Assembly (NCBI RefSeq): GCF_028583545.1
Contig: NZ_CP087106.1
Coordinates: forward strand, 5,811,001-5,875,000
From: Methylobacterium sp. NMS14P
Lineage (GTDB): Bacteria > Pseudomonadota > Alphaproteobacteria > Rhizobiales > Beijerinckiaceae
Direction: 5' to 3'
Length of the DNA: 64,000 bases
Positions 1-64,000 of this stretch are shown piece by piece (within the stretch, counting starts at the first letter, position 1; every line of letters starts with the position of its first letter). A program made the position numbers and the translations under genes. The notes under the pieces are model-generated. The model saw only the letters and a program-made list of their open reading frames with translations. It was not told the origin of the DNA and searched no databases.

Positions 1-1
1 C

Positions 2-658
2 GCCCCCGCCGGCCAGGGCACCGCCCTGGCGGTCGAGATGGCCCGGGCCGCCGAGGCCGCCGGCGCGGACGGGATCCTGCTGCTGCCGCCCTACCTGGTC
101 GGCTCCGAGCAGGCCGGTCTCGCCGCCCATATCGAGGCGGTCTGCCGCGCGACGTCCCTCGGGATCATCGTCTACAACCGCGCCAACGCCCAGCTCAACG
201 AGCAGACGCTGGCCGGCCTGTGCGAGCGCTGCCCAAACCTCGTCGGCTTCAAGGACGGCGTCGGCGACGTCGAGCTGATGACCCGGGTCTACGCCGCTCT
301 GGGCGACCGCCTGACCTATATCGGCGGCCTGCCCACCGCCGAGACCTTCGCGCTGCCGTACCTGGAGATGGGCGTCACCACCTACTCCTCGGCGATCTTC
401 AACTTCCTGCCCGAATGGGCGCTGTCCTTCTACGACAGCGTCCGCCGCCGGGACCGCGACGCGGTCTACCGGGAGCTGCGCGACTTCGTCCTCCCCTACA
501 TCGCGATCCGCAACCGCAAGCGCGGCTACGCGGTCTCGATCGTCAAGGCGGGCATGAGCGCCGTCGGCCGCCACGCCGGCCCGGTCCGGCCGCCGCTGAC
601 CGAGCTCGACGCGGCCGAGCGCGCCGAGCTGACGACGCTGATCGGCGACCGTCGCTGA
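2..658 (+). CDS. kdgD: 5-dehydro-4-deoxyglucarate dehydratase, 5' end missing
   Basis: This is the C-terminal two thirds of a DHDPS/NanA-family aldolase; the frame is open to the left edge, so the start lies outside the window. The family converts 5-dehydro-4-deoxyglucarate to 2,5-dioxopentanoate with loss of water and CO2, in the cytoplasm. The visible part has the family segment IIVYNRANA and then GFKDGVGD, whose Lys is the Schiff-base lysine. It is followed about 100 bp later by a glucarate-type MFS transporter and glucarate dehydratase, which supports KdgD over dihydrodipicolinate synthase. GudD makes its substrate, so the three genes form one catabolic unit. A 4-hydroxy-tetrahydrodipicolinate synthase paralogue is the main alternative. 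Confidence 0.85.
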
Positions 659-756
659 ACCCCCGCGACGCGCACAACGACGGATCCGCCGAGCCAACGG
701 CGGCCACGACCCGCTTCCTGGATCAACCGGGCGGCAGAGAGCCAGGGAGAACGTCC

Positions 757-2112
757 ATGAGTGCCAGTTCGACCGGCGCGCCGAGCACCCTGCTCGACGC
801 CGCCGACGCGGGTCGCCGCACCCGCGTCCGCCTGCTGATCGTGGCGATGCTGTTCGCCGCCACGACGATCAACTACGCCGACCGCGCGACCATCTCGATC
901 GCCGGGCCCGACATGGCCAAGGAACTCGGCCTCTCGCCGGTCCAGATGGGCTACGTCTTCTCGGCCTTCGCGTGGTCCTACGTCCTCGCCCAGATCCCAG
1001 GCGGCTGGCTCCTCGACCGCTACAGCGTCAAGTGGGTCTACGCCGCCGCCGTCGCCCTGTGGTCGGGCTTCACGCTGGTCCAGGGCGCCGTCGGCTTCTT
1101 CACCGGCCTGACCGCGGTGGTGCTGCTCTTCGCCCTGCGGCTCGCCGTCGGCCTCACCGAGGCGCCGGTCTTTCCCGCCAATGCCCGGATCGTCGCCGCG
1201 TGGTTCCCGACCCGGGAACGCGGCATGGCCTCGGCGTTCTTCAACTCGGCGCAGTACTTCGCCACGGTGCTGTTCACGCCGCTGATGGCGTGGATCGTCC
1301 ACAATTTCGGCTGGCACCACGTCTTCACCAGCATGGGCCTGCTCGGCATCGTCTTCGCGGTGGTGTGGCTGCGCGTCGTCGACAGCCCGAAGAACCACCC
1401 GTCGATGAACCAGGCGGAGCGGGACTACATCGAGGCCGGCGGCGCGCTGCTCGACATGGACGGGCAGAGCCGGACCAAGCAGGGCGATGCCGGCCGGACG
1501 CTGCGCCAGCTGCTCGCCAACCGGATGCTGCTCGGCATCTATGTCGGCCAGTACTGCATCACCGTGCTGACCTACTTCTTCCTGACGTGGTTCCCGGTCT
1601 ACCTCGTCAAGGAGCGCGGCCTGTCGATCCTGCAGGCCGGCTTCGCGGCGGCTCTGCCGGCGCTCTGCGGCTTCATCGGCGGCATCCTCGGGGGCGTGAT
1701 CTCCGACCTGCTCCTGCGCCGCGGCTTCTCGCTGACGGCGGCCCGCAAGATCCCGATCGTCGGCGGCATGCTGCTGTCGATGAGCATCATCGGCTGCAAC
1801 TACGTCCAGGCGGACGCGGTGGTGGTCGGGCTGATGGCGCTCGCCTTCTTCGGCAAGGGCATCGGCGCGCTCGGCTGGGCGGTCGTCGCCGACACCTCCC
1901 CGCGGGAGAGCGGCGGCCTCTCGGGCGGCCTGTTCAACACCTTCGGCAACACCGCCGGCATCACCACGCCGATCGCGATCGGCTACATCGTCCAGAGCAC
2001 GGGCTCGTTCAACGGCGCCCTGGTCTTCGTCGGCCTGAACGCCCTCGTCGCCTGCTTCTGCTACCTCGTGGTGGTCGGCGAGATCCGCCGCGTCGAGCTG
2101 AAGGCCCACTGA
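757..2112 (+). CDS. gudP: MFS transporter, glucarate/galactarate type (GudP-like)
   Basis: A 451-residue major facilitator with about 12 hydrophobic segments. The N-terminal region carries [15 protein letters not shown] and, after TM2, [12 protein letters not shown], the loop pattern of the anion:cation symporter (phthalate/glucarate permease) subfamily. It likely imports D-glucarate or galactarate by proton symport through the inner membrane. The ATG at 757 was chosen because the membrane domain begins shortly after it and GGGAGAAC lies just upstream; longer in-frame versions overlap kdgD. It sits between kdgD and gudD. Assignment to hexarates rests on the neighbours; other sugar acids are possible. 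Confidence 0.85.
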
Positions 2113-2120
2113 CCCGCCCG

Positions 2121-2145
2121 CCGGACCGGCCGCCGGCCGGTCCGG
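2121..2145 (+). terminator. GC-rich hairpin between transporter and gudD
   Basis: A perfect inverted repeat, CCGGACCGGCC, loop GCC, then GGCCGGTCCGG, starts 9 bp after the transporter stop codon. There is no T-run, so it is either a weak terminator or a 3'-end stabilising hairpin that could set lower expression of gudD. Confidence 0.4.
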
Positions 2146-2207
2146 CCCCGCATCGATCCCGCCTCGCGCCCGGCGCAGACCGGCCGGGGGCCCCCGAGGA
2201 GGACGCC

Positions 2208-3557
2208 ATGCTGAACGAGAGCCGCCACGCCGCCCGCAACACGCCGACCGTGACCGCCATGAAGGTCGTGCCGGTCGCCGGCCACGACAGCATGCTGCTC
2301 AACCTCTCGGGCGCGCACGGGCCGTACTTCACCCGCAACCTCGTGATCCTGACCGACTCCACCGGCGCCACCGGACTCGGCGAGGTCCCCGGCGGCGAGG
2401 GCATCCGCAAGACCCTGGAGGATGCCCGGGATCTCGTGGTCGGGCAGCCGCTCGGCGCCTGGAACGCGGTGCTCAACGCCATGCGGACGCGCTTCGCCGA
2501 CCGCGACGTCGGCGGGCGCGGCCTGCAGACCTTCGACCTGCGCATCACCATCCACGCGGTCACCGCCGTCGAGTCCGCCTTCCTCGACCTGCTCGGCCAG
2601 TACCTCGACGTGCCCGTCGCGGCGCTCCTGGGCGAGGGCCAGCAGCGCGACGCCGTCGAGATGCTGGGCTACCTGTTCTACGTCGGCGACCGCACCCGCA
2701 CGGATCTCGGCTACCGCGCGCCGACCGCCCGCGACGGCTGGTTCCGCCTGCGGGACGAGGAGGCGCTGACACCGGAGGCCGTGGCCCGGCTCGCCGAGGC
2801 CGCCTACGACCAGTACGGCTTCAACGACTTCAAGCTGAAGGGCGGCGTGCTGCGCGGCGAGGACGAGATCGCCGCCGTCACCGCGATCCATGAGCGCTTC
2901 CCCAAGGCGCGGGTCACGCTCGACCCGAACGGCGCGTGGTCCCTCGCGGAGGCGATCCGCCTCTGCAAGGGCCAGGGCGACGTCCTGGCCTACGCGGAGG
3001 ATCCCTGCGGCGCCGAGGGCGGGTTCTCGGGCCGCGAGATCATGGCCGAGTTCCGCCGCGCCACCGGCCTGCCCACCGCCACCAACATGATCGCCACCGA
3101 CTGGCGGCAGATGAACCACGCGATCCAGCTCGGTGCTGTCGACATCCCGCTGGCCGACCCGCATTTCTGGACGCTCGCCGGCTCGGTCCGGGTGGCCCAG
3201 CTGTGCCGTGACCACGGCCTGACCTGGGGCTCGCACTCGAACAACCACTTCGACGTGTCGCTCGCGATGTTCACCCACGTCGCCGCGGCGGCGCCCGGCA
3301 ACGTCACGGCGATCGACACGCACTGGATCTGGCAGGACGGCGAGCGCCTGACCAGGGAGCCGCTGGCGATCCGCGGCGGCCTCGTGCGGGTGCCGGAGCG
3401 GCCGGGCCTCGGCATCGAGCTCGACATGTCGGCGGTGGAGGAGGCCCACGCCCTCTACCGCGACCACGGCCTCGGCGCCCGCGACGACGCGGCCGCCATG
3501 CAGTTCCTGATCCCCGGCTGGACCTTCGACAACAAGAAGCCCTGCCTGGTCCGCTGA
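2208..3557 (+). CDS. gudD: Glucarate dehydratase
   Basis: A 449-residue enolase-superfamily (mandelate racemase subgroup) enzyme that dehydrates D-glucarate to 5-dehydro-4-deoxyglucarate. Visible signatures are the K-x-K base motif in FKLKGG near residue 208, the metal-ligand segment VTLDPNGAW near residue 240, and the catalytic His region GSHSNNHFD near residue 343. Its length matches the family. The ATG at 2208 has GAGGAGG seven bases upstream. The product is the substrate of the upstream KdgD, and the transporter lies between them, giving a compact import-to-2,5-dioxopentanoate operon. Confidence 0.95.
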
Positions 3558-3574
3558 GGGCCGGCCCCGAAGCC

Positions 3575-4120
3575 TCAGACGCGCGAAGACAGCGGCGACC
3601 ATTCCCGGCGCAGGATGGCGTACTGCATCGTGTTCTCGAAGATCGGGTTGCCCCGATCGTCGTCCACGAAGGAGATGAACTCGCGGAACAGGCCCTCGGG
3701 GCGCATCGTCAGCGCCTCGCACAGGCGGCGCGAGGCGGCGTTGTCCTCCTCGACATAGGCGTAGAGCCGCCGCGCACGCCGCTCGGAGAACAGGTATCCG
3801 AACAGGGCGGTCGCGGCCTCGAGGGCGTAGCCCGCGCCGCCGTACGCGGCGTTGAAGTTCCAGCCGACCGAGAAGGTGTCGGGCGGTTCGGGCAGGCAGA
3901 ACAGGTCGCCGATCAGCCGGTCGGACGCGGCCAGGCACACGGCCACGTGCTCGTCGTCGCGGCCGCGCCGCACGGCCTCCGCCTCCGCGTCCGCCGGCGT
4001 GTCGAGGCGGCCGCTCTGGAAGCAGCGCGCCCGCGGGCGGTGCAGGTAGGCGAACAGGTCGGCGGCGTCGTCCGGCCTGAAACGCCGCAGGATCAGGCGG
4101 TCGGTCCGGATGTCGATCAT
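3575..4120 (-). CDS. GNAT N-acetyltransferase (RimJ/RimL type)
   Basis: A 181-residue GNAT protein starting MIDIRTDRLILRRF, the beta-1 signature of RimJ/RimL-like acetyltransferases. The middle has GWNFNAAYGGAGYALEA, which corresponds to the V-x-x-x-x-R/Q-G-x-G/A acetyl-CoA loop, followed by ARRLYAYVEEDNAASRRLCEAL. It would acetylate a small amine or a protein N-terminus; the substrate cannot be read from sequence. It starts 22 bp after the stop of the NAD-kinase-fold gene on the same strand, so it is probably the last gene of the nrtR operon. It converges on gudD with a 17-bp gap. Confidence 0.85.
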   Translation of the reverse strand: MIDIRTDRLILRRFRPDDAADLFAYLHRPRARCFQSGRLDTPADAEAEAVRRGRDDEHVAVCLAASDRLIGDLFCLPEPPDTFSVGWNFNAAYGGAGYALEAATALFGYLFSERRARRLYAYVEEDNAASRRLCEALTMRPEGLFREFISFVDDDRGNPIFENTMQYAILRREWSPLSSRV

Positions 4121-4142
4121 CGGGTTCCCGGTCGGGGCCGCG

Positions 4143-5036
4143 CTACGCGGCCACGAGGTTGAAGGTGCGGTCGGCCGGCGCGAGGCTGACCCGCCGCCCC
4201 CAGTCGAAGGCGACGAAATCCTGCTCGATCCCGTCCGAGAACACCACGCCGCCCTCGTTCATCCGCGACACCACCGTGAGCGGCGCGCCGGCGAACTTGC
4301 CGCCGCGGAGATCGGTGCCGGTGGCGACGCTCGGGAACGGCTCGCGCACCCAGTAGCCGAAGGCCGCCTCCTCGATGCCGACCTCCACGGTGAGGTGCGT
4401 CGCCTCGCTGATCGAGCGCGCCCAGCCGGTCAGGCCGGTGCCCGAGGCCACGATCAGCCCGCTCGACGAGTGGTCCTCCGCCCGCGCCCCGTCGTCGATC
4501 CGGTAGCGCGCCGACTGGTGGCTGCGGTGGCCGACGAAGATCTCGTTCAGGGCGAGCAGCCGCTCGCCGCCGTCGAAGGTCGCCTGCACCATGGTGCGCC
4601 GCTGCAGGGGGGCGGCGCCGGCCGCGCTGGCGGGCAGCAGGGCGCGGAGTGCCTCCACCCGGGCCCGGGCCAGCACGCCGTCGTAGAGGTCGGGCGCCGG
4701 GTTGACCCCGACCACCGGCTGCCCGTCGAGGTACTTGGCGACGTTGGCCACGAGCCCGTCCTGCCCCACGGCCACGACCACGTCCTCGGGGGCGAAGAGG
4801 AAGCGGTCGAGGTCGGGGCGCCGCACCAGGGCCTGCCGCCAGTCCAGGGGCACGGAGGCCCGGGCCTCGGCGAGCACGGCCTGGAACTGCGCGTGGCGCG
4901 CCTCGACCGCGGCGAGCGTCTGGCCCCTGCTCTCCAGGAAGAACCGGACTTGGCCGCGGGTCGCGTGCCGGGCGATGAGCAGCTCGTAATCCGTGTCGCG
5001 GATCACGAAGACCACGCGGGGGGTGAGGGCCGGCAT
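4143..5036 (-). CDS. Divergent NAD kinase-fold protein
   Basis: A 297-residue protein with the layout of ATP-NAD kinases but far from housekeeping NadK. Residues about 85-110 read VVVAVGQDGLVANVAKYL, in the place of the GGDGT phosphate/NAD-binding motif: one Gly is changed but the Asp is kept. It is followed by GVNPAPDLYDG, at the position of the family GIN segment. Later segments ALNEIFVGHR and SSGLIVASGTGLTGWARS match the NadK blocks NE and DGLIVSTPTGST. It may phosphorylate NAD or a related nucleotide, or bind it without turnover. It starts 11 bp after the SPFH gene stop, in an operon led by a Nudix NAD-metabolism-type regulator, which supports an NAD link. Confidence 0.75.
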   Translation of the reverse strand: MPALTPRVVFVIRDTDYELLIARHATRGQVRFFLESRGQTLAAVEARHAQFQAVLAEARASVPLDWRQALVRRPDLDRFLFAPEDVVVAVGQDGLVANVAKYLDGQPVVGVNPAPDLYDGVLARARVEALRALLPASAAGAAPLQRRTMVQATFDGGERLLALNEIFVGHRSHQSARYRIDDGARAEDHSSSGLIVASGTGLTGWARSISEATHLTVEVGIEEAAFGYWVREPFPSVATGTDLRGGKFAGAPLTVVSRMNEGGVVFSDGIEQDFVAFDWGRRVSLAPADRTFNLVAA

Positions 5037-5047
5037 GGCGGGCCTCC

Positions 5048-6034
5048 TCAGCGGGGCGCGAGCCGCGCGGGAAGCGCGCCCCGGACCTCGCCGAGGATTG
5101 CCGCCAGCAGGTCGGGCGTGACGTTGACGTGCTCGATCGTCTCCAGCTTGCCGGCGAGTTCCCGGGCCGCCAGCCCGAGCAGGACGGCGGGCGGCATGTC
5201 CCGGTAGATTGCGGCGCGGCGCTGCTCCGCGTCGGCCCGGGCCCCCTCGACGAGCCGGATCCGCTCGGCCTCCGCGGCCGCCTCCAGGCCGCGGGCCTCC
5301 GCGACGCCGGCGGCGCGGTCGCGGGCGTTCTCGGCTTCTTGCGCGATCAGCACGGTCTCGCGCCGGGCCAACTCGGTCTTGGTCGCGAGCTCGTTCTCCG
5401 CGATGGCGCGCTCCTTCTCAACCGCCAGGGCGCGCCGCGCGAAGGTCGCCTCGTCGGCCTTCTGCTGCAGGGCCTCGAAGGTCGGCGTCTGCAGGGCGCG
5501 CTCCAGCTCGCTGGTCGGCGCGAGGTTGGTGAGCCGCACCGAAACCGCCGCGACGCCGATCTCGGCCAGCGCCGGGGCGGCGAACAGGACCCGTTCCAGC
5601 ACGGCGCGCAGCGGCTCCGGACCGGCGTCGAGGAGGGCGCCGATCGGGCTCGCCCCGAGATACTGGAGCGCCGCCTGGCCGGCGATGCCGCCGAGGCGCG
5701 CCTCGATCCGCTCGATCGGCTCGCCCTGGAGGCGCCCGTTGCGGAGGTCGATCGAGAAATCGACCCGGCTCGCCAGCAGCTCCGGATCGACGACGTGCCA
5801 GCCGATCGTCCCCTGGACCACGACAGTCTGGAAGTCCCGGCTGCGGCCGCGGACGAACAGGGTCATCTCGCGGTCGTCGACCGGCACCTCGCTGATGCTG
5901 GCGGTCTCGGGCCGGAACCAGAAGACCAGACCCCGCCCGCTCTGCCGGACCCGGCCGTTGCGGAAGCGGATGATGTGGCTGCTCGCCTCGCTCCGGAGCT
6001 GGGCGATCACACCGATGTTGCGGACCGTTGCCAT
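5048..6034 (-). CDS. SPFH/band 7 domain protein
   Basis: A 328-residue protein. The first ~180 residues form a band-7 domain (IRFRNGRVRQSGRGLVFWF, VPVDDREM, VQGTIGWHVVDPELLASRV). This is followed by a long Glu/Ala/Arg-rich helical region (about 200-300) with repeated A-E-A-E-R patterns typical of SPFH coiled coils that drive oligomerisation at membranes. No clear transmembrane helix is seen, unlike stomatins or HflK. The ATG at 6034 was chosen because GAGGAG lies upstream and the domain begins at once; longer frames overlap nrtR. It is 10 bp downstream of nrtR. It probably forms a membrane-associated ring linked to nucleotide signalling, an inference from the operon. Confidence 0.85.
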   Translation of the reverse strand: MATVRNIGVIAQLRSEASSHIIRFRNGRVRQSGRGLVFWFRPETASISEVPVDDREMTLFVRGRSRDFQTVVVQGTIGWHVVDPELLASRVDFSIDLRNGRLQGEPIERIEARLGGIAGQAALQYLGASPIGALLDAGPEPLRAVLERVLFAAPALAEIGVAAVSVRLTNLAPTSELERALQTPTFEALQQKADEATFARRALAVEKERAIAENELATKTELARRETVLIAQEAENARDRAAGVAEARGLEAAAEAERIRLVEGARADAEQRRAAIYRDMPPAVLLGLAARELAGKLETIEHVNVTPDLLAAILGEVRGALPARLAPR

Positions 6035-6044
6035 GATGGTCTCC

Positions 6045-6776
6045 TCAGAACTGACCCGAGCTGTCGAAGCGGAAGAGTTCGGCGGGGCGGAACGCCGTCC
6101 CGGCCTCGCGGGCGCCGGTCGGCGCGATCCAGCCCCGGTCGCGCATGCGGCGGCGGAAGGCGGATTTGTTGAGGGGCGCGCCGCGGATCGCCGCGTGCAC
6201 GTCCTGGAGCTGCCGGAGGGTGAAGTGCTCCGGGAGTAGCGCGAAGCCGACATCCGTGTAGTCGAGCTTGCCGCGCAGCCGCTTCACGGCCAGCGCGAGG
6301 ATGTCGGAGTGGTCGAAGGCGAGGGCGAGGGGGGCGCCGTCCTCGGTCTCGGCCGAGACCGGGCCGCCGGCCTCGCCCGCCCAGGGCACGATCAGCGTCG
6401 CCGCCGTCGGCGCGGCGCTGCCCGCCAGGGCCTCGGCGAGGGCCGCCTCCGGCAGCAGCGCCAGGTAGGCGACCGAGACGATGCGCATCCGCGGATCCCG
6501 GTCCACGGCGCCGAAGGTGTAGAGCTGCTCGAGCCGCGCCCGCCCGATCCCGGCCTTCTCGCGCAGGACGCGCTCCGCGGCGGCGTCGAGGGTCTCGGCG
6601 ATGCCTACGAACCCGCCCGGCAGCGCCCACAGGCCGGCCTGCGGCAGCTGGCTTCGGCGCAGCAGGAGAGCGGCGAGCCGGCCCGCCCGGATCCCCACGA
6701 GGACGAGATCGACCGCCAGGGCGGGGCGCTCGTATTTCGCAGGATCGTAGCCTGCCAGGAACTCGGATTCGGTCAT
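6045..6776 (-). CDS. NrtR-type Nudix regulator with C-terminal winged helix
   Basis: A 243-residue two-domain protein. Residues about 20-150 are a Nudix fold (LWALPGGFVGIAETLDAAAERVLREKAGI): the Nudix box lacks the full catalytic R-E-x-x-E-E pattern (REKAGI), as is usual in ADP-ribose-sensing NrtR proteins. The C-terminal part, TDVGFALLPEHFTLRQLQ and later NKSAFRRRM, is the winged-helix region of that family. NrtR regulators repress NAD biosynthesis genes and respond to ADP-ribose. It is first in an operon with SPFH, NAD-kinase-fold and GNAT genes, so it probably autoregulates this operon. Which ligand it binds cannot be told from sequence. Confidence 0.85.
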   Translation of the reverse strand: MTESEFLAGYDPAKYERPALAVDLVLVGIRAGRLAALLLRRSQLPQAGLWALPGGFVGIAETLDAAAERVLREKAGIGRARLEQLYTFGAVDRDPRMRIVSVAYLALLPEAALAEALAGSAAPTAATLIVPWAGEAGGPVSAETEDGAPLALAFDHSDILALAVKRLRGKLDYTDVGFALLPEHFTLRQLQDVHAAIRGAPLNKSAFRRRMRDRGWIAPTGAREAGTAFRPAELFRFDSSGQF

Positions 6777-6788
6777 CGGACTTTTCTA

Positions 6789-6831
6789 CTCAAGTTGAGC
6801 ATAACTAAGACGCAGATTGCGCATATGTCAA
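6789..6831 (-). promoter_or_regulatory. Promoter and operator candidate for the nrtR operon
   Basis: On the minus strand a consensus -35 TTGACA (6826-6831) is followed after 18 bp by TAGTTA (6802-6807) as -10. Just downstream lies an 11-bp palindrome, CTCAACTTGAG (6789-6799), with perfect 5-bp arms, centred near the expected transcription start and 12 bp before the nrtR ATG. This is where a repressor would block initiation. It is an AT-rich patch in a GC-rich region. Confidence 0.55.
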
Positions 6832-7026
6832 GCCGAGAGCGGATCCGCCGGGAAGCGCCGCGGGACGCACAGCCCCGCACCGGCTCCGCACAGATCCGCC
6901 CGGGCGCGGCCGGTCGGTGCGGTCCGAGCCTGGAAAAGGGCGAAGCTTCTCGTGGCGACGGAGGGGCTGGCGCGGGAGCTTCAGCGGCGAGCCGGCATCG
7001 ATCCGCCGGCGCAGGAGATTTCCCCC

Positions 7027-9213
7027 ATGCCGTTCTTCGCTCCACGATCCGCGGTCGAGCCGCCCCGCAACGCCGCGCTGTCGCCGCTCTTCCTCGCGCT
7101 GCTGGCGCTCCTCATCATGCTCGCCTCGGCCCACGCGGCGCCAGGCCCGGAGCGGGGCGGCCTCAGGCTGCGCGGGCCGGCCGGCACCGCGCCGGTCGAG
7201 GCCGTCCAGCTCGCGACCGACATCAGCGTCGACGTCAGCGGCCCGACCGCCCGGGCCACCGTCACCCAGGCCTTCCGCAACGTCACGGCGGACTGGGTCG
7301 AGGGCACCTACGTGTACCCGCTTCCGGAGGACGCGGCCGTCGACGGGATGAAGCTCGTCGTCGGCGCCCGCGTGATCGTCGCCGACATCCGCGAGCGGGC
7401 GGCGGCCAAGCGCGCCTACGAGGCCGCGAAGGTGGCCGGGCAGTCGGCGGCGCTGACCGCGCAGGAGCGGCCCAACGTCTTCACCAACGCGGTCGCCAAT
7501 ATCGGCCCCGGCGAGACGGTGGTGGTCCAGATTACCTACCAGCAGACGATCCCCGTCTCTGGCGAGACGCGGACGCTGCGCCTGCCCCTGGTAGTGGCGC
7601 CCCGCTACAATCCCGCCCCCGCCCCGGTGGACGCGGTCTCCCTCGACGGCGTGGCCGGCGCGGCCCGCGACCCCGTCCCGGATCGCGCCCGGATCAGCCC
7701 GCCGGTGCTCGACCCGGCCCTGTCGTCGCCGACCAATCCGGTCGCCGTCACCGTGCGGCTGCAGGCGGGCTTCCCCGTCGGCGACGTCCGCAGCGCGACC
7801 CACGCGATCCGCGTGACCGAGACCGGCCCGGAGGCGCGGACCGTCACGCTCGCCGACGGCGTCGTCCCGGCCGACCGCGACCTCGAGCTGACCTGGGCGC
7901 CGGTCCCGAGCCGGGTGCCGGGCCTCGGCCTGTTCCGCGAGACCGTGGCGGGCCGGACCTACCTGCTGGCCACCGTGAACCCGCCGGCGATCGAGGCCGA
8001 CGCGGCCGCCCGGCCGGCGCGCGACGTCACCTTCGTCATCGACAATTCCGGCTCGATGTCGGGCGCCTCGATGCGGCAGGCCAAGGCCGGGCTGCTGGCC
8101 GGCCTCGGCCGCCTGACCCCGCGGGACCGCTTCAACGTCATCCGCTTCGACGACACCTGGGACGCGCTGCATCCGGAGCCGGTCCCGGCGACGCCGGCGG
8201 CCCTGGCGGAGGCCGAGGCCTTCGTCGCCGCCCTGGAGGCCCGCGGCGGCACCGAGATGCTGGCGCCCCTCAAGGCGGCCCTCGCCGACCCCCACCCGGA
8301 GGACGGGCGCGTCCGTCAGGTCGTGTTCCTCACCGACGGCGCCGTCGGCGACGAGGAGCGGATCTTCGCGGCGATCCACGCCGATCTCGGGCGCACGCGC
8401 CTGTTCATGGTCGGCATCGGCGCGGCGCCCAACGGCCACCTGATGCGCCACGCGGCCGAGATCGGCCGCGGCAGCTTCACCGAGATCCGCGACCTCGCGC
8501 AGGTCGGCGAGCGGACCCGCGCGCTCTACGAGAAGCTGGAATCCCCCGCCGTCACCGACCTGACCGCGACCTTCTCGGTCCCGGGCGTCGCGGTCACGCC
8601 GGGAGCGCTGCCCGACCTGTATCGCGGCGAGCCGCTGGTCTTCGCCGCGCTTCTGCCGGGGGCGGCAGAGGGCACCGTGACCGTCACCGGCCGGGTGGGC
8701 GGCCGGACCTGGACCCGGACGCTCCCCCTCGTCGAGGCGGGCCCCGGCGCCGGCATCTCCAAGGTCTGGGCGCGCTCCCGGATCGGCGAGACCGAGACGG
8801 CGCGCATCACGGGGCGCCTCGGCACGGACGCGGCCGACGCCGCCATTCTGGCGCTGGCCCTGGAGCACGGCCTGACGACGCGGCTGACCAGCCTCGTGGC
8901 CGTCGACGCCACGCCGCGCCGGGCGCCCGGCACGCCTCTCGTCGCCGCCGACCTGCCGCTGAACCTGCCGGCGGGCTGGGACTTCGCCAAGGTGTTCGGC
9001 ACGGGCCGGCCCGGCGCCGCGCCCGCCGACGACGGGGCGGCGCGGATCGTGCCGATCCGGGCCGAGGGCGCGGCGGTCGACCTGCCGCGGACCGGGGCCG
9101 GGATCCTGGCGCAGCTCGGCCTGGGCCTGCTCCTCGCCCTGCTGGGTCTCCTGGGCCTCCTGCTGGGCGCCGGCCCGACGGCCGGCGGCCGCCGGACCGG
9201 GGACGCGCGATGA
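7027..9213 (+). CDS. VIT/VWA-domain surface protein with LPRTG sorting signal (sortase substrate)
   Basis: A 728-residue exported protein. The N-terminus has a hydrophobic signal segment (LFLALLALLIMLASAHA) with cleavage likely after AHA. A VIT (vault inter-alpha-trypsin) domain follows (VTQAFRN, GTYVYPLPEDAAVDGM), then a VWA domain with MIDAS residues in FVIDNSGSMSG, GGTEML and FLTDGAVGD. The C-terminus has LPRTG (9082-9096), a leucine-rich hydrophobic helix and the Arg-containing tail GGRRTGDAR: a complete LPXTG-type sorting signal, rare in Gram-negatives. The stop overlaps the start of the sortase gene. The ATG at 7027 has AGGAGA upstream and begins directly before the signal peptide. It matches the known proteobacterial pairing of a class GN sortase with one VIT/VWA target. 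Confidence 0.9.
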   Translation: MPFFAPRSAVEPPRNAALSPLFLALLALLIMLASAHAAPGPERGGLRLRGPAGTAPVEAVQLATDISVDVSGPTARATVTQAFRNVTADWVEGTYVYPLPEDAAVDGMKLVVGARVIVADIRERAAAKRAYEAAKVAGQSAALTAQERPNVFTNAVANIGPGETVVVQITYQQTIPVSGETRTLRLPLVVAPRYNPAPAPVDAVSLDGVAGAARDPVPDRARISPPVLDPALSSPTNPVAVTVRLQAGFPVGDVRSATHAIRVTETGPEARTVTLADGVVPADRDLELTWAPVPSRVPGLGLFRETVAGRTYLLATVNPPAIEADAAARPARDVTFVIDNSGSMSGASMRQAKAGLLAGLGRLTPRDRFNVIRFDDTWDALHPEPVPATPAALAEAEAFVAALEARGGTEMLAPLKAALADPHPEDGRVRQVVFLTDGAVGDEERIFAAIHADLGRTRLFMVGIGAAPNGHLMRHAAEIGRGSFTEIRDLAQVGERTRALYEKLESPAVTDLTATFSVPGVAVTPGALPDLYRGEPLVFAALLPGAAEGTVTVTGRVGGRTWTRTLPLVEAGPGAGISKVWARSRIGETETARITGRLGTDAADAAILALALEHGLTTRLTSLVAVDATPRRAPGTPLVAADLPLNLPAGWDFAKVFGTGRPGAAPADDGAARIVPIRAEGAAVDLPRTGAGILAQLGLGLLLALLGLLGLLLGAGPTAGGRRTGDAR

Positions 9214-9800
9214 GCCGGCGCACGGTGACCGGACTGGGGAGGGCCCTCGCGGCCCTCCTCACCCTCGCGGGGCTCGGGCTCGCGGCGCAGGCCGCCTGGA
9301 TCCCCGCCAAGGCCGCCCTGGCCCAGCTGCTGCTGGAGCGCGCCTTCGCCCGCACGCTGGCCGAGGGCCGGCCCGCCCGGCCCTGGCCCTGGGCCGACAC
9401 CGAGCCGGTCGCCCGCCTCACCGTCGCGGGCCGCAGCTTCGTGGTGCTGCGGGGCGGGAGCGGCCAGGCCCTGGCCTTCGGCCCCGGCCATCTGGACGGC
9501 ACCCCGGAGGCCGGCGCGCCCGGAACCGCCGTCATCGCCGCCCACCGCGACACGCAGTTCGCGGTGCTGGGGCAGCTCGGGCCCGGCGATCCGGTCGCGG
9601 TGACCGGCCGCGACGGCCGGACCCTGCGCTTCCGCGTTACCGGCACGCGGGTCGCCCGCTGGGACGCCTCGGGCATCGACCCGCAGGCCCCCGGCCGGCA
9701 CCTCGACCTCGTCACCTGCTGGCCTCTCGAGGCGCTGCAGGCCGGCCCGCTCCGGCTGATCGTCGAGACCGAACTGGCCTCGGAGGCGGGGCGTTCCTGA
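9210..9800 (+). CDS. Class GN sortase
   Basis: A 196-residue membrane-anchored transpeptidase with an N-terminal hydrophobic helix (about residues 8-30). The catalytic set is visible: His in AAHRDTQF, Cys in DLVTCWPL and Arg in GPLRLIVE. It would cleave the LPRTG signal of the protein encoded just upstream between Thr and Gly and transfer it to an unknown nucleophile in the periplasm. Its ATG overlaps the upstream stop (ATGA), so the pair is translationally coupled. One sortase with one dedicated substrate is the usual arrangement of this class in proteobacteria. Confidence 0.92.
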   Translation: MSRRTVTGLGRALAALLTLAGLGLAAQAAWIPAKAALAQLLLERAFARTLAEGRPARPWPWADTEPVARLTVAGRSFVVLRGGSGQALAFGPGHLDGTPEAGAPGTAVIAAHRDTQFAVLGQLGPGDPVAVTGRDGRTLRFRVTGTRVARWDASGIDPQAPGRHLDLVTCWPLEALQAGPLRLIVETELASEAGRS

Positions 9801-9842
9801 CCGGTCGGCGTGGACGGCCAGCTTGGCCGCGCTTGCGCGAAT

Positions 9843-9868
9843 GTGCGGTTTCGTGCGGATCTGTGCGG
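9843..9868 (+). repeat. Three GTGCGG hexamers phased at 10 bp
   Basis: GTGCGG occurs at 9843, 9853 and 9863, exactly one helical turn apart and 25-50 bp before the XRE gene start. Same-face repeats at this position look like an operator, possibly for the XRE protein itself. Confidence 0.4.
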
Positions 9869-9892
9869 GTCAAGCCCGCGCGAGCCGTACCT

Positions 9893-10645
9893 GTGAGCGA
9901 GATCGAACTGTCCGAGGCGCAGAGCCGCGCCATTGCCCAGACCGTGCGCGAGGCGCTGGCCCGTCGGCGCATCTCCCGGCAGACGCTGGCCGAGGAGGCC
10001 CGGATCAGCATCTCGACCCTGGAGAAGGCGCTCGCCGGCCGCAGGCCCTTCACCCTGGCGACGACGATCCGTCTGGAGGAGGCCCTGGGCCAGTCCCTCC
10101 GCCAGGAGACGGGGCGACCGGCCCCGGAGGCGGCCCGCCACGCGCCCGACGAGCTCGGCTCCTACTCGCGGGAGAGCGTGGCCTGGATCGAGGGGCGCTA
10201 CCTCACCCTGCGGCCCTCGTTCGGGACGGCGGGCGCGGTCTTCGCCTACCGCACCGAGATCGCCTGGGATCCGGACGCGGCCCGCCTCGTGTTCCGCGAG
10301 GCCGAGCGGCTCGACGCCCCCTTCGCGCAATCCGGCAGCGTCGCCGTGCCGAGCCAGTCGGGCATGATCTACCTGGTGACCAACTGGCACGGGCAGCACC
10401 GCCTCGCGGTGCTGTGCCGCCCGAACATCCAGGGCGAGATGTACGGGGTCCTCACGACCCTCCACGCGGGGCGCGGCACGCAGCTGACCCCGGCCGCGGC
10501 GCCCCTGGCGCTGCTGCCCGAGCAGGCGGGCGCGCACGGGTACGGGCGGATCGGGCCGGACGACCCGGGCTACGCGCCGTACCGGGCCTATCTCGCCCGG
10601 GTGCACGACGACGGCTACGCCGCCTTCTTCACGGGCGTCGCCTGA
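9893..10645 (+). CDS. XRE-family transcriptional regulator
   Basis: A 250-residue protein with an N-terminal helix-turn-helix at about residues 12-60 (RRISRQTLAEEARISISTLEKALAGRRPFTL, in the usual XRE layout) and a C-terminal domain of about 170 residues with no family I recognise (contains SYSRESVAWIEGRYLTLRPSF). The C-terminal part probably senses a ligand or partner. The GTG at 9893 was chosen: earlier in-frame codons are TTG-led and run through the GTGCGG repeats. In the undisturbed chromosome it would sit about 40 bp from the tRNA-Gly 3' end; the island begins right after it. Confidence 0.75.
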   Translation: MSEIELSEAQSRAIAQTVREALARRRISRQTLAEEARISISTLEKALAGRRPFTLATTIRLEEALGQSLRQETGRPAPEAARHAPDELGSYSRESVAWIEGRYLTLRPSFGTAGAVFAYRTEIAWDPDAARLVFREAERLDAPFAQSGSVAVPSQSGMIYLVTNWHGQHRLAVLCRPNIQGEMYGVLTTLHAGRGTQLTPAAAPLALLPEQAGAHGYGRIGPDDPGYAPYRAYLARVHDDGYAAFFTGVA

Positions 10646-10685
10646 GGAAATCTGATGGGTGAGCCCGACGGCGCAGAGCGCGGCG

Positions 10686-10735
10686 GGCTTGGAGCGGGTA
10701 CCGGGAATCGAACCCGGGTATTCAGGTTGGAAGGC
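10686..10735 (-). repeat. Left attachment site (attL), partial tRNA-Gly copy
   Basis: Identical over 49 of 50 bases to 50557-50606. It contains the T arm, acceptor 3' strand, CCA end and part of the anticodon arm of tRNA-Gly; sequence after 10735 diverges from the tRNA, so it cannot make a tRNA. The single difference (10726) falls in the anticodon stem. Confidence 0.88.
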
Positions 10736-10853
10736 GGACGCATTTACTGCGCGGTTACCCGATCCATCATTCGTTTTTTCAGCAACATCGTCACGACATT
10801 GCGTTTTTCCCGTTAGGGCGACACCCTGGCATCGCGAGGATTTGGGGGCTCCA

Positions 10854-10871
10854 GTTGTACAGCCGTTGTAT
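10854..10871 (+). repeat. Candidate integrase arm site, left
   Basis: Two GTTGTA repeats 11 bp apart (GTTGTACAGCCGTTGTAT), about 120 bp inside attL. A near-copy in the same orientation and spacing lies about 70 bp inside attR at 50468-50485. Paired arm sites beside att cores are typical of tyrosine integrases. Confidence 0.4.
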
Positions 10872-10881
10872 GGGGATCGAG

Positions 10882-12632
10882 ATGACGAACGCCGAGACCA
10901 TCCGACGGCTGCCGGGCCCGAGCAACTTTCGCCCAATCCCGCCCGAGCCGAAGGACGTCGTCGCTCCTTTGCGGAGCGTCACTCTGGTCATCACGCTCGA
11001 CATCGTCGTGCAGGCCAAACGGTACGTCGAGCGTGGCGCGACGAAAGGAATGGTGATCGAGTGGCGGGATTCCACCCAGAAGGGGCTCGTGCTGCGTCTG
11101 ACCTCGACCGCGGCGACCTAGTACCTACGTCGCAGGACTTCCACCCTGCGCATCGGGACGATCGACGACACCTCGGTGCTCGCCGCACGTGAGATGGTGC
11201 GGAAGGTCTCGCATTTCGGCACGGTCGACGACGCTCGCATTTTCCTTGAGAAGATCCGCCAAGTCAGGGCGAACAAGGGCGAAGAAGCCGCGTACTACTA
11301 CGAGGAGGGAGTTTGGATCGACGACGACGGGACTACCCATGGACCCGAAGTCGCGATGCCCGACAAGCTCTGGACTTGGTCTTATCTAAGGAAAAAGTAT
11401 CTTGAGCACAAACTCACAACGCTTAACGAAAGATGGCCTCCCAATATGAAGTCCTTTTGCATCATAAATGCTTTAGGTCGATAGGAAACAAACCGGTCGG
11501 CTTGCTTGACTATGAAGATCTTGCGAAGATACGCGACGATCTCAATAGATCGAAATCAAAATCTCAGGCATCTCGCACCATCTCGATTGCTAGATCGATG
11601 CTGAATTGGGCTTACGCCGAGCATGCCTCTAGGACGGGGCTCGCCAAGCTCCAATTCGTTTTTTGGGGGCGGTGGAAGATTGCGCGCAAGAGCGGCGTCC
11701 GGGACCACGCTCCGACGATCTCCGAACTCGCGAGAACGCTCGTTCTCGTTGAGCATCTCCACTCCCTGTCTCAACAGTCTCACAGCGCAGGCGCCGTCGA
11801 TGCATCCATGGTCGGTGCGCTTTGGGCGCTCGTCCTGACCGGTCAGCGGGTTGGTCAATTGCTCCGCACGCCGACCGGACGCCTCCTCGAATCCCCAAAG
11901 GTACCGGTTGGATGGCGGGTTCTGACCTGGAAGCCGGAAGAGGTTAAGAAGGTGGAAGGGCTGTCGTTGCCTCATTGGCTTCCCGTGCCGCCCGAGACGA
12001 TCGCGATCCTCGGGTATTGGAGGTCAAGGCGCGACGGCGATCGGTCGGATTGGATGTTCCCGAGCCTCCGGGGCTTCGGGCCTGTCACCGAAGGTGGGTT
12101 GGCAGGCCTGTTACGGCGGCTTCAAGGCATACGTCACAGGACCAAGCCTTCGGGTCGGGGAACTATCGACGCCAGGAGAATCCGAGGCAAGGCCAGGACG
12201 GGACTATCCAAGAGCCAGGGTGTCGATCTGTTCGCGGGACATGGGATTCAGCCGTGGATCCCGCATGACGTTCGCCGTGCGATCGTCACCTTCCTGGGAG
12301 ATCACGGTCTCGGCGGCTCTGCGTCGGCCATCATAGCTCATCGGGAGTATAGGGAGGATCTCAAACGCGAGTACGAACGAGAGCGCATGCTTCCCGTAAC
12401 AGAGCTCCATTACAACCGATCTCAGAAACTGGGGTTGAAGGTCGAGGGCATGAAGCTCTGGACGAAAGCAATTCTGGACGCGTACGAAATCGAAAAGGCG
12501 AGTTTCACGTCTGCGTTGACGCGGACAGAGGGAGCAAAAAGCGGGATTCCCTGGGCCGCTCCTGCCTTCGAGGAATGCGAAGCCGTCATGGATCCTGGAA
12601 GTTTCATCCCGTCCACCAGGAAGGATGTATGA
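10882..12632 (+). pseudogene. Tyrosine recombinase/integrase of the island, interrupted
   Basis: Three adjacent pieces read as one integrase of about 580 residues. The first (from ATG 10882) ends in TAG at 11119 inside the N-terminal DNA-binding region (GLVLRLTSTAAT, then YLRRRTSTLRIG). The same frame continues to about 11480 (VRKVSHFGTVDDAR, YLRKKYLEHKL). A one-base loss then shifts to the frame carrying IGNKPVGLLDYEDL and the catalytic domain. Catalytic residues are visible: Arg in TGQRVGQLLR, H-x-x-R in IPHDVRRA, and the probable Tyr in ELHYNRSQKLG. The position beside attL fits the island integrase. With one nonsense codon and one frameshift it is probably inactive, although the 3' piece (from 11433) keeps the core catalytic residues. 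Confidence 0.8.
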
Positions 12633-13330
12633 CAGCCCTTGTACGCCGCTCGTTTCAGTATCTCGATTCAAATTCGGGTGCTGTCCGCCCTCAGCTCGGC
12701 GGTTTCATTGCTGCGACATAGGGCACCTTGTCGGATGCCAAGCCGCAGCCACCCTCGACGGCGGCTGCCCCGGTGTTCGCCGAGCTGTTCTCCATTCCTT
12801 CGGTAAGGTATGACGTTTACACCGCGGCCTCTTCGAGGTAGTAATCGATCATTCCTTCGTCGCGCCAAGAAAGCTTCCAACGATTCGGTGCGCCCGGACG
12901 CTAGAATTCTCGTCAATCTGACCGGAAGTCGCACAGCCCTCTGAGTTTGCGCTTTCAATCGAAGGTTGTTGCCTTGTATCTGCGTTCCGTCGGGAATTCG
13001 TCGGGAATCTTTGTTCCGAACGGTTCCCTTGCGTGTCGCTAAGTGCGCACGCGTTCACTTCTGCCGGTGAGCGAGACGCGATTCTGCGCGTGAAGTAGAT
13101 AATAGGCAGTCAGGTCGACGCGGCCGAAAAACTCCTGTCCGCCAGGAGCTTGTCCGAAATCGGGCTCCGTTTCGCGCCCGCCGTCGTGAAAGGCCGCCGC
13201 GCCGGTCCGCATGCACCCCAAGCGGAGAGCGGCCTCGAAGGCGTCGGAATGCAACCCCCGAGACCGAAGGCGAGGACCGTCGCGCCGCAGGCACGTGCCG
13301 GGTCGCCCGGCCCGGTGGGGCGCCCCCCGC

Positions 13331-13366
13331 GCCTGCTACGGGGCCTGCTACGAGGCCTGCTACGGG
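13331..13366 (+). repeat. 12-bp tandem repeat, three copies
   Basis: Three consecutive copies of GCCTGCTACGGG, the middle one with an A at position 11. Confidence 0.85.
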
Positions 13367-13443
13367 AAGGGTCGAAGCCGCACGCCACGGCATCGAGGCG
13401 CCGCCGCCGTCGAGCCTCTCCGAGGACGCGTCTCCGGCTCCGC

Positions 13444-13470
13444 CTGCGGCCTCTGCGGCCTCTGCGGCCT
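13444..13470 (+). repeat. 9-bp tandem repeat, three copies
   Basis: Three exact consecutive copies of CTGCGGCCT, about 80 bp from the 12-bp repeat. Confidence 0.85.
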
Positions 13471-13839
13471 CGGGCGGCAACGCGCGCACCCGCCTCCCCA
13501 CGCCGCGTGCCGACCGCCGCCACGATGCGCGGCCGGGTGCCGGAACCGCCAGTCCTTCCATCCCGGAGAGTGCGCGGATCGGCGGACGCGGCAAAGTGCG
13601 ATCGCGCCACGCATCCGGCCGCTTCGTCGCGGTTCCCGGTCGCCGGGCTCTCCTTCAGCCTCGCCGGATGGCCGCGGAGGCGGCCGCCGCCGTGATCCGG
13701 AAGACCGGATCCCGGTGCTGTTCCCGCTCGGTCGATCGAAGTTCGCCGACTCGGGACGAGCCGCACGGACCCTCGCCGCGATCGCTCCACGGGTCGGCAG
13801 CCGTCGTGGGGACGAAACCGTGCGCCGAGCGGGCACGCT

Positions 13840-15029
13840 TCAGCGGCGCGGTCGTTCGAAGTTGTCGTTGGCCCGCGCGTAGGCGATGGACAAGTCCGGG
13901 GGACCGTCGGAGAAGAACGGCGATGCCGAAGCCTTCCCGACCCGTTCAAAATCCTTCCAGGACGTTATCTTGCCGAGCTCGGCCCGTAGCCTGGACTTAT
14001 CCAGATGGACATAGCGGTCCGTCGAATTCCTGTTCGCGTGACCGAGGAGTTCCTGAACCGCGTAGATGTTGAACCCGCTCGCCACGAGGGCGAGACAGGC
14101 GGCGGTATGCCTGTGGTCGTGAAGCCGGTAGTCGTCCACGCCGGCCCTGCGGAAGGTCTGCGCGGCACGCTTCGCCATGGCCGTATACGTGAAGGGCTTC
14201 CACGCGCCGGTGCGGCGGCACGTATAGGTGAACACGTGCGTCGGGTGCCCTCGGACCGCCTCGAGCAGCCTGCGCGTGTCCGGCGTCAGCGGCACGGCGT
14301 ACGTTCCGCCCCCCTTTCTGGCTGCGGTGATCAGGCCCAGATCGAAGTCGATGTCGGTCCAACGCAGATCGAGGATGCACCGTATTCTGATGCCGGTCAG
14401 CCAAGTGAACTCGTGGAGGAAGGCGTCCCGGTCCGTGCATGCCCGGATGATGCTCTCCATTTCGGCCGCGCGAAGATAGCGGCTGCGTGCATTCCTGGGT
14501 GTGCGACCTATGGTGGTCCACTTGATGAACGGCAGATTCGTCGCGCCGAACTCCGTCAGCGCGAGATTGTACATCCCCGCATTGGCTCAATGACCATGGT
14601 TTTGATGCTGGAGTCCGATAATCCTCTCTCGCGGTGTCTGATCGCGATGTTTCTCAATTGCTGAATGTCGATAGCTGAAATCTGCCTATCGGGTCCGAGT
14701 TCATCAACGAGCCTTCGGGCCCATATCTTCATATATTTCAAATTCGCTTCGTTCGTGTAGGTCGTGTCCTGCCTCGCGCTCCAGGCGGAGAGTAGGGTCT
14801 CGAGCGTCGGCGTCGTGTGCGAGGCCCTTGTCGGAGACAACCGTCCGGCTTTGAAGTACGAGGCATCGATCCCGCGTCTCGCCAGCTCCTGAGAGACCGC
14901 AAGACGAGCTTCTCGGCGATCCCGCTTTCCGGTCGCTATGTAGACGCGCTTCTCCTTCTTGCCCTTGTCGAAATGATACGTTCCGTCGGGCCGTTTGGTG
15001 AGGCCGTCGTTGGCACGCTTGCGTGGCAT
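13840..15029 (-). pseudogene. Second tyrosine recombinase, frameshifted
   Basis: The N-terminal part starts at ATG 15029 (MPRKRANDGLTKRPDGTYHF) and includes a core-binding region (YTNEANLKYMKIWARRLVDE). It runs into a frameshift at about 14572, within a CGGGG run, where KTMVIEPM should join MYNLALTEFG. The downstream frame (14574 to 13840) holds the catalytic domain: Arg in TGIRIRCILDLRW, HDHRHTAAC, ELLGHANRNSTDRYVHL with the nucleophilic Tyr. A single G loss explains it; a sequencing error in the G-run cannot be excluded. It looks like a phage/plasmid integrase with an AP2-like arm domain. Together with the AlpA-like gene upstream on the same strand it forms an integration/excision module. 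Confidence 0.8.
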
Positions 15030-15175
15030 TCTCGTCTCGGAATCGGAAATGGGAGGGGGGAGTATCCTGCGGGATCGAACGGGTCCGACGACCGCGGCTG
15101 AGAAGGTCGTGCGGGAGGCGATCCTGCGTCGCGGCGGCGCGCAGCTTTCGGCTCCGTCGGAGCCGTTCCCGACGG

Positions 15176-15499
15176 TCAGCGCCCGCGCGCGCAGAACCTC
15201 GCGACGTCGGCCGCTGCGAACTGGCGCCGGATACGCCGTCGTCCGAAACCGTGCCGGGAGAAGCCGATGTCGCCCGCATTCGCGTGGCGTCTTAGCGTTC
15301 TGGTACTGACACCGATTAGCATAGCCGTCTCCTGCAGGCTCAGGTACAGCCTGCCTCCATATAGTGTTTCGATGTTCCCGAGCCAATCAATGATATTGTT
15401 CGACTCCATAGAGAATATATCTGTGCGAATATTGGCGTCTCTATCTACGGTTGTTCGGAATTTGGCGCGGACAGGGCCGCGGGAATAACCACGCGTCAT
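15176..15499 (-). CDS. AlpA/excisionase-like HTH protein
   Basis: A 107-residue protein whose C-terminal half (GRLYLSLQETAMLIGVST, then RTLRRHANAGDIGF) is a MerR/AlpA-type helix-turn-helix as found in excisionases. A basic tail follows (GRRRIRRQFAAADVARF). The ATG at 15499 was chosen because GAAGGAACT precedes it; the first 50 residues show no domain. It lies about 150 bp upstream of the second recombinase on the same strand, so a role as recombination directionality factor or integrase activator is likely. Confidence 0.65.
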   Translation of the reverse strand: MTRGYSRGPVRAKFRTTVDRDANIRTDIFSMESNNIIDWLGNIETLYGGRLYLSLQETAMLIGVSTRTLRRHANAGDIGFSRHGFGRRRIRRQFAAADVARFCARGR

Positions 15500-15648
15500 T
15501 GCTAGTTCCTTCGTTTCGGCGCTTCTCGTCATGAGGCGCAGCTGCTTGTTCATTCCTTCGAGCGGATCGCCGCGCGATCCCGGACCGACGGCGCGGCGGT
15601 TCCTTCGGGTCGTGCAGGGTCGGACGCGCGTCCGGATGCCGGCGGCCG

Positions 15649-16536
15649 TCAGCGATCCTCGACGGGACGCCACGTCAGACAAGCAGAGGCGCAGGCCCCG
15701 CCGGACACGAAGGCGGTGGCTTCCTGGGCGGTCCTGAATTTCACGAACGTCGTCAGGCGCAGCAGTCTCGCATCGGCATGACCCGTCAGGACGCCTCTTC
15801 CGAGAAGCTCGGCCTTACGCTCCGGAAGCCATTTCGACGTGCCTCTGCTCGCGGCGACGATCGTGCTTCCAGGCAGGACGATGGTCTCGCGCCCCAGCAT
15901 CGACGCACGCGCCCGTGCCCCCGCGTAGGCCATCTCGTGGGTCGTCCACGTGAGGCCGACCGCATCCACTCCGCGCGGTAACATCGATGGCCGGGACGAG
16001 ATCGGCTCGAGGACGGGCGTCACATCGGCCATCAGACCCGGGGACACGAGGCCCGCCAGCGCCCGGATGTCCTCCAGGATGCGTTCCGCCGCGGCCATCT
16101 CGTAGGAACTCGCCGTAGCCCGTTCGGGATCATGCCCGACCACTCGTCCGATGCCGCCGCCGAGCACGAGCTCGTCGGCAAGACGCCGCTGCAGACATAA
16201 GCGGATGACCTCGGACAGGACCCGCGGACCGGTCACGACGACGGCCTCGTAGACCCAGTCGAGTTTCGGATCGGCGGCATGGGCCGCGAGCCGTTCCCTG
16301 ACCAGCCCGCCCTCGCCGACGATCGCGCGGGACCTCGCGTCCAGACCTTCGCCCAGGCCGACCAGAATATAGAGGCCGGGTCCGAGAACCTCGTCGAGGT
16401 CGAGGAGGTCATCGAAACTCCAGGCCGGCGCCGCATGCATCGCGACGGCGGACCCGAACAGTTCGAGCGTCAGCACCCCGTCGCCTCTGGTGCCGCGCAG
16501 CAGACCTCTGATGCTTTTCGGTGTCCGGACGGTCAA
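15649..16536 (-). CDS. GIY-YIG-like / DUF4357 protein
   Basis: A 295-residue protein. The N-terminal half has LGPGLYILVGLGEG, resembling the GIY-YIG motif, then GGLVRERLAAHAADPKLDWVYEAVVVTG, the spacing seen in GIY-YIG nucleases fused to DUF4357. The C-terminal ~100 residues (ETIVLPGSTIVAASR, ERKAELLGRGVL, FRTAQEATAFVSGGACASA) match the DUF4357 pattern. If active it would nick or cut DNA, but the second motif is degenerate. TTG at 16536 (LTVRTPKSIRGLL) is my start choice, since upstream sequence is Pro/Arg-rich and unlike coding; this is uncertain. It follows the AAA/M41 operon on the same strand and may be part of it. Confidence 0.6.
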   Translation of the reverse strand: MTVRTPKSIRGLLRGTRGDGVLTLELFGSAVAMHAAPAWSFDDLLDLDEVLGPGLYILVGLGEGLDARSRAIVGEGGLVRERLAAHAADPKLDWVYEAVVVTGPRVLSEVIRLCLQRRLADELVLGGGIGRVVGHDPERATASSYEMAAAERILEDIRALAGLVSPGLMADVTPVLEPISSRPSMLPRGVDAVGLTWTTHEMAYAGARARASMLGRETIVLPGSTIVAASRGTSKWLPERKAELLGRGVLTGHADARLLRLTTFVKFRTAQEATAFVSGGACASACLTWRPVEDR

Positions 16537-16927
16537 GCTCGTCTCCCTTGCAGGCTCGTGCTGCCATCGAAGCCGCAGCGTCCCGTCGGGACCGTCGGCT
16601 CGTCCCAGGCCCGCGCCCGGCCCCGCGCAGCCGACCGGATCCGGAGGCTCGATACGGCGTCGCCGCAGCCGATCCGGATCGCGGTCGTTCCTTCGACGGA
16701 CATCGTCGGCCGACGACGGGGCTCGTCCCCGATCCGCCCCGTCGCGCTCCCGCCGGTCGGGCGTCCCGTCACGGCCGAAGGCGTCCATCGTGCCGCCGAA
16801 GCCCCGTCGATCGGATCGCCCCGCGGCCGCCTCGCTTCCCGCGGACGGCCCGTGCCGATCGAGGCCGCGGACGACGACCGCCGACCGGCGGGCATCGCGA
16901 TCCGCCGCCTCCCGACGAACGGTCGCC

Positions 16928-17263
16928 CTATTGCCGATCGACCGTCTTCAGGCGCTCGCCCAGACGATAGAAGCGCGAGTACGTCCGGGCATAGCCCGAA
17001 CGCGGATCGAACGTGATCAGCTCGCTCGTCCGGCAGATCTGTCCGTTCTCGATCTCCGGGTGGCCGAAGACGGTACCCAGCAGGTAGGGGATCGGCAGAA
17101 CGTATGTCCGCCAGTCCGTGAGATACGGAGCGTCGTGCAGTTCGGCTTCGCCGGGATGTTCTCCGCGGGCGATGCGATCGAGATCTTCGGCGAGAGCCCA
17201 ATATTTGCGCGCCCGTCGTGCGAGGTCCGGAAACGGACCTGGGCCGTGGTGGAGGATCGTCAT
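16928..17263 (-). CDS. Small uncharacterised protein (DUF6634-like)
   Basis: A 111-residue protein: MTILHHGPGPFPDLARRARK, then YWALAEDLDRIARGEHPGEAEL, then a conserved-looking core (DWRTYVLPIPYLLGTVFGHP) and SELITFDPRSGYARTYSRFYRLG. I associate this pattern with DUF6634 proteins of rhizobial and methylobacterial mobile elements, from memory. No catalytic motif is evident. Its ATG overlaps the stop of the AAA/M41 gene (ATGA), so it is translationally coupled and probably a partner of the protease. Confidence 0.7.
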   Translation of the reverse strand: MTILHHGPGPFPDLARRARKYWALAEDLDRIARGEHPGEAELHDAPYLTDWRTYVLPIPYLLGTVFGHPEIENGQICRTSELITFDPRSGYARTYSRFYRLGERLKTVDRQ

Positions 17264-19383
17264 CCGTCCGCTCCTTCCTGGAAACGCCCCGACCGTTCGA
17301 CGCGACGGCTCTTCGGGCTCCCGCTCCGATCCGGAGCGTTGCCCGATCCCGCTCCGGCGTTCGGGCCGTTCGACGGACGATGTCGCCCGACCGATCCGAG
17401 CAGCGAGGTCAGATCGGCATCGTCCAGCGCCCGCCGCCGGGTCAGCAGTTCCACGAGGCGGTCGAGCTCGGTTCTGCGTTCCGTGAGAATGGAGGTCGCC
17501 GTCGCGCTCGCCTGTCGTAGATCCAGCTCCACGCTCGACATGTCGTCGCTCGACATCGGCTTCGGTCGAACCGCCAGGCTTCCTTTGAGGCCCCATCTGC
17601 AATGCATGCGGAGGCTGATCTCGGTAGCCTCGGCGAGGTCTTTCTCCGATCCGGTGCTGGGCCGGCCGAGGACGAGGATCTCGGCGGCACGGCCTGCTAG
17701 GTGGACGACGAGGAGCTCGTGCAGCTCTTCGTCGGTCGGGTACATGTCCCGTCGACGCACATCGGTCATGCCGCCTGTTCCGAAGGCGCCGTGAATGGCG
17801 ATGGTGCCGAGTTCGAAGCCGAGGGCGTGCGCCACCACGGCGTGCCCGCCCTCATGCACCGCGGCGCGATGATCGTCGGCCCTGCTCGGCAGTGCTTGAA
17901 GCACATCGATTTCGGCGATGAGATCCGAGGTCAGTAGCTCGCGGTTCGCGCGCCTCGCGCGGCTACGGGCCCTGCGGACCCATGCGGCGCAGTCCGCTCC
18001 GGTGCCGCCCACCGCCCTTCTGGCGGCGGCATTCAGATCCGCCGCGGCGAGATCCCGCCCGAGATGGTGACGCAGGATGGCGGCGAGATCCGAAACGGAA
18101 GGGGGCGCGATCCTGAAGCAGCGTTCGAAGCGGCCGGAGCGAAGGATGGCGGGATCGATCCGGTCGGGATCGTTCGTCGTGCCGATCAGAAGTATCCCGG
18201 CGCGACCGGCGGCGTCGAGGCTTTCGAGAAAGCCGTTGACCACCATGGTCCAATAGTGACGATCGTGCTCGATGAAGCGTCTTCGGTCGCCGAAGGAATC
18301 GACCTCGTCGATCAAGGCCACGCACGGGGCTGCCTTGCGAGCCGCATCGAAGAACTCGCGCATGGCCTTCATGGTCGTTCCGAGATGGGCTTCGACGGCC
18401 GACTGCCATTGCGCGAGCGATCCGCATACGAGCGGAACCCCTGCCTATCGCGCCAAGGCGCCCGCGAAGGACGTCTTGCCTATTCCCGGTGGGCCGGCCA
18501 GGAGAGCTGCCGGTTCGCATTCCGACCACGGGAGCGCAGCTCTGGCATAGGCCGCGAGGTCGGCGGCGGCCGTCAGGCCCCACTCCGCCGCAGCACCGTA
18601 GCCGGCGAGGTTCTCCAGAGGCGGGAAATCCATGTGCTCACGCCGCCGGAGACGGGCTTCCAGGACGGCTGCAAAGCGGTCGAGTGCGCCTTCGGCTCCT
18701 CGGTCGCGATGGATGGCGATCCGCAGATCGACGGGCTCGACCGCGGAGGCGGCCGCGGGCTCGAGCAGCCTGCCGGGCGCGCTCCCGACGACATGTTCGA
18801 GAAGCAGTTGGACCAGTTCGGGATCGAAGTTTCCGACGACGATTCGCTCCTCGCACGCGAGCAGGAGATCGCTGGGGAGCGATGTGGACGCACCCGTCGT
18901 GATGCCGATCAGACTACGGTGTTCTCGTAGTGCCCGGGCAGAGCGCAGAGGTCCGTCGTGGTCGACTGCGCGTCCTCCGCGCGGCGGACCGATGATGATC
19001 GGAGGAGGGCGGAGCTCGGGCACCGCACGCTGGTTCTCTTCGAGAAGAGGGGCATCCTCGGCGAAGACGACGTGTGCCGCCTTGAGCATCGGCTCTATCC
19101 AATCCTGATGAGGAACCTCGACGACGACGACGAGCCGGGAATTCGCCATCCTCTCCTCGAGACCCGCCCGTGAAGCGATGCCGGCTCCGAGCAGGATGGA
19201 CGCGCCGACGACCTCGGGCCCGAACCGCTCCAGAAGTTCGTTACGACCGAGCCGCTCAGACTCGGAGCAACTTTGCTCTTCCAGACGTCGTAGCAGCCGA
19301 CGCACCAGCATCGTCCGCGCCTCTCCCGCCGGCCGCGAAGAGTCTGCCGCGCTTCTCGTGCGATCGTGACCTGCGTTGTTCAT
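17260..19383 (-). pseudogene. FtsH-like AAA+ ATPase/M41 metalloprotease with in-frame TAG
   Basis: A 707-codon frame from ATG 19383, unbroken except for one TAG at 18445-18447 (codon 313). Layout: an uncharacterised N-terminal region (1-290); Walker A GPPGIGKTSFAGALAR (about 300-315) ending at the TAG; sequence continuing AGVPLVCGSLAQWQ; Walker B CVALIDEVDSFGDRR; arginine-finger RSGRFERCF; then an M41 peptidase domain with zinc motif HEGGH (about 507) and downstream LAGRAAEILVLG. No membrane segment is obvious, unlike housekeeping FtsH. The stop removes Walker B and the protease, so the product is dead unless TAG is suppressed. The downstream piece may be translated from ATG 18372. It overlaps genes on both sides, forming a coupled operon. 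Confidence 0.8.
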
Positions 19384-19739
19384 CGCGAGCACCCTCCGCT
19401 CGAAACGGCGACGTCCACCAAGCCGGGGAACGTCAGCTCGATCATCGTCAGCAGCTCCCGCACGCGATCCCGAGCGGGATCCGGGAAATCGGCGCCGCAG
19501 CTCTTTCTCAAGGTCGAGGCGATCAGGCGGGTGTTCCCACCACGACGCAGGGCCTGCTCGATCTCGATCAGGACGATGGAGCGTCCCGGTTCCCGCGAGG
19601 GTAGGCCGCCGAGAAGGAGAACGTGACGGCAGCCGCGGCTGTCCACGCCTCGCGAGAGTGCGACCGCGCTTCGGCGCCACTCCCTTGCAGTCAGGAGCCA
19701 GACCGTCGAGCATCTGTCGGCGTCGCAACCGACGAGCAT
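19380..19739 (-). CDS. Uncharacterised protein in AAA/M41 operon
   Basis: A 119-residue protein with no family I recognise. It has a hydrophobic beta-like stretch (CRHVLLLGGLPSREPGRSIVLIEIEQAL) and ends FPGLVDVAVSSGGCSR. Its stop overlaps the start of the AAA/M41 gene by a few bases and its start is 6 bp from the preceding gene, so it is co-translated with the protease and probably an adaptor or substrate-binding partner. Confidence 0.6.
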   Translation of the reverse strand: MLVGCDADRCSTVWLLTAREWRRSAVALSRGVDSRGCRHVLLLGGLPSREPGRSIVLIEIEQALRRGGNTRLIASTLRKSCGADFPDPARDRVRELLTMIELTFPGLVDVAVSSGGCSR

Positions 19740-19745
19740 GCAGAC

Positions 19746-20207
19746 CTAGACCCGGTCCCGAGAGCTCGACTCTATCAGAAGGCCCAGGCTTTCGACGGGA
19801 GCGAACGCGATCCATCCGCTCCTTCCACGGAGATGGAATGCGAAATCTCCGAACGGATCGCCGGCGAGCGCCAACTGGTAGCCTGCGGCGGCCCCCGGAA
19901 CACGTGGCCGTGTCGGCTGCGGTCCGTACATCTCCTCCGCGTGCCGCAAAGCGAGTCTGCCGGCCGAAGCCGGCCTGACGATCCCCGCCAGAGCGAGGGA
20001 GCACAGCTGGCGGACGACCGGGTCGGCAATGCCGGCGAACTCGCTCAACCTGATCGGGACGGGATGATCGGGGCCGGCAACCGCAGGGGGCGGTGATCCG
20101 GAAAGCCACCGGACAATGTCGGCCACGCTCCGACCTCTCGAGGCGCGGAGCGACGGGCGCTTGAGCGTACGGCCGCACGGAAAATCGACGACGATGCTGG
20201 AGGCCAT
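19746..20207 (-). CDS. Uncharacterised protein in AAA/M41 operon
   Basis: A 153-residue protein without a recognised domain. Segments such as VADIVRWLSGSPPP and DPVVRQLCSLALAGIVRP look helical, like a small winged-helix or binding module; GDFAFHLRGRSGWIAFAP is more beta-like. It is 6 bp upstream of the next gene on the same strand. The frame is intact and its codon usage is GC3-rich, supporting a real gene. Confidence 0.55.
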   Translation of the reverse strand: MASSIVVDFPCGRTLKRPSLRASRGRSVADIVRWLSGSPPPAVAGPDHPVPIRLSEFAGIADPVVRQLCSLALAGIVRPASAGRLALRHAEEMYGPQPTRPRVPGAAAGYQLALAGDPFGDFAFHLRGRSGWIAFAPVESLGLLIESSSRDRV

Positions 20208-20274
20208 GGCGGAAATCCCATCCGGGAGGGCGTTCGGAGGACGGAGGCGGGATCTCCGTCGATCCGAAGCGGCA

Positions 20275-20847
20275 TCAGGACGTCAGAGCGAGTGGATTGC
20301 CCGCTCGGAGGAGATGCCAGCCGAGCGCCTCCCAACCGAGCGCCTGTGTCGGCAGCCCAAGCCGAACGACGCTTCGATCGGTCATCTCTGTCGTCAGGTC
20401 CATCCGGATGTGGCCGCCGAACAGAAGGCCGAAGATGCGCTCCCGCGCGTTCGGACCGGGAAGCGCGGCTGCGCAATCGATCAGGGATGCCTCGCCGGCT
20501 CGTTCCTCGATGTGTCGGGTGACCCTGTCGAGGTCGCCGCAAGCGGGGATATGTTTGGCGTGGAAGATGCGCTGCGCGTTGGCGAGTCGGGGCTGCGAGC
20601 GCACGTCGGCCGGCGAAACGACGGCGACCCTGTGCCCGCCGGTGGCGGCTTGGGATCCGACCGTGCAGGCACGACTTCGAAGTCGTGGCTGGTTTCACGT
20701 CCGATCTGTCGGAAGGATGAGACCGTACTCGTGACCTGCTCCGAAGAAGCGGATCGCAGTTGCCGCGTCGCGGCCGAGACCGGCCATCGCGAGAAGGCGG
20801 CAGAGCTCGTCGTCGTAGCCGATGCGGACGGCTCCGTGCACCGACAT
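20275..20847 (-). pseudogene. Disrupted uncharacterised protein heading the AAA/M41 operon
   Basis: From ATG 20847 the frame encodes MSVHGAVRIGYDDELCRLLA and FFGAGHEYGLILPTDR, then hits TGA at 20695. The same frame resumes with HRVAVVSPADVRSQPRLANA and later RERIFGLLFGGHIRMDLT and ends at 20275. The 60 bp between reads better in another frame, so two compensating shifts are likely. The PRLANA...LLFGGHIRMDL pattern recalls the winged-helix C-terminal half of TnsA-like transposon endonucleases, but no PD-(D/E)XK residues are visible, so this is only a hint. Confidence 0.45.
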
Positions 20848-21221
20848 CAACACGGTCGCCTCGCGTGCGAGACGCTTGGAGTTGTAGCAGCCTCGTCGAA
20901 TCCGCCAGCGAACGGCGGAGAGGGACCGGCGCCTGGTCTGATGGTGGCCACGCTGCGGCATGCGACTACCTCGATCCCGGGCGCGCTTGGCTGCCCGCGC
21001 ATCTGCGAATGCTGATCGAATGGGTCTCGCCACGCGGCACGGGGTCGTGCCTTGCGCGCGCATTCCTTCGTTCGAAGGAACGGTTCGGCTCGTCTTACTT
21101 GACGAAACCGCCTATGCAGCCGATCTTAAGCGTACCGGAAGCATGTCCGATCCCGCCGGCCTCACGAGGGCTGAATTCGGCGGCGGATCAACTGCGCAGA
21201 ATCGCTCGATTGATGCTGTAG

Positions 21222-21585
21222 ATGATAATGCACATTGAGTCCAACGCAAGCGAAAATTTGATCTTTCTTCGCGCGCCATTTCCGGGCGGCCCGCGTTCTA
21301 CTGGATTGGACCCAGGACGAACTCGCCCGCAAGGCTCGAGTGGTGCGACGGACCATCGTGACGCTGGAGTCGGGAGGCTCGCGTACTCAATCCCGAAAAA
21401 TGGAGGCGGTGCTGGCGGCATTGGGTGCCGGCGGTATCAGGTTCGCCTGCAACAGCGATGGCGAAGTCAGTCTGATCGATGGCAATGCTCGGCCTGACGG
21501 CGGCGATCCGCCGACCTGTCGCGGCGCGCGCGGATTCAGGCGGCTGCGAACCAGAGTCAGCGGCCGTCGTCCGGCCGTCGTATGA
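21222..21585 (+). pseudogene. XRE-type HTH protein, probably frameshifted at its 5' end
   Basis: From about 21268 the frame encodes FRAARVLLDWTQDELARKAR, then TIVTLESGGSRTQSRKMEAVLAALGAGGIRFACNSDGEVSLID: a short XRE repressor of the common layout (HTH, then GI-x-F). In this frame TGA at 21259 is the nearest upstream stop and no good start codon follows. A start (ATG 21228) exists in the adjacent frame (MHIESNASENLIFLRA), so one inserted base near 21275 probably split the gene. Its end overlaps the opposing XRE gene tail by 29 bp. Confidence 0.5.
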
Positions 21586-21796
21586 GTTGCCAAGGCTCGA
21601 TGCGAAGCCCGACGGCGAGACGTTCCAGATTGTCGATCGAGACGTTTCTCAGGCCTCGCTCGATGCCGCTGATGTACGTGCGATCGATCTCGCAGAGATC
21701 GGCAAGCGCATCCTGACTGAGTTCCTTCTCGATGCGGAACCGCCTGAGATTGACTGCAAGGATCTGTCGGACCGCGCCTGGGTGCGTTCGTTTCAC
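21557..21796 (-). CDS. Small XRE-family regulator
   Basis: A 79-residue Cro/C1-type repressor: LRRFRIEKELSQDALADLCE, then IDRTYISGIERGLRNVSIDN and LERLAVGLRIEPWQLI, a complete five-helix domain. GTG 21796 was chosen as the start; an upstream frame extends into repeat DNA. It is the type of regulator that controls mobile-element or restriction genes. It faces tail-to-tail another XRE-like gene. Confidence 0.7.
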   Translation of the reverse strand: MKRTHPGAVRQILAVNLRRFRIEKELSQDALADLCEIDRTYISGIERGLRNVSIDNLERLAVGLRIEPWQLIRRPDDGR

Positions 21797-21929
21797 ACGC
21801 GCATCGAGCGCGATTGTGGACGATAAGGCGACGGACTTTAAGTCACAATCGACCTTTGGGCGGCGCTCGGCGTTAGCCTTCCACCTTTTCGAAGGGTGGC
21901 TTGGCGTCGCTCGAACACGGTATCGATTT

Positions 21930-22114
21930 GGATCGGCGCCAAATGATGCCCCTCCCACAAGCCCACTTAAGTCATTGCAGCATCATCTGAAACGCGCTGA
22001 TAGATGGGGTCACGATCGGCGCCGATCGTGACCCCATCGACAATACATATTCTCGTGTTCTAGTAACTAAATAGCGGCAATTTTACCGGGGTCATGGTTC
22101 GACGCCGGTACACA
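21930..22114 (+). repeat. Inverted-repeat element, copy 1, with 36-bp perfect palindrome
   Basis: This ~185-bp segment recurs on the other strand at 49727-49911 with about 85% identity by eye. Both ends carry recognisable blocks (GATCGGCGCC at one, CCGGGGTCATGGTT near the other). At 22003-22038 it holds a perfect palindrome centred on GATCGGCGCCGATC. It may be a MITE, or two fused ends of a lost insertion sequence. Confidence 0.7.
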
Positions 22115-22665
22115 GTCTGTCGGGGGTCGGCCCCTGTGGCCCTTCGATGGATTGGCAAGCTCGATACCACGTCACGGGCGGGACAGTGTTCCAGACTATG
22201 TCTTGGACAAGTGCAGCAGCGCGAGCTGCTTTGGATCTCAATTGCTTTGTGGCTTCGCACTGTATGCCGCGGCGATGTTCGCTCTATTCCTGATCTGAAG
22301 GCTTAAGCAGCTTTGATGATCATGTCTGCTTCCGGCCTCTGTGTATACAAAATGGGACGACCGGGATGGGCACAAAGGCGATGGTCCGGTTCTGCACGCG
22401 CCGATGATCAAGCGTGACGTGGTCTGGCCGAAAGCGGAATGACTGATTCGGAGAAACCTAGTCGAAAAAGCGGACGTCCTCCTATCGACCCAACTCGGCC
22501 ATTCAGGATTTTCCGGTCGATGCTCCGAAGCAGACACGACATTCGTTGCGCATGATCAGGCCGTCATCCCGGAAGGAGGAGCCCGTCTACGATGAACGGT
22601 GGGACGATTTTAACCGAAGCGGTCGGCGCTGCTGCGACGCCCAAGCGTCGATGCCGACCGCGCGG
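22115..22665. other. Intergenic stretch, no gene seen
   Basis: No convincing coding region. Short frames on both strands lack recognisable motifs. GC content is lower than in the chromosomal flanks. Confidence 0.5.
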
Positions 22666-23520
22666 TTACAGCGCCGGGTCTGCGCGGGTGCCGTCGCCGG
22701 GTCGACCATCGACCAGCCTGCGGATCTGCTCCCTGATGAGCGGCGCGGTGGGGTTGTAGACGATCAGGCCGAGGTCGGGGCGACCGTCGACGGCGAAGGA
22801 GGAATACTCAAGCTCGATGCCGCCGAGGATCGGGTGCTTCAACCGCTTCGTCCCCTCGCCGTGATGGTGCACCTCGTTCTCGCGCCACAGCGCCGCGAAG
22901 TCCTCGCTCGTCCGGCATAGTTCCTCGACCAGCGTGCCGACCTCGGACGCCGCACCGGCGCGGGCCGCATCCGCACGGAACGCCGCGACCACGTAGCGGG
23001 CCACGCTGTCCCAGTCGTGCTGGATCGCGCGAACCTGACTGGAGCCGAACATGCGGCGAAGGATGTTGCGCTCGCCCGGCGGGACCATGTCCCAATCGGT
23101 CAGCACGACGGCCGACGCACGGTTCCACGCGATGACGTCCCAGGTGGCTGTCTTGATCAGTGCAGGGCTGGTCTCCAGCGTGTCGAGCAGTCGCTGCAGC
23201 CGGGGAGTGACCCCCTTGGCGACCGCGTAGCGGACCTCCGGCGGGCGCCCGAGGCCGAGCATGAATAAGTGCTCGCGTTCGGCATCGGTCAGCATCAGAC
23301 CGGCGGCAATGCGGTTCAGCACGTCCGCGGAGGGCGCACCGCCGCGGCCCTGCTCCAGCCACGTGTACCACGTCGCGCTGATGTTTGAGCGCTGGGCGAC
23401 CTCCTCCCGACGGAGGCCCGGCGTCCGCCTGCGGCCCGCGAACCCAAACGAGGACGGGTCGAGCTTCGCCCGCCGGTCCCGTAGATAGGCGCCGAGGGGG
23501 TTCTCCGAGCCAGCCGGCAT
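22666..23520 (-). CDS. HTH regulator with MmyB-like ligand-binding domain
   Basis: A 284-residue regulator. The N-terminal XRE domain contains RRRTPGLRREEVAQRSNIS and WYTWLEQGRGGAPSADVLNR, followed by LTDAEREHLFMLGLGRPPE. The rest is the MmyB-like sensor region typical of actinobacterial and proteobacterial regulators with the GLRREEVA signature (WDVIAWNRAS, NILRRMFGS, WRENEVHHHGEGTKRLKHP). These regulators usually sit divergent to a short-chain oxidoreductase and repress it. That is the arrangement here: an NAD(P)-binding gene starts 99 bp away on the other strand. Confidence 0.88.
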   Translation of the reverse strand: MPAGSENPLGAYLRDRRAKLDPSSFGFAGRRRTPGLRREEVAQRSNISATWYTWLEQGRGGAPSADVLNRIAAGLMLTDAEREHLFMLGLGRPPEVRYAVAKGVTPRLQRLLDTLETSPALIKTATWDVIAWNRASAVVLTDWDMVPPGERNILRRMFGSSQVRAIQHDWDSVARYVVAAFRADAARAGAASEVGTLVEELCRTSEDFAALWRENEVHHHGEGTKRLKHPILGGIELEYSSFAVDGRPDLGLIVYNPTAPLIREQIRRLVDGRPGDGTRADPAL

Positions 23521-23618
23521 GGCGATCCTGTGAGAGATTATACCCTGATACGGTCACGTATTTTACGGCGACGCCAGCCGCGGGAAAGTGGGGTTTCCTC
23601 ACACGCGGACAGTCATCC

Positions 23619-24517
23619 ATGCGCGTATTCCTCACGGGCGCCACCGGCTCGGCTCGGCGCTCATCCCGGAGCTCGTTGCCGCCAGGCATCAGGTCATCGG
23701 GCTGACCCGGTCAGAGGCCGGCGCGGCGGCGCTCCGCACGGCGGGGGTCGAGCCGCACCGGGGCGATCTCACGGACCTGGTCAGCCTACACGACGGGGCC
23801 ACCCGGGCCGACGGCGTGATCCATGCCGCGTTCGATCACGACAACTTCTCGGACTTCGTGGCTAACTGCGAGAAGGACCGGCGGGCCATCGAGGCCCTGG
23901 GCTCCGCGTTGAAGGGCTCGGATCGGCCCCTGCTGATCACGTCCGGCGTAGCGATGGGATGCCCGTCGTCCGGCCGTACGGCCACTGAGGACGTCTTCGA
24001 CAGGGACCACTCGAACCCCCGTGTCGCGTCCGAACGGGCGGGTGAGGCGCTCCTGCAGGCGGGCGTCAACGTGTCGGTGATGCGGCTCCCGCAGGTGCAC
24101 GACACTGTTAAGCAGGGCCTCGTGACCTATTTCGTCGCCCATGCTCGAGTCAAGGGCGTCTCCGCCTATGTGGGCGACGGGGCGAACCGCTGGGCGGCGG
24201 GACCAAGGCGCGACGTCGCCCGCCTCTACGTGCTGGCCCTGGAGCGTGCCGAGGCGGGGGCTCGGTACCATGCCGTCTCCGAGGAGGGCGTCCCGCTTCG
24301 GGCCATCGCGGAAGCCGTCGGCCGGGGCCTTGGCGTCCCAGCAGCCTCCGTCGCGCCCGATGCGGCCGCCGCGCATTTCGGATGGTTAGCGGGGTTTGCC
24401 GGAGCCGACATGGCGGCGTCGAGCGTGTTGACGCGGTCCCGGCTCGGCTGGCGGCCTGACGGCCGGGGCCTCATCGCCGACCTCGACGCCATGGATTACG
24501 CCCGCGGTACGGCGTGA
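23619..24517 (+). pseudogene. SDR/NAD-dependent epimerase-like oxidoreductase, frameshifted at the Rossmann loop
   Basis: ATG 23619 opens MRVFLTGATG, the expected start of an extended SDR, but the frame then diverges. The rest of the protein, from GSALIPELVAARHQVIGLTR to the end at 24517, is in another frame. A few bases are missing at about 23649, where G-x-x-G-x-x-G should be completed. The remaining ~290 residues look intact (GDLTDLVSLHDGATRADGVIHAAFDHDNF, LITSGVAMG, VSVMRLPQVHD). As written no full protein can be made; a start inside the gene would lack the dinucleotide-binding loop. It is divergent from the MmyB-like regulator. Confidence 0.75.
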
Positions 24518-24952
24518 GGCGTCAGCGCCCAGCCGCACGATCGGCGGGGTCGTGGGCCGCGAAGTCCGGCCCGAGGTCCGTGGTCGAGGTCCGCACGAAG
24601 CCCTCTCGCGGCACGCGTTGTCATGCCATTGGCCACGAGCATCAGCTGGAACTCGACGCCGGTCGGCGGTCGGTGGAAACAGGCGGCGAGGAAACACGAA
24701 CGTACGCTTCCACCCCATGTCGAGCGGCGGAAGCAGACTGGCGGCAATCCACCCAAGCGGTCCTACGGCTTGCGACCCAACTTAGATGTCAGGAAGGCTG
24801 TCCGCGTTTCTCCAAAATGGACGCTCTTTATCCGGCCCGCATCTTCGAGTCAGGGTAGGGCGTAGCAGTTGGAATGGCGGCCGGAAGTGGGCGTTCCTTT
24901 GCCGGTCGTGGCGCTTGGCAAAAAGGTCGTGAGACCAGACCCAGCCGCGGCT
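24518..24952. other. Intergenic stretch with degenerate repeat sequence
   Basis: No gene seen. The sequence contains a degenerate version (around 24790-24860, GGCTGTCCGC followed by TTCTCCAAAATGGACGCT) of the repeat family described at 41096 and 49497. Confidence 0.4.
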
Positions 24953-25312
24953 TCACACGCTGGCAGCGGAGAATGCCTGCTGCGCCGCCCTGACCTCATC
25001 TCCGTGTTCCGCCGCCCACGACAGGATAGCTTGAAGATGGGGTTCCAACGACCGCCCCAGCGGCGAGATCTCGTAGGTGACGGCGACCGGAGCTGTGCTG
25101 ACGATGGACCGCTTGATGAACCCATTCGCCTCTAGCCTGCGAAGGCACTGCGTGAGCGCCTTCTGAGTGATGCCCTTCTGCGCCCGGCGCAGCGCGTTGA
25201 ATCGCATGGGGCCGTCGCAGAGGCTGGCCAGCACCAGCAACGTCCATTTGCTCGTGATGTGCTCTAAGATCACGCGGTTCAGTTCAAGGTCGTCGGGGGA
25301 CGATGCCGCCAT
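24953..25312 (-). CDS. HxlR-family winged-helix regulator
   Basis: A 119-residue protein with the HxlR signature: ITSKWTLLVLASLCDGPMRFNALRRA, then GITQKALTQCLRRLEANGFI and VAVTYEISPLGRSLEPHL. Members of this family respond to electrophiles or quinones and commonly repress an adjacent oxidoreductase. Here an NmrA-like gene lies divergently about 100 bp away, with an inverted repeat over its -10 box. Confidence 0.9.
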   Translation of the reverse strand: MAASSPDDLELNRVILEHITSKWTLLVLASLCDGPMRFNALRRAQKGITQKALTQCLRRLEANGFIKRSIVSTAPVAVTYEISPLGRSLEPHLQAILSWAAEHGDEVRAAQQAFSAASV

Positions 25313-25364
25313 CAGCGGGATACTCCAGGCTACCAGGTCGCCTCATGGTACCTAATTGCATACA

Positions 25365-25381
25365 GGTATAATTACTATACC
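25365..25381 (+). promoter_or_regulatory. Operator over TATAAT box of the NmrA-like gene
   Basis: A perfect inverted repeat GGTATA-N5-TATACC (25365-25370 and 25376-25381) overlaps a TATAAT sequence (25367-25372) in the HxlR/NmrA intergenic region, about 32 bp before the chosen start. It is a good candidate HxlR-binding site. Confidence 0.5.
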
Positions 25382-25412
25382 GATGTCGCCTCCTCAGACA
25401 CAGGAGGCCGCC

Positions 25413-26378
25413 GTGCCGTTCACGTCACCCGAGATCCGACCGACAACCAACGACCGAACGGACGAGAAGAAGACCGTGCTCGTGCTCGGGGCCACTGGGC
25501 AGCAGGGCGGCGCCGTCGCAGACGCGCTTCGTGCATCCGGCTGGCCGGTCAGGGCACTCGTGCGCAACCCAGGTGGCGAGAAGGCCCGGGGGCTTTCCTT
25601 AGGGGGCGTGGACGTAGTCCGAGGGGACCTCGACGACCCCATTTCGATCCGGGCGGCAATGGCGGGTGTCCACGGCGTCTTCAGTGTGCAGCCAAGCTCA
25701 GGCCAAGGCCCTGCCCACGGTGTCACCGACGAGCAGGAGATCCGCTGGGGCAAGGACATCGCTGACGCCGCCCTGGCCGCAGGGGTCCGGCACCTCGTCT
25801 ACACGTCGGTCAACGCGGTCGGCAGAGGTCCCACCGGGATGGGTCATTTCGACAGCAAGTTCGAGATCGAGGAGTATATCCGTAGCCTCGACCTGCGCAG
25901 CACGATCATCCGGCCCGCAGCCTTCATGGAACTGCTCATGCTCCCCGGCATGGGCCTCGACCAAGGATACTTCAGCTTCTTCCTTCGGCCGGACCAAGCC
26001 GCGCAGATCATCGCCGTGCAGGACATCGGGACGATCGTCGCGGCCGTATTTGCCGCGCCGGACCGCTTCGCCGGACGAACCCTCGAGATCGCCGGCGACG
26101 AAATGACGGGCGCAAAACTTGGCGAGAGGCTGAGCAACGCGGCAGGTCAGGCAATCAGTTACCTGCGCTTTCCCGACGTCGTCCTCGAAGGGGACGCGTT
26201 CCTCGGCCGACTAGCGTCCCTAGTCGATGACGGACGTCTTGCGGGCAACGCCGACGTCGGCGCGCTGCGGCAGGAGTTCGGCGCGCTGACGAGCTTTGAC
26301 GAGTGGATTTCTGGCCCAGGCAAGCCGTTGTTGGAGCGAGCACTCCGAGCGGAGGAGACAGTGATGTCCCTCCGTTAG
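25413..26378 (+). CDS. NmrA-like NAD(P)-binding protein
   Basis: A 321-residue atypical SDR. The dinucleotide loop GATGQQGGAV is near residue 24, followed by VDVVRGDLDDPISIRAAMAG, HGVFSVQP, HLVYTSVNAVG and IIRPAAFMELLM, in the order found in NmrA/HSCARG and NAD(P)H-binding quinone-reductase-like proteins. The catalytic Tyr-x-x-x-Lys is not obvious, so it may sense redox state rather than catalyse. GTG 25413 was chosen because AGGAGG lies eight bases upstream; a longer frame starts inside the promoter. Probably controlled by the divergent HxlR protein. Confidence 0.85.
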   Translation: MPFTSPEIRPTTNDRTDEKKTVLVLGATGQQGGAVADALRASGWPVRALVRNPGGEKARGLSLGGVDVVRGDLDDPISIRAAMAGVHGVFSVQPSSGQGPAHGVTDEQEIRWGKDIADAALAAGVRHLVYTSVNAVGRGPTGMGHFDSKFEIEEYIRSLDLRSTIIRPAAFMELLMLPGMGLDQGYFSFFLRPDQAAQIIAVQDIGTIVAAVFAAPDRFAGRTLEIAGDEMTGAKLGERLSNAAGQAISYLRFPDVVLEGDAFLGRLASLVDDGRLAGNADVGALRQEFGALTSFDEWISGPGKPLLERALRAEETVMSLR

Positions 26379-27091
26379 AGGCCCTCGGACGGTCCAAGAT
26401 CACGCCGGGAAGCTGGAGCACGCCAAGATGCGGCGCTCCGGCAACGGTTGAACGGCGAACCAACGGTCAGGCTGTAGATCAGCTGTGCCGAGCGGCAGAA
26501 AACAGGCCTTGCCGGGTTTGCTTTGGGTCGCGCGCTGTCCACGGAGCTTTGGCTGCTTCGACGCATCTGCAAGCCGGAAGCGGACGGGCAGGAAATCAAC
26601 CCAAGCCGACCTCCCGCTTGCGACCCAACGCAGTCGTTCACACGCGACCGGGCTGTTCCCGAAAGCAGACGTACCCTGGGCCGTTGCTATGGAGGTAATG
26701 CGCCCATCCCAGCCCTTCAGATGATGCTCGCTGCTTCCCGTAAACGGACATTGTTCACACTCGGCAGCGGGATCGAGCGGGCGGATGCATCTTTTTGAAG
26801 AGCTCCACTTCAAGCTTAGGCTACGGTCCGATCGTTTGAGTCGCTGTTGACTCGGGGTTGCGCTCACGCCATGCGCTTGCGGTGATCGCTCCGGGACCAA
26901 CGGGTCTGCGCGATCGCCGACAACTGCTTCTTTCGAAGTAAGCCGTAGCCCTTGTGTCGTTTCCCATTGCATCCTTGCATGGGCGGGACATCGAGCCGCG
27001 CGCCATCACGATCAGCGCATGTTTGTCTGCGGGATCGCCCAACCTAAGCAGGTTGCCGCGTCTTTCTGTGTGGATGAAGGACGGTTAGATC
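26379..27091. other. Intergenic stretch of about 700 bp, no gene supported
   Basis: Frames here are composition-driven and lack motifs. Fragments such as GCTTGCGACCCAA recur at about 24770 and 26620, so the stretch seems built of dispersed repeat pieces. Confidence 0.4.
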
Positions 27092-28267
27092 ATGTTACAG
27101 CGGCCCCTCCGGATCCTGGCCCCGACGCGCTATCCCTGGCGCTTCAACGGGCCGCGACAATCGCGACACAGAATCGAGAACCGGAACTTCCTTCCGCTCA
27201 ACTGGGTGCATCAAGGTATCGAGGGGGTGACGGCCTTCAATCCTTGGCCGCTGCGGCGCTTCGACCTCGTTCACGCCTTCAACCGGATACCCCTCGGCAA
27301 CGCGCCTTTCCTCATCGGTTTCGAATCTCATATGCCCCGAGGATTTGGCGTAGAGACCAGCCGCTATTACAGCCTGCTCTCGCGAATGCTCGCATCCTCG
27401 CGCTGTCGGGGCATCATCGCGATCTCCGAATATGCGAGAGAGATTTTTAAGGAGACGCACAAGAACAGTCCGTTGCGCGATATTCTCTATGAAAAACTGT
27501 CCGTCCGGTATCCGAATATCGAGTTGCCGGCAGAGTCCGCTCAACCTGACCCGGTGAGGCCGGCACCGTTTGTCGTCTCATTCGTAGGCAATCATTTCGC
27601 GCGAAAGGGGGGATGCGTTGCAGTTAGGCTAGCCGAATTGGCACTTCAAAAGAAGCTGCCGGTGCAGGTTGAGATCGTCAGTTCGCTGCAGGTAGGCCGC
27701 GGCGTCTGGACCGATTCTTTGAACGATCACTTCTATGATCGCTACCTCGCCGCGCTGAAGCTTCCGAACGTTCGCTGGCACGCCACACTGTCGAACAGCG
27801 AGGTTCATGATCTGTTTCGCCGCTCGCATGTTTCGCTACTCGCAACGTTCTGCGACACATTCGGCTACAGTGCCATCGAGTCGATGATCCACGGCACGCC
27901 GGTCGTTGGCACGCGACAGGGTGCATTGCCCGAATTCATCGCGCACCGCCAAAACGGTCTTCTTCTTGATCTCGACACGATGCCGAACGGCGAATGGGCC
28001 CATATTGCTCATCCCGACCGTGGCAGCCGAGCTTACGAGGGCCTAGTTGAGGGGGAAATTGAACGGATGGCAATGGCGGCGATCAGCGAGATCGAGCGGC
28101 TGATCGAACGGCCTGACGAACTCTACGACATGCGGCGCCGCGCCCGATCCGACGCCGAGCGTCTCTTCGGCGCACAGGAGGCAAATCAGTATTGGGACAA
28201 CTTCTACGAGCGCGCGCTCACGGCGGGGGAGGTCGGTGAAGAGCGGCTCAGGCTCGAACTCCGCTGA
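27092..28267 (+). CDS. Glycosyltransferase family 4
   Basis: A 391-residue GT-B fold glycosyltransferase. The N-terminal half lacks a signature. The C-terminal half has FVVSFVGNHFARKGG (domain-2 start) and DTFGYSAIESMIHGTPVVGTRQGALPEF, the E-x7-E-like nucleotide-sugar site of GT4. It is soluble or peripheral and would add a sugar to a lipid-linked repeat unit. It starts a cluster with GH16, acyltransferase and polymerase genes, which points to exopolysaccharide or O-antigen assembly. AAGGA precedes the ATG at 27092. Confidence 0.88.
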   Translation: MLQRPLRILAPTRYPWRFNGPRQSRHRIENRNFLPLNWVHQGIEGVTAFNPWPLRRFDLVHAFNRIPLGNAPFLIGFESHMPRGFGVETSRYYSLLSRMLASSRCRGIIAISEYAREIFKETHKNSPLRDILYEKLSVRYPNIELPAESAQPDPVRPAPFVVSFVGNHFARKGGCVAVRLAELALQKKLPVQVEIVSSLQVGRGVWTDSLNDHFYDRYLAALKLPNVRWHATLSNSEVHDLFRRSHVSLLATFCDTFGYSAIESMIHGTPVVGTRQGALPEFIAHRQNGLLLDLDTMPNGEWAHIAHPDRGSRAYEGLVEGEIERMAMAAISEIERLIERPDELYDMRRRARSDAERLFGAQEANQYWDNFYERALTAGEVGEERLRLELR

Positions 28268-28337
28268 TCGCCAGGTGCGTGACGGCAGCTTGGCCGACGC
28301 GAGGCGGCGCAGGCGTCCCGCGCGGCAGCTACCGCAG

Positions 28338-29684
28338 TCAGACTGGCATTGCGTAATGGGCCATGTGCTCGACGAGCATGGCCGGTGCACCCGGAGCCCA
28401 TGCGCTGGGAGCCATAGGATAGAAGCCCTTCTCCGTATCGCCGCCCGCTCCCCCGAGCGCGATCTGAAGCATCATGAAGACGCGGTTCGGATCCTTCGGA
28501 TCGGCGGGGTTGGCGAGGAAAAATCGGTTGGGAACGGAGAAGGTAAGGATCTCGTCGATTCCGAAGGCCATGTATTCTGGGGTCCATTCGGACCAATACG
28601 TGTGGGGTTCGTCGTACCGGAAGTTGGGCAGCAGTCGCTCGATATCGACGAACTGCCCTTCCTTGGAACCGCCTGTTCCGGCCGCGCCCCACCAGTTAGT
28701 CTGGTAGGGAAGGACGGACGCAGGATCAGGCTGGTTAAACGAAATCTCGACCGTGTCCTGCTCGCAGTTCGGCCAGCGATAATGCGGAAGGCACAATTGC
28801 CAGCCTGCCGGCCAGCAGCCCTGCTGCATGTTCAGGAGTGCGAATCGATAAGCGAACCGACCATATCCTAGCCGTCCATTGTGTTCGGTCGAGACGAGCG
28901 GCGTGGAATGAGTACACAGTTTGGTATGGCCTCCTTGCGCGACCTTGGTAGGTCGCGGAAGTCGCTCCGGGACAAGAAGGCGCCGGCCGTTGAGCATCTG
29001 GAGCGGCGCGGTGCCATGCAGGCCTGGATCCGAATAGAGGCCCACTTCTAGATTGGTAAACTGCGCCCGGCCGCTCGGAAGGCTGTTCGTGAAGCATGGG
29101 CGTCCGTCTCGATCGAAGCCGGTGGCCGTGCAGTCGAATTCCGTGACGAGATCGCTATAGAAATCGCGCATCCAATTCTTGGCGACGGGTCTCGGCTTTG
29201 GCGCGTTCCAGGCCCGGACGATCGCTCCGAGCGCCAACGGTGACGGGTCCGAGGTGTCTGGTCCGATCCGGGCTTCCCCCCTCGCGATAACGGGACGGAA
29301 ATCATAGGTCACGAAGGGTCGGATCCGGATGCTTGCGGACGCGCTCGGACTCGGCAGGATCACCGGAACGAGGACTTCATCGACATCGTGTTCGAACACG
29401 AAGGCGCCGGACCGGGGCGATGCCCCACCGTCGATCTCGAACCGGATGCAGCACGAATACGCACTCGGTCCACCGCGACGGATCGCCACCGTGGCTGTCC
29501 GGCCGTTCGGAGCGATTCGCGCGTCATGGATAGAGTAAGATGGCAGGCCGCTGGGCGCCGAACCGGCAGCGGCGTGAGCGGCCGAAACCCGAGGCGCCGT
29601 AGCACCGGCCGCCAATAGGGCGAGGATCGCACGACGATTTGGAGATGCGAGCGTTGATCTGGAAAATAGCGGGCCTTGGCTCAT
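28338..29684 (-). CDS. Exported glycoside hydrolase family 16-like enzyme
   Basis: A 448-residue protein with a Tat-like signal (NRRAILALLAAGATAPRVSAAHA). The catalytic E-x-D-x-x-E motif of GH16 appears as EQDTVEISF near residue 315, and HTYWSEWTPEYMAFGIDE matches the strand that follows in bacterial endoglycanases. The ~150 residues after the signal form an extra beta-rich region. In exopolysaccharide clusters such enzymes (ExoK/ExsH type) trim polymer length outside the cell, which fits here beside GT, acyltransferase and polymerase genes. The exact polymer is unknown. Confidence 0.8.
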   Translation of the reverse strand: MSQGPLFSRSTLASPNRRAILALLAAGATAPRVSAAHAAAGSAPSGLPSYSIHDARIAPNGRTATVAIRRGGPSAYSCCIRFEIDGGASPRSGAFVFEHDVDEVLVPVILPSPSASASIRIRPFVTYDFRPVIARGEARIGPDTSDPSPLALGAIVRAWNAPKPRPVAKNWMRDFYSDLVTEFDCTATGFDRDGRPCFTNSLPSGRAQFTNLEVGLYSDPGLHGTAPLQMLNGRRLLVPERLPRPTKVAQGGHTKLCTHSTPLVSTEHNGRLGYGRFAYRFALLNMQQGCWPAGWQLCLPHYRWPNCEQDTVEISFNQPDPASVLPYQTNWWGAAGTGGSKEGQFVDIERLLPNFRYDEPHTYWSEWTPEYMAFGIDEILTFSVPNRFFLANPADPKDPNRVFMMLQIALGGAGGDTEKGFYPMAPSAWAPGAPAMLVEHMAHYAMPV

Positions 29685-29775
29685 GGCCTATCCTGCGTTC
29701 ACTTAAGGAGCTCGGCGCATCGCGGGCTTTGCTCCGCGATACGATTGATGGCGTGCAGGACACTTCGCGCGGCGC

Positions 29776-30894
29776 TCAAGCGGTTTGCATGCGGGCGAAC
29801 TGCTTAATGATAAAGCTCTGCGCAGGTCTTTCGACCAGACGATGTAGAAGCACCGCGATGGCGATTGCCAAGCCGACCCCGAAGACAACGGCCAGCAGAG
29901 CGAGATCCACACCGACGCGCGGGGCGGCGATCTTGATCGACGCCTGAACAAAATAAGGATGGCTCAAATAAAGCGCGTACGACGCATCCCCAAGCAGAAC
30001 TAGGATGGCCACCCAACGCCCACTTAAAGGGGGCAGCGACAGGAAGGATGCCACGATAAGTGTAGCGACGAAACCGTGCTTGATAACCGAAGGCAGGTCT
30101 GGATCTAGCAGGTAAAGCAGGAGGGCGCCGGATGCGAGGAGCGCGGCGAGCGCGGTACCTCTGCGTTCGAACGGCAGCCTACTCGCATAGACCTGCGACA
30201 GAAGGAGGCCGAAAGCGAACTCGAGGATCAACGGGCTCGTGTAGAAGCGCCAGAGCACCTCCCCCTCAGGCCGTATCCAGCCAACGAGGACAATCAGCGA
30301 GAGAAGCGCACAGGAAAGCCAGACGGCATATCGGCCAGCAGTCAAACACAGACAAAATAAGGCGTAGAAATACATTTCAAAACAGAGCGTCCATCCCAGA
30401 AAGAGCAGCGGCTGGATGAGTCCATTGTCTTTCTGATAGGGTATAAAAAGATAGGATCGAATAATTTTTTCGGCCGAAACAGTGGTACCGTTGACGAGGG
30501 TCGGAGCCGCAAGGGCAACGAATATCACACCGGTGGTGAGCAGCCAGTAGAGCGGCACGACCCGGGCTGCACGACGGAGGGCGAAGTGGCCCATCCCACG
30601 CGCCGGTTCGGCCGTGTAGGCAATAATAAAGCCGCTCAGGACGAAGAAAATGTCGACACCGATGACCCCGTCATGGAAGGGGTTTGAAGCTCGGCCCGTC
30701 TCAACTGATAACCCGCTACCAACGTGAAATAAAACCACCAGGAAGGCCGCAACGAACCGGAGGATCTGAAGGGCCGGCAAGCGCACGGGGCGCGGACTAG
30801 CCGTGGGCGTGGCTGCCGACGCTGAATTGGATTTCGTTCCGTGCACCGAGACGAAGCTGTGAAACATGTGGGCGGCGCTCTCCAGGCACACCAT
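29776..30894 (-). CDS. Acyltransferase 3 family membrane protein (ExoZ/OafA-like)
   Basis: A 372-residue integral membrane O-acyltransferase with about 10 hydrophobic segments. Signatures: LPALQILRFVAAFLVVLFHVG with the catalytic-type His, then DIFFVLSGFII and LRRAARVVPLYWLLT. It would transfer acetyl or succinyl groups to a polysaccharide unit. ATG 30894 is my start choice; the membrane part begins some 40 residues later, so a shorter start is possible. It ends about 90 bp from the GH16 gene start on the same strand. The ISL3 element sits 102 bp upstream of its start and may have changed its promoter. Confidence 0.87.
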   Translation of the reverse strand: MVCLESAAHMFHSFVSVHGTKSNSASAATPTASPRPVRLPALQILRFVAAFLVVLFHVGSGLSVETGRASNPFHDGVIGVDIFFVLSGFIIAYTAEPARGMGHFALRRAARVVPLYWLLTTGVIFVALAAPTLVNGTTVSAEKIIRSYLFIPYQKDNGLIQPLLFLGWTLCFEMYFYALFCLCLTAGRYAVWLSCALLSLIVLVGWIRPEGEVLWRFYTSPLILEFAFGLLLSQVYASRLPFERRGTALAALLASGALLLYLLDPDLPSVIKHGFVATLIVASFLSLPPLSGRWVAILVLLGDASYALYLSHPYFVQASIKIAAPRVGVDLALLAVVFGVGLAIAIAVLLHRLVERPAQSFIIKQFARMQTA

Positions 30895-30996
30895 GCAGAT
30901 TCTCTTGTTTGGTCCTGTTATCACCTTGGCCGAATTAATTAGAGAATGGGAAGCGCATTCAGTCGAAAGTACACCTGTCAAACGGCGTTGAACTTT

Positions 30997-32715
30997 GATT
31001 CTTCCGCAGGTTCGGTGCTGACCGCCTTATGAAGCGTTGATCCCTGGGGTGGCGGAGGGAGAGCGCGATGCGGATCTCGAACCCGTTATTGCCCTCGGTT
31101 TCAGAAGGTGTGCAGGTCGACGAGCTTGCGCTGGACACCGAAGCGCTGACGATCACGGCCAGGACGACCGCAGCCCGCGCAGCGTGCCCGCAGTGTGGGC
31201 GATGGTCGGCCCGGGTGCATAGCTCGTACTGGCGAACCCTGAAGGACCTGCCCTGGCAGGATCGCTCGGTCATGTGGCGGGTGAAGGTGCGCCGCTTCCG
31301 CTGCAGCCATTGTCCGGGCCGCATCTTTGCCGAGCCTGTTCCCGGCCTCGCCCGTGCGAGGGCACAGCGCAGCGATCGATTAGCCGAGGCGCAGACCGAT
31401 ATCGGCATGGCGCTCGGCGGCGAGGCCGGCGCCCGCCTGTCGCGACGGCTTGCCATGCCGGTCAGCGGCGACACCGTCCTGCGGCTGATCCGCCGTTGCA
31501 AGAGCGCAAGGTGCTCGTCCCCGCGTGTGGTCGGGATCGATGACTGGGCTTGGCGGTGAGGCCGGCGCTACGGCACGATCGTCTGCGATCTGGAACGGGG
31601 TCGCGTCCTCGATCTCCTGCCCGGCCGCGCCTGCGAGCCAGTGCGGGAGTGGCTCGCTGCGCATCCCGACATCGCCGTCGTCAGCCGGGATCGAGCGGGG
31701 CCGTACGCCGAGGCTGCGCGGCTCGGCGCGCCACAGGCGATCCAGGTCGCGGACCGCTGGCACCTTCTCGTCAACGCTTCCGAGGCGCTGCGTTCACTCG
31801 TCGAGCGACATCAGGCAGAAATCCGGGAGGCCGCCCGCCAGGCAGCGTTCCAAGACGCTCCAGCCGCCATCGTCGCGCTCGCTGCTGCTGACCCGCTTCC
31901 GGAGCAGGATACTGGGCACGGTGGCGGCCGACGACGACAGCGCTGCGAGGCGGCGCTACGCCTGCACGGTGAGGGTGTGGCGATCAAGCCGATCGCGCGC
32001 ACGCTCGGCGCCTCCCGCAACAGCGTACGACGCTGGCTGCGCGTGGGGGCGTTCGTGGCCTATCGCCGGGCACCAGGCCCAAGCCGGCTCGATGCCCATC
32101 TGCGCTTTGTCGAGGCGCGCTGGCAGAACCGTCAGCACAACGCGGCGAGCCTGTATCGCGAGCTTCGCGCCATCGGCTGAGGGCGGCTACGAGATCGTCC
32201 AGCGCTGGGCGAAGCGACGGCGCCAGGGCCTTCCAACCCGGCCGCCCTCGGCCCGCATCCCGTCGACACGCCGCATCGCGCGGTGCCTGATAAGCGATCC
32301 GGCCAGCCTTCCGCCCGCGGATCGCCGCTTCATCGCAGCGCTGTGTGGTCTTGCGCCCAGGCTGCAGGCCGCGGCCGAGCAGATACGCGGGTTCGGCGCA
32401 ATCCTGCGCGCTCGCGATCCGGCCGCATCGAAGCCGTGGCTAGAGGCGGCGGCCGCGAGTGAACTCGGCGGCTTCGTCGCCGGGCTGCGGCAGGACGAGG
32501 CCGCTGTCCACGCGGCCATCGGCGAGCCGTGGAGCAACGGGTCGGTCGAGGGGCACGTGAACCGCCTGAAGCTGATCAAGCGCTCCATGTACGGCCGCGC
32601 CGGCCTCGACCTGCTCCGGCAGCGCGTCCTTGACGCCGCGTGAGGCGGACCAGAACCCGCCCGACAAACAAGACCGAGCACCTCCCACCGCCAGCACCGA
32701 ACCTGCAGAAGAGCC
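30997..32715 (+). mobile_element. ISL3-family insertion sequence
   Basis: Imperfect terminal inverted repeats: left GATTCTTCCGCAGGTTCGG (30997 on), right the complement of GGCTCTTCTGCAGGTTCGG (ending 32715), enclosing an ISL3 transposase. The GGCTCTTC-like tips are typical of the family. No clean 8-bp target duplication is seen; the outer flanks are themselves inverted (AACTTT / AAAGTT). Confidence 0.8.
31068..32643 (+). pseudogene. ISL3-family transposase, nonsense and frameshift
   Basis: The N-terminal zinc-binding region (CPQCGRWSARVHSSYWRTL, FRCSHCPGRIFAEP) leads to VVGIDDWAWR, the first catalytic Asp, directly followed by TGA (31557). The same frame continues GRRYGTIVCDLERGRVLDLLPG, VVSRDRAGPYAEAARLGAP and VADRWHLLVNASEALR (second Asp region). 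It shifts at about 32175 into the frame ending WSNGSVEGHVNRLKLIKRSMYG (catalytic Glu). Two lesions make it inactive. Confidence 0.9.
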
Positions 32716-32816
32716 AAAGTTGCACGCCGAAACACACATGGGCGCGGCAGCGGCAGAAGCGGCGCAATTTCGGTCCAGAAATCATCAAGTAGAAGCGAAC
32801 GAGCTATCATTACCAA
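32715..32816 (-). pseudogene. IS5-type transposase N-terminal fragment
   Basis: About 34 codons read MIARSLLLDDFWTEIAPLLP on the minus strand, the start of IS5-family transposases. The homology stops at the ISL3 right end, so ISL3 probably landed in an older IS5-like copy whose remainder is lost. Confidence 0.5.
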
Positions 32817-33150
32817 CGCCTGTCTAAATGATCCGCGCCCGTTCTATTGAGCGCTGCAACAAACGTTGTCGAACTTCCAATAATTTTGAACGTACCTGAG
32901 CTATTAGAAAAATATTACCTGAATTACAAATTATACTTTGCATCGTCGTCAATCTGGCTTTGGCGAACCTGACGATGCACATTTAGAATTCTGATACGGA
33001 ACTTCTTTCAAAGATCCGAAACAATGCCGATCTGTGTAGGATCCTATATTGACATGCTCAAGCTGAAGGCTGAAAAATAATAACTCAATTATCATCTTCT
33101 TAAGTGCTGTAGAATATTGCAAACCAGCAAGAAGCATTTATAGTCCGACC
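32817..33150. other. AT-rich intergenic stretch
   Basis: No gene seen. The sequence is strikingly AT-rich (for example TTAGAAAAATATTACCTG near 32903) for this genome, marking foreign DNA and perhaps terminator or promoter sequence around the polymerase gene. Confidence 0.5.
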
Positions 33151-34440
33151 TTACGTCGAAGACAAGTAATTGCCATCCTGTGACTTGCTAACCCTTGATC
33201 GGATATGTTTTACAGTCACAGGGATTAGGGCAGCAAGAAGAAACTGACTAAAGCTATGGTTTTGGAAGAGCGCATTCTCCAGATTTATCGAGACAGCGAG
33301 ATAGAAGAAGAAACTCAAAGGTAATGCATCAGCGTAGGATCGGCCGTTGAATGCGGTTACGCAGGCTCGCTTAAAACAAGCCGCAAGACCCAAGAAAAAA
33401 AAGATCAGCCCCACCGCACCAAAAGCGACCGCCACGTCATAAAAATTATTGTGAAAAAACCAGAGTTTTTGTCCAATTGCAAATTGCAAATAAGCAAATG
33501 GCGTTGAGCTGCTCTCCCAGTACGCCTTATACCCAATTCCGAACCACGGCTCTCTCCAAAACTGATCAGACGCAAATTGCCATAGAAGGGTCCGGCCGCT
33601 CAAGGTTCGATCCTTGCCTACGTCGCTTAAGAATTGCTGACTTATCGCATCGCTGTGCACAACAATATAAACTAGCACAACACTTCCTAGGGAGATCGCG
33701 AGCCCGATCACGAAACCAGTGAACAGGCGCCCCCTCCGCCAAATCGCGAAAACTATAAGAGGGCTCAATCCGACAAAAGTCGCGACTTGCGCGGTAGTCG
33801 AGTGCGATAGATATAGGATAGTGAGCGAACCGACGAACGACGCGCCTGTGATAGGACGCTTCCATCCGTCCATGAACAGGCAGGCTGCGCAGAGTGCGCT
33901 GAGTGCCATCATGCTGCCGAGCACGTTTTTATGAGTGTAGATGCCAAACCATGCGTTTCCGGCATCCGTGACGCTTCGGTGAAAAACAAATTCTGACGAC
34001 ACCGATAATATCTGCGCCGCAATGAGAGCGCAGAACAGAATTTTTAATAGACGGGATTGGCCAAAATACAATTGGAAGACATACCCTGCAACAATGGTCA
34101 TTAACAGCTGTAGGCCGTGATAGAACGAAACGGCCGGTGTAACTGACCAGAGAGCCGAAACCATCGCCAGCATCGGCCAAGCAGTTAGCCAAGGATTCGC
34201 TATCAGGCAGTCGTGAAATCGACTCAGGCGAGCCAAGATAGTGAGTAGCGCGGCGATGTCCACAGCGAACCAAACATACCGTTCGCCTGATACGATACCG
34301 AGGAGACTGCTGTCGGCATAGCAGACGCATAGGAAAACGGCTGCTAGAGCATCTACATACCCGACGGGTAGCTCATATGTGCCGCTCATTCGTTGTACAG
34401 GTCCGGAATGTTCCAATCCGGACGAGATATGCATCGCCAT
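33151..34440 (-). CDS. O-antigen ligase/polymerase family protein (ExoQ/Wzy-like)
   Basis: A 429-residue membrane protein with about 10-12 hydrophobic segments and the family loop GKDRTLSGRTLLWQFA, then FWREPWFGIGYKAYW, where the Arg residues bind lipid-linked sugar. ExoQ-type members polymerise exopolysaccharide repeat units; WaaL-type members ligate O-antigen. The neighbouring GH16 and acyltransferase genes favour exopolysaccharide. Codon usage is more AT-rich than in the flanks, a sign of transfer. The start is uncertain: ATG 34440 and ATG 34389 (MSGTYELPVG) are both possible and neither has a good Shine-Dalgarno. Confidence 0.85.
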   Translation of the reverse strand: MAMHISSGLEHSGPVQRMSGTYELPVGYVDALAAVFLCVCYADSSLLGIVSGERYVWFAVDIAALLTILARLSRFHDCLIANPWLTAWPMLAMVSALWSVTPAVSFYHGLQLLMTIVAGYVFQLYFGQSRLLKILFCALIAAQILSVSSEFVFHRSVTDAGNAWFGIYTHKNVLGSMMALSALCAACLFMDGWKRPITGASFVGSLTILYLSHSTTAQVATFVGLSPLIVFAIWRRGRLFTGFVIGLAISLGSVVLVYIVVHSDAISQQFLSDVGKDRTLSGRTLLWQFASDQFWREPWFGIGYKAYWESSSTPFAYLQFAIGQKLWFFHNNFYDVAVAFGAVGLIFFFLGLAACFKRACVTAFNGRSYADALPLSFFFYLAVSINLENALFQNHSFSQFLLAALIPVTVKHIRSRVSKSQDGNYLSST

Positions 34441-34605
34441 TGCTGCTTCGCGTCTCCAACCGGGCTTCCGGACGCAACGAGTCGATCGACGGAGTTATGA
34501 GGTTGCGAAACGGAAGCGGCCGCAACTCAGATTGCCTACCTCTAAAGGGTGGTGCCAGATCCCACCGGTGTACCGCCTGCGGATTGTAGGACACCGATCT
34601 GAAGC

Positions 34606-35049
34606 CTACGCGGCGATGACCGCGGGTGGTAGTTGCGCGGCGCGGATTTCAGCCGGTGGCCGGAACCCGTGTCGCTCAATCAGCCACGTCTCATTGTAGA
34701 GATCCCGGAACGCCAGCAGGGCGTGGCGCAGATCCTCGACCGTAGCGAAGTGCTCGACCCACAACAGGTTCTCCTTGAGGGTGCGGATGAAGCGCTCGGC
34801 GCAGCCATTCCCCTCCGGGGCGCGCACGAAGGCGGGCGAGATCGCGATGCCCAGGAACGCGAGCTCCGCCTGGAAGGCGTCCGCCATGTACTGGCTTCCG
34901 TGATCATGCCGGACGCTCAGGCCGGAGGCGATCTCGGCCGCTAAGCCGCCGAAGCGCTGCCGCACCCCTTGGCGGATCGGCTCCAGTGCCTCGAAGCGCG
35001 TGGCCCGGCGCGCCGCATGGGTGCCCACGCACTCGGCCGAGCAGGGATC
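34606..35049 (-). pseudogene. IS3-type transposase fragment (integrase core)
   Basis: The C-terminal rve domain only: CSAECVGTHAARRATRFEAL, SVRHDHGSQYMADAF (second Asp), RAPEGNGCAERFIRTLKENLLW (catalytic Glu). The N-terminal part including OrfA and the first catalytic segment is missing upstream of about 35049, where dispersed repeat sequence begins. It is inactive. Confidence 0.85.
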
Positions 35050-35191
35050 GTGGGATGCTAAAAGACCGTCCGCCTTCCGATGGAAGTTCTCCGAAGCGGG
35101 CTGGCGGCTATCGGCCAGATCCGGCCGGCCGCTTCACGCCCGTCGCAGTCATTCAGCCCGTTCAAGCTAAAGCTCGGACGCGGATATTCCC

Positions 35192-35800
35192 TCAACGAGG
35201 ATACCGGGCCGTCAAATTCTCTGCCAGTCGCACGACGATAGCCTTCACCAGGGCCCGCTCCGCCGCGGCGATGCCGGGCTCGTCATCCGTGATCGACAGG
35301 GTGACGCCCCCGTCCGCGCCGAGCGCAGCGTCCCAGGTGATCCCCCCGTCCGGCGGGGTCATCAGCAGGGCGTCCTCTATCAGGTTGCGCATGGCGAGGT
35401 CGAACAGGTCTGCGTCCATGCGGATCTCGAGCGTCGTGAGGGCGGGCGCGAAAGCGACGCGCTCAGGTGCCGGCACTCCGCCCACCGCGGCGAGCAGGTC
35501 TCGCAGGCGCTCCTCGACGGGCATCCAGGCGGTGGTGACCGGGCGCACGCTGCTGTCGAGGCGCGAGACTGTCAGGAGCTGCTGGACGAGGCGCGCCGAC
35601 TGATCGACCGCGCTCAGAATCTGCGCGAGGGCGGCGTCCCGCATGGTGGCATCGGTCGCCTGCATGGCCACCTGCACCTGCGTCTTCAGGCCCGCCAGCG
35701 CTGTGCGCAACTCGTGCGCCGCATAGGCCAGAAAGGTGCGCTCGTATTCGCGCGCCGCGACGACCTTGCCGAACAGCCGATTGCGCGGATCTTGGCGGTG
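35192..35800 (-). pseudogene. Sensor histidine kinase remnant
   Basis: The readable part begins NRLFGKVVAAREYERTFLAY, then the H-box HELRTALAGLKTQ (phospho-acceptor His), LVQQLLTVSRLDS, and an N-box NLIEDALLMTPPDGG, ending soon after ITDDEPGI, where the G1 box should lead to the ATP lid. The sensor domain and the end of the ATPase domain are absent, and the 5' side shifts frame. No response regulator is nearby. It resembles QseC/PmrB-like kinases that control efflux pumps, and an RND pump lies 0.7 kb away. Confidence 0.75.
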
Positions 35801-35989
35801 ACGCCGCGGATGCGCTTCCGCCGTCGGACGGGGTCGAGGCCTGAGCGCTCAGCCTCTCGGCGGCGGCGTCGAGGATCTGCGGAACCAGCCGGAGTTGCGT
35901 GCGCCCGTCACGGCTATTCGGCAGACGTCGGCGGCATCCCCGAAGCCGGCACAGGCTCAGGCCAGATCGCAAGTCGGGCTGCGGCCGCC

Positions 35990-36491
35990 TCCGAACCTTC
36001 GGCCCGTCACCGCCTCACGCTGCCGCGATGATCGGCATCGTGTCGATCCGGTCCCCGCCCTATCCTGGGGGGCTTGCCTAACGGAAGCCAGTCGAAGCAT
36101 TGACCGCCGGCCGTAGTTCCGCATCACGTATTCGCGAGCCGTGTCCAGGATGCACAGCAGTCTTCGCCAGTATCATCACAAGATCGAGACGCCTTCCACT
36201 ACACGATCCCGGCATTATGGGACGTTTTTCCCTGTGGTTGAGCGATATTGTTCACGCCGCCCCATCCCCTGGCATATGTCGCGACCAACCGCAGATCCTC
36301 TAGAGAGGCTATCGGCAAGAAATATAAATCTGATCATTCACGTATCTTCAGATTGTTTCCCGACATTTCCGGAGCGCCCTCGGAGACGAGATCATCAAAT
36401 TGCCGCCCTGGCCCGATGAATGCATTATACGATACGCTGGCGTTCACGGCCCGCGGTTCCAGCGCGCATCCATCACGGCAGATGTAAGGCA
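35990..36491. other. Upstream region of the RND operon, no gene seen
   Basis: About 500 bp with no convincing frame. GC drops in 36140-36420, so the efflux promoter probably lies here. Confidence 0.45.
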
Positions 36492-39400
36492 ATGGCGGCG
36501 ATCGTCCGACTGGCTCTGCTTCGACCCTACACCTTCGTCGTGATGTCGATCCTGATCCTGATCTTCGGGGTGATGTCTGTATTCCGGACGCCCAACGACA
36601 TTTTTCCAAGTATCGGCATCCCCGTGATCAGCGTCGTCTGGCAGTATGCCGGCCTCCCGCCGGAGGATATGTCCGGCCGCATCGTCTCGGTGTTCGAGCG
36701 CTCGCTGACGACCACGGTCAACGACATCGAGCACATCGAGTCGCAATCGGTCTCCGGCTACGGGATCGTGAAGATCTACTTCCAGCCCAACGTCGACATC
36801 ACAGCCGCTCAAGCGCAGGTCACCGCGATCTCTCAGACACAGCTCAAGCAGCTGCCGCCCGGGATCACGCCACCCCTGATGCTCGCCTACAACGCGTCGA
36901 GCGTGCCGATCATCCAGCTGGCCCTGTCGAGTGACACCCTCTCGCAGTCAGCACTGAACGATCTGGCCCAGAACTTCATCAGGCCGCAGCTCACCACGAT
37001 CCCGGGGGCTCAGCTTCCCTACGCCTACGGCGGCGCGGCACGGCAGGTGCAGATCGACCTCGATCAGTCGGCGCTCCACGCTCACGGCCTCTCGGCGGCG
37101 GATGTCGGCGCGGCGCTGGCCCGGCAGAACCTGATCACCCCGGTCGGAACCCAGAAGATCGGCACCTTCGAGTGGATCGTCGATCTCAACGACTCCCCGA
37201 AGACGATCGAGGCGTTCAACGACCTGCCGGTCAAGGTCGTGGACGGCGCCGTGGTGTTCATGCGCGACGTCGCCCATGTCCGCAACGGCTCGCCGCCGCA
37301 AACCAACGTCGTTCAGCTCGACGGCAAGAAGGGCGTGCTGATGTCGATCCTGAAGATCGGCAACGCCTCGACCCTCGACATCATCGCGGGCGTCAAGGCC
37401 CGGATACCGACCATCCAGGCAACGCTGCCGGCCGGCGTCGATCTCAAATACGTGGCCGACCAGTCGGGCTTCGTGCGCGAGTCCGTGGTGGCGGTGGTGC
37501 GCGAGGGCGTCATCGCCGCAGCGCTGACCGGTCTGATGATCCTCGTGTTTTGGGAAGCTGGCGGTCGACGCTGATCATCACGGTGTCGATCCCGCTCGCA
37601 GTTCTGTGCTCGCTGATCGCCCTCTCGGCGCTCGGCCAGACCATCAACGTCATGACGCTCGGCGGCCTCGCACTGGCGGTGGGCATCCTCGTCGACGACG
37701 CCACCGTGACGATCGAGAACATCAACCGGCACATGGAGGAGTTTGACGAGGATATCGTCACGGCGATCACCCGCGGCGCGCAAGAGATCATGCCGCCGGC
37801 CACCATCGCGCTCTTCTGCATCTGCATCGCCTTCGTGCCGCTGCTGGCGCTGGGCGGCGTCGCCGGCTTCCTGTTCCGGCCGCTGGCGATGGCGGTGGTG
37901 TTCGCGATGATCGCGTCCTACGGCCTCACGTACACGTTGGTGCCGACGCTGGCGCGCTATCTCCTGGCCGAACACGCACGCGGCGATGCCGCGGGCGTTC
38001 GCCCCGGAGCCTTCACCCGTTTCCAGCGGAGCTTCGAGCGCCGCTTCGAAGCCTTGCGCCAGGGCTATCTCGGCCTGCTCGCCCTGGCGCTGTCGCACCG
38101 GAAGCTGTTTGCCGGAGGCTTTCTCACGGTGGTCGCAGTGTCGTTCGGCCTCGTTCCCTATCTCGGACGCGACTTCTTCCCCGAAGTCGATGCGGGCGCG
38201 CTGCGCATCCACCTGCGGGCTCCGACAGGAACGCGTATCGAGGAGATGACGGCGCTGACCGGGCGGGTTGAGGGACGGGTGCGCGCCCTGATCCCGCAGG
38301 AACGCGTAGCCAGCGTCGTCAACAATATCGGCCTGCCGATCAGCGGCATCAACATTTCTTACGGCAACAGCGGCACCATCGGCACCTTCGACGCCGACAT
38401 GCTGGTGACGCTGAACGCAGGAGAAGGGGTTTCCACGGCCGCGCTGAGTCGGAGCTTGCGCGAGCGGCTGCCGCAGGACTTTCCCGGCATGACCTTCTCG
38501 TTCCTGCCGGCCGACATCGTCAGCCAGATCCTCAACTTCGGTTCGCCGGCCGCCCTGGACGTGCAGGTGGCGGGCGCCGACGTCGAGGGCGGGCGCGACT
38601 ACGCCAACAAGCTGCTGGCGCGGGTCCGTCGGGTGGCCGGGGTCGCAGACGCCCGCATCCAGGAGCAGGCGAATAATCCGGCTCTCAAGGTCGACTTCAA
38701 CCGTGGGCTGGCCGGCGTCGTCGGCCTCACCGAAGGCGATGCCGCCCAGAGCATCCAGGCCAGCCTCTCGGGCAGCACGCAGACCGCTCCGACCTACTGG
38801 CTCGACCCACGAAACGGCGTCTCGTACCCGGTGTCTGTTCAGACCCCGCAATATGCCATCGACACACTGGGCGATCTCAACAACCTGCCGATCACCGCGG
38901 CGCGCTCGGATCAGCTCCTGGGCGGCCTCGCGACCGTCGTCCCCGAGCCCCTGAGTGCCGTGGTGACGGACTACAACATCGCGCGCACCGTCAACATCCT
39001 GGCGACGACGCAGGACCGCGACCTCGGGAGCGTCGCGGCGGACATCCAGCGGGCGATCGACGACACGCGGGGAGACCTGCCGAAGGGATTGACCGTCACA
39101 GTGCGCGGGCAGGCGGTCACGATGGCCAACGCCTACCAGCAGTTGCTGGTCGGCCTCGCGTTCTCGATCGTGCTCATCTACCTGCTCATCGTCATCAACT
39201 TCCAATCCTGGGTCGACCCGTTCGTCATCGTGATGGCGCTGCCGGCCGCGCTGGCCGGTATCGTGTGGATGCTGTTTGCCACCCACACGCACGTCTCCGT
39301 CCCGGCGCTGACTGGGGCGATCATGTGCATGGGCGTGGCTACCGCCAATTCAATCCTGGTCATCAGCTTCGCTCGCGAGCAGCTCCGCGCCGGCCGTACG

Positions 39401-39685
39401 GCGATCGGGGCTGCTCTGGCGGCGGGCGCGACGCGCCTACGGCCTGTGATGATGACCGCGCTCGCGATGATTATCGGCATGGCGCCGATGGCGATCGAGC
39501 CCGGTCAGAACGCGCCGCTGGGCCGTGCCGTCATCGGTGGCCTGCTCGTCGCTACGCTGGCGACGCTGTTCTTCGTGCCGGTGGTCTTCAGCATCGTGCA
39601 CGGCCGGTCCCGCCGCGTTGGTGAGGCCGCGCCCGGCCCGTCATCCGACTCCGCGACCGGCACCGTGCCGTCCCCGTCCGCCTAG
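36492..39685 (+). pseudogene. RND efflux permease, one-base frameshift
   Basis: An RND (HAE1/AcrB-like) permease of about 1,060 residues in two frames. Frame one, from ATG 36492, covers TM1 (TFVVMSILILIFGVMSVF) and the first periplasmic porter domain and ends at 37574 just after GLMILVF. The rest (LGSWRSTLIITVSIPLAVL to 39685) is one frame over. The junction reads GTGTTTTGGGAAGC near 37549, where one C appears lost from TTTCTGGGA. The second frame has the family ILVDDATVTIEN motif (TM4 Asp pair) and VATANSILVISFA. As written the pump is inactive. The adaptor gene follows 13 bp later and is intact. Confidence 0.88.
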
Positions 39686-39698
39686 ATCCGGAATCATC

Positions 39699-40928
39699 AT
39701 GCACAGTTCAGAGGACGCCCCGGAGCCCAAGATGCCCGCGAAGCGGAAGGTGGCCACACTCCTATCGGGCATGGCGGTCGGGGCCGCCGCGCTCGCCTGG
39801 GTCGGCATCAGTGACCGTGCGAGAGGTATGCAGGAGGTCGATGCTTGGACCGAGCGTCAGGCGGTGCCCACCGTTCGGGTGGTCCATGCGCAGCGCGGCC
39901 CTATGAACGAGGACTTGAGCCTGCCCGGCTCGCTTAGCGCCTACTACACCGGCTCGCTCTATGCGCGCGCCAGCGGCTACGTCACAGCCTGGCATAAGGA
40001 CCTGGGTGCACGCGTCCGTAAGGACGAAGTCCTGGTGCAGATCTCGGCACCGGATCTCGATCAGCAGCTCGCCGAGGCGCGCGCCACGCTCACCCAGCTC
40101 CAGGCGGCGGTCGATCAAGCCCAGGCGAACGCCGACCTCAGCGCGGCCACCAACAAGCGCACCACCCGCCTCGTGGCGCAGGGCTGGTCGAGCGAGGAGC
40201 GTGGCGACACAGACCGCTTCACCGCGGCATCGCGCACCGCGGCCCTGTCGGTCGCCAAGGCGAACCTCGTCGCCCAGCAGGCGAATGTCGGAAGGCTGGA
40301 GGAACTGACGCGGTTCAAGGAGATCAAGGCACCCTTCGACGGCGTCGTGACCGCGCGCAACGTCGATCTCGGAGACCTTCTGACAGCCGGCGGAACCTCG
40401 GGGAAGCCCCTCTACCGCGTTTCCGACATCCATCGCGTGCGCGTCTACGTGAATGTCCCGCAGGCGTTCCTCGGGGCGATGAAGCCGGGCCTCAAGGCCT
40501 CCATGCGTGTGCCGGGGCTGGAGGAGACGTTCACCGCCGAGGTCACCTCAACTGCGAACTCCGTCGCGGAGGACTCGCGCAAGGGGCTCGTCGAGCTGCA
40601 AGCCGAAAATCCGGACGGACGGCTCTGGCCGGGCGCTTTCGTCGAGGTGCAATTCCACATGCCGTCGAACCCGGGAGCCCTGCGCGTTCCCACGACCGCT
40701 TTGGTTTTCAACCGCAACGGAATCCTCGTCGCGCAGGTCCAGGACGATAACCGGATCGTGCTGAAGCCGGTAACGCTCGGCCGCAACCTCGGCAACGACG
40801 TCGAAGTGCGCTCGGGTATTACAACTGCCGAACGGCTCATCGACAACCCGCAGGAGTTCCTGGCGTCCGGCGACCTCGTCCGTGTTGCCGGGCAAGATGC
40901 ACCCCCGCACACCGCATCGGCGGAATGA
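39699..40928 (+). CDS. RND efflux periplasmic adaptor (HlyD/MFP family)
   Basis: A 409-residue membrane fusion protein. Residues about 20-40 form the membrane anchor (LLSGMAVGAAALAWVGI). The lipoyl halves are at GSLYARASGYVTAWHKDLGARVRKDEVLVQIS and FKEIKAPFDGVVTARNVDLGDLL, with a helical hairpin between, followed by beta-barrel segments (VRVYVNVPQAFLGAMKPG). It would link the upstream permease to an outer-membrane channel; no channel gene is present here. Permease-before-adaptor order and the short gap suggest one transcript. Confidence 0.92.
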   Translation: MHSSEDAPEPKMPAKRKVATLLSGMAVGAAALAWVGISDRARGMQEVDAWTERQAVPTVRVVHAQRGPMNEDLSLPGSLSAYYTGSLYARASGYVTAWHKDLGARVRKDEVLVQISAPDLDQQLAEARATLTQLQAAVDQAQANADLSAATNKRTTRLVAQGWSSEERGDTDRFTAASRTAALSVAKANLVAQQANVGRLEELTRFKEIKAPFDGVVTARNVDLGDLLTAGGTSGKPLYRVSDIHRVRVYVNVPQAFLGAMKPGLKASMRVPGLEETFTAEVTSTANSVAEDSRKGLVELQAENPDGRLWPGAFVEVQFHMPSNPGALRVPTTALVFNRNGILVAQVQDDNRIVLKPVTLGRNLGNDVEVRSGITTAERLIDNPQEFLASGDLVRVAGQDAPPHTASAE

Positions 40929-41511
40929 TCCCGCAGGACTCTTCGCGGTCAGCAGCAGCACTCAATCGACCGACGGTCTTCGGACCGTTTCGATCGAGAG
41001 GATCGGCCAGAACCGGGCTAACACTCCGCAAGCGACGGCCGCTTTGCGGCGCCTCAAGCTCCGCAATAGACGGTCCGTAACAGACGGACGGCTTCCGGCC
41101 AGACGGTATCAGGCCGGATCGTCGTCGCACCCAGGACCGGACGTTCGGCTTCGCGCCCAATTCGGTCATTCGGTGCACACTGCCGTGTTCTCCGAAGCGG
41201 ACGCTCCGGCAGCTCCACGCATAAGACCGAGGATCGCGCGCACGTGCTCTCGATTGGCGAGGAGATCCAGGCAAGGAATGTCGCCCCGCTGATCCGCGCT
41301 GAGGCCGTCGCGGCGGATGCGTCTTCGTTCGGACCTGCCTGAACAAGGTGGAGAACCACCTCGAACGTGTTCGCGCCGAGGCGTTCTGAGAACGGATCAT
41401 GCAGGAAGTCGCCTAATATTGGCTACGGAATCGCCTTCGGGCGGACGATAGTCGCTCTCCCGAGGAGCGACGTGGCGCTGGTCAGCCCATCGCATTGCGG
41501 AGTTCGCCTAC
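40929..41511. other. Intergenic stretch with a dispersed repeat
   Basis: No gene supported. It contains one copy of a repeat shared with 49497-49606. Confidence 0.5.
41096..41216 (+). repeat. Dispersed intergenic repeat, copy A
   Basis: It shares blocks with 49497-49606: GCCGGATCGTC, then ACCGGACGTTCGGCTTCGCG, then TTCTCCGAAGCGGACGCT, in the same order and spacing. Shorter relatives lie at about 35045-35110, 47447-47525 and 49450-49495. Confidence 0.7.
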
Positions 41512-42027
41512 GTGGATGTCGTCGAGATCCATCGCTCGCCGTGGCGGGCCATCGGCCTCTTCCTGGCCTCCATCGGTTTCACGGCCTTCGCAAGGTGGCT
41601 GATCTATGCGCACCCGACAATTGGGCGCACGGCCGTGACGCCCGGAAGCTTCGCCGAGTTCGAGGCCTATGCCGGCGTCGCGTTCTTCGGCCTCTGTACG
41701 GTGCTGATATTCCCCAAGCTGTTCCAGTCGAAACCGGTGGTGTCCGTCGGGTCGCGCGGGATCTACGATCGCAGGCTATCGACCGACTGGATCCCCTGGG
41801 AGACGATCCGCAGCGTGACGCCGATGCAGATCCAGCGGCAGCGCATGCTGGTGCTGGAGATCGACCCGGCGGCCGACGCGCATCTGCCCTGGACGAAAGG
41901 GGCGCGCCGCAGGGCCAAACTGAACTGGGTCTTCGGGCGGTCCGGATACTGGATGACGGCGGCCGATCTGCGCGGCGGCTTCCCGGCATTGGCCGAGGCG
42001 GTGTCCGCGGCCCGGCGCGGCGCGTAG
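41512..42027 (+). CDS. STM3941-like membrane protein
   Basis: A 171-residue protein: EIHRSPWRAIGLFLASIGFT opens with a short beta strand and a first TM helix, a second TM follows (VAFFGLCTVLIFPKLF), then a PH-like part with VGSRGIYDRRLSTDWIPWETI. This is the layout of STM3941-family proteins, whose role is unknown. The start is GTG 41512. It stands alone between the efflux operon and convergent ligD. Confidence 0.75.
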   Translation: MDVVEIHRSPWRAIGLFLASIGFTAFARWLIYAHPTIGRTAVTPGSFAEFEAYAGVAFFGLCTVLIFPKLFQSKPVVSVGSRGIYDRRLSTDWIPWETIRSVTPMQIQRQRMLVLEIDPAADAHLPWTKGARRRAKLNWVFGRSGYWMTAADLRGGFPALAEAVSAARRGA

Positions 42028-42087
42028 CCTGCGGTCCGCCGGCTATTCCATCGCCGCCCGTTCGCTCATCCGGGAACTGACCCGGTG

Positions 42088-44598
42088 TCAGGTTCGTCGA
42101 CGCCCGCGTTTACCGGCTGCTTCCAGAGGCCGCGCGGCACGCTCGAAGCCGGCCCAGAAACCCTTGCCGAGCGCCGCCAGGCGACCGGGCAGGGTGGCGA
42201 CGTCGAAACGCGCTCCGGAACCGAGGGACGGGAGTTCGTCCCAGCCGACCGGCACCGAGACCGGCGCTCCCGCGCGGGTGCGGGTCGAGAAGGCCGCGAC
42301 CGCGGTCGCACCACGCTGGTTGCGCAGGTAGTCGATGAAGATGCGGCCGTCCCTGGCCTTCTTCGACACGATCGCGACGTAGCGGTCGGGCGCGTCCCTG
42401 GCCATCTCGGAGGCGAGGCGCTTGGAGAATGCCTTCGCTTCGTCCCACCCGGCCTTCGGTTCGACCGGGACGACGACGTGCAGTCCCTTGCCGCCGGTCG
42501 TCTTGACGAAGGCGCCGAACCCCGAGCTTCGCAGACGCTCTCGGACCTCCAGCGCGCCGGCGACGAGGTCGGTCCAGGCCACCCCGTCCCCGGGATCCAG
42601 ATCGAAGACCAAGCGGTCCGGCCGATCCGGGTCGGCGGCCGTCGCGCCCCAGGGATGGATCTCGAGGACGCTCGCCTGGACCAGGGCGCGCAGGCCATCC
42701 AGGTCGCCGATCACGACCGCCTTCCCGGTCTCGCCTTCGAGGACGCGGAGAAGGCGTTCGTCGATCCCGGCCCAGCCGTGCTTCTGGTAGAAGCACGAGC
42801 CGAGGCCGTCCGGGCACCGGACGAGGGACAGGGGCCTGTCGATCACGTGCGGCAGGATGCGGTCGGCGATCTCGGCATAGTACTCGGCCAAGCCCTCCTT
42901 CGTCAGGCCGACGTCGGGCCAGAGCACGCGATCCGGATGCGTGAGCGTCACGGTCTCCTCCGCGGTTCTCCGCTTCGGCACCCGTGGGGGTGCCGGCGCC
43001 GCCTCCCGGACGACCTCGTCGGGTGCCACGTCTGTCCGGACGGTCTTGAACGACGCGTGCCGCAGCTGGCCGTCGTCCGTCCATCCGCGGAAGGTCACCT
43101 CGCAGACGAGGCGCGGCTCCACCCATCGGGCGTTGCGGCGCGCCTGAGGTGACAGCTCGGCGTCGAACGGAGGTGCCGGTATCCGCAGAGGCTCCAGCTT
43201 CGCCCGGAGCTCGCGCGCGACCGCGTCGCCGAACCCCGTGCCCACCCGACCGACGTGGACGAGGGTACCGTCCTGGTGCGTGCCCAGGATCAACGAGCCG
43301 ACGGATTTCGGGCCCGTGCCGGAGGGCATGAAGCCCGCGACGACGAACTCCTGGGAGCCGGTGCATTTCACCTTGCGCCAGAGATCGCTTCGTCCGGAGC
43401 GGTAGGCCGCGTCGGCCCGCTTGGCGACGATGCCTTCGAGCCCGAGGCGGCAGGCATGGCGGGCCATGGACGCACCGTCGTCGACGAGATGCTCGCTGAA
43501 CCGGATCCGGTCGGCGGACCCCGCATCGTCTAGGCTCTGCAGCAGCAGAGCCTTGCGCTCGGTCAGGGGGAGGGCGCGGATGTCCTTGCCGTCGAGGTAG
43601 AGCAAGTCGAAGGCGTAGAAGAGCGCCGCGCCCGTGTCGCCGTCGGCGAGGGCCTGCTGGAGCGCGGAGAAGCTCGAGATGCCGCTCGCGTTCTCGACGA
43701 CGATCTCGCCGTCGATCAGAGCGGAGTGCAGCTTCAGCTCCTCGAGGGCCTTCGCGATCGGCTCGAACTTCGACGTCCAGTCGAGGCCGGAGCGCGTCGA
43801 CAGCTTCACGGTGCCGCCGTCGATGCGCGCCTGCATGCGGTAGCCGTCGTGCTTGATCTCGTACAGCCAGCCCTCTCCGGTCGGCGCCGCGTCGACGAGG
43901 GTCGCCAAGGCAGGCTCGACGAAGGGCGGCAGCACGCCTTTGCGGGCGCGCGGGGACTGGGCCGAGGCGGGCTTCGTCACGCGCGTCGAGGCGACCTTCG
44001 CGCGTGCCGCATGGTCGGGTCTGACCTCGCCGCCGGCGGCGAGGTCGCGATTGGTCCGGCCCGACAGGACCGACGCGTCGTGCTCGCCGAGGATGTCGCC
44101 CTCGCGGCGGGCATGCTCGTCCTCGGCCTTCATCAGCAGCCACGGCTGCTTCTTCTCGCCGCCGCGGCCCTTCATGCGCACGAGATGCCACCGGCCGCCG
44201 AGCCGCTCGCCCCGCAGAACGAATTCGAGGTGGCCCTTCTCGAGGCCGGCGGCCGGATCGCCGACCGGCTCCCAGGACCCTATGTCCCAGACGATCATGG
44301 TCCCGCCGCCGTACTGGCCCTTGGGGATCGCCCCTTCCCAGCGCAGGTAGTCGAGGGGATGGTCCTCGGTCCGTACCGCGAGCCGCTTCTCGGCCGGCGA
44401 CAGGCTCGGCCCGCGGGTGACGGCCCAGCTCTTGAGCACTCCGTCCATCTCCAGCCGCAGGTCGTAGTGCAGGCGTCGGGCGTCGTGCTTCTGGACGACG
44501 AAGCGCGCCTTGGCGGTCTTCCGCCCGCGGCGTCCCCGCGGCTCGGACGAGGCCTCGAAATCCCGCTTCTCGCGGTACGGCTTCAGGAGCTCGGACAT
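42088..44598 (-). CDS. ligD: NHEJ DNA ligase D
   Basis: An 836-residue three-domain enzyme. Residues 30-170 form the 3'-phosphoesterase (HDARRLHYDLRLEMDG, GTMIVWDIGSWEP). Residues 215-520 are the ATP-dependent ligase with catalytic Lys in YEIKHDGYRMQ, then DGEIVVEN and the C-terminal OB part. Residues 560-830 are the polymerase/primase with VLWPDVGLTKEGLAEYY, HPWGATAADPDRPDRLVFD and metal-binding DLDPGDGVAW. Domain order PE-LIG-POL is one of the known arrangements. It repairs double-strand breaks together with Ku, which is divergent 205 bp away. ATG 44598 was chosen because homology begins there. Confidence 0.96.
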   Translation of the reverse strand: MSELLKPYREKRDFEASSEPRGRRGRKTAKARFVVQKHDARRLHYDLRLEMDGVLKSWAVTRGPSLSPAEKRLAVRTEDHPLDYLRWEGAIPKGQYGGGTMIVWDIGSWEPVGDPAAGLEKGHLEFVLRGERLGGRWHLVRMKGRGGEKKQPWLLMKAEDEHARREGDILGEHDASVLSGRTNRDLAAGGEVRPDHAARAKVASTRVTKPASAQSPRARKGVLPPFVEPALATLVDAAPTGEGWLYEIKHDGYRMQARIDGGTVKLSTRSGLDWTSKFEPIAKALEELKLHSALIDGEIVVENASGISSFSALQQALADGDTGAALFYAFDLLYLDGKDIRALPLTERKALLLQSLDDAGSADRIRFSEHLVDDGASMARHACRLGLEGIVAKRADAAYRSGRSDLWRKVKCTGSQEFVVAGFMPSGTGPKSVGSLILGTHQDGTLVHVGRVGTGFGDAVARELRAKLEPLRIPAPPFDAELSPQARRNARWVEPRLVCEVTFRGWTDDGQLRHASFKTVRTDVAPDEVVREAAPAPPRVPKRRTAEETVTLTHPDRVLWPDVGLTKEGLAEYYAEIADRILPHVIDRPLSLVRCPDGLGSCFYQKHGWAGIDERLLRVLEGETGKAVVIGDLDGLRALVQASVLEIHPWGATAADPDRPDRLVFDLDPGDGVAWTDLVAGALEVRERLRSSGFGAFVKTTGGKGLHVVVPVEPKAGWDEAKAFSKRLASEMARDAPDRYVAIVSKKARDGRIFIDYLRNQRGATAVAAFSTRTRAGAPVSVPVGWDELPSLGSGARFDVATLPGRLAALGKGFWAGFERAARPLEAAGKRGRRRT

Positions 44599-44803
44599 GA
44601 CTTTCGGCAAACCGCCGCGGTCGAAGGCCGGTTCCGGAATGCCGCTCCGACTACGGGGACAGACAAGAACTCGCAAATTATCCACAGGGCGGACTGTGCA
44701 GGAACGAGTCGAGAGCGACTCTCGTTGAGTCGCCGAATTCGTGATCGGCACCGCATTGACTCATCGCCGGCAACGAATACTTGTGCGAATTCTGGAGGCT
44801 GCG

Positions 44804-45712
44804 GTGGCATCGCGCGCCAATTGGAAGGGGCACCTGAGACTTTCGCTCGTCTCCTGCGCCGTCGGTCTGTATCCGGCGGTCAGCTCGTCGCGGGACCTGA
44901 AGTGCCACACGATCAACCGCGAGACCGGCAACCGCGTGAAGCAGCTGCTGGTCGACTCGGTGACAGGCGAGAGCGTCGATCGCGACGACCAAGTGAAGGG
45001 CTGCGAGGTCGCCAAGGACGAGCTCGTCCCCGTCGAGGACGAGGAGCTCAGCGAGATCGCGCTGGAAAGCACGCACACGATCAACATCGAGGCGTTCTGC
45101 AGGCGCGAGGAGGTCGACGAGCGCTACCTCGACAAGCCATACTACCTCGCGGCCGAGGACAAGGTCTCCCGCGAAGCGTTCGCCGTCATCCGGGATGCGA
45201 TGAAGAAGAAGGGGATGGCGGGCCTGGCGCGGATCGTTATCTACAAGCGGGAGCGCGTCGTCCTGATCGAGCCCTACGGCAAGGGCCTGCTGGCGACCCT
45301 GCTGCGGTACCAGGACGAGGTGCGGTCGCCCACCGCCTACTTCGAGGACATGCCGGACGGCAATCCGACAGACGAGATGCGGTCCCTGGCCGAGGAGCTG
45401 ATCGCCCGGTCGACGAGGAAGTTCGATCCGTCGAAGTTCGAGGATCGCTACGAGGAGGCGCTCATCGCGCTGGTTAAGGGCAAGGCGAAGAAGCCCGAGA
45501 AGGGCAAGGGTCGATCGAAGGCGGCGGCATCGAGCTCCGGCAACGTCGTCAACCTGATGGAGGCCCTCAGGCGCAGCATCGACTCAGAGAAGGGTGGATC
45601 CTCCGCTCAGCCGGCCGCTGTCCGGAAGAAGGCGGGTTCGAAGCGGTCGCGGCCAAATTCGACCCGCGACGCGGGCAAGGCGACGTCCTCGAAGCCGCGG
45701 AAGGCCGCGTGA
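44804..45712 (+). CDS. ku: NHEJ end-binding protein Ku
   Basis: A 302-residue bacterial Ku. The core (LRLSLVSCAVGLYPAVSS, IEAFCRREEVDERYLDKPYYL, RIVIYKRERVVLIEPYGKGLL) forms the DNA-encircling ring. The C-terminal ~70 residues are Lys/Ala-rich (KGKAKKPEKGKGRSKAAASS), a known DNA-binding extension. It binds broken ends as a homodimer and recruits LigD. GTG 44804 has GGAGG seven bases upstream. The stop overlaps the next gene start. Confidence 0.95.
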   Translation: MASRANWKGHLRLSLVSCAVGLYPAVSSSRDLKCHTINRETGNRVKQLLVDSVTGESVDRDDQVKGCEVAKDELVPVEDEELSEIALESTHTINIEAFCRREEVDERYLDKPYYLAAEDKVSREAFAVIRDAMKKKGMAGLARIVIYKRERVVLIEPYGKGLLATLLRYQDEVRSPTAYFEDMPDGNPTDEMRSLAEELIARSTRKFDPSKFEDRYEEALIALVKGKAKKPEKGKGRSKAAASSSGNVVNLMEALRRSIDSEKGGSSAQPAAVRKKAGSKRSRPNSTRDAGKATSSKPRKAA

Positions 45713-45990
45713 TGGCCGCTCGTCCGCTCCGGCCTCCGGCCCTGGTCCTCTCCCGTAGCGGCGCACGGCGGCGACGGGCGTGCCGAATGCTCGAGAGACT
45801 CGGCTACCACCCGCTCGGGTTCTCCTCCAACAAGGATGCGGAGGCGTGGCTGGAGGAGGACACGCCGGAAGCCGCGATCGTGGACGATCCCTGCGATCGC
45901 GAACTGGAAGGCCTGTTCGGCGTCCTCAAGGCGCGGAACGTCGATCTGATCGCCCTGGATGGCCCGCCGCCGCAGCCTTCCAAGGCGTGA
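45712..45990 (+). CDS. Small receiver-like protein coupled to ku
   Basis: A 92-residue protein. ALVLSRSGARRRRACRMLER and LGYHPLGFSSNKDAEAWLEE, then AAIVDDPCDRELEGLFGVLKAR, follow the beta/alpha pattern of a CheY-like receiver, with an Asp pair (VDD) where the phospho-acceptor lies. The C-terminal helix is missing, so it is a short or degenerate receiver. Its ATG overlaps the ku stop (TGATG), so it is co-translated with Ku. Confidence 0.65.
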   Translation: MAARPLRPPALVLSRSGARRRRACRMLERLGYHPLGFSSNKDAEAWLEEDTPEAAIVDDPCDRELEGLFGVLKARNVDLIALDGPPPQPSKA

Positions 45991-46005
45991 GGCTGGAAAT
46001 TCCGG

Positions 46006-47199
46006 TCACGACATGGCGACATGACCGAGCCGGGTCTTGGCGAACGGAGGCTGACCGAAGCGGGCCTTCGGTATCAGGTAGTTGACAAGAGCGGCGCCGA
46101 GGTCGTCAGGGACGAGTTCCTTGTGCTTCTCGAGTATGAATTCGGCAAAGTTAGCGTTGCCGGACACGCCGCAGGCGAGGCAATATCGAACCACGGCCTC
46201 GGTCGTATGCCCGTGAAGCGATAGATACGTGTCGATATTCTTTACGAACACGGTATCCGCAAACACTGTCCGACCTCTGGCCATGTGATCCCTGTGCTGG
46301 GTCGCATACCGCCAATTCTCATTGGTCAGATGCAGCACCTCGAAATCCTGTCCGCGCATGTAGGCGACGGTCTCGTCGAAGTGCGGCTCCCCCTCGTAGG
46401 CCGGCATAAAACGGAGCTCGGCCTGTACGACGGCGGCCCCGGCGATGTGCTCCCGGGCGTCGCGCAGGACCAAGCCGTCTATGCCCTCCAGATCGCTCTT
46501 GAAATAATCGAGACCTGAGACCCCGATTTCATCGAGGGCATCCGACATGCGCTTGGCTTTGACCTTGTGAACCGCTTTGACCCTTGCTAGATCCCGGAGG
46601 CCAAACGCCTCGAGGATCTCCTGCTTGTCCTCCAGCAGTGACGACGCGTAGATGAAGTGCTTCTCGCGGAATTCATAATCTCCCGCGGTAGGAGCGATGA
46701 CGCAGTTGATAGGCGAGTACCGACCGAACTTCGATCTGTTGGAGCCTACAGACAGAGCGTCGAGCGATATGAAGTGGATCGCGCTCGCGATCTCGGATGG
46801 AACCCGCACGATCGCCTCGCCCGACGATCCGAAATCAGCCATGTTGAGGAAGCCGTCGAGGCACGCCCTTATTGTCCGCGCATCCTTCTTGGCGTCATCC
46901 CTTATCGCTTCGACACGATCGGCGAATTCCTCGACGGAAAAGCTCCGCAGAAGGGCCGAGCACGTGCCGAGGAGGTCGCTGTCGAATGGATTCTCCAGGA
47001 CTATTCCCGAAATGTAGTTGACCGCGTTCGGCAGGTCGCCTTGTTGAAAGCTGACGACCGAAAGTCCGATCAAGGCTCGCGGATTCTTGTCTTCTACTTT
47101 GAGTATCGCCTCCAGAAGATTTCTGGCTTCTTGGTGCCGTCCCGCTTGGATATCGGCGTTGGCTCGATCGAGAGCTTCTTCGACGGACATCTCGGCCAT
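46006..47199 (-). CDS. TPR protein with FkbM-like methyltransferase domain
   Basis: A 397-residue protein. The first ~90 residues look like TPR helices (ALDRANADIQAGRHQEARNL, ALIGLSVVSFQQGDLPNAVN). The middle and C-terminal parts (FGRYSPINCVIAPTAGDYEF, ALDEIGVSGLDYFKSDLEGI, then FEVLHLTNENWRYATQ) resemble FkbM-type SAM-dependent methyltransferases, but the classic SAM glycine motif is weak. FkbM domains commonly methylate sugars of surface polysaccharides, which fits the island cargo. The start is ATG 47199, with ATG 47190 as alternative. Confidence 0.65.
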   Translation of the reverse strand: MAEMSVEEALDRANADIQAGRHQEARNLLEAILKVEDKNPRALIGLSVVSFQQGDLPNAVNYISGIVLENPFDSDLLGTCSALLRSFSVEEFADRVEAIRDDAKKDARTIRACLDGFLNMADFGSSGEAIVRVPSEIASAIHFISLDALSVGSNRSKFGRYSPINCVIAPTAGDYEFREKHFIYASSLLEDKQEILEAFGLRDLARVKAVHKVKAKRMSDALDEIGVSGLDYFKSDLEGIDGLVLRDAREHIAGAAVVQAELRFMPAYEGEPHFDETVAYMRGQDFEVLHLTNENWRYATQHRDHMARGRTVFADTVFVKNIDTYLSLHGHTTEAVVRYCLACGVSGNANFAEFILEKHKELVPDDLGAALVNYLIPKARFGQPPFAKTRLGHVAMS

Positions 47200-47687
47200 T
47201 CTATTGCGCCCACGCTGGAGATTGCAGGTGGCTTATGCGAGCGCGCGAAGGGTCCTTGGCGCAATCTGGCAAGACACCGCGACAGTGACCTGAGGTATGG
47301 TCCGCCACATCTGTCTTAAGGGTTAACGCTTGTTTGATGCCGGTTGGCCGCTCGAGCTGCCGGGATGGAACCAGAGGCTCTCGGTCAAGGCCGGGACGCC
47401 TGCTTATGAGTGACGCGTTTCGCTCCGTTCCTTTCCGATCCGGATCGACTGAAGGCCGTCCGCATCTCTGGTCGGCCTTCTCCGAAGCGGTTGTTCCGCT
47501 TTCGGCCAAATCCGGCCCACCGGAATGTGCTTCGGAATGACCGGGGTGGGTGGATGAACGAACCGGCTCGCGCGGGATGGGTGGCAGCTTTGATGATGGC
47601 GGATTGACCCGAGCGCCCTGTGCCAATTGAGCGCCGCACAGCCCGGGCGGACGATCCCGGCTCTCTTATTTCGAGCGGAGCCATCCC
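47200..47687. other. Intergenic stretch with repeat pieces
   Basis: No gene seen. At about 47447-47525 it carries a relative of the dispersed repeat (GCCGTCCGCATCT, TTCTCCGAAGCGG, TTTCGGCC). Confidence 0.4.
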
Positions 47688-47849
47688 ATGACCATCCTCG
47701 CCGTTCCCGCCGCTGCCGGCGGCTCGCTGCGTCAGCGCCTGATCGACGACATGAACCCTGCGCCGGTTCTCCCGGGCGACGTAGCACAACTACATCCGCG
47801 ACGTCGGGCCGCTGGCCGCCTTCCTGCGGCGATCATCCTAGCGATATGC
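47688..47849 (+). pseudogene. IS91-associated tyrosine recombinase N-terminal fragment
   Basis: ATG 47688 opens SLRQRLIDDMN, the start of the accessory recombinases of IS91-type elements. After about 47790 the expected NYIRDVGPLAAFLRRS continues in another frame and stops. It is a short relic. Confidence 0.6.
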
Positions 47850-48036
47850 TGGAACCGCTGACGAACAGATCATATCATTACCGCATAGGAGCGAACGATG
47901 GTGACCAGGAAAGAGCAGTCGAGCAGGCTGCCGCGTCACAATACGCTACGATCCCTCATTCGCGTGCGCGATCCCGCACGCGATGACGGACGTGCTCGCA
48001 AAGTGCTCGCAGCGCAGCACGCAGTGAGATGACACG

Positions 48037-49326
48037 GTGCGGATCGCCCTTACAAGCTTCGGGACACGCGGAGACGTCCAACCCTTTCTAATCCTCGCGA
48101 TGGCCCTGCAGGCCCGCGGCCACGATGTGACCCTCGCGGTCCCTCCCAATGTCCTAGAGTGGGCCGCCCAATGCGGTGTCCGTATTGCGCGCATCGGCTT
48201 CGACACCCAGGCCTACATGGACTCGCCCGAGGGCCAAGCCATGTTCGCGTCCGGTAACGTCCGGGCTATCATGAAACGTATGCAGACCCTGATGCACGCG
48301 CATCAGGATCTGCTTCTGGCGGACCAGATGCGCATCTGCGACGGAGCAGATGTTATCGTGGCTGGCGTACTTACAGAGGATCACTCGGCGGTCATGGCCG
48401 AAGCGCAGGGTATCCCCCTGATCGCGCTGCATCTTGCTCCTTTGATGCCCACCGGCGACTTCGCCCATAGCCTCGTCACCACGCGAGACCTCCGCTCGCG
48501 CCTGCTCCATCGCCTGACGTATGCTGTGGTTGAACGCCTGTGGTGGGCAGCCCATCGCGACAGCGTCGCGCTTCTGCGCAGCCGCATGGGGCTTGCCTCT
48601 ACCCGTCGGCCAACCCAGCAGCGCCTCGCCGCGACGGGGTTGTGCTCCGTGCAGGCATTCTCGTCACACCTCGTCCCTCGGCCATCCGACTGGAGCCCGA
48701 CGCAACGCATTGTCGGCTCCTTTCAGGTCCCGAAGGCTGCGCGGCGGAGCCTCGGGGAGGCTGCCCTTGCGCCGCAACTCGCCGCTTGGCTTGAGGCCGG
48801 TCCACCACCGGTCTACGTCGGTCTCGGCAGCATGCCGGTGCGAGAGCCTGACCGGATGCTGAACCTTCTCGGCCAGGTCGCGCGCCGCTGCAATTGCCGC
48901 ATGGTCGTGGGCGCCGGCTGGTCGACCTTGGCGTCGCTGCAGGACCCATCGCCGGAAATCCGCCTCGTCGGCGCGATCGACCATGATTGGCTGCTGCCCC
49001 GTTGCTCAGCCGCCGTTCACCACGGCGGCGCTGGAACAACCCATGCCGTCGTCATGGCGGGGCTGCCATCCGTGGTCGCATCGGTCTTCGCCGATCAGCC
49101 GTTCTGGGGCGCGCGATTGGCCCAGCTGGGTGTCGGCTGCCACATACCCTTCAGAAAACTGACTTGTGACAGCTTGGAACGCGGACTGCGCCTGATCTCG
49201 AAAGCTGATGCGGTCGCGCATGCGGCGACGCTCTCGGCACGCATGCGTTCCGATCCCGATCCCGTTTCAGCAGCAGTGCGACTCATCGAAGAGAGCCGCA
49301 TAGACACAATCCGCTATCCGTCCTGA
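48037..49326 (+). CDS. UGT-type (GT1) glycosyltransferase
   Basis: A 429-residue GT-B enzyme like those that glycosylate sterols, macrolides or rhamnolipid precursors. The N-terminus MRIALTSFGTRGDVQPFL is the family signature; the C-terminal donor site is PVYVGLGSMP and HHGGAGTTHAVVMAGLPSVV, then ADQPFWGARLAQLGVG. The start is GTG 48037, as the signature begins at residue 1. It stands alone, flanked by IS fragments and repeats. The acceptor is unknown. Confidence 0.92.
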   Translation: MRIALTSFGTRGDVQPFLILAMALQARGHDVTLAVPPNVLEWAAQCGVRIARIGFDTQAYMDSPEGQAMFASGNVRAIMKRMQTLMHAHQDLLLADQMRICDGADVIVAGVLTEDHSAVMAEAQGIPLIALHLAPLMPTGDFAHSLVTTRDLRSRLLHRLTYAVVERLWWAAHRDSVALLRSRMGLASTRRPTQQRLAATGLCSVQAFSSHLVPRPSDWSPTQRIVGSFQVPKAARRSLGEAALAPQLAAWLEAGPPPVYVGLGSMPVREPDRMLNLLGQVARRCNCRMVVGAGWSTLASLQDPSPEIRLVGAIDHDWLLPRCSAAVHHGGAGTTHAVVMAGLPSVVASVFADQPFWGARLAQLGVGCHIPFRKLTCDSLERGLRLISKADAVAHAATLSARMRSDPDPVSAAVRLIEESRIDTIRYPS

Positions 49327-49496
49327 GGGACCTGCGAACGTTTCCGGGAACGTGGGCTTGAATCGCCGCCCTGCTGGAAGGACCGAAACCGATCTTCGCT
49401 TCCGACATGTTGATACTGCGCAGTCCGCGCCGATAGACCTCCTGCGACTGCTTTTTCGGAGAACCGTCTCCGAAGCGGACTGGCAGCTTTCGGCCC

Positions 49497-49606
49497 GACT
49501 GTGTCATGCCGGATCGTCAAAGTGCGCAGAACCGGACGTTCGGCTTCGCGCCCATCTCGGCCGCTCAGCCGCGACTCGCGGATTCTCCGAAGCGGACGCT
49601 GTGGCA
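49497..49606 (+). repeat. Dispersed intergenic repeat, copy B
   Basis: It matches 41096-41216 in three ordered blocks (see copy A) and runs directly into an IS3 fragment. Confidence 0.7.
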
Positions 49607-49726
49607 GCCTACGTCGCGGGTGATCTGGCCGACTGGCTCGGCCGTCGGGGGATGATCCATATCCGCGGTGCGCCCCGCCATCCCCAAACGCAGGGCAAGA
49701 TCGAGCGCTGGCACCAAACGCTCAAG
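49601..49726 (+). pseudogene. IS3-type transposase fragment
   Basis: 42 codons reading AAYVAGDLADWLGRRGMIHI, then PQTQGKIERWHQTLK, the region around the catalytic Glu of an IS3-family OrfB. It is cut on both sides by repeat sequence. Confidence 0.8.
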
Positions 49727-49911
49727 TGTTTATCGGCGTCAAACCATGACCCCGGTCAAATTCTCACTAATTATTTGCTAGAACACGAGAATATTTATTT
49801 TCGATGGGGTCACGATCGGCGCCGATCGTGACCCCACTTATCAGCCCGTTTCAGATGATGCTGCAATGACTTAAAAGGGCTTGTGGGAGGGGCATCATTC
49901 GGCGCCGATCC
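49727..49911 (-). repeat. Inverted-repeat element, copy 2, with 32-bp perfect palindrome
   Basis: The inverted partner of 21930-22114. The palindrome is at 49805-49836. One edge abuts the IS3 fragment and the other abuts the truncated peptidase gene at 49912, so this copy, or the event that placed it, cut both. Confidence 0.7.
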
Positions 49912-50274
49912 ACAAAGAAGCGGACGGAGACCGATGCGAAGTTCCGGAACCGCATCTCCTCGGCGCAAGAGGGGGACGGTTCGAAGGGCGAGCCCGAGAC
50001 CAGTTGCTGGCAGCTCGGGCCCAAGGCTGTCCAGGCCGGATCGCTCCATTGCGACTTGTGGCGCGGGATGGCGATCGAGCTTGCGGGTCACGACTCGATT
50101 GCGGTCTACCCCGTCGGCGGATGGTGGAAAGCGCACTTCGGGCAGCGGCGCTTCGCGGACAAGGCGCGGTATGCCCTGGTGATATCCTTGTCGGCGCCCG
50201 GGCATGCCGTCGATTTGCACGCCGACGTATCGAACCTCGTCGAGCTGAAGGCGGCCGAGATCCTGATCGGCTGA
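49912..50274 (+). pseudogene. C-terminal stump of an IteS-like S8 anti-phage peptidase
   Basis: About 120 codons in one frame up to the stop at 50274: DAKFRNRISSAQEGDGSKGE, then QAGSLHCDLWRGMAIELAGH, IAVYPVGGWWKAHFG and FADKARYALVISLSAPGHAV. The SLHxDxWRG...YPVGGWWK...KARYALVxS order matches the C-terminal domain of S8-family peptidases that work with an AAA+ partner in IteAS-type phage defence, recognised from memory. The subtilisin catalytic domain and the ATPase gene are absent. The coding frame begins exactly where repeat copy 2 ends, so the gene was truncated. Confidence 0.7.
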
Positions 50275-50467
50275 TGCTGCGTCACACGACCGTGCCGACG
50301 CGCATCCCACCAGCGGTGCGCGGAAGGCCTTCCCACCGAACGCGACGGTGCAAGCTTCCGTGAGTGCGAATCGAAACCGCGGAGCGCAATCCACTCCTTC
50401 ACGAAGGAATGACGGCGCCGACCGCGATCACGGAAACGTGATTCGGCCAAGCGAGCAGCTCAGGCGT

Positions 50468-50485
50468 GTTGTATCAGCGTTGTAT
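50468..50485 (+). repeat. Candidate integrase arm site, right
   Basis: GTTGTATCAGCGTTGTAT: two GTTGTA units 11 bp apart, the partner of 10854-10871. Confidence 0.4.
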
Positions 50486-50556
50486 CGGCCCGCGCCGCGA
50501 CCGCTGAAAGATGCGCGTGACGCCGAGCTCAAGTAATTGCTCGCGCTCGCGAAAAC

Positions 50557-50606
50557 GGCTTGGAGCGGGTACCGGGAATCGAACCCGGGTATTCAGCTTG
50601 GAAGGC
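50557..50606 (-). repeat. Right attachment site (attR), within intact tRNA-Gly
   Basis: The 50-bp match to 10686-10735, here part of the complete tRNA gene. Confidence 0.88.
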
Positions 50607-50634
50607 TGCTGCTCTACCATTGAGCTACACCCGC
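50561..50634 (-). tRNA. tRNA-Gly (TCC)
   Basis: A 74-nt cloverleaf on the minus strand. The acceptor stem GCGGGTG pairs with TACCCGC, D arm GCTC/GAGC, anticodon loop CTTCCAA with anticodon TCC, T loop GGTTCGATTCC and an encoded CCA end. It reads GGA and GGG glycine codons. It is the insertion site of the island and was restored by the element's attachment sequence. Confidence 0.95.
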
Positions 50635-50646
50635 ACGGGCGGACCG

Positions 50647-51088
50647 TTAGCACGCCGGGATGGCCGTGAGAAGGTGGGGCGGGGTCGCCGCCGCGCGGAC
50701 GGCGTCCCGCATTTCCGGCGCCGGACGGGACGGTCCCGTCCCGGGCGTTCTCGGCGATGAACCGATCGATGCGCGCGAGGGCGGTTCGCAGTTCCTGCTG
50801 GAAGTCCGGGTCGGCGCCGTCGTGGCACGCCTGTCCGACGGCGCGCATCGCCTGCAGGATGCCGCGCACGCACAGGACCGCACCCTTGCCGGTCCGGTCG
50901 ACCTTCGTGACGGTGTCACCGCGCCGGACGGTCTGGATCCCGTTCACGGGCGCCTCAGCCGATGCCGGCCCGGGCGGCCCGCTCTGCCCGAGAGCCTCCG
51001 AGGACAGGTCGGGGAACGCGCAGGCCGCGGCGGCGCAGGCGACGATCAGGGACCGCCACCGGAACGGGGTGCGTGTCGAGAGGCGCAT
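50647..51088 (-). CDS. Small secreted uncharacterised protein, C-terminus uncertain
   Basis: From ATG 51088 the frame gives a signal peptide (RWRSLIVACAAAACAFPDLSSEALG) and a region VRRGDTVTKVDRTGKGAVLC, ILQAMRAVGQACHDGADPDFQQELRTALARIDRFIAENAR. After that the frame runs on in Pro/Gly-rich sequence through the tRNA gene to 50474, which is not credible. In the neighbouring frame EMRDAVRAAATPPHLLTAIPAC ends at 50647 and looks more natural, so a one-base shift near 50730 is suspected. Function unknown. Confidence 0.45.
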
Positions 51089-51140
51089 CGATCCGACACC
51101 GTTCTCCACCGGGCGCCCAGCGGCGCCCAGCAGCGCCCGA

Positions 51141-51983
51141 TCAGCCGAGGCCCAGCGCGGCGCGGGCCTCCGCGGGCGTGGCGACGCGGCGGCCGTGGCG
51201 CGCCACCGCCTCGGCGGCGAGGCCGACCAGCTCGGCGTTGCTGGCCGCCAGACGGTCCTTCGTCACCCGGATGTTGTCCTCCAGGCCGGTGCGGACCGCG
51301 TCGGCGCCGCGGGCGAGCGCCCAGTCCATCACGATCGCCTGGTTGCGGCCGATCCCGGCCGCCGTCCAGGTCGCCTCCGGCAGGATGCGTCTTGTCTCGG
51401 CGAGCAGGATGTCGAGGAGGTGCTCCTCGGCCGGCATCGCGTTCTGGACGCCCATGACGAACTGCACGTGCGGGCGCGCGTCGATCAGGCCCGCCTCCAC
51501 GAGGCGCTTGGCGCCGTGCAGGTGCGAGAGGTCGAAGATCTCGATCTCGGGCCGGACCCCGTACTGCTTCATCTGGCCGGCGAGGTCGGTCACGAGGCTC
51601 GCGGAATTCTCGTAGACGATCGTCGGGAAGTTCACCGAGCCGGTGGACAGGGAGGCCATGTCGGGCCGGTGCTTGAGCGAGAGGCCGCGGGCGGCCGGGT
51701 CGCGCCCGCGGCCGCCGGTCGAGAACTGCACGATCATCCCCGGGCAGTGCCGGCGCAGCCCCTCCTGCACGGCCGCGAACTTGTCCGGGTCGGAGGAGGG
51801 CGACTCGTCGTCGTTGCGCACGTGGATGTGGCAGAGCGTGGCGCCGGCCGCGAAGGCCCGATGCGTCGACTCGATCTGCTCGGGCACGGTGACCGGAACG
51901 GCCGGGTTGTCCTTCTTGCGCGGGACCGAGCCCGTGATCGCCACCGCGATCACCACGGGTGCGTCGCTCCGGGATCCTGCCAT
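51141..51983 (-). CDS. BKACE family (DUF849) beta-keto acid cleavage enzyme
   Basis: A 280-residue TIM-barrel, zinc-dependent enzyme. Signatures: VVIAVAITGSVPRKK, AAGATLCHIHVRNDDESPSSD (His-x-His metal ligands), IVQFSTGGRGRDP, SLSTGSVNFP and RPEIEIFDLSHLHGA. The family condenses a beta-keto acid with acetyl-CoA to give acetoacetate and a CoA ester, as in lysine fermentation or carnitine breakdown. The substrate here is unknown; there is no pathway context. Confidence 0.9.
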   Translation of the reverse strand: MAGSRSDAPVVIAVAITGSVPRKKDNPAVPVTVPEQIESTHRAFAAGATLCHIHVRNDDESPSSDPDKFAAVQEGLRRHCPGMIVQFSTGGRGRDPAARGLSLKHRPDMASLSTGSVNFPTIVYENSASLVTDLAGQMKQYGVRPEIEIFDLSHLHGAKRLVEAGLIDARPHVQFVMGVQNAMPAEEHLLDILLAETRRILPEATWTAAGIGRNQAIVMDWALARGADAVRTGLEDNIRVTKDRLAASNAELVGLAAEAVARHGRRVATPAEARAALGLG

Positions 51984-52174
51984 CCGCCTGTCCTCCCTAC
52001 CGCATCGGGCTTCCGCGACCGGGATAGCGCCGCGGGACCCCGATCTGAACCGTCCGGCGCGGGCGGCAGGTCCGTGCGCGGGACATCTCGGGCCGGATGA
52101 CAGCCTGGACTCGTGTCCCGCCGGACTTGTGTCTCGCCGGCGCTTGCCGCACCTCTCGGTCCGCGAGGCACACG

Positions 52175-52624
52175 ATGAACGACACCGTCCTGGTCCTGAA
52201 CGGGCCGAACCTGAACCTGCTCGGCAAGCGCCAGCCGGAGATCTACGGCCGCGAGACGCTGGCCGACGTCGAGGCCCTGTGCCGCGAGACCGCCGCGAGC
52301 CTCGGCCTCGCGGTCGATTTCCGCCAGAGCAACGCCGAGCACGTGCTGATCGACGCGATCCACGAGTACCGCGTCGGCTGCACCGGCATCGTCATCAACG
52401 CGGGCGCCTACACCCACACCTCGGTGGCGCTCCTCGACGCGCTGAACACCTGCGAGGTGCCGGTGATCGAGTGCCACATCTCGAACGTCCACCGGCGCGA
52501 GGCCTTCCGCCACCACTCCTACATCTCGCTCGCGGCCACGGCCGTGCTGGCGGGATTCGGCACGCACGGCTACGCCCTGGCGATCCGGCACCTCGCGCAT
52601 CTGCGGGCCGGCAGAGCTGCTTGA
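52175..52624 (+). CDS. aroQ: 3-dehydroquinate dehydratase, type II
   Basis: A 149-residue type II dehydroquinase of the shikimate pathway. Signatures: [19 protein letters not shown] (with catalytic Tyr), [16 protein letters not shown] and [20 protein letters not shown] (catalytic His). It forms dodecamers in the cytoplasm. ATG 52175 was chosen because the conserved N-terminus begins within a few residues. Confidence 0.96.
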
Positions 52625-52767
52625 GGCGCGGATAGCGCCGCGATCAGGGTTGACGCTGGCGGAGACAGGGCGGAGGAGGGCGGTCAGGCCCTATTCCCAC
52701 GCGAGCTCTCCGGACGGACCGGTCCTCAAGGCCCCGGAGAGCGCCCCAAGCGGAGCGCGCACGCCGC

Positions 52768-53469
52768 ATGACCAGTCCCTTCCTGCCCCTCGACCGGCAA
52801 GTGATCGCCCGCGAGGCGGCCAAGATGTTCCTCGAGATCGGCGCGGTGCTCTTCTACAAGGACGAGCCGTTCAAGTTCACCTCGGGCTGGGCGAGCCCGG
52901 TCTACACCGACAGCCGGAAGATCATCTCGTTCCCGCGCCTGCGCTCGGCGCTGATGGATTTCGCCACCGCCACGATCGTGCGCGAGATCGGCTACGAGAA
53001 GCTGACTCACATCGCGGGCGGCGAGACCGCCGGCATCCCCTTCGCGGCCTGGATCGCCGACCGGATGATGCTGCCGATGCAGTACATCCGGAAGAAGCCC
53101 AAGGGCTTCGGCCGCAACGCCCAGATCGAGGGCGAGATCGTCGAGGGCGCCCGGACCCTGCTGGTCGAGGACCTCGCCACCGACGGGCGCAGCAAGGTCA
53201 ATTTCTGCAAGGCCCTGCGCGATTCGGGCGCCCAGGTCGATCACTGCTTCGTGCTGTTCTACTACGACATCTTCCCCGGCAGCGCCGCGCTGATGGAGGA
53301 GATCGGCATCAAGCTCCACTACCTCACCACGTGGTGGGACGTGCTGGCGGTGGCCAAGGAGATGGGCACCTTCGACCCGAAGACGCTCGAAGAGGTTGAG
53401 CGCTTCCTCAACGCGCCCGCGGAGTGGTCCGCGGCCCACGGCGGCATCTCCGCCTTCGGTCAGGCCTGA
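52768..53469 (+). CDS. pyrE: Orotate phosphoribosyltransferase
   Basis: A 233-residue type I PRTase for pyrimidine synthesis (orotate + PRPP to OMP). [20 protein letters not shown] and the PRPP loop [13 protein letters not shown] are diagnostic. pyrC begins 11 bp after its stop, so the two are cotranscribed. Confidence 0.95.
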
Positions 53470-53480
53470 GGGGTTTCGCG

Positions 53481-54560
53481 ATGGGCGTCGCCGAGCTGTT
53501 CCCCGCCGAGCGCCAGGAGGCGAAGCCGGCCGACCGGATCACGATCCGCCGGCCGGACGACTGGCACATCCACCTGCGCGACGGCGCCATGCTCAAGGCG
53601 GTGCTGCCCTACACGGCGGCGCAGTTCGCCCGGGGCATCATCATGCCGAACCTCGTGCCGCCGGTGACCACGGTCGCGGCCGCGCAGGCCTATCGCGACC
53701 GGATCCTCGCCGCTCTGCCCGAGGGCCAGGACTTCACGCCGCTGATGACCTGCTACCTGCGGGACGACACCGATCCGGACGAGATCGAGCGCGGCTTCAC
53801 CGACAAGGTCTGGGTCGCCGCCAAGCTCTACCCGGCGGGCGCGACCACGAACTCGCACGCGGGCGTCACCGACCTCCTCGGGATCGCGCCCGTGCTGGAG
53901 CGCATGGAGCGGATCGGCATGCCGCTGCTGATCCACGGCGAGGCGACCGACCCGGAGATCGACATCTTCGACCGCGAGGCCGCCTTCATGGAAGGCAGCC
54001 TGATCCCGCTGCTCAACCGCCATCAGGGGCTGAAGGTCACCGTGGAGCACGCCACCACGGCGGAGATCCTCGACGTGGTCCGGGAGCACCGGAGCCGGTG
54101 CGCGGCGACGATCACGCCGCACCACCTCGTGATCAACCGGACGCACATCTTCCAGGGGGGGCTGCGCCCGCACCTGTACTGCCTGCCGGTGGCCAAGCGC
54201 GAGCGGCACCGGCTCGCCCTGCGCCGGGCCGCGACCTCGGGCGAGGCCTGCTTCTACCTCGGCACCGACACCGCGCCGCATGTTCGCGGCGCCAAGGAGG
54301 CGTCCTGCGGCTGCGCGGGCGTGTTCTGCGGCCCGAGCGCGCTCCAGACCTACGTGCAGGTCTTCGACGAGGAGGGGGCGCTGGACAAGTTCGAGGCCTT
54401 CGCGTCGCTCAACGGGGCCCGCTTCCACGGGTTGGAGCCCAATGCCGGGACCGTCACCCTGGAGCGCCGGGCGAGCCGCATCGCCGAGGCCGTCGCGGTC
54501 GACGACACGGCCGTGGTGGTGTTCCGGGGCGAGGAGACGCTGCCCTGGTCGGTGGTGTGA
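53481..54560 (+). CDS. pyrC: Dihydroorotase, class II
   Basis: A 359-residue zinc amidohydrolase. RRPDDWHIHLRDG carries the first metal histidines, AAKLYPAGATTNS the carbamylated Lys, then LLIHGEA, TVEHATT, TPHHLVINR and YLGTDTAPH with the catalytic Asp. It cyclises carbamoyl aspartate. It is directly downstream of pyrE. ATG 53481 lies 11 bp after the pyrE stop. Confidence 0.96.
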   Translation: MGVAELFPAERQEAKPADRITIRRPDDWHIHLRDGAMLKAVLPYTAAQFARGIIMPNLVPPVTTVAAAQAYRDRILAALPEGQDFTPLMTCYLRDDTDPDEIERGFTDKVWVAAKLYPAGATTNSHAGVTDLLGIAPVLERMERIGMPLLIHGEATDPEIDIFDREAAFMEGSLIPLLNRHQGLKVTVEHATTAEILDVVREHRSRCAATITPHHLVINRTHIFQGGLRPHLYCLPVAKRERHRLALRRAATSGEACFYLGTDTAPHVRGAKEASCGCAGVFCGPSALQTYVQVFDEEGALDKFEAFASLNGARFHGLEPNAGTVTLERRASRIAEAVAVDDTAVVVFRGEETLPWSVV

Positions 54561-54767
54561 CGGCCTCGGCTGAGGACAGCGCGCCGTCATCGCGAGCGGC
54601 GCGAAGCGACCCAGGGCAGCGCGCCATCGGTGATTGTCGCGCGACACTGGATTGCTTCGCTGCGCTCGCAAAGACGGATATCGGCACTCCATCCGATTAG
54701 CCGAAGCCATCTTTGCCTGGATCCAACCTCCGGTTACCGATCTTCGGTTGATCCGGAGGAGGGTACG

Positions 54768-56213
54768 ATGCAGGACGCGCGACAGGACGGCATCACCGCG
54801 ATGGGCGCGGTGGACCTCGCCGCCGCCATCCGCGGCCGGGTGGTCTCCTGCGCGGAGGTGATGCGCGCCTATCTGGAGCGGATCCACCGGATCAACCCGC
54901 GGGTGAACGCCCTCGTGGGTCTCGCCGACGATGCCGCGCTCCTGCGGGAGGCCGAGGCCGCCGACGCCGCCCTGGCGCGGGGGGACGCCGTCGGGCCGCT
55001 GCACGGCTTCCCGCTGGCCGTGAAGGATCTCGACCCGGTCCGCGGGCTGCCGTTCACGCAGGGCTCACCGATCTTCGCCGACCGGGTCGCCGACACCGAC
55101 TCGATCATGGTGACGCGCCTGCGCGCCGCCGGGGCGATCTTCATCGGCAAGACCAACATCCCCGAGTTCGGCCTCGGCTCGCACAGCTTCAACCCGGTCT
55201 ACGGCGCCACCGGCAACGCCTACGATCCGGCGAAGACCGGGGGCGGCTCGAGCGGCGGCGCCGCCGTGGCGGTGGCCCTGCGGATGCAGCCGGTCGCCGA
55301 CGGCAGCGACCATGCCGGCTCCCTGAGGAATCCGCCGGCCTTCAACAATTGCTACGGCCTGCGCCCGAGCTGGGGCCGGATCCCCGCCGAGGCCAAGGAC
55401 GTGTTCAGCCCGAACCTCGGCGTGCTCGGGGCGATCGGGCGCACGCCCGGCGATATCGGCCTCATGCTCTCGGTGCTGGCGGGCTACGATCCGCGCTGCC
55501 CGAACGCCATCCGGCAGGACCCGTCCGCCTTCGCGAGCCCGCTCGTCCGCGACTTCCGCGGGACGCGGATCGCGTGGCTCGGCGATTGCGGCGGCCAGAT
55601 CCCGTTCGATCCCGGCGTGCTCGATGTCTGTCGCGCCGCCCTGGCGACCTTCGCGGAGATCGGCTGCACCGTCGAGGAGGCGGCGCCGCGCTACGACATG
55701 GAGCGGCTCTGGCAGGACTGGCTGGTGCTGCGGGCGCTGACGGTCGCGGCGAACCTCCGGCCGTTCTACGACGAGCCCCGCCACCGGGCCCTGCTCAAGC
55801 CGGAGGCGGCGTGGGAGGTCGAGCGCGGGCTGGCGCTCGGCGCCGACCGGATCATCGCGGCGCTGGAGGGGCGCACCCGCTGGTACGAGACCCTGCGCCG
55901 CTTCATGGAGGCCTACGACTACGTGGTCATGCCCAGCGCCCAGGTCTTCCCGTTCGACAAGGCCCTGCGCTGGCCCGAGACGGTGGGCGGACGGGCGATG
56001 GACACCTACCACCGCTGGATGCAGATCACGATCCCCGCGACGATGTCGGGCCTGCCGGCGCTGGCCGTGCCGGCCGGCTTCGGCGAGGGCGGGCTGCCCA
56101 CCGGCATCCAGATCGTCGGCCCGAACCACGGCGAGCTCGCCTGCCTGCAGCTCGGCGCCGCCTACGACGCGGCCAGCAGCTGGGTCCGCCGCTACCCGCC
56201 GCCGGTCGAGTGA
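54768..56213 (+). CDS. Amidase signature family enzyme
   Basis: A 481-residue amidase with the full catalytic triad region: Lys in LAVKDLDPVRG, and GGGSSGGAAVAVALRMQPVADGSD, which holds the cis-Ser and nucleophilic Ser. It hydrolyses an amide to acid and ammonia; the substrate is not predictable. ATG 54768 follows GGAGGAGGG. It stands between pyrC and ilvB as its own unit; the 200-bp gap before it has no gene. Confidence 0.92.
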   Translation: MQDARQDGITAMGAVDLAAAIRGRVVSCAEVMRAYLERIHRINPRVNALVGLADDAALLREAEAADAALARGDAVGPLHGFPLAVKDLDPVRGLPFTQGSPIFADRVADTDSIMVTRLRAAGAIFIGKTNIPEFGLGSHSFNPVYGATGNAYDPAKTGGGSSGGAAVAVALRMQPVADGSDHAGSLRNPPAFNNCYGLRPSWGRIPAEAKDVFSPNLGVLGAIGRTPGDIGLMLSVLAGYDPRCPNAIRQDPSAFASPLVRDFRGTRIAWLGDCGGQIPFDPGVLDVCRAALATFAEIGCTVEEAAPRYDMERLWQDWLVLRALTVAANLRPFYDEPRHRALLKPEAAWEVERGLALGADRIIAALEGRTRWYETLRRFMEAYDYVVMPSAQVFPFDKALRWPETVGGRAMDTYHRWMQITIPATMSGLPALAVPAGFGEGGLPTGIQIVGPNHGELACLQLGAAYDAASSWVRRYPPPVE

Positions 56214-56243
56214 GGGGACGGGCTGAACGCGCGCACGGATGCG

Positions 56244-56272
56244 TTGACCGGCCCCGCGCACTCCGCTATGAG
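56244..56272 (+). promoter_or_regulatory. Promoter of the ilvBN leader
   Basis: TTGACC (56244-56249), 17-bp spacer, TATGAG (56267-56272), a good housekeeping-type promoter about 75 bp before the leader peptide start. Confidence 0.6.
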
Positions 56273-56346
56273 GCCCGACACTCCCCGCGCCACCCATGAC
56301 CCATCCCAGGATCGTGCGGCCGCCGCGGAGCAGCTTCGGATATCCG

Positions 56347-56397
56347 ATGACCACGGTCCTTATTGTAACGGTAGCGTCACCGACGGGGCGGCCCTGA
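56347..56397 (+). CDS. ilv leader peptide
   Basis: A 16-residue open frame, MTTVLIVTVASPTGRP, with the branched-chain run Val-Leu-Ile-Val and another Val, placed between a promoter and an intrinsic terminator ahead of acetolactate synthase. Ribosome stalling at these codons when Val, Leu or Ile is short would relieve termination, as in known ilv leaders. The stop falls inside the first hairpin arm (56388-56395, GCGGCCCT), which pairs with 56401-56408. Confidence 0.75.
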   Translation: MTTVLIVTVASPTGRP

Positions 56398-56430
56398 GCT
56401 AGGGCCGCGATCCGGGCGGTGGCGCATGCA

Positions 56431-56452
56431 GGGTCCCTCGGGGCCCTTTTTT
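56431..56452 (+). terminator. Attenuator terminator of ilvBN
   Basis: Stem GGGTCC (56431-56436), loop CTCG, GGGCCC (56441-56446), followed by six Ts. The upstream segment AGGGCC (56401-56406) can pair either with GGCCCT in the leader frame or with GGCCCT at 56442-56447, giving mutually exclusive structures. Confidence 0.8.
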
Positions 56453-56621
56453 GTTGCCCGCGTCCGGGCGGGACGGGACCGGGACGGACGGATATCCGAG
56501 GCGAGTGGCACCTTCGGGCGAGGCGGGAACCGCCCCGCGTGATGAGGGTGCGGTGAGAGAGGACGGGGCAGAGCGGCGATCACGGGATCGCGGTGGCCCC
56601 GGAGAGCGCGAGGAGACGAGC

Positions 56622-58397
56622 ATGGGCGGCGAGGTCATGACCGGGGCCGAGATGGTCATCCGGGCCTTCCAGGATCAGGGTGTCGACACGCTGTTCGGGT
56701 ATCCGGGCGGCGCCGTACTTCCGATCTACGACGCGCTCTTCCACCAGAACGCCGTCAAGCACATCCTCGTCCGCCACGAGCAGGGCGCCGTCCACGCCGC
56801 GGAGGGCTATGCCCGCTCCTCCGGCAAGGTCGGCTGCGTCCTCGTCACCTCGGGCCCCGGCGCCACCAACATCGTCACCGGCCTCACCGACGCGATGCTG
56901 GATTCGATCCCGCTGGTCTGCATCACCGGCCAGGTCCCGACGCACCTGATCGGCACCGACGCGTTCCAGGAATGCGACACGGTCGGCATCACGCGCCACT
57001 GCACGAAGCACAATTACCTGGTCAAATCGATCGACGACCTGCCGCGCATCCTGCACGAGGCGTTCTACGTCGCGGCGAACGGCCGGCCGGGCCCGGTCGT
57101 GGTCGACCTGCCCAAGGACATCCAGTTCGCCTCCGGCCTCTACGAGCGCCCGGAGATCGCCAGCCACAAGACCTACCGCCCGGCCGTGAAGGGCGACTCC
57201 GACCGGATCCGCGCGGCCGTCGAGCTGATGGCGACCGCGCGCCGGCCGGTCTTCTACACCGGCGGCGGCGTGATCAACTCGGGCCCGGAGGCGTCGCGCC
57301 TGCTGCGCGAACTCGTCCGCGAGACCGGCTTCCCGATCACCTCGACCCTGATGGGCCTCGGCGCCTATCCGGGCACGGACGAGAAGTTCCTGGGCATGCT
57401 CGGCATGCACGGGACCTACGAGGCCAACCTCGCGATGCACGAGTGCGACGTGATGATCTGCGTCGGCGCCCGGTTCGACGACCGGATCACCGGCCGGCTC
57501 GACGCGTTCTCGCCCTTCTCCAAGAAGATCCACATCGACGTCGACGCCTCCTCGATCAACAAGGTCGTCAAGGTCGATGTCGGGATCGTCGGCGACTGCG
57601 CCTCGGTGCTCGGCGACATGCTGGAGGCGTGGCGCGCCCTGCCGTCGCGGCCCGACAAGTCGAACCTCGACCCGTGGTTCCAGAAGATCAGCGCCTGGAA
57701 GGCGCGGGACTGCCTCGCCTACTGGCCGTCGGGCACGATCATCAAGCCGCAATACGCGGTGCAGCGCCTCTACGAGGCCTGCAAGACCCGCGAGACCTAC
57801 ATCACCACCGAGGTCGGCCAGCACCAGATGTGGGCCGCCCAGTACTTCAAGTACGACGAGCCGAACCGCTGGATGACCTCCGGGGGCCTCGGCACGATGG
57901 GCTACGGCCTGCCGGCGGCGATCGGCACGCAGCTCGCGCACCCGAACGGGCTCGTGATCGACATCGCCGGCGAGGCCTCGATCCTGATGAACATGCAGGA
58001 GATGTCGACGGCGGTGCAGTACCGCCTGCCGATCAAGGTGTTCATCCTGAACAACGAGTACATGGGCATGGTCCGGCAGTGGCAGGAGCTGCTGCACGGC
58101 TCGCGCTACTCGCAGAGCTACTCGGAGAGCCTGCCGGACTTCGTGAAGCTCGCGGAGGCCTACGGCGCCAAGGGCATGCGCTGCGAGAAGCCGGGCGACC
58201 TCGACGGCGCCATCGCGGAGATGCTCGCCTACGACGGCCCGGTGATCTTCGACTGCATCGTCGACAAGACCGAGAACTGCTTCCCGATGATCCCGTCGGG
58301 CAAGGCGCACAACGAGATGCTCCTGTCCGATTATCTCGGCGAGACCGGCGTCGAGCTCGGCGACGTGATCTCCGAGGAAGGCAAGATGCTGGTGTGA
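56622..58397 (+). CDS. ilvB: Acetolactate synthase, large subunit
   Basis: A 591-residue ThDP-dependent enzyme that makes acetolactate or acetohydroxybutyrate, first step of Val/Leu/Ile synthesis. GVDTLFGYPGGAVLPIYDAL and VRHEQGAVHAAEGYAR hold the catalytic Glu region, LVTSGPGATNIVTGL the substrate site, and DIAGEASILMNMQE the metal-binding GD-x(n)-N motif region (here GEAS in place of GDGS). FAD is bound in the middle domain. ATG 56622 follows AGGAGACGAGC. It is controlled by the leader attenuator upstream. ilvN follows after 82 bp. Confidence 0.97.
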   Translation: MGGEVMTGAEMVIRAFQDQGVDTLFGYPGGAVLPIYDALFHQNAVKHILVRHEQGAVHAAEGYARSSGKVGCVLVTSGPGATNIVTGLTDAMLDSIPLVCITGQVPTHLIGTDAFQECDTVGITRHCTKHNYLVKSIDDLPRILHEAFYVAANGRPGPVVVDLPKDIQFASGLYERPEIASHKTYRPAVKGDSDRIRAAVELMATARRPVFYTGGGVINSGPEASRLLRELVRETGFPITSTLMGLGAYPGTDEKFLGMLGMHGTYEANLAMHECDVMICVGARFDDRITGRLDAFSPFSKKIHIDVDASSINKVVKVDVGIVGDCASVLGDMLEAWRALPSRPDKSNLDPWFQKISAWKARDCLAYWPSGTIIKPQYAVQRLYEACKTRETYITTEVGQHQMWAAQYFKYDEPNRWMTSGGLGTMGYGLPAAIGTQLAHPNGLVIDIAGEASILMNMQEMSTAVQYRLPIKVFILNNEYMGMVRQWQELLHGSRYSQSYSESLPDFVKLAEAYGAKGMRCEKPGDLDGAIAEMLAYDGPVIFDCIVDKTENCFPMIPSGKAHNEMLLSDYLGETGVELGDVISEEGKMLV

Positions 58398-58479
58398 GGG
58401 CGGGCGGCCCGGCGTGACCGCCGGGCCGCGATCCGCCGCTGCGGCGGCGATGGGTCGAACGACGAGGACGAGGCCGGCG

Positions 58480-59022
58480 ATGAACGCGATGAACACCCAC
58501 TACCCCGATGCCGTCCGCGTCGAGCCGGTGAACCGGCACACCCTGGCGGTGATCGTCGACAACGAGCCCGGCGTGCTCGCCCGCATCTCGGGCCTGTTCT
58601 CCGGCCGCGGCTACAACATCGAGAGCCTGACCGTCTCCGAGACCGAGGAGGCGCGCCACATCTCGCGCATCACCATCGTGACCACCGGGACGAACGCCGT
58701 GATCGAGCAGATCAAGGCGCAGCTCGACCGGCTGGTGCCGGTGCACCGGGTCGTGGACCTGACGCTCCAGGGCAACGCCATCGAGCGCGAGATCTGCCTG
58801 GTTAAGGTGAAGGGCGAGGGCGAGCACCGCAGCGAGGCTCTGCGGCTGGCCGCCGCCTTCGGCGCCAAGACCCTCGACGCCACGCTCAATTCCTTCGTGT
58901 TCGAGCTGACCGGTGCCACCGAGGATGTCGACCGGTTCGTGCGCCTGATGAGCGTGATCGGGCTGGTGGAGATCTGCCGGACCGGCATCTCCGCCATGGG
59001 GCGCGGGGCGGAGCCGCTCTGA
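58480..59022 (+). CDS. ilvN: Acetolactate synthase, small regulatory subunit
   Basis: A 180-residue protein: the N-terminal ACT domain (HTLAVIVDNEPGVLARISGLFSGRGYNIESLTVSE) binds valine for feedback inhibition, and the C-terminal ALS_ss_C domain follows (REICLVKVKGEGEHRSEALRLA). It activates and regulates IlvB. ATG 58480 is used; MNTHYPDAVRV just downstream is an alternative start. Confidence 0.96.
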   Translation: MNAMNTHYPDAVRVEPVNRHTLAVIVDNEPGVLARISGLFSGRGYNIESLTVSETEEARHISRITIVTTGTNAVIEQIKAQLDRLVPVHRVVDLTLQGNAIEREICLVKVKGEGEHRSEALRLAAAFGAKTLDATLNSFVFELTGATEDVDRFVRLMSVIGLVEICRTGISAMGRGAEPL

Positions 59023-59147
59023 GCTTCTGACGCGCTGCCAGTCGGTGCTCGGGGGAGCCGGAAGCCGTCGTCGGATTTGAAGGCGACAGCCGGCTGGCCG
59101 TTGTCGCTGAAAACGCCGCGCCCGCGTTCGTCAATCAAGGACCCCGC

Positions 59148-59792
59148 ATGACCGCCCGCTCCCTCTACTACGCCCCCGGCGCCTGCTCGCTCGCCGCCCA
59201 CATCATCCTGGAGGAATCCGGGCTGCCCTACGAGGGCATCAAGCTCGATCTCGCCGCGGGGGACCAGCGCCGGCCGGAATACCTCGCGATCAACGATCGC
59301 GGCCGCGTGCCGGCGCTGACCGAGGACGGCTGGGTGCTCACCGAGTGCGCGGCCATCCTGCGCCACGTCGCACGCTCGGTGCCGGAGAAGGCGCTGTGGC
59401 CCGCGGATCTGCGTGAACAGGCGGCCGCCGACGAGTGGCTCGGCTGGCTCGCCTGCAACCATCACGTGACCTACGCGCATGTCCGCCGCCCGGAGCGCTA
59501 CACCGAGGACGAGAGCGCCTTCGACGGCATCAAGGCGAAGGCCGCCAACACCTATGCCGATCTCGCCACCATGACCGAGGTGCGCCTGTCGCACGGTGGC
59601 TGGGCAGTGGGTGACCGCTTCAGCGTGGTGGACGCCTACCTGACGGTCTTCTGGTTCTGGGCGAACGGACCGACGCTCCGGTTCGACATGGCCGGCCGCT
59701 TCCCGGCTTGGACAGCCCATGCCCGCCGCGTCGCCGAGCGCCCGGCCGTCCAGGCCGTCTTCGCCCGCGAGGGGCTGCCGCTGCCGCGCTGA
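59148..59792 (+). CDS. Glutathione S-transferase (beta-like)
   Basis: A 214-residue GST. The thioredoxin-fold N-domain has YYAPGACSLAAHIILEESGLPYE with the Cys/Ser of beta-class enzymes and NDRGRVPALTEDGWVLTECAAILRH with the cis-Pro and glutathione-binding E/S site. The C-terminal helical domain ends AVGDRFSVVDAYLTVFW (N-capping box). It conjugates or binds glutathione in the cytoplasm. A hairpin terminator follows. Confidence 0.92.
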   Translation: MTARSLYYAPGACSLAAHIILEESGLPYEGIKLDLAAGDQRRPEYLAINDRGRVPALTEDGWVLTECAAILRHVARSVPEKALWPADLREQAAADEWLGWLACNHHVTYAHVRRPERYTEDESAFDGIKAKAANTYADLATMTEVRLSHGGWAVGDRFSVVDAYLTVFWFWANGPTLRFDMAGRFPAWTAHARRVAERPAVQAVFAREGLPLPR

Positions 59793-59806
59793 CGGAGTCC
59801 GGTCTC

Positions 59807-59825
59807 GGCCCCCTCGTCGGGGGCC
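59807..59825 (+). terminator. Terminator hairpin after the GST gene
   Basis: GGCCCCC-TCGTC-GGGGGCC, 7-bp perfect stem, 15 bp after the stop codon, with only two Ts after it. Confidence 0.55.
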
Positions 59826-59856
59826 TTGCCGCGGCCCGCGAATCGGCCTAGAGCGC

Positions 59857-59880
59857 GTACCGTACGGTACGGTACGGTAC
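59857..59880 (+). promoter_or_regulatory. TetR operator candidate: five GTAC units at 5-bp period
   Basis: GTAC occurs at 59857, 59862, 59867, 59872 and 59877. The left part, GTACCGTACGGTAC (59857-59870), is a perfect palindrome. The array ends 11 bp before the TetR ATG, so bound repressor would cover the start region. Confidence 0.6.
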
Positions 59881-59891
59881 GCCATTTCGAG

Positions 59892-60548
59892 ATGATGCAG
59901 GCCAGCGCCACAGCAGAGCGGGAAGCGCCGTCGGCACGCCAGCAGGCGGTGCTGGACGCCGTGCTCGGCCTCATGGTCGAGGACGGCGAGCAGCTCACCA
60001 TGGACGCCGTCGCGCGCCGGGCGAGCTGCTCGAAGGAGACGCTCTACAAGTGGTTCGGCGACCGGGACGGGTTGCTGATCGCGACGGTGCGCTGGCAGGC
60101 CTCCCGGGTCCATGCCGGGCACGACAGCGCGCAGGTCCTAAACGGCGCCACCCTGCGGGAGCGCCTGCAGGACTTCGCGGTGACGTGGCTGGAGGTCATC
60201 ACCGGCCCGACCTCGGTGGCGCTGAACCGCATCGCCATCGCGCATGCGGGCTCGCGCAAGAGCAACCTCGGCGGCATCGTCCTGGCGAACGGGCGCTTCG
60301 CCATCGGCGAACGGGTGAAGCCCGTGCTGGAGGCGGGGCGCGCCGCCGGCCTGCTGACCTTCGCCGACAGCGAGGCCGCCTTCCGCACCTTCTTCGGCCT
60401 CGTCGGCCGGGATATCCAGATCCGACTTCTGCTCGGCGAGACCCTCGACCTCGACGGGGCCGAGATCCGGCGCGATGCGGGCCGCGCCGTCGAGCAGTTC
60501 CTGGCCCTCTACGGCCGGGCCAAACCCGACCCGAAACACCAAGCTTAA
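59892..60548 (+). CDS. TetR/AcrR-family regulator
   Basis: A 218-residue repressor. The HTH (DAVLGLMVEDGEQLTMDAVARRASCSKETLYKWFGDRDGLL) is canonical. The C-terminal domain has a TetR_C pattern (FAVTWLEVITGPTSVALNRI, FRTFFGLVGRDIQIRLLLGE). It ends 12 bp before ilvC on the same strand and sits behind a GTAC array, so it likely autoregulates and may share a transcript with ilvC. ATG 59892 was chosen; ATG 59895 is possible. Confidence 0.9.
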   Translation: MMQASATAEREAPSARQQAVLDAVLGLMVEDGEQLTMDAVARRASCSKETLYKWFGDRDGLLIATVRWQASRVHAGHDSAQVLNGATLRERLQDFAVTWLEVITGPTSVALNRIAIAHAGSRKSNLGGIVLANGRFAIGERVKPVLEAGRAAGLLTFADSEAAFRTFFGLVGRDIQIRLLLGETLDLDGAEIRRDAGRAVEQFLALYGRAKPDPKHQA

Positions 60549-61580
<1,032 letters not shown>

Positions 61581-61993
61581 TCTTCTGCGACGGCGCGGCC
61601 GGGCATCGCTCGGCCGCTCGGGGCCCGGTCATGCGAAGGCGTGGCCGGGCCCTCTCTGTTCGGCGTGGCCCGCCCATTCCCGGGCGCGTGGAGCGTCGGC
61701 GGGATGCGAACCGGGATCCGGCGCGAGATGTCGCGAAGCGTCCACGCGGAGCAATCGGTACCGCTGCGCGACCCTTCGTGTGCCGGATCCCGGATCAGGT
61801 TCCGCTGTCGCTCCACCGGTCGGGGAAAGGCGCGCGTGAAGGCGCGCGCGGGTGGGCCCTGAGACCGCCCCATCATCGTGAGGGCAGGCGCGATGGGCCG
61901 CCCGCATCCCCGGTTGCTGAAGGCGATCGTTCCCGGCCATAAGCCCCGCAGCGGTCCCACCCGGACGAGGACCGGCAAGCGGAGAGGACACCC
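61581..61993. other. Intergenic stretch of about 410 bp
   Basis: No gene seen. GC-rich with short inverted repeats soon after the ilvC stop but no T-run. Confidence 0.45.
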
Positions 61994-62647
61994 ATGGCAT
62001 CGCTCTATTCCGACGCGCACCGGGCGCTGCAGGAGGAGTTCGGCACCACCAAGCTCGCCGTGCGCCTCGACGAGGACTGGGTCCACGAGAGCGTGCAGCC
62101 GGACGAGGCCGCCTTCATCGGCTCCCGCGACATGTTCTTCCTCTCGACCGTCGACCCGGACGGCATGCCGACCGTCTCCTACAAGGGAGGTCCTACGGGC
62201 TTCGTGAAGGTGCTCGACGCCAGCACGCTGGTGTTCCCGGGCTTCGACGGCAACGGCATGTTCTACTCGATGGGCAACATCGAGGGTCAGGCCAAGGTCG
62301 GCCTGCTGTTCATCGACTTCGAGACGCCGCACCGCATCCGCGTGCAGGGCCGCGCGTCGCTGCTCCGGGACGACGCCCTCATGGCCGAGTACACCGAGGC
62401 CAAGTACTTGGTGAAGGTCGCGGTCACCAAGATCTGGATCAACTGCCCGCGCTACATTCACAAGTACCAGAAGCTCGAGCAGAACAAGTACGTGCCGCGT
62501 CCCGGTCGCGAGACCCCGCTGGCTGCCTGGAAGCGGCTCGACCTCGCGGGCGACGTGATCAGCGACGCCGACAAGGCGCGCGTCGCCCAGGAAGGCAAGC
62601 TCGAAGTCTCCGAGTACGAGGCGCTGGTCGCCCGCGGCGAGGCCTGA
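61994..62647 (+). CDS. Pyridoxamine 5'-phosphate oxidase-like FMN protein
   Basis: A 217-residue split-barrel protein: GSRDMFFLSTVDPDGMPTVSYKGGPTGFVKVLD is the FMN-binding segment, followed by NMFYSMGN-like GNGMFYSMGNIEGQAKVGLLFID and HRIRVQGRASL. Members include heme or F420/FMN oxidoreductases of unclear role; it is not the true PdxH. AGAGGAC precedes the ATG. Confidence 0.87.
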   Translation: MASLYSDAHRALQEEFGTTKLAVRLDEDWVHESVQPDEAAFIGSRDMFFLSTVDPDGMPTVSYKGGPTGFVKVLDASTLVFPGFDGNGMFYSMGNIEGQAKVGLLFIDFETPHRIRVQGRASLLRDDALMAEYTEAKYLVKVAVTKIWINCPRYIHKYQKLEQNKYVPRPGRETPLAAWKRLDLAGDVISDADKARVAQEGKLEVSEYEALVARGEA

Positions 62648-62656
62648 CGGTCCGTT

Positions 62657-62685
62657 CCGGCCGCCCCGCGGAGCGGGGCGGCCGG
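62657..62685 (+). terminator. Strong hairpin after the PNPOx-like gene
   Basis: A 13-bp perfect stem CCGGCCGCCCCGC with loop GGA and its complement, starting 10 bp after the stop. It lacks a T-run but is followed by an AT-rich intergenic region. Confidence 0.65.
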
Positions 62686-62805
62686 TGCGTGACGGCGCGG
62701 AATTCCCATTTTCATTGCATGAGTTGATCTCAAGTACATTTCATCCGTGCTTCGTAGTGATGTGCCGCAATATTTGCGCTCGATTGCTCAGATTTTCAAA
62801 ATTTC

Positions 62806-62833
62806 TTGACGGTGTAGGGGTCGACCGTTAGAT
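62806..62833 (+). promoter_or_regulatory. Promoter candidate of the chemoreceptor-like gene
   Basis: TTGACG, 16-bp spacer, TTAGAT, within the AT-rich patch 62700-62870, about 50 bp before the ATG. Confidence 0.4.
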
Positions 62834-62880
62834 CTCGTGCAAGATCTTTCGGGATCATCTCTGTACGGACCCTAGAAATC

Positions 62881-64000
62881 ATGTTTTCGCTCCCGCTGCG
62901 CGTCGCGATGACCTGTAGCGTCCTGATCGCTGCGGTTTTCGCGGTCGGGACGACTTTTCTGGCCCGCCGGATCAACGCCTCCTTCGAGGAGCAGACGGCC
63001 AGGATGCAGTCGGAGACGCTGTCGAACGAGGCGCGCGAGGTCCGGTTTCGCCTCGCCGTGGCGGCCAGGACCGCCGAGAGTCTCGCGGCGGCCGCCTCGG
63101 CGCTGCGCGCCGGCGGGATCCAGGACCGCGCGGTCTACGACGCGATGCTGCGCGAGCTCCTGCGCGCCAACCCCGACCTGATCGCGACCTGGACGGGCTG
63201 GGAGCCGAACGCACTGGACGGGCGCGACCGCGCGTTCGCCGGCACGGCCTCCTCGGACGCGAGCGGCCGCTTCATGCCCTACTGGAACCGCGGCAGCGGC
63301 ACGATCAAGCGGGAGGTTCTCACCGGCTACGAGACCGAGCCGGACGGCGCCTACTACCTTCAGCCGAAGACGCTGAACCGCTTGGTGGCCATCGAACCCT
63401 ACATCTACCCGGTGGCCGGCAAGGACGTCGTCATGATGTCGTTCGGCGCGCCGATCAGCGTGGATGGCGCGTATCGCGGCACCGCCGGCGTCGACATCGA
63501 CCTCGGCTCCCTGAATGCCGCGCTCGGCGCGGTGAAGCCGTTCGGGACCGGCTATCTCGCGGTGATCTCGGCGAGCGGGACGACCGTCGCGCACCCGACC
63601 GGCGCTGCGGCCGGGAAGCCGATGCACGGCTTCGACGCGTCGGCGGCCGACGCGGCCAAGCAGGCGATCGCCGCGGGAGCCGCGGTGGTGACCGACGCGC
63701 CGGGCCCGGACGGGGCGCCGTGGCGGTACGTGGCGCAGCATATCCAGGCCGGCGAGACGCCCGACCGGTGGGCCATCGTCGTCGCGGTGCCGGTGGCGAC
63801 GCTCACGGCCGCCGCCGATCAGGCGCGCGCCATGCTGATCGGCATCTCGGTCCTCTGCGTGCTGATCGGGTGCGCGGTCGTCTTCGGTGCGCTCCACCGC
63901 CTCGTCGGAGAGCCGATCCGCGCGCTCGGCCGGACCATCGGCGACATGGCGGCGGGCGATTACGGGGCGGACGTGCCCGAGGCGCGGCGCCGCGACGAGG
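62881..64000 (+). CDS. dCACHE sensor protein (chemoreceptor-type), 3' end missing
   Basis: From ATG 62881 the frame is open to the window edge (373 codons). TM1 is at about residues 5-28 (VAMTCSVLIAAVFAVGTTFLA). A periplasmic double CACHE sensor follows (ELLRANPDLIATWTGWEPNAL, ALDGRDRAFAGTASSDASGR, VVMMSFGAPISVDGAYRGTAGVDIDLGSL). TM2 is at about 316-338 (MLIGISVLCVLIGCAVVFGAL), and a HAMP domain begins (GEPIRALGRTIGDMAAGDY). This architecture is usual for methyl-accepting chemotaxis proteins; a GGDEF or kinase output is possible because the C-terminus is outside the window. Confidence 0.85.
   Translation, partial: MFSLPLRVAMTCSVLIAAVFAVGTTFLARRINASFEEQTARMQSETLSNEAREVRFRLAVAARTAESLAAAASALRAGGIQDRAVYDAMLRELLRANPDLIATWTGWEPNALDGRDRAFAGTASSDASGRFMPYWNRGSGTIKREVLTGYETEPDGAYYLQPKTLNRLVAIEPYIYPVAGKDVVMMSFGAPISVDGAYRGTAGVDIDLGSLNAALGAVKPFGTGYLAVISASGTTVAHPTGAAAGKPMHGFDASAADAAKQAIAAGAAVVTDAPGPDGAPWRYVAQHIQAGETPDRWAIVVAVPVATLTAAADQARAMLIGISVLCVLIGCAVVFGALHRLVGEPIRALGRTIGDMAAGDYGADVPEARRRDE

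Follow-up and report, generated by a model that had tools for sequence, protein, structure and literature searches.

An apparently mobile SPFH and NAD-kinase-like gene pair behind an NrtR-type regulator in Methylobacterium sp. NMS14P, with a probable tie to NAD metabolism

Related systems and layout of the locus

The closest described counterparts of the genes reported here are the regulators NrtR, AraR and NadQ, the HflK and stomatin-type SPFH proteins, and human mitochondrial NADK2. ADP-ribose can act on NrtR regulators, as stated in PMC6800001, and PMC8553519 describes NADK2 as an NAD(H) kinase and the GGDG motif as conserved across all NAD kinases. The regulator of the present locus has a NUDIX-like sensor domain in common with NrtR and AraR and a homologous winged helix, and a palindromic operator is common to the module promoter and a NAD gene; what follows it, however, is an SPFH and NAD-kinase-like gene pair and not one of the known genes of NAD biosynthesis. 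Many organisms have SPFH proteins, often of obscure role, whereas the one encoded here has a near-constant partner with a candidate nucleotide pocket, and its promoter carries an operator that appears to be tied to NAD synthesis.

The names of database entries already give a hint of the association of NrtR, Band 7 and PpnK-like proteins: the UniRef name of the Methylorubrum populi homologue (P0105) begins 'NrtR-regulated protei', and a record from R. etli names its homologue 'ATP-NAD kinase PpnK-type protein'. The SEED-style 'NrtR-regulated' Band 7/PpnK-type annotation, reportedly linked to Rodionov et al. 2008, is identical by name in its gene association; the NADK2 kinship and the NadQ-type site go beyond these names and are results of the present analysis. 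In the open-licence library searched, no paper joins SPFH, NUDIX, NAD kinase and operon, or SPFH with NAD kinase, and the SEED annotation phrases for the module did not occur in this literature. Among the matches listed, neither NrtR together with Band 7 nor 'NrtR-regulated' with OrfX/OrfY appeared, SPFH was absent from those of a broader search, and those for NUDIX with SPFH were unrelated by title.

The window is the whole stretch of 64,000 nucleotides analysed from contig NZ_CP087106.1, and its relevant features are collected in Table 1. The first-pass annotation had described a four-gene operon. The minus-strand layout, with gaps of 10, 11 and 22 bp, is as described, and such spacing suggests that the NUDIX, SPFH, NAD-kinase-like and GNAT genes form one transcript. 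The four-gene operon as a conserved unit is rejected, as the GNAT gene stands beside the module in only two loci (L001 and L007) of the best 80 of 285. The conserved unit is thus smaller than four genes, and the GNAT gene adjoins it without being a conserved member.

Table 1. Features of the module and its promoter, numbered from the first letter of the window
Feature	Positions	Strand	Remarks
GNAT acetyltransferase gene	3575..4120	-	Acetyltransf_3, E=3.5e-20 (Pfam/NCBIfam search)
NAD-kinase-like gene	4143..5036	-	NADK2-type; GQDGL instead of GGDGT/N
SPFH/Band 7 gene	5048..6034	-	ATG at 6034
NUDIX/NrtR-like gene	6045..6776	-	NUDIX and NrtR-type winged helix
Operator site 2, ATGCTCAACTTGAGTAG	6786..6802	-	Fits published NadQ motif; a site of this type also 5' of nadA
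Operator site 1, ATGCGCAATCTGCGTCT	6808..6824	-	Just downstream of -35; proposed NUDIX regulator box
Predicted -35 element TTGACA	6826..6831	-	Not reported by sigma-70 consensus scan

Gene association and distribution

Loci were found via the NAD-kinase-like gene, and the best 80 of 285 were compared, so distant loci are under-sampled. The SPFH gene adjoins the NAD-kinase-like gene in 79 of these 80, the remaining one having a cut SPFH copy at a contig edge, and the NUDIX regulator is present in 70. Between the stop codon of SPFH and the point where the NAD-kinase-like profile match begins lies a median of 15 nt (range -41 to 326; 79 loci). Pairwise distances of the SPFH and NAD-kinase-like proteins are correlated at 0.92, a value reached in none of 2000 permutations, and those of the NUDIX protein with the two partners at 0.70 and 0.75; shared ancestry adds to all three values. 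The loci come from records labelled Alpha- and Gammaproteobacteria, Myxococcota/Deltaproteobacteria, Planctomycetota and Actinomycetota, and the pair also lies on plasmids of Rhizobium, Moraxella, Providencia, Treponema, Streptomyces and Methylomonas; plasmid carriage was seen in 65 records. A survey of this kind had been proposed as a check on the gene association, which persists far beyond close relatives, and the two genes seem to be passed on together among widely differing bacteria. We give almost no credence to the reading that these are ordinary neighbours without joint function: it fits the GNAT gene, but for the SPFH and NAD-kinase-like genes it is already contradicted by their adjacency, by their short gaps or overlaps, and by their co-occurrence: of 80 genomes of the family, the same 4 have both genes, side by side.

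An anti-phage defence or counter-defence module acting via NAD, in line with the stress or defence role raised by the first-pass annotation, is very unlikely in our judgement. The patchy distribution (the 4 family genomes, and 1 of 240 in a class-wide sample) and plasmid carriage are what one would expect of a mobile trait for stress or defence, and one virus-classed contig also speaks for it. On the other hand, PADLOC-DB gave no defence match for the module beyond a weak NUDIX match (E=0.014), none of 50,697 phage records matched the module, and the nadA-type operator points to metabolism. Nor was any further constant neighbour recognised across the loci in a survey of clusters of non-core frames common to at least four groups. 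There are six such clusters; three of them overlie core genes as shadow frames, and the other three, which have members beyond the core, were judged by eye to be chance or shadow frames, ABC ATPases and short-chain dehydrogenases.

The regulator, the SPFH protein and the NAD-kinase-like protein

The NUDIX gene product is predicted to be a transcriptional repressor. Its assignment to the NrtR family, already made from the letters alone, is borne out by matches above the Pfam cut-offs to NrtR_WHD (E=1e-19) and NUDIX (E=6.5e-11), and by a structure profile search in which AraR (5bs6) and an NrtR-type protein (3gz5) were the best matches, with NadQ (7q91) also matched. The NCBIfam NtrR equivalog cut-off was missed (160 vs 400 bits). 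The Nudix box has lost Glu residues, with RVLREK in place of REUXEE; a full box is present in 5 of 30 regulator sequences, and the copy of Methylobacterium sp. NMS14P is not one of them.

The SPFH protein exceeds the Pfam cut-off for Band_7 (31.3 vs 23.6 bits; E=2.7e-7), and its best solved relative is HflK, a weak profile match (E=0.0017). As in HflK and stomatin-type proteins, an SPFH domain is followed by a long helix (175-278) in the structure model (pLDDT 85.2, pTM 0.53), in which beta strands begin from the start; the N-terminal transmembrane helix of those proteins is, by contrast, absent by prediction. Neither the model nor Kyte-Doolittle hydropathy gave such a helix: among 19-residue windows whose first residue falls within 1-60, the maximum is 0.44 in this protein and ranges from 0.22 to 1.34 across 33 SPFH sequences, and the highest window anywhere in the protein (1.67, start 149) lies within the SPFH domain. 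The earlier remark that no obvious transmembrane helix is present therefore agrees with both analyses, and the companion claim of a membrane-proximal system is unsupported because the subfamily has no predicted membrane helix. We propose that the SPFH protein is an oligomeric scaffold.

The NAD-kinase-like protein matches the named NAD kinase models weakly (best E=8.1e-6) and far under their cut-offs (14.5 vs 25.5 bits in Pfam; at most 25.4 vs 211-371 in NCBIfam). In a PDB search with the single sequence, human NADK2 (2.1e-8) was the sole match under E=1, although each aligned stretch taken alone is weakly similar (i-Evalues 0.077 and 0.0045), and the family profile matched it with E=4e-19. 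This profile aligned to NADK2 over 4-121 and 153-215; with the nine prokaryotic NAD kinases that it also matched, the alignment does not begin until about 60 or 80. By sequence, the protein thus resembles human mitochondrial NADK2 more closely than ordinary bacterial NAD kinases. The N-terminal extension, the NE motif, SSGL and the GTG..W region align with NADK2 (7r4j/7n29), whereas the chain of NADK2 is longer and reads GGDGT where the protein here has GQDGL; an SPFH partner is claimed only for the bacterial NADK2-type protein and none for NADK2.

The replacement of GGDG by V-G-Q-D-G and the retention of the Asp of this nucleotide motif had both been read correctly. At this position the family has GQDGL in 32 of 33 sequences and GPDGL in one, while the NE motif and GTGxxGW are kept in all 33. 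Kinase activity may therefore be lost, and the protein could be a pseudokinase sensor that binds NAD(P) or ADP-ribose without phosphorylation and relays the state of the pool to an SPFH oligomer. The near-constant SPFH partner and a separate housekeeping NAD kinase in the same genome speak for such a sensor, which we regard as possible but somewhat unlikely, since the GxDG Asp and the NE pair are invariant, as selection for catalysis would predict. Alternatively, the protein could be a kinase with another acceptor, such as ADP-ribose or a nicotinamide dinucleotide in a damaged or alternative form, and serve in repair or clean-up. The scores far below the NAD kinase cut-offs, the kept pocket motifs and the possible ADP-ribose response of NrtR regulators would agree with this, but its closest solved relative is an NAD(H) kinase, and we hold the proposal to be decidedly unlikely.

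Promoter sites and a proposed NAD(P) module

Counted by eye, site 2 agrees with the NadQ motif ATRCTCAnnnTGAGYAT at 13 of 14 positions. The 6.88 Mb genome has three palindromes of this type, against 0 in the control; one lies at the module and one at nadA, and the genome encodes NadQ (L089, matching 7q91 with E=6.9e-93). Across seven Methylobacteriaceae genomes, the 15 exact sites comprise seven at nadA (one per genome), five at the module operon and three elsewhere; no exact site was found in one Mesorhizobium and one Sphingomonas genome. A NadQ-type site is present in 10 of 18 Methylobacteriaceae loci and in none of the other 61 scored, and in three loci (L002, L004 and L015) the NUDIX gene is lost and the site still stands upstream of SPFH. 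From these sites, the module and NAD synthesis thus seem to be controlled through DNA sites of one kind in part of Methylobacterium. As regards site 1, a TTGACWTA block is found in 43 of 45 NUDIX-bearing promoters versus none of the three that lost NUDIX, and in most loci taken singly the symmetry of the site lacks significance (shuffle P from 0.00 to 0.80 where NUDIX is present). An actinobacterial palindrome, ATCGTCAnnnTGACGAT, was rejected as a guide to other target genes: with up to two mismatches it gave 67-117 sites per strand vs 3-6 in the control (four genomes), too loose a pattern to name any.

Observed here are the gene association, the regulator family, the common operator sequence and the NADK2 kinship by sequence. 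As their explanation we give about even chances to an accessory and mobile module for NAD(P) homeostasis that pairs an SPFH scaffold with a nucleotide-binding protein of NADK2 type. Site 1 would be bound by the NrtR-family repressor, with its NUDIX and winged-helix domains, and site 2 probably by NadQ, the regulator of NAD synthesis, in this Methylobacterium clade; the operon would therefore be derepressed together with nadABC, presumably at a low NAD pool or a high NAD-derived signal (e.g. ADP-ribose). Its products would be a soluble SPFH scaffold, most likely an oligomer that holds or regulates its partner, and an NADK2-type protein that may bind NAD(H) or an NAD-derived dinucleotide and probably phosphorylate it, with a loop altered to GQDGL where NAD kinases have GGDG. 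If active, this protein would provide a second, inducible and horizontally moving control of NADP or of a signal derived from NAD, and NADK2 could be modelled simply in bacteria. A bolder version, which we consider quite unlikely, has a soluble SPFH ring or cage scaffolding an NADK2-type enzyme whose GGDG loop has been rebuilt, as a mobile, SPFH-controlled site making NADP or a phosphorylated NAD/ADP-ribose signal, which at least one large virus may use for its NAD pool.

The SPFH profile gave 71 pattern matches in viral contigs, none confirmed. On the virus-classed contig (L109), no terminase PF03237 match was found and no structural phage gene was among ten flanking proteins out of the 32 frames listed, so that it is the IMG/VR label that marks the contig as viral. 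This contig carries the NUDIX, SPFH and NAD-kinase-like trio with isochorismatase-family and NAPRTase/NAMPT-like proteins, the matches to NrtR_WHD (19.8 vs 27 bits) and NAPRTase (20.3 vs 20.8) lying under the Pfam cut-offs. The link to NAD metabolism suggested in the first-pass annotation is thus supported by the operator common with nadA, the NadQ of the genome and the trio among NAD-salvage-type genes on this contig, where a PRPP synthase lies about 9 kb from the trio.

The gene cluster and the distribution of the SPFH/NADK-like pair

The four genes of the cluster follow one another at gaps of 10, 11 and 22 bp, which bears out the arrangement described in the first-pass annotation. Searching GTDB genomes with the NAD-kinase-like (NADK-like) protein gave 285 relatives, the closest being from Methylobacterium (98–99% identity in M. 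radiotolerans, M. fujisawaense and one further species). Among the best 80 of these 285, a same-subfamily SPFH gene adjoins the NADK-like gene in 79 loci, and the contig of the 80th (L057) starts inside the SPFH gene. The NUDIX gene is on the same strand in 57 loci, divergent in 13 and not found in 10, including L046 and L057, both at contig edges. The GNAT gene occurs in 2/80 loci; thus, of the four-gene operon originally proposed, the SPFH/NADK-like pair is conserved and the membership of GNAT is not upheld.

Features of the window discussed here
Feature	Position	Strand	Basis
NUDIX-winged-helix protein	6776-6045	-	family searches
SPFH protein	6034-5048	-	family searches
NADK-like protein	5036-4143	-	family searches
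GNAT	4120-3575	-	family searches
Operator-like site 1	6808-6824		
Operator-like site 2	6786-6802		fit to NadQ motif

In 80 genomes of the family, NADK-like matches were found in four and SPFH matches in the identical four, adjacent in every one; within the genus, the share was 2 of 3 genomes. The class survey of 240 genomes matched in the own genome only, i.e. at least 1/240, a lower bound because at most nine candidates per genome were scored. The plasmid collection contained 65 matching records (42 from Rhizobium), including one of Cupriavidus without annotation. The neighbourhood survey that had been suggested extends the pairing to plasmids, with the SPFH gene beside the NADK-like gene in all six annotated records examined (Rhizobium, Moraxella, Providencia, Treponema, Streptomyces and Methylomonas); a divergent NUDIX gene adjoins the pair in four, is ~4 kb away in Treponema and does not appear in the Streptomyces annotation. 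Given this adjacency in loci, genomes and plasmids, the pair is a mobile unit, for which a NUDIX regulator is usual, not universal. That the genes are chance neighbours is scarcely credible. The phage records searched gave no match to the NADK-like protein and a PADLOC search at the locus found no defence system; a defence role of the module is improbable.

On Moraxella osloensis plasmid pNP7-1 (L112, 1-9841) tet(H) is a direct neighbour of the NUDIX/SPFH/NADK-like trio, and Psychrobacter and Pasteurella plasmids match in the C-terminal part only.

Features of the encoded proteins

A PDB search with the single NADK-like sequence returned human mitochondrial NAD kinase 2 (NADK2) at 2.1e-8, the sole match better than E=1, in two stretches each weak alone. 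With a 33-sequence profile, NADK2 reached 4e-19, again in two stretches and with the N-terminal extension included, whereas ordinary NAD kinases scored 9e-7 or weaker, with alignments that began no earlier than about position 60 or 80. The Asn-Glu, the [SA]SG region and the GxGxxGW turn are each kept in 33/33 sequences. The GGDG motif is described in PMC8553519 as conserved in all NAD kinases; the proteins here instead carry GQDGL (32/33) or GPDGL (1/33), with Asp and Gly kept in all 33, as had been noticed for the window protein. Since GGDG was not encountered, we class the protein only as NADK2-related, not as an NAD kinase. Another locus of the own genome (L082) encodes the housekeeping NAD kinase, which at 376 bits clears the cut-off of 211. 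The protein could also be a pseudokinase sensor, which is rather unlikely, or an enzyme with another acceptor, which is quite improbable.

The SPFH model (pLDDT 85.2, pTM 0.53) predicts an SPFH domain up to residue 173, a helix at 175–278 and two short helices. Hydropathy detected a strongly hydrophobic N-terminal segment in 0/33 sequences, in line with the lack of an obvious TM helix noted previously; by analogy with the family, the protein may form rings. The structure matches of the NUDIX protein were closest to AraR and NrtR-type regulators and included NadQ. It has a degenerate Nudix box, and the 5/30 sequences with a complete one are all actinobacterial and divergently placed.

Operator sites upstream of the module

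The upstream region contains TTGACWTA, present in 43 of the 45 promoters compared that have a NUDIX gene (that of the window plus 44 of loci L001–L049), and also bears two operator-like sites. Site 2 fits the NadQ motif ttATRCTCannntGAGYATaa, as given in PMC5343134. Ten of the 79 scored loci, all Methylobacterium, reached 13–14 of the 14 motif positions (shuffles, at most 11). The own genome (6.88 Mb), which encodes NadQ (L089), has the palindrome three times (control, 0): at this operon, upstream of nadA and inside one reading frame. An exact scan of nine genomes gave 15 sites in seven Methylobacteriaceae, namely nadA 7 (one per genome), this operon 5 and elsewhere 3, against two for the reversed control pattern, and none in Mesorhizobium and Sphingomonas; five of the seven had been picked for an operon with the site and two for one without, which leaves nadA as the sole independent result.

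L002, L004 and L015, three related loci, lack the NUDIX gene upstream, L002 retaining its last 25 codons. Site 2 is kept upstream of SPFH (14/14, 13/14 and 14/14), TTGACWTA is found in 0/3, the site-1 block is gone from L002 and L015, and L004 lacks TTGAC. This points to site 1 being the box of the local NUDIX protein and site 2 that of NadQ. Caveats are that L046 has TTGACWTA although no NUDIX gene is visible before its contig ends, and that many loci, taken singly, show little symmetry at site 1 (shuffle P as high as 0.80).

The in-frame copy (G000:C1:2993007-2993022; L083, L124) is a perfect NadQ-type palindrome with transposase-like frames nearby by eye. In L049 and other alphaproteobacterial promoters, the two sites, mirrored and non-symmetric, form by eye one long inverted repeat, possibly the ancestral layout. 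A ATCGTCAnnnTGACGAT-like palindrome, 17 bp like the Methylobacterium site, recurs between divergent NUDIX and SPFH genes (L064, L067, L068, L075, L079, L080).

A putative link to NAD metabolism

The 257.5-kb IMG/VR virus-classed contig L109 holds within 7 kb genes for NUDIX (NrtR_WHD sub-threshold), isochorismatase-family, ClpP, DUF3228, SPFH, NADK-like and NAPRTase/NAMPT-like proteins, the last just under the Pfam cut-off, with PRPP synthase ~9 kb away. No structural phage gene was seen among the proteins examined, nor a terminase with PF03237. If the assignments hold, this cluster would connect the pair with NAD salvage on grounds separate from the operator in Methylobacterium. The reading we favour, with about an even chance of being right, is an NAD(P)-homeostasis module in which the SPFH protein would act as a scaffold, the NADK2-type protein would be the nucleotide-binding partner, and expression would be derepressed along with NAD synthesis.

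The gene association appears to be already known by name: one homologue is called 'NrtR-regulated protei...' in UniRef, and SEED names and a 2008 paper presumably name it too. Among the matches listed, the open-licence literature gave no account of the SPFH/NADK-like association. As far as these searches show, the NADK2 kinship, the NadQ-type site common to the operon and nadA, its persistence after NUDIX gene loss and the virus-classed cluster are new.

Adjoining the module (7027-9797, +) are a TIGR03788 marine proteobacterial sortase target protein (722 bits) and, directly after it, a class GN sortase (TIGR03784). Sugar-acid catabolism genes occupy 38-3557 (+): 5-dehydro-4-deoxyglucarate dehydratase (truncated at the start of the window), an MFS sugar-acid transporter and glucarate dehydratase. 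A tyrosine recombinase-like frame (13843-14574, -; best match XerA-type, below cut-off) lies ~7 kb from the module.
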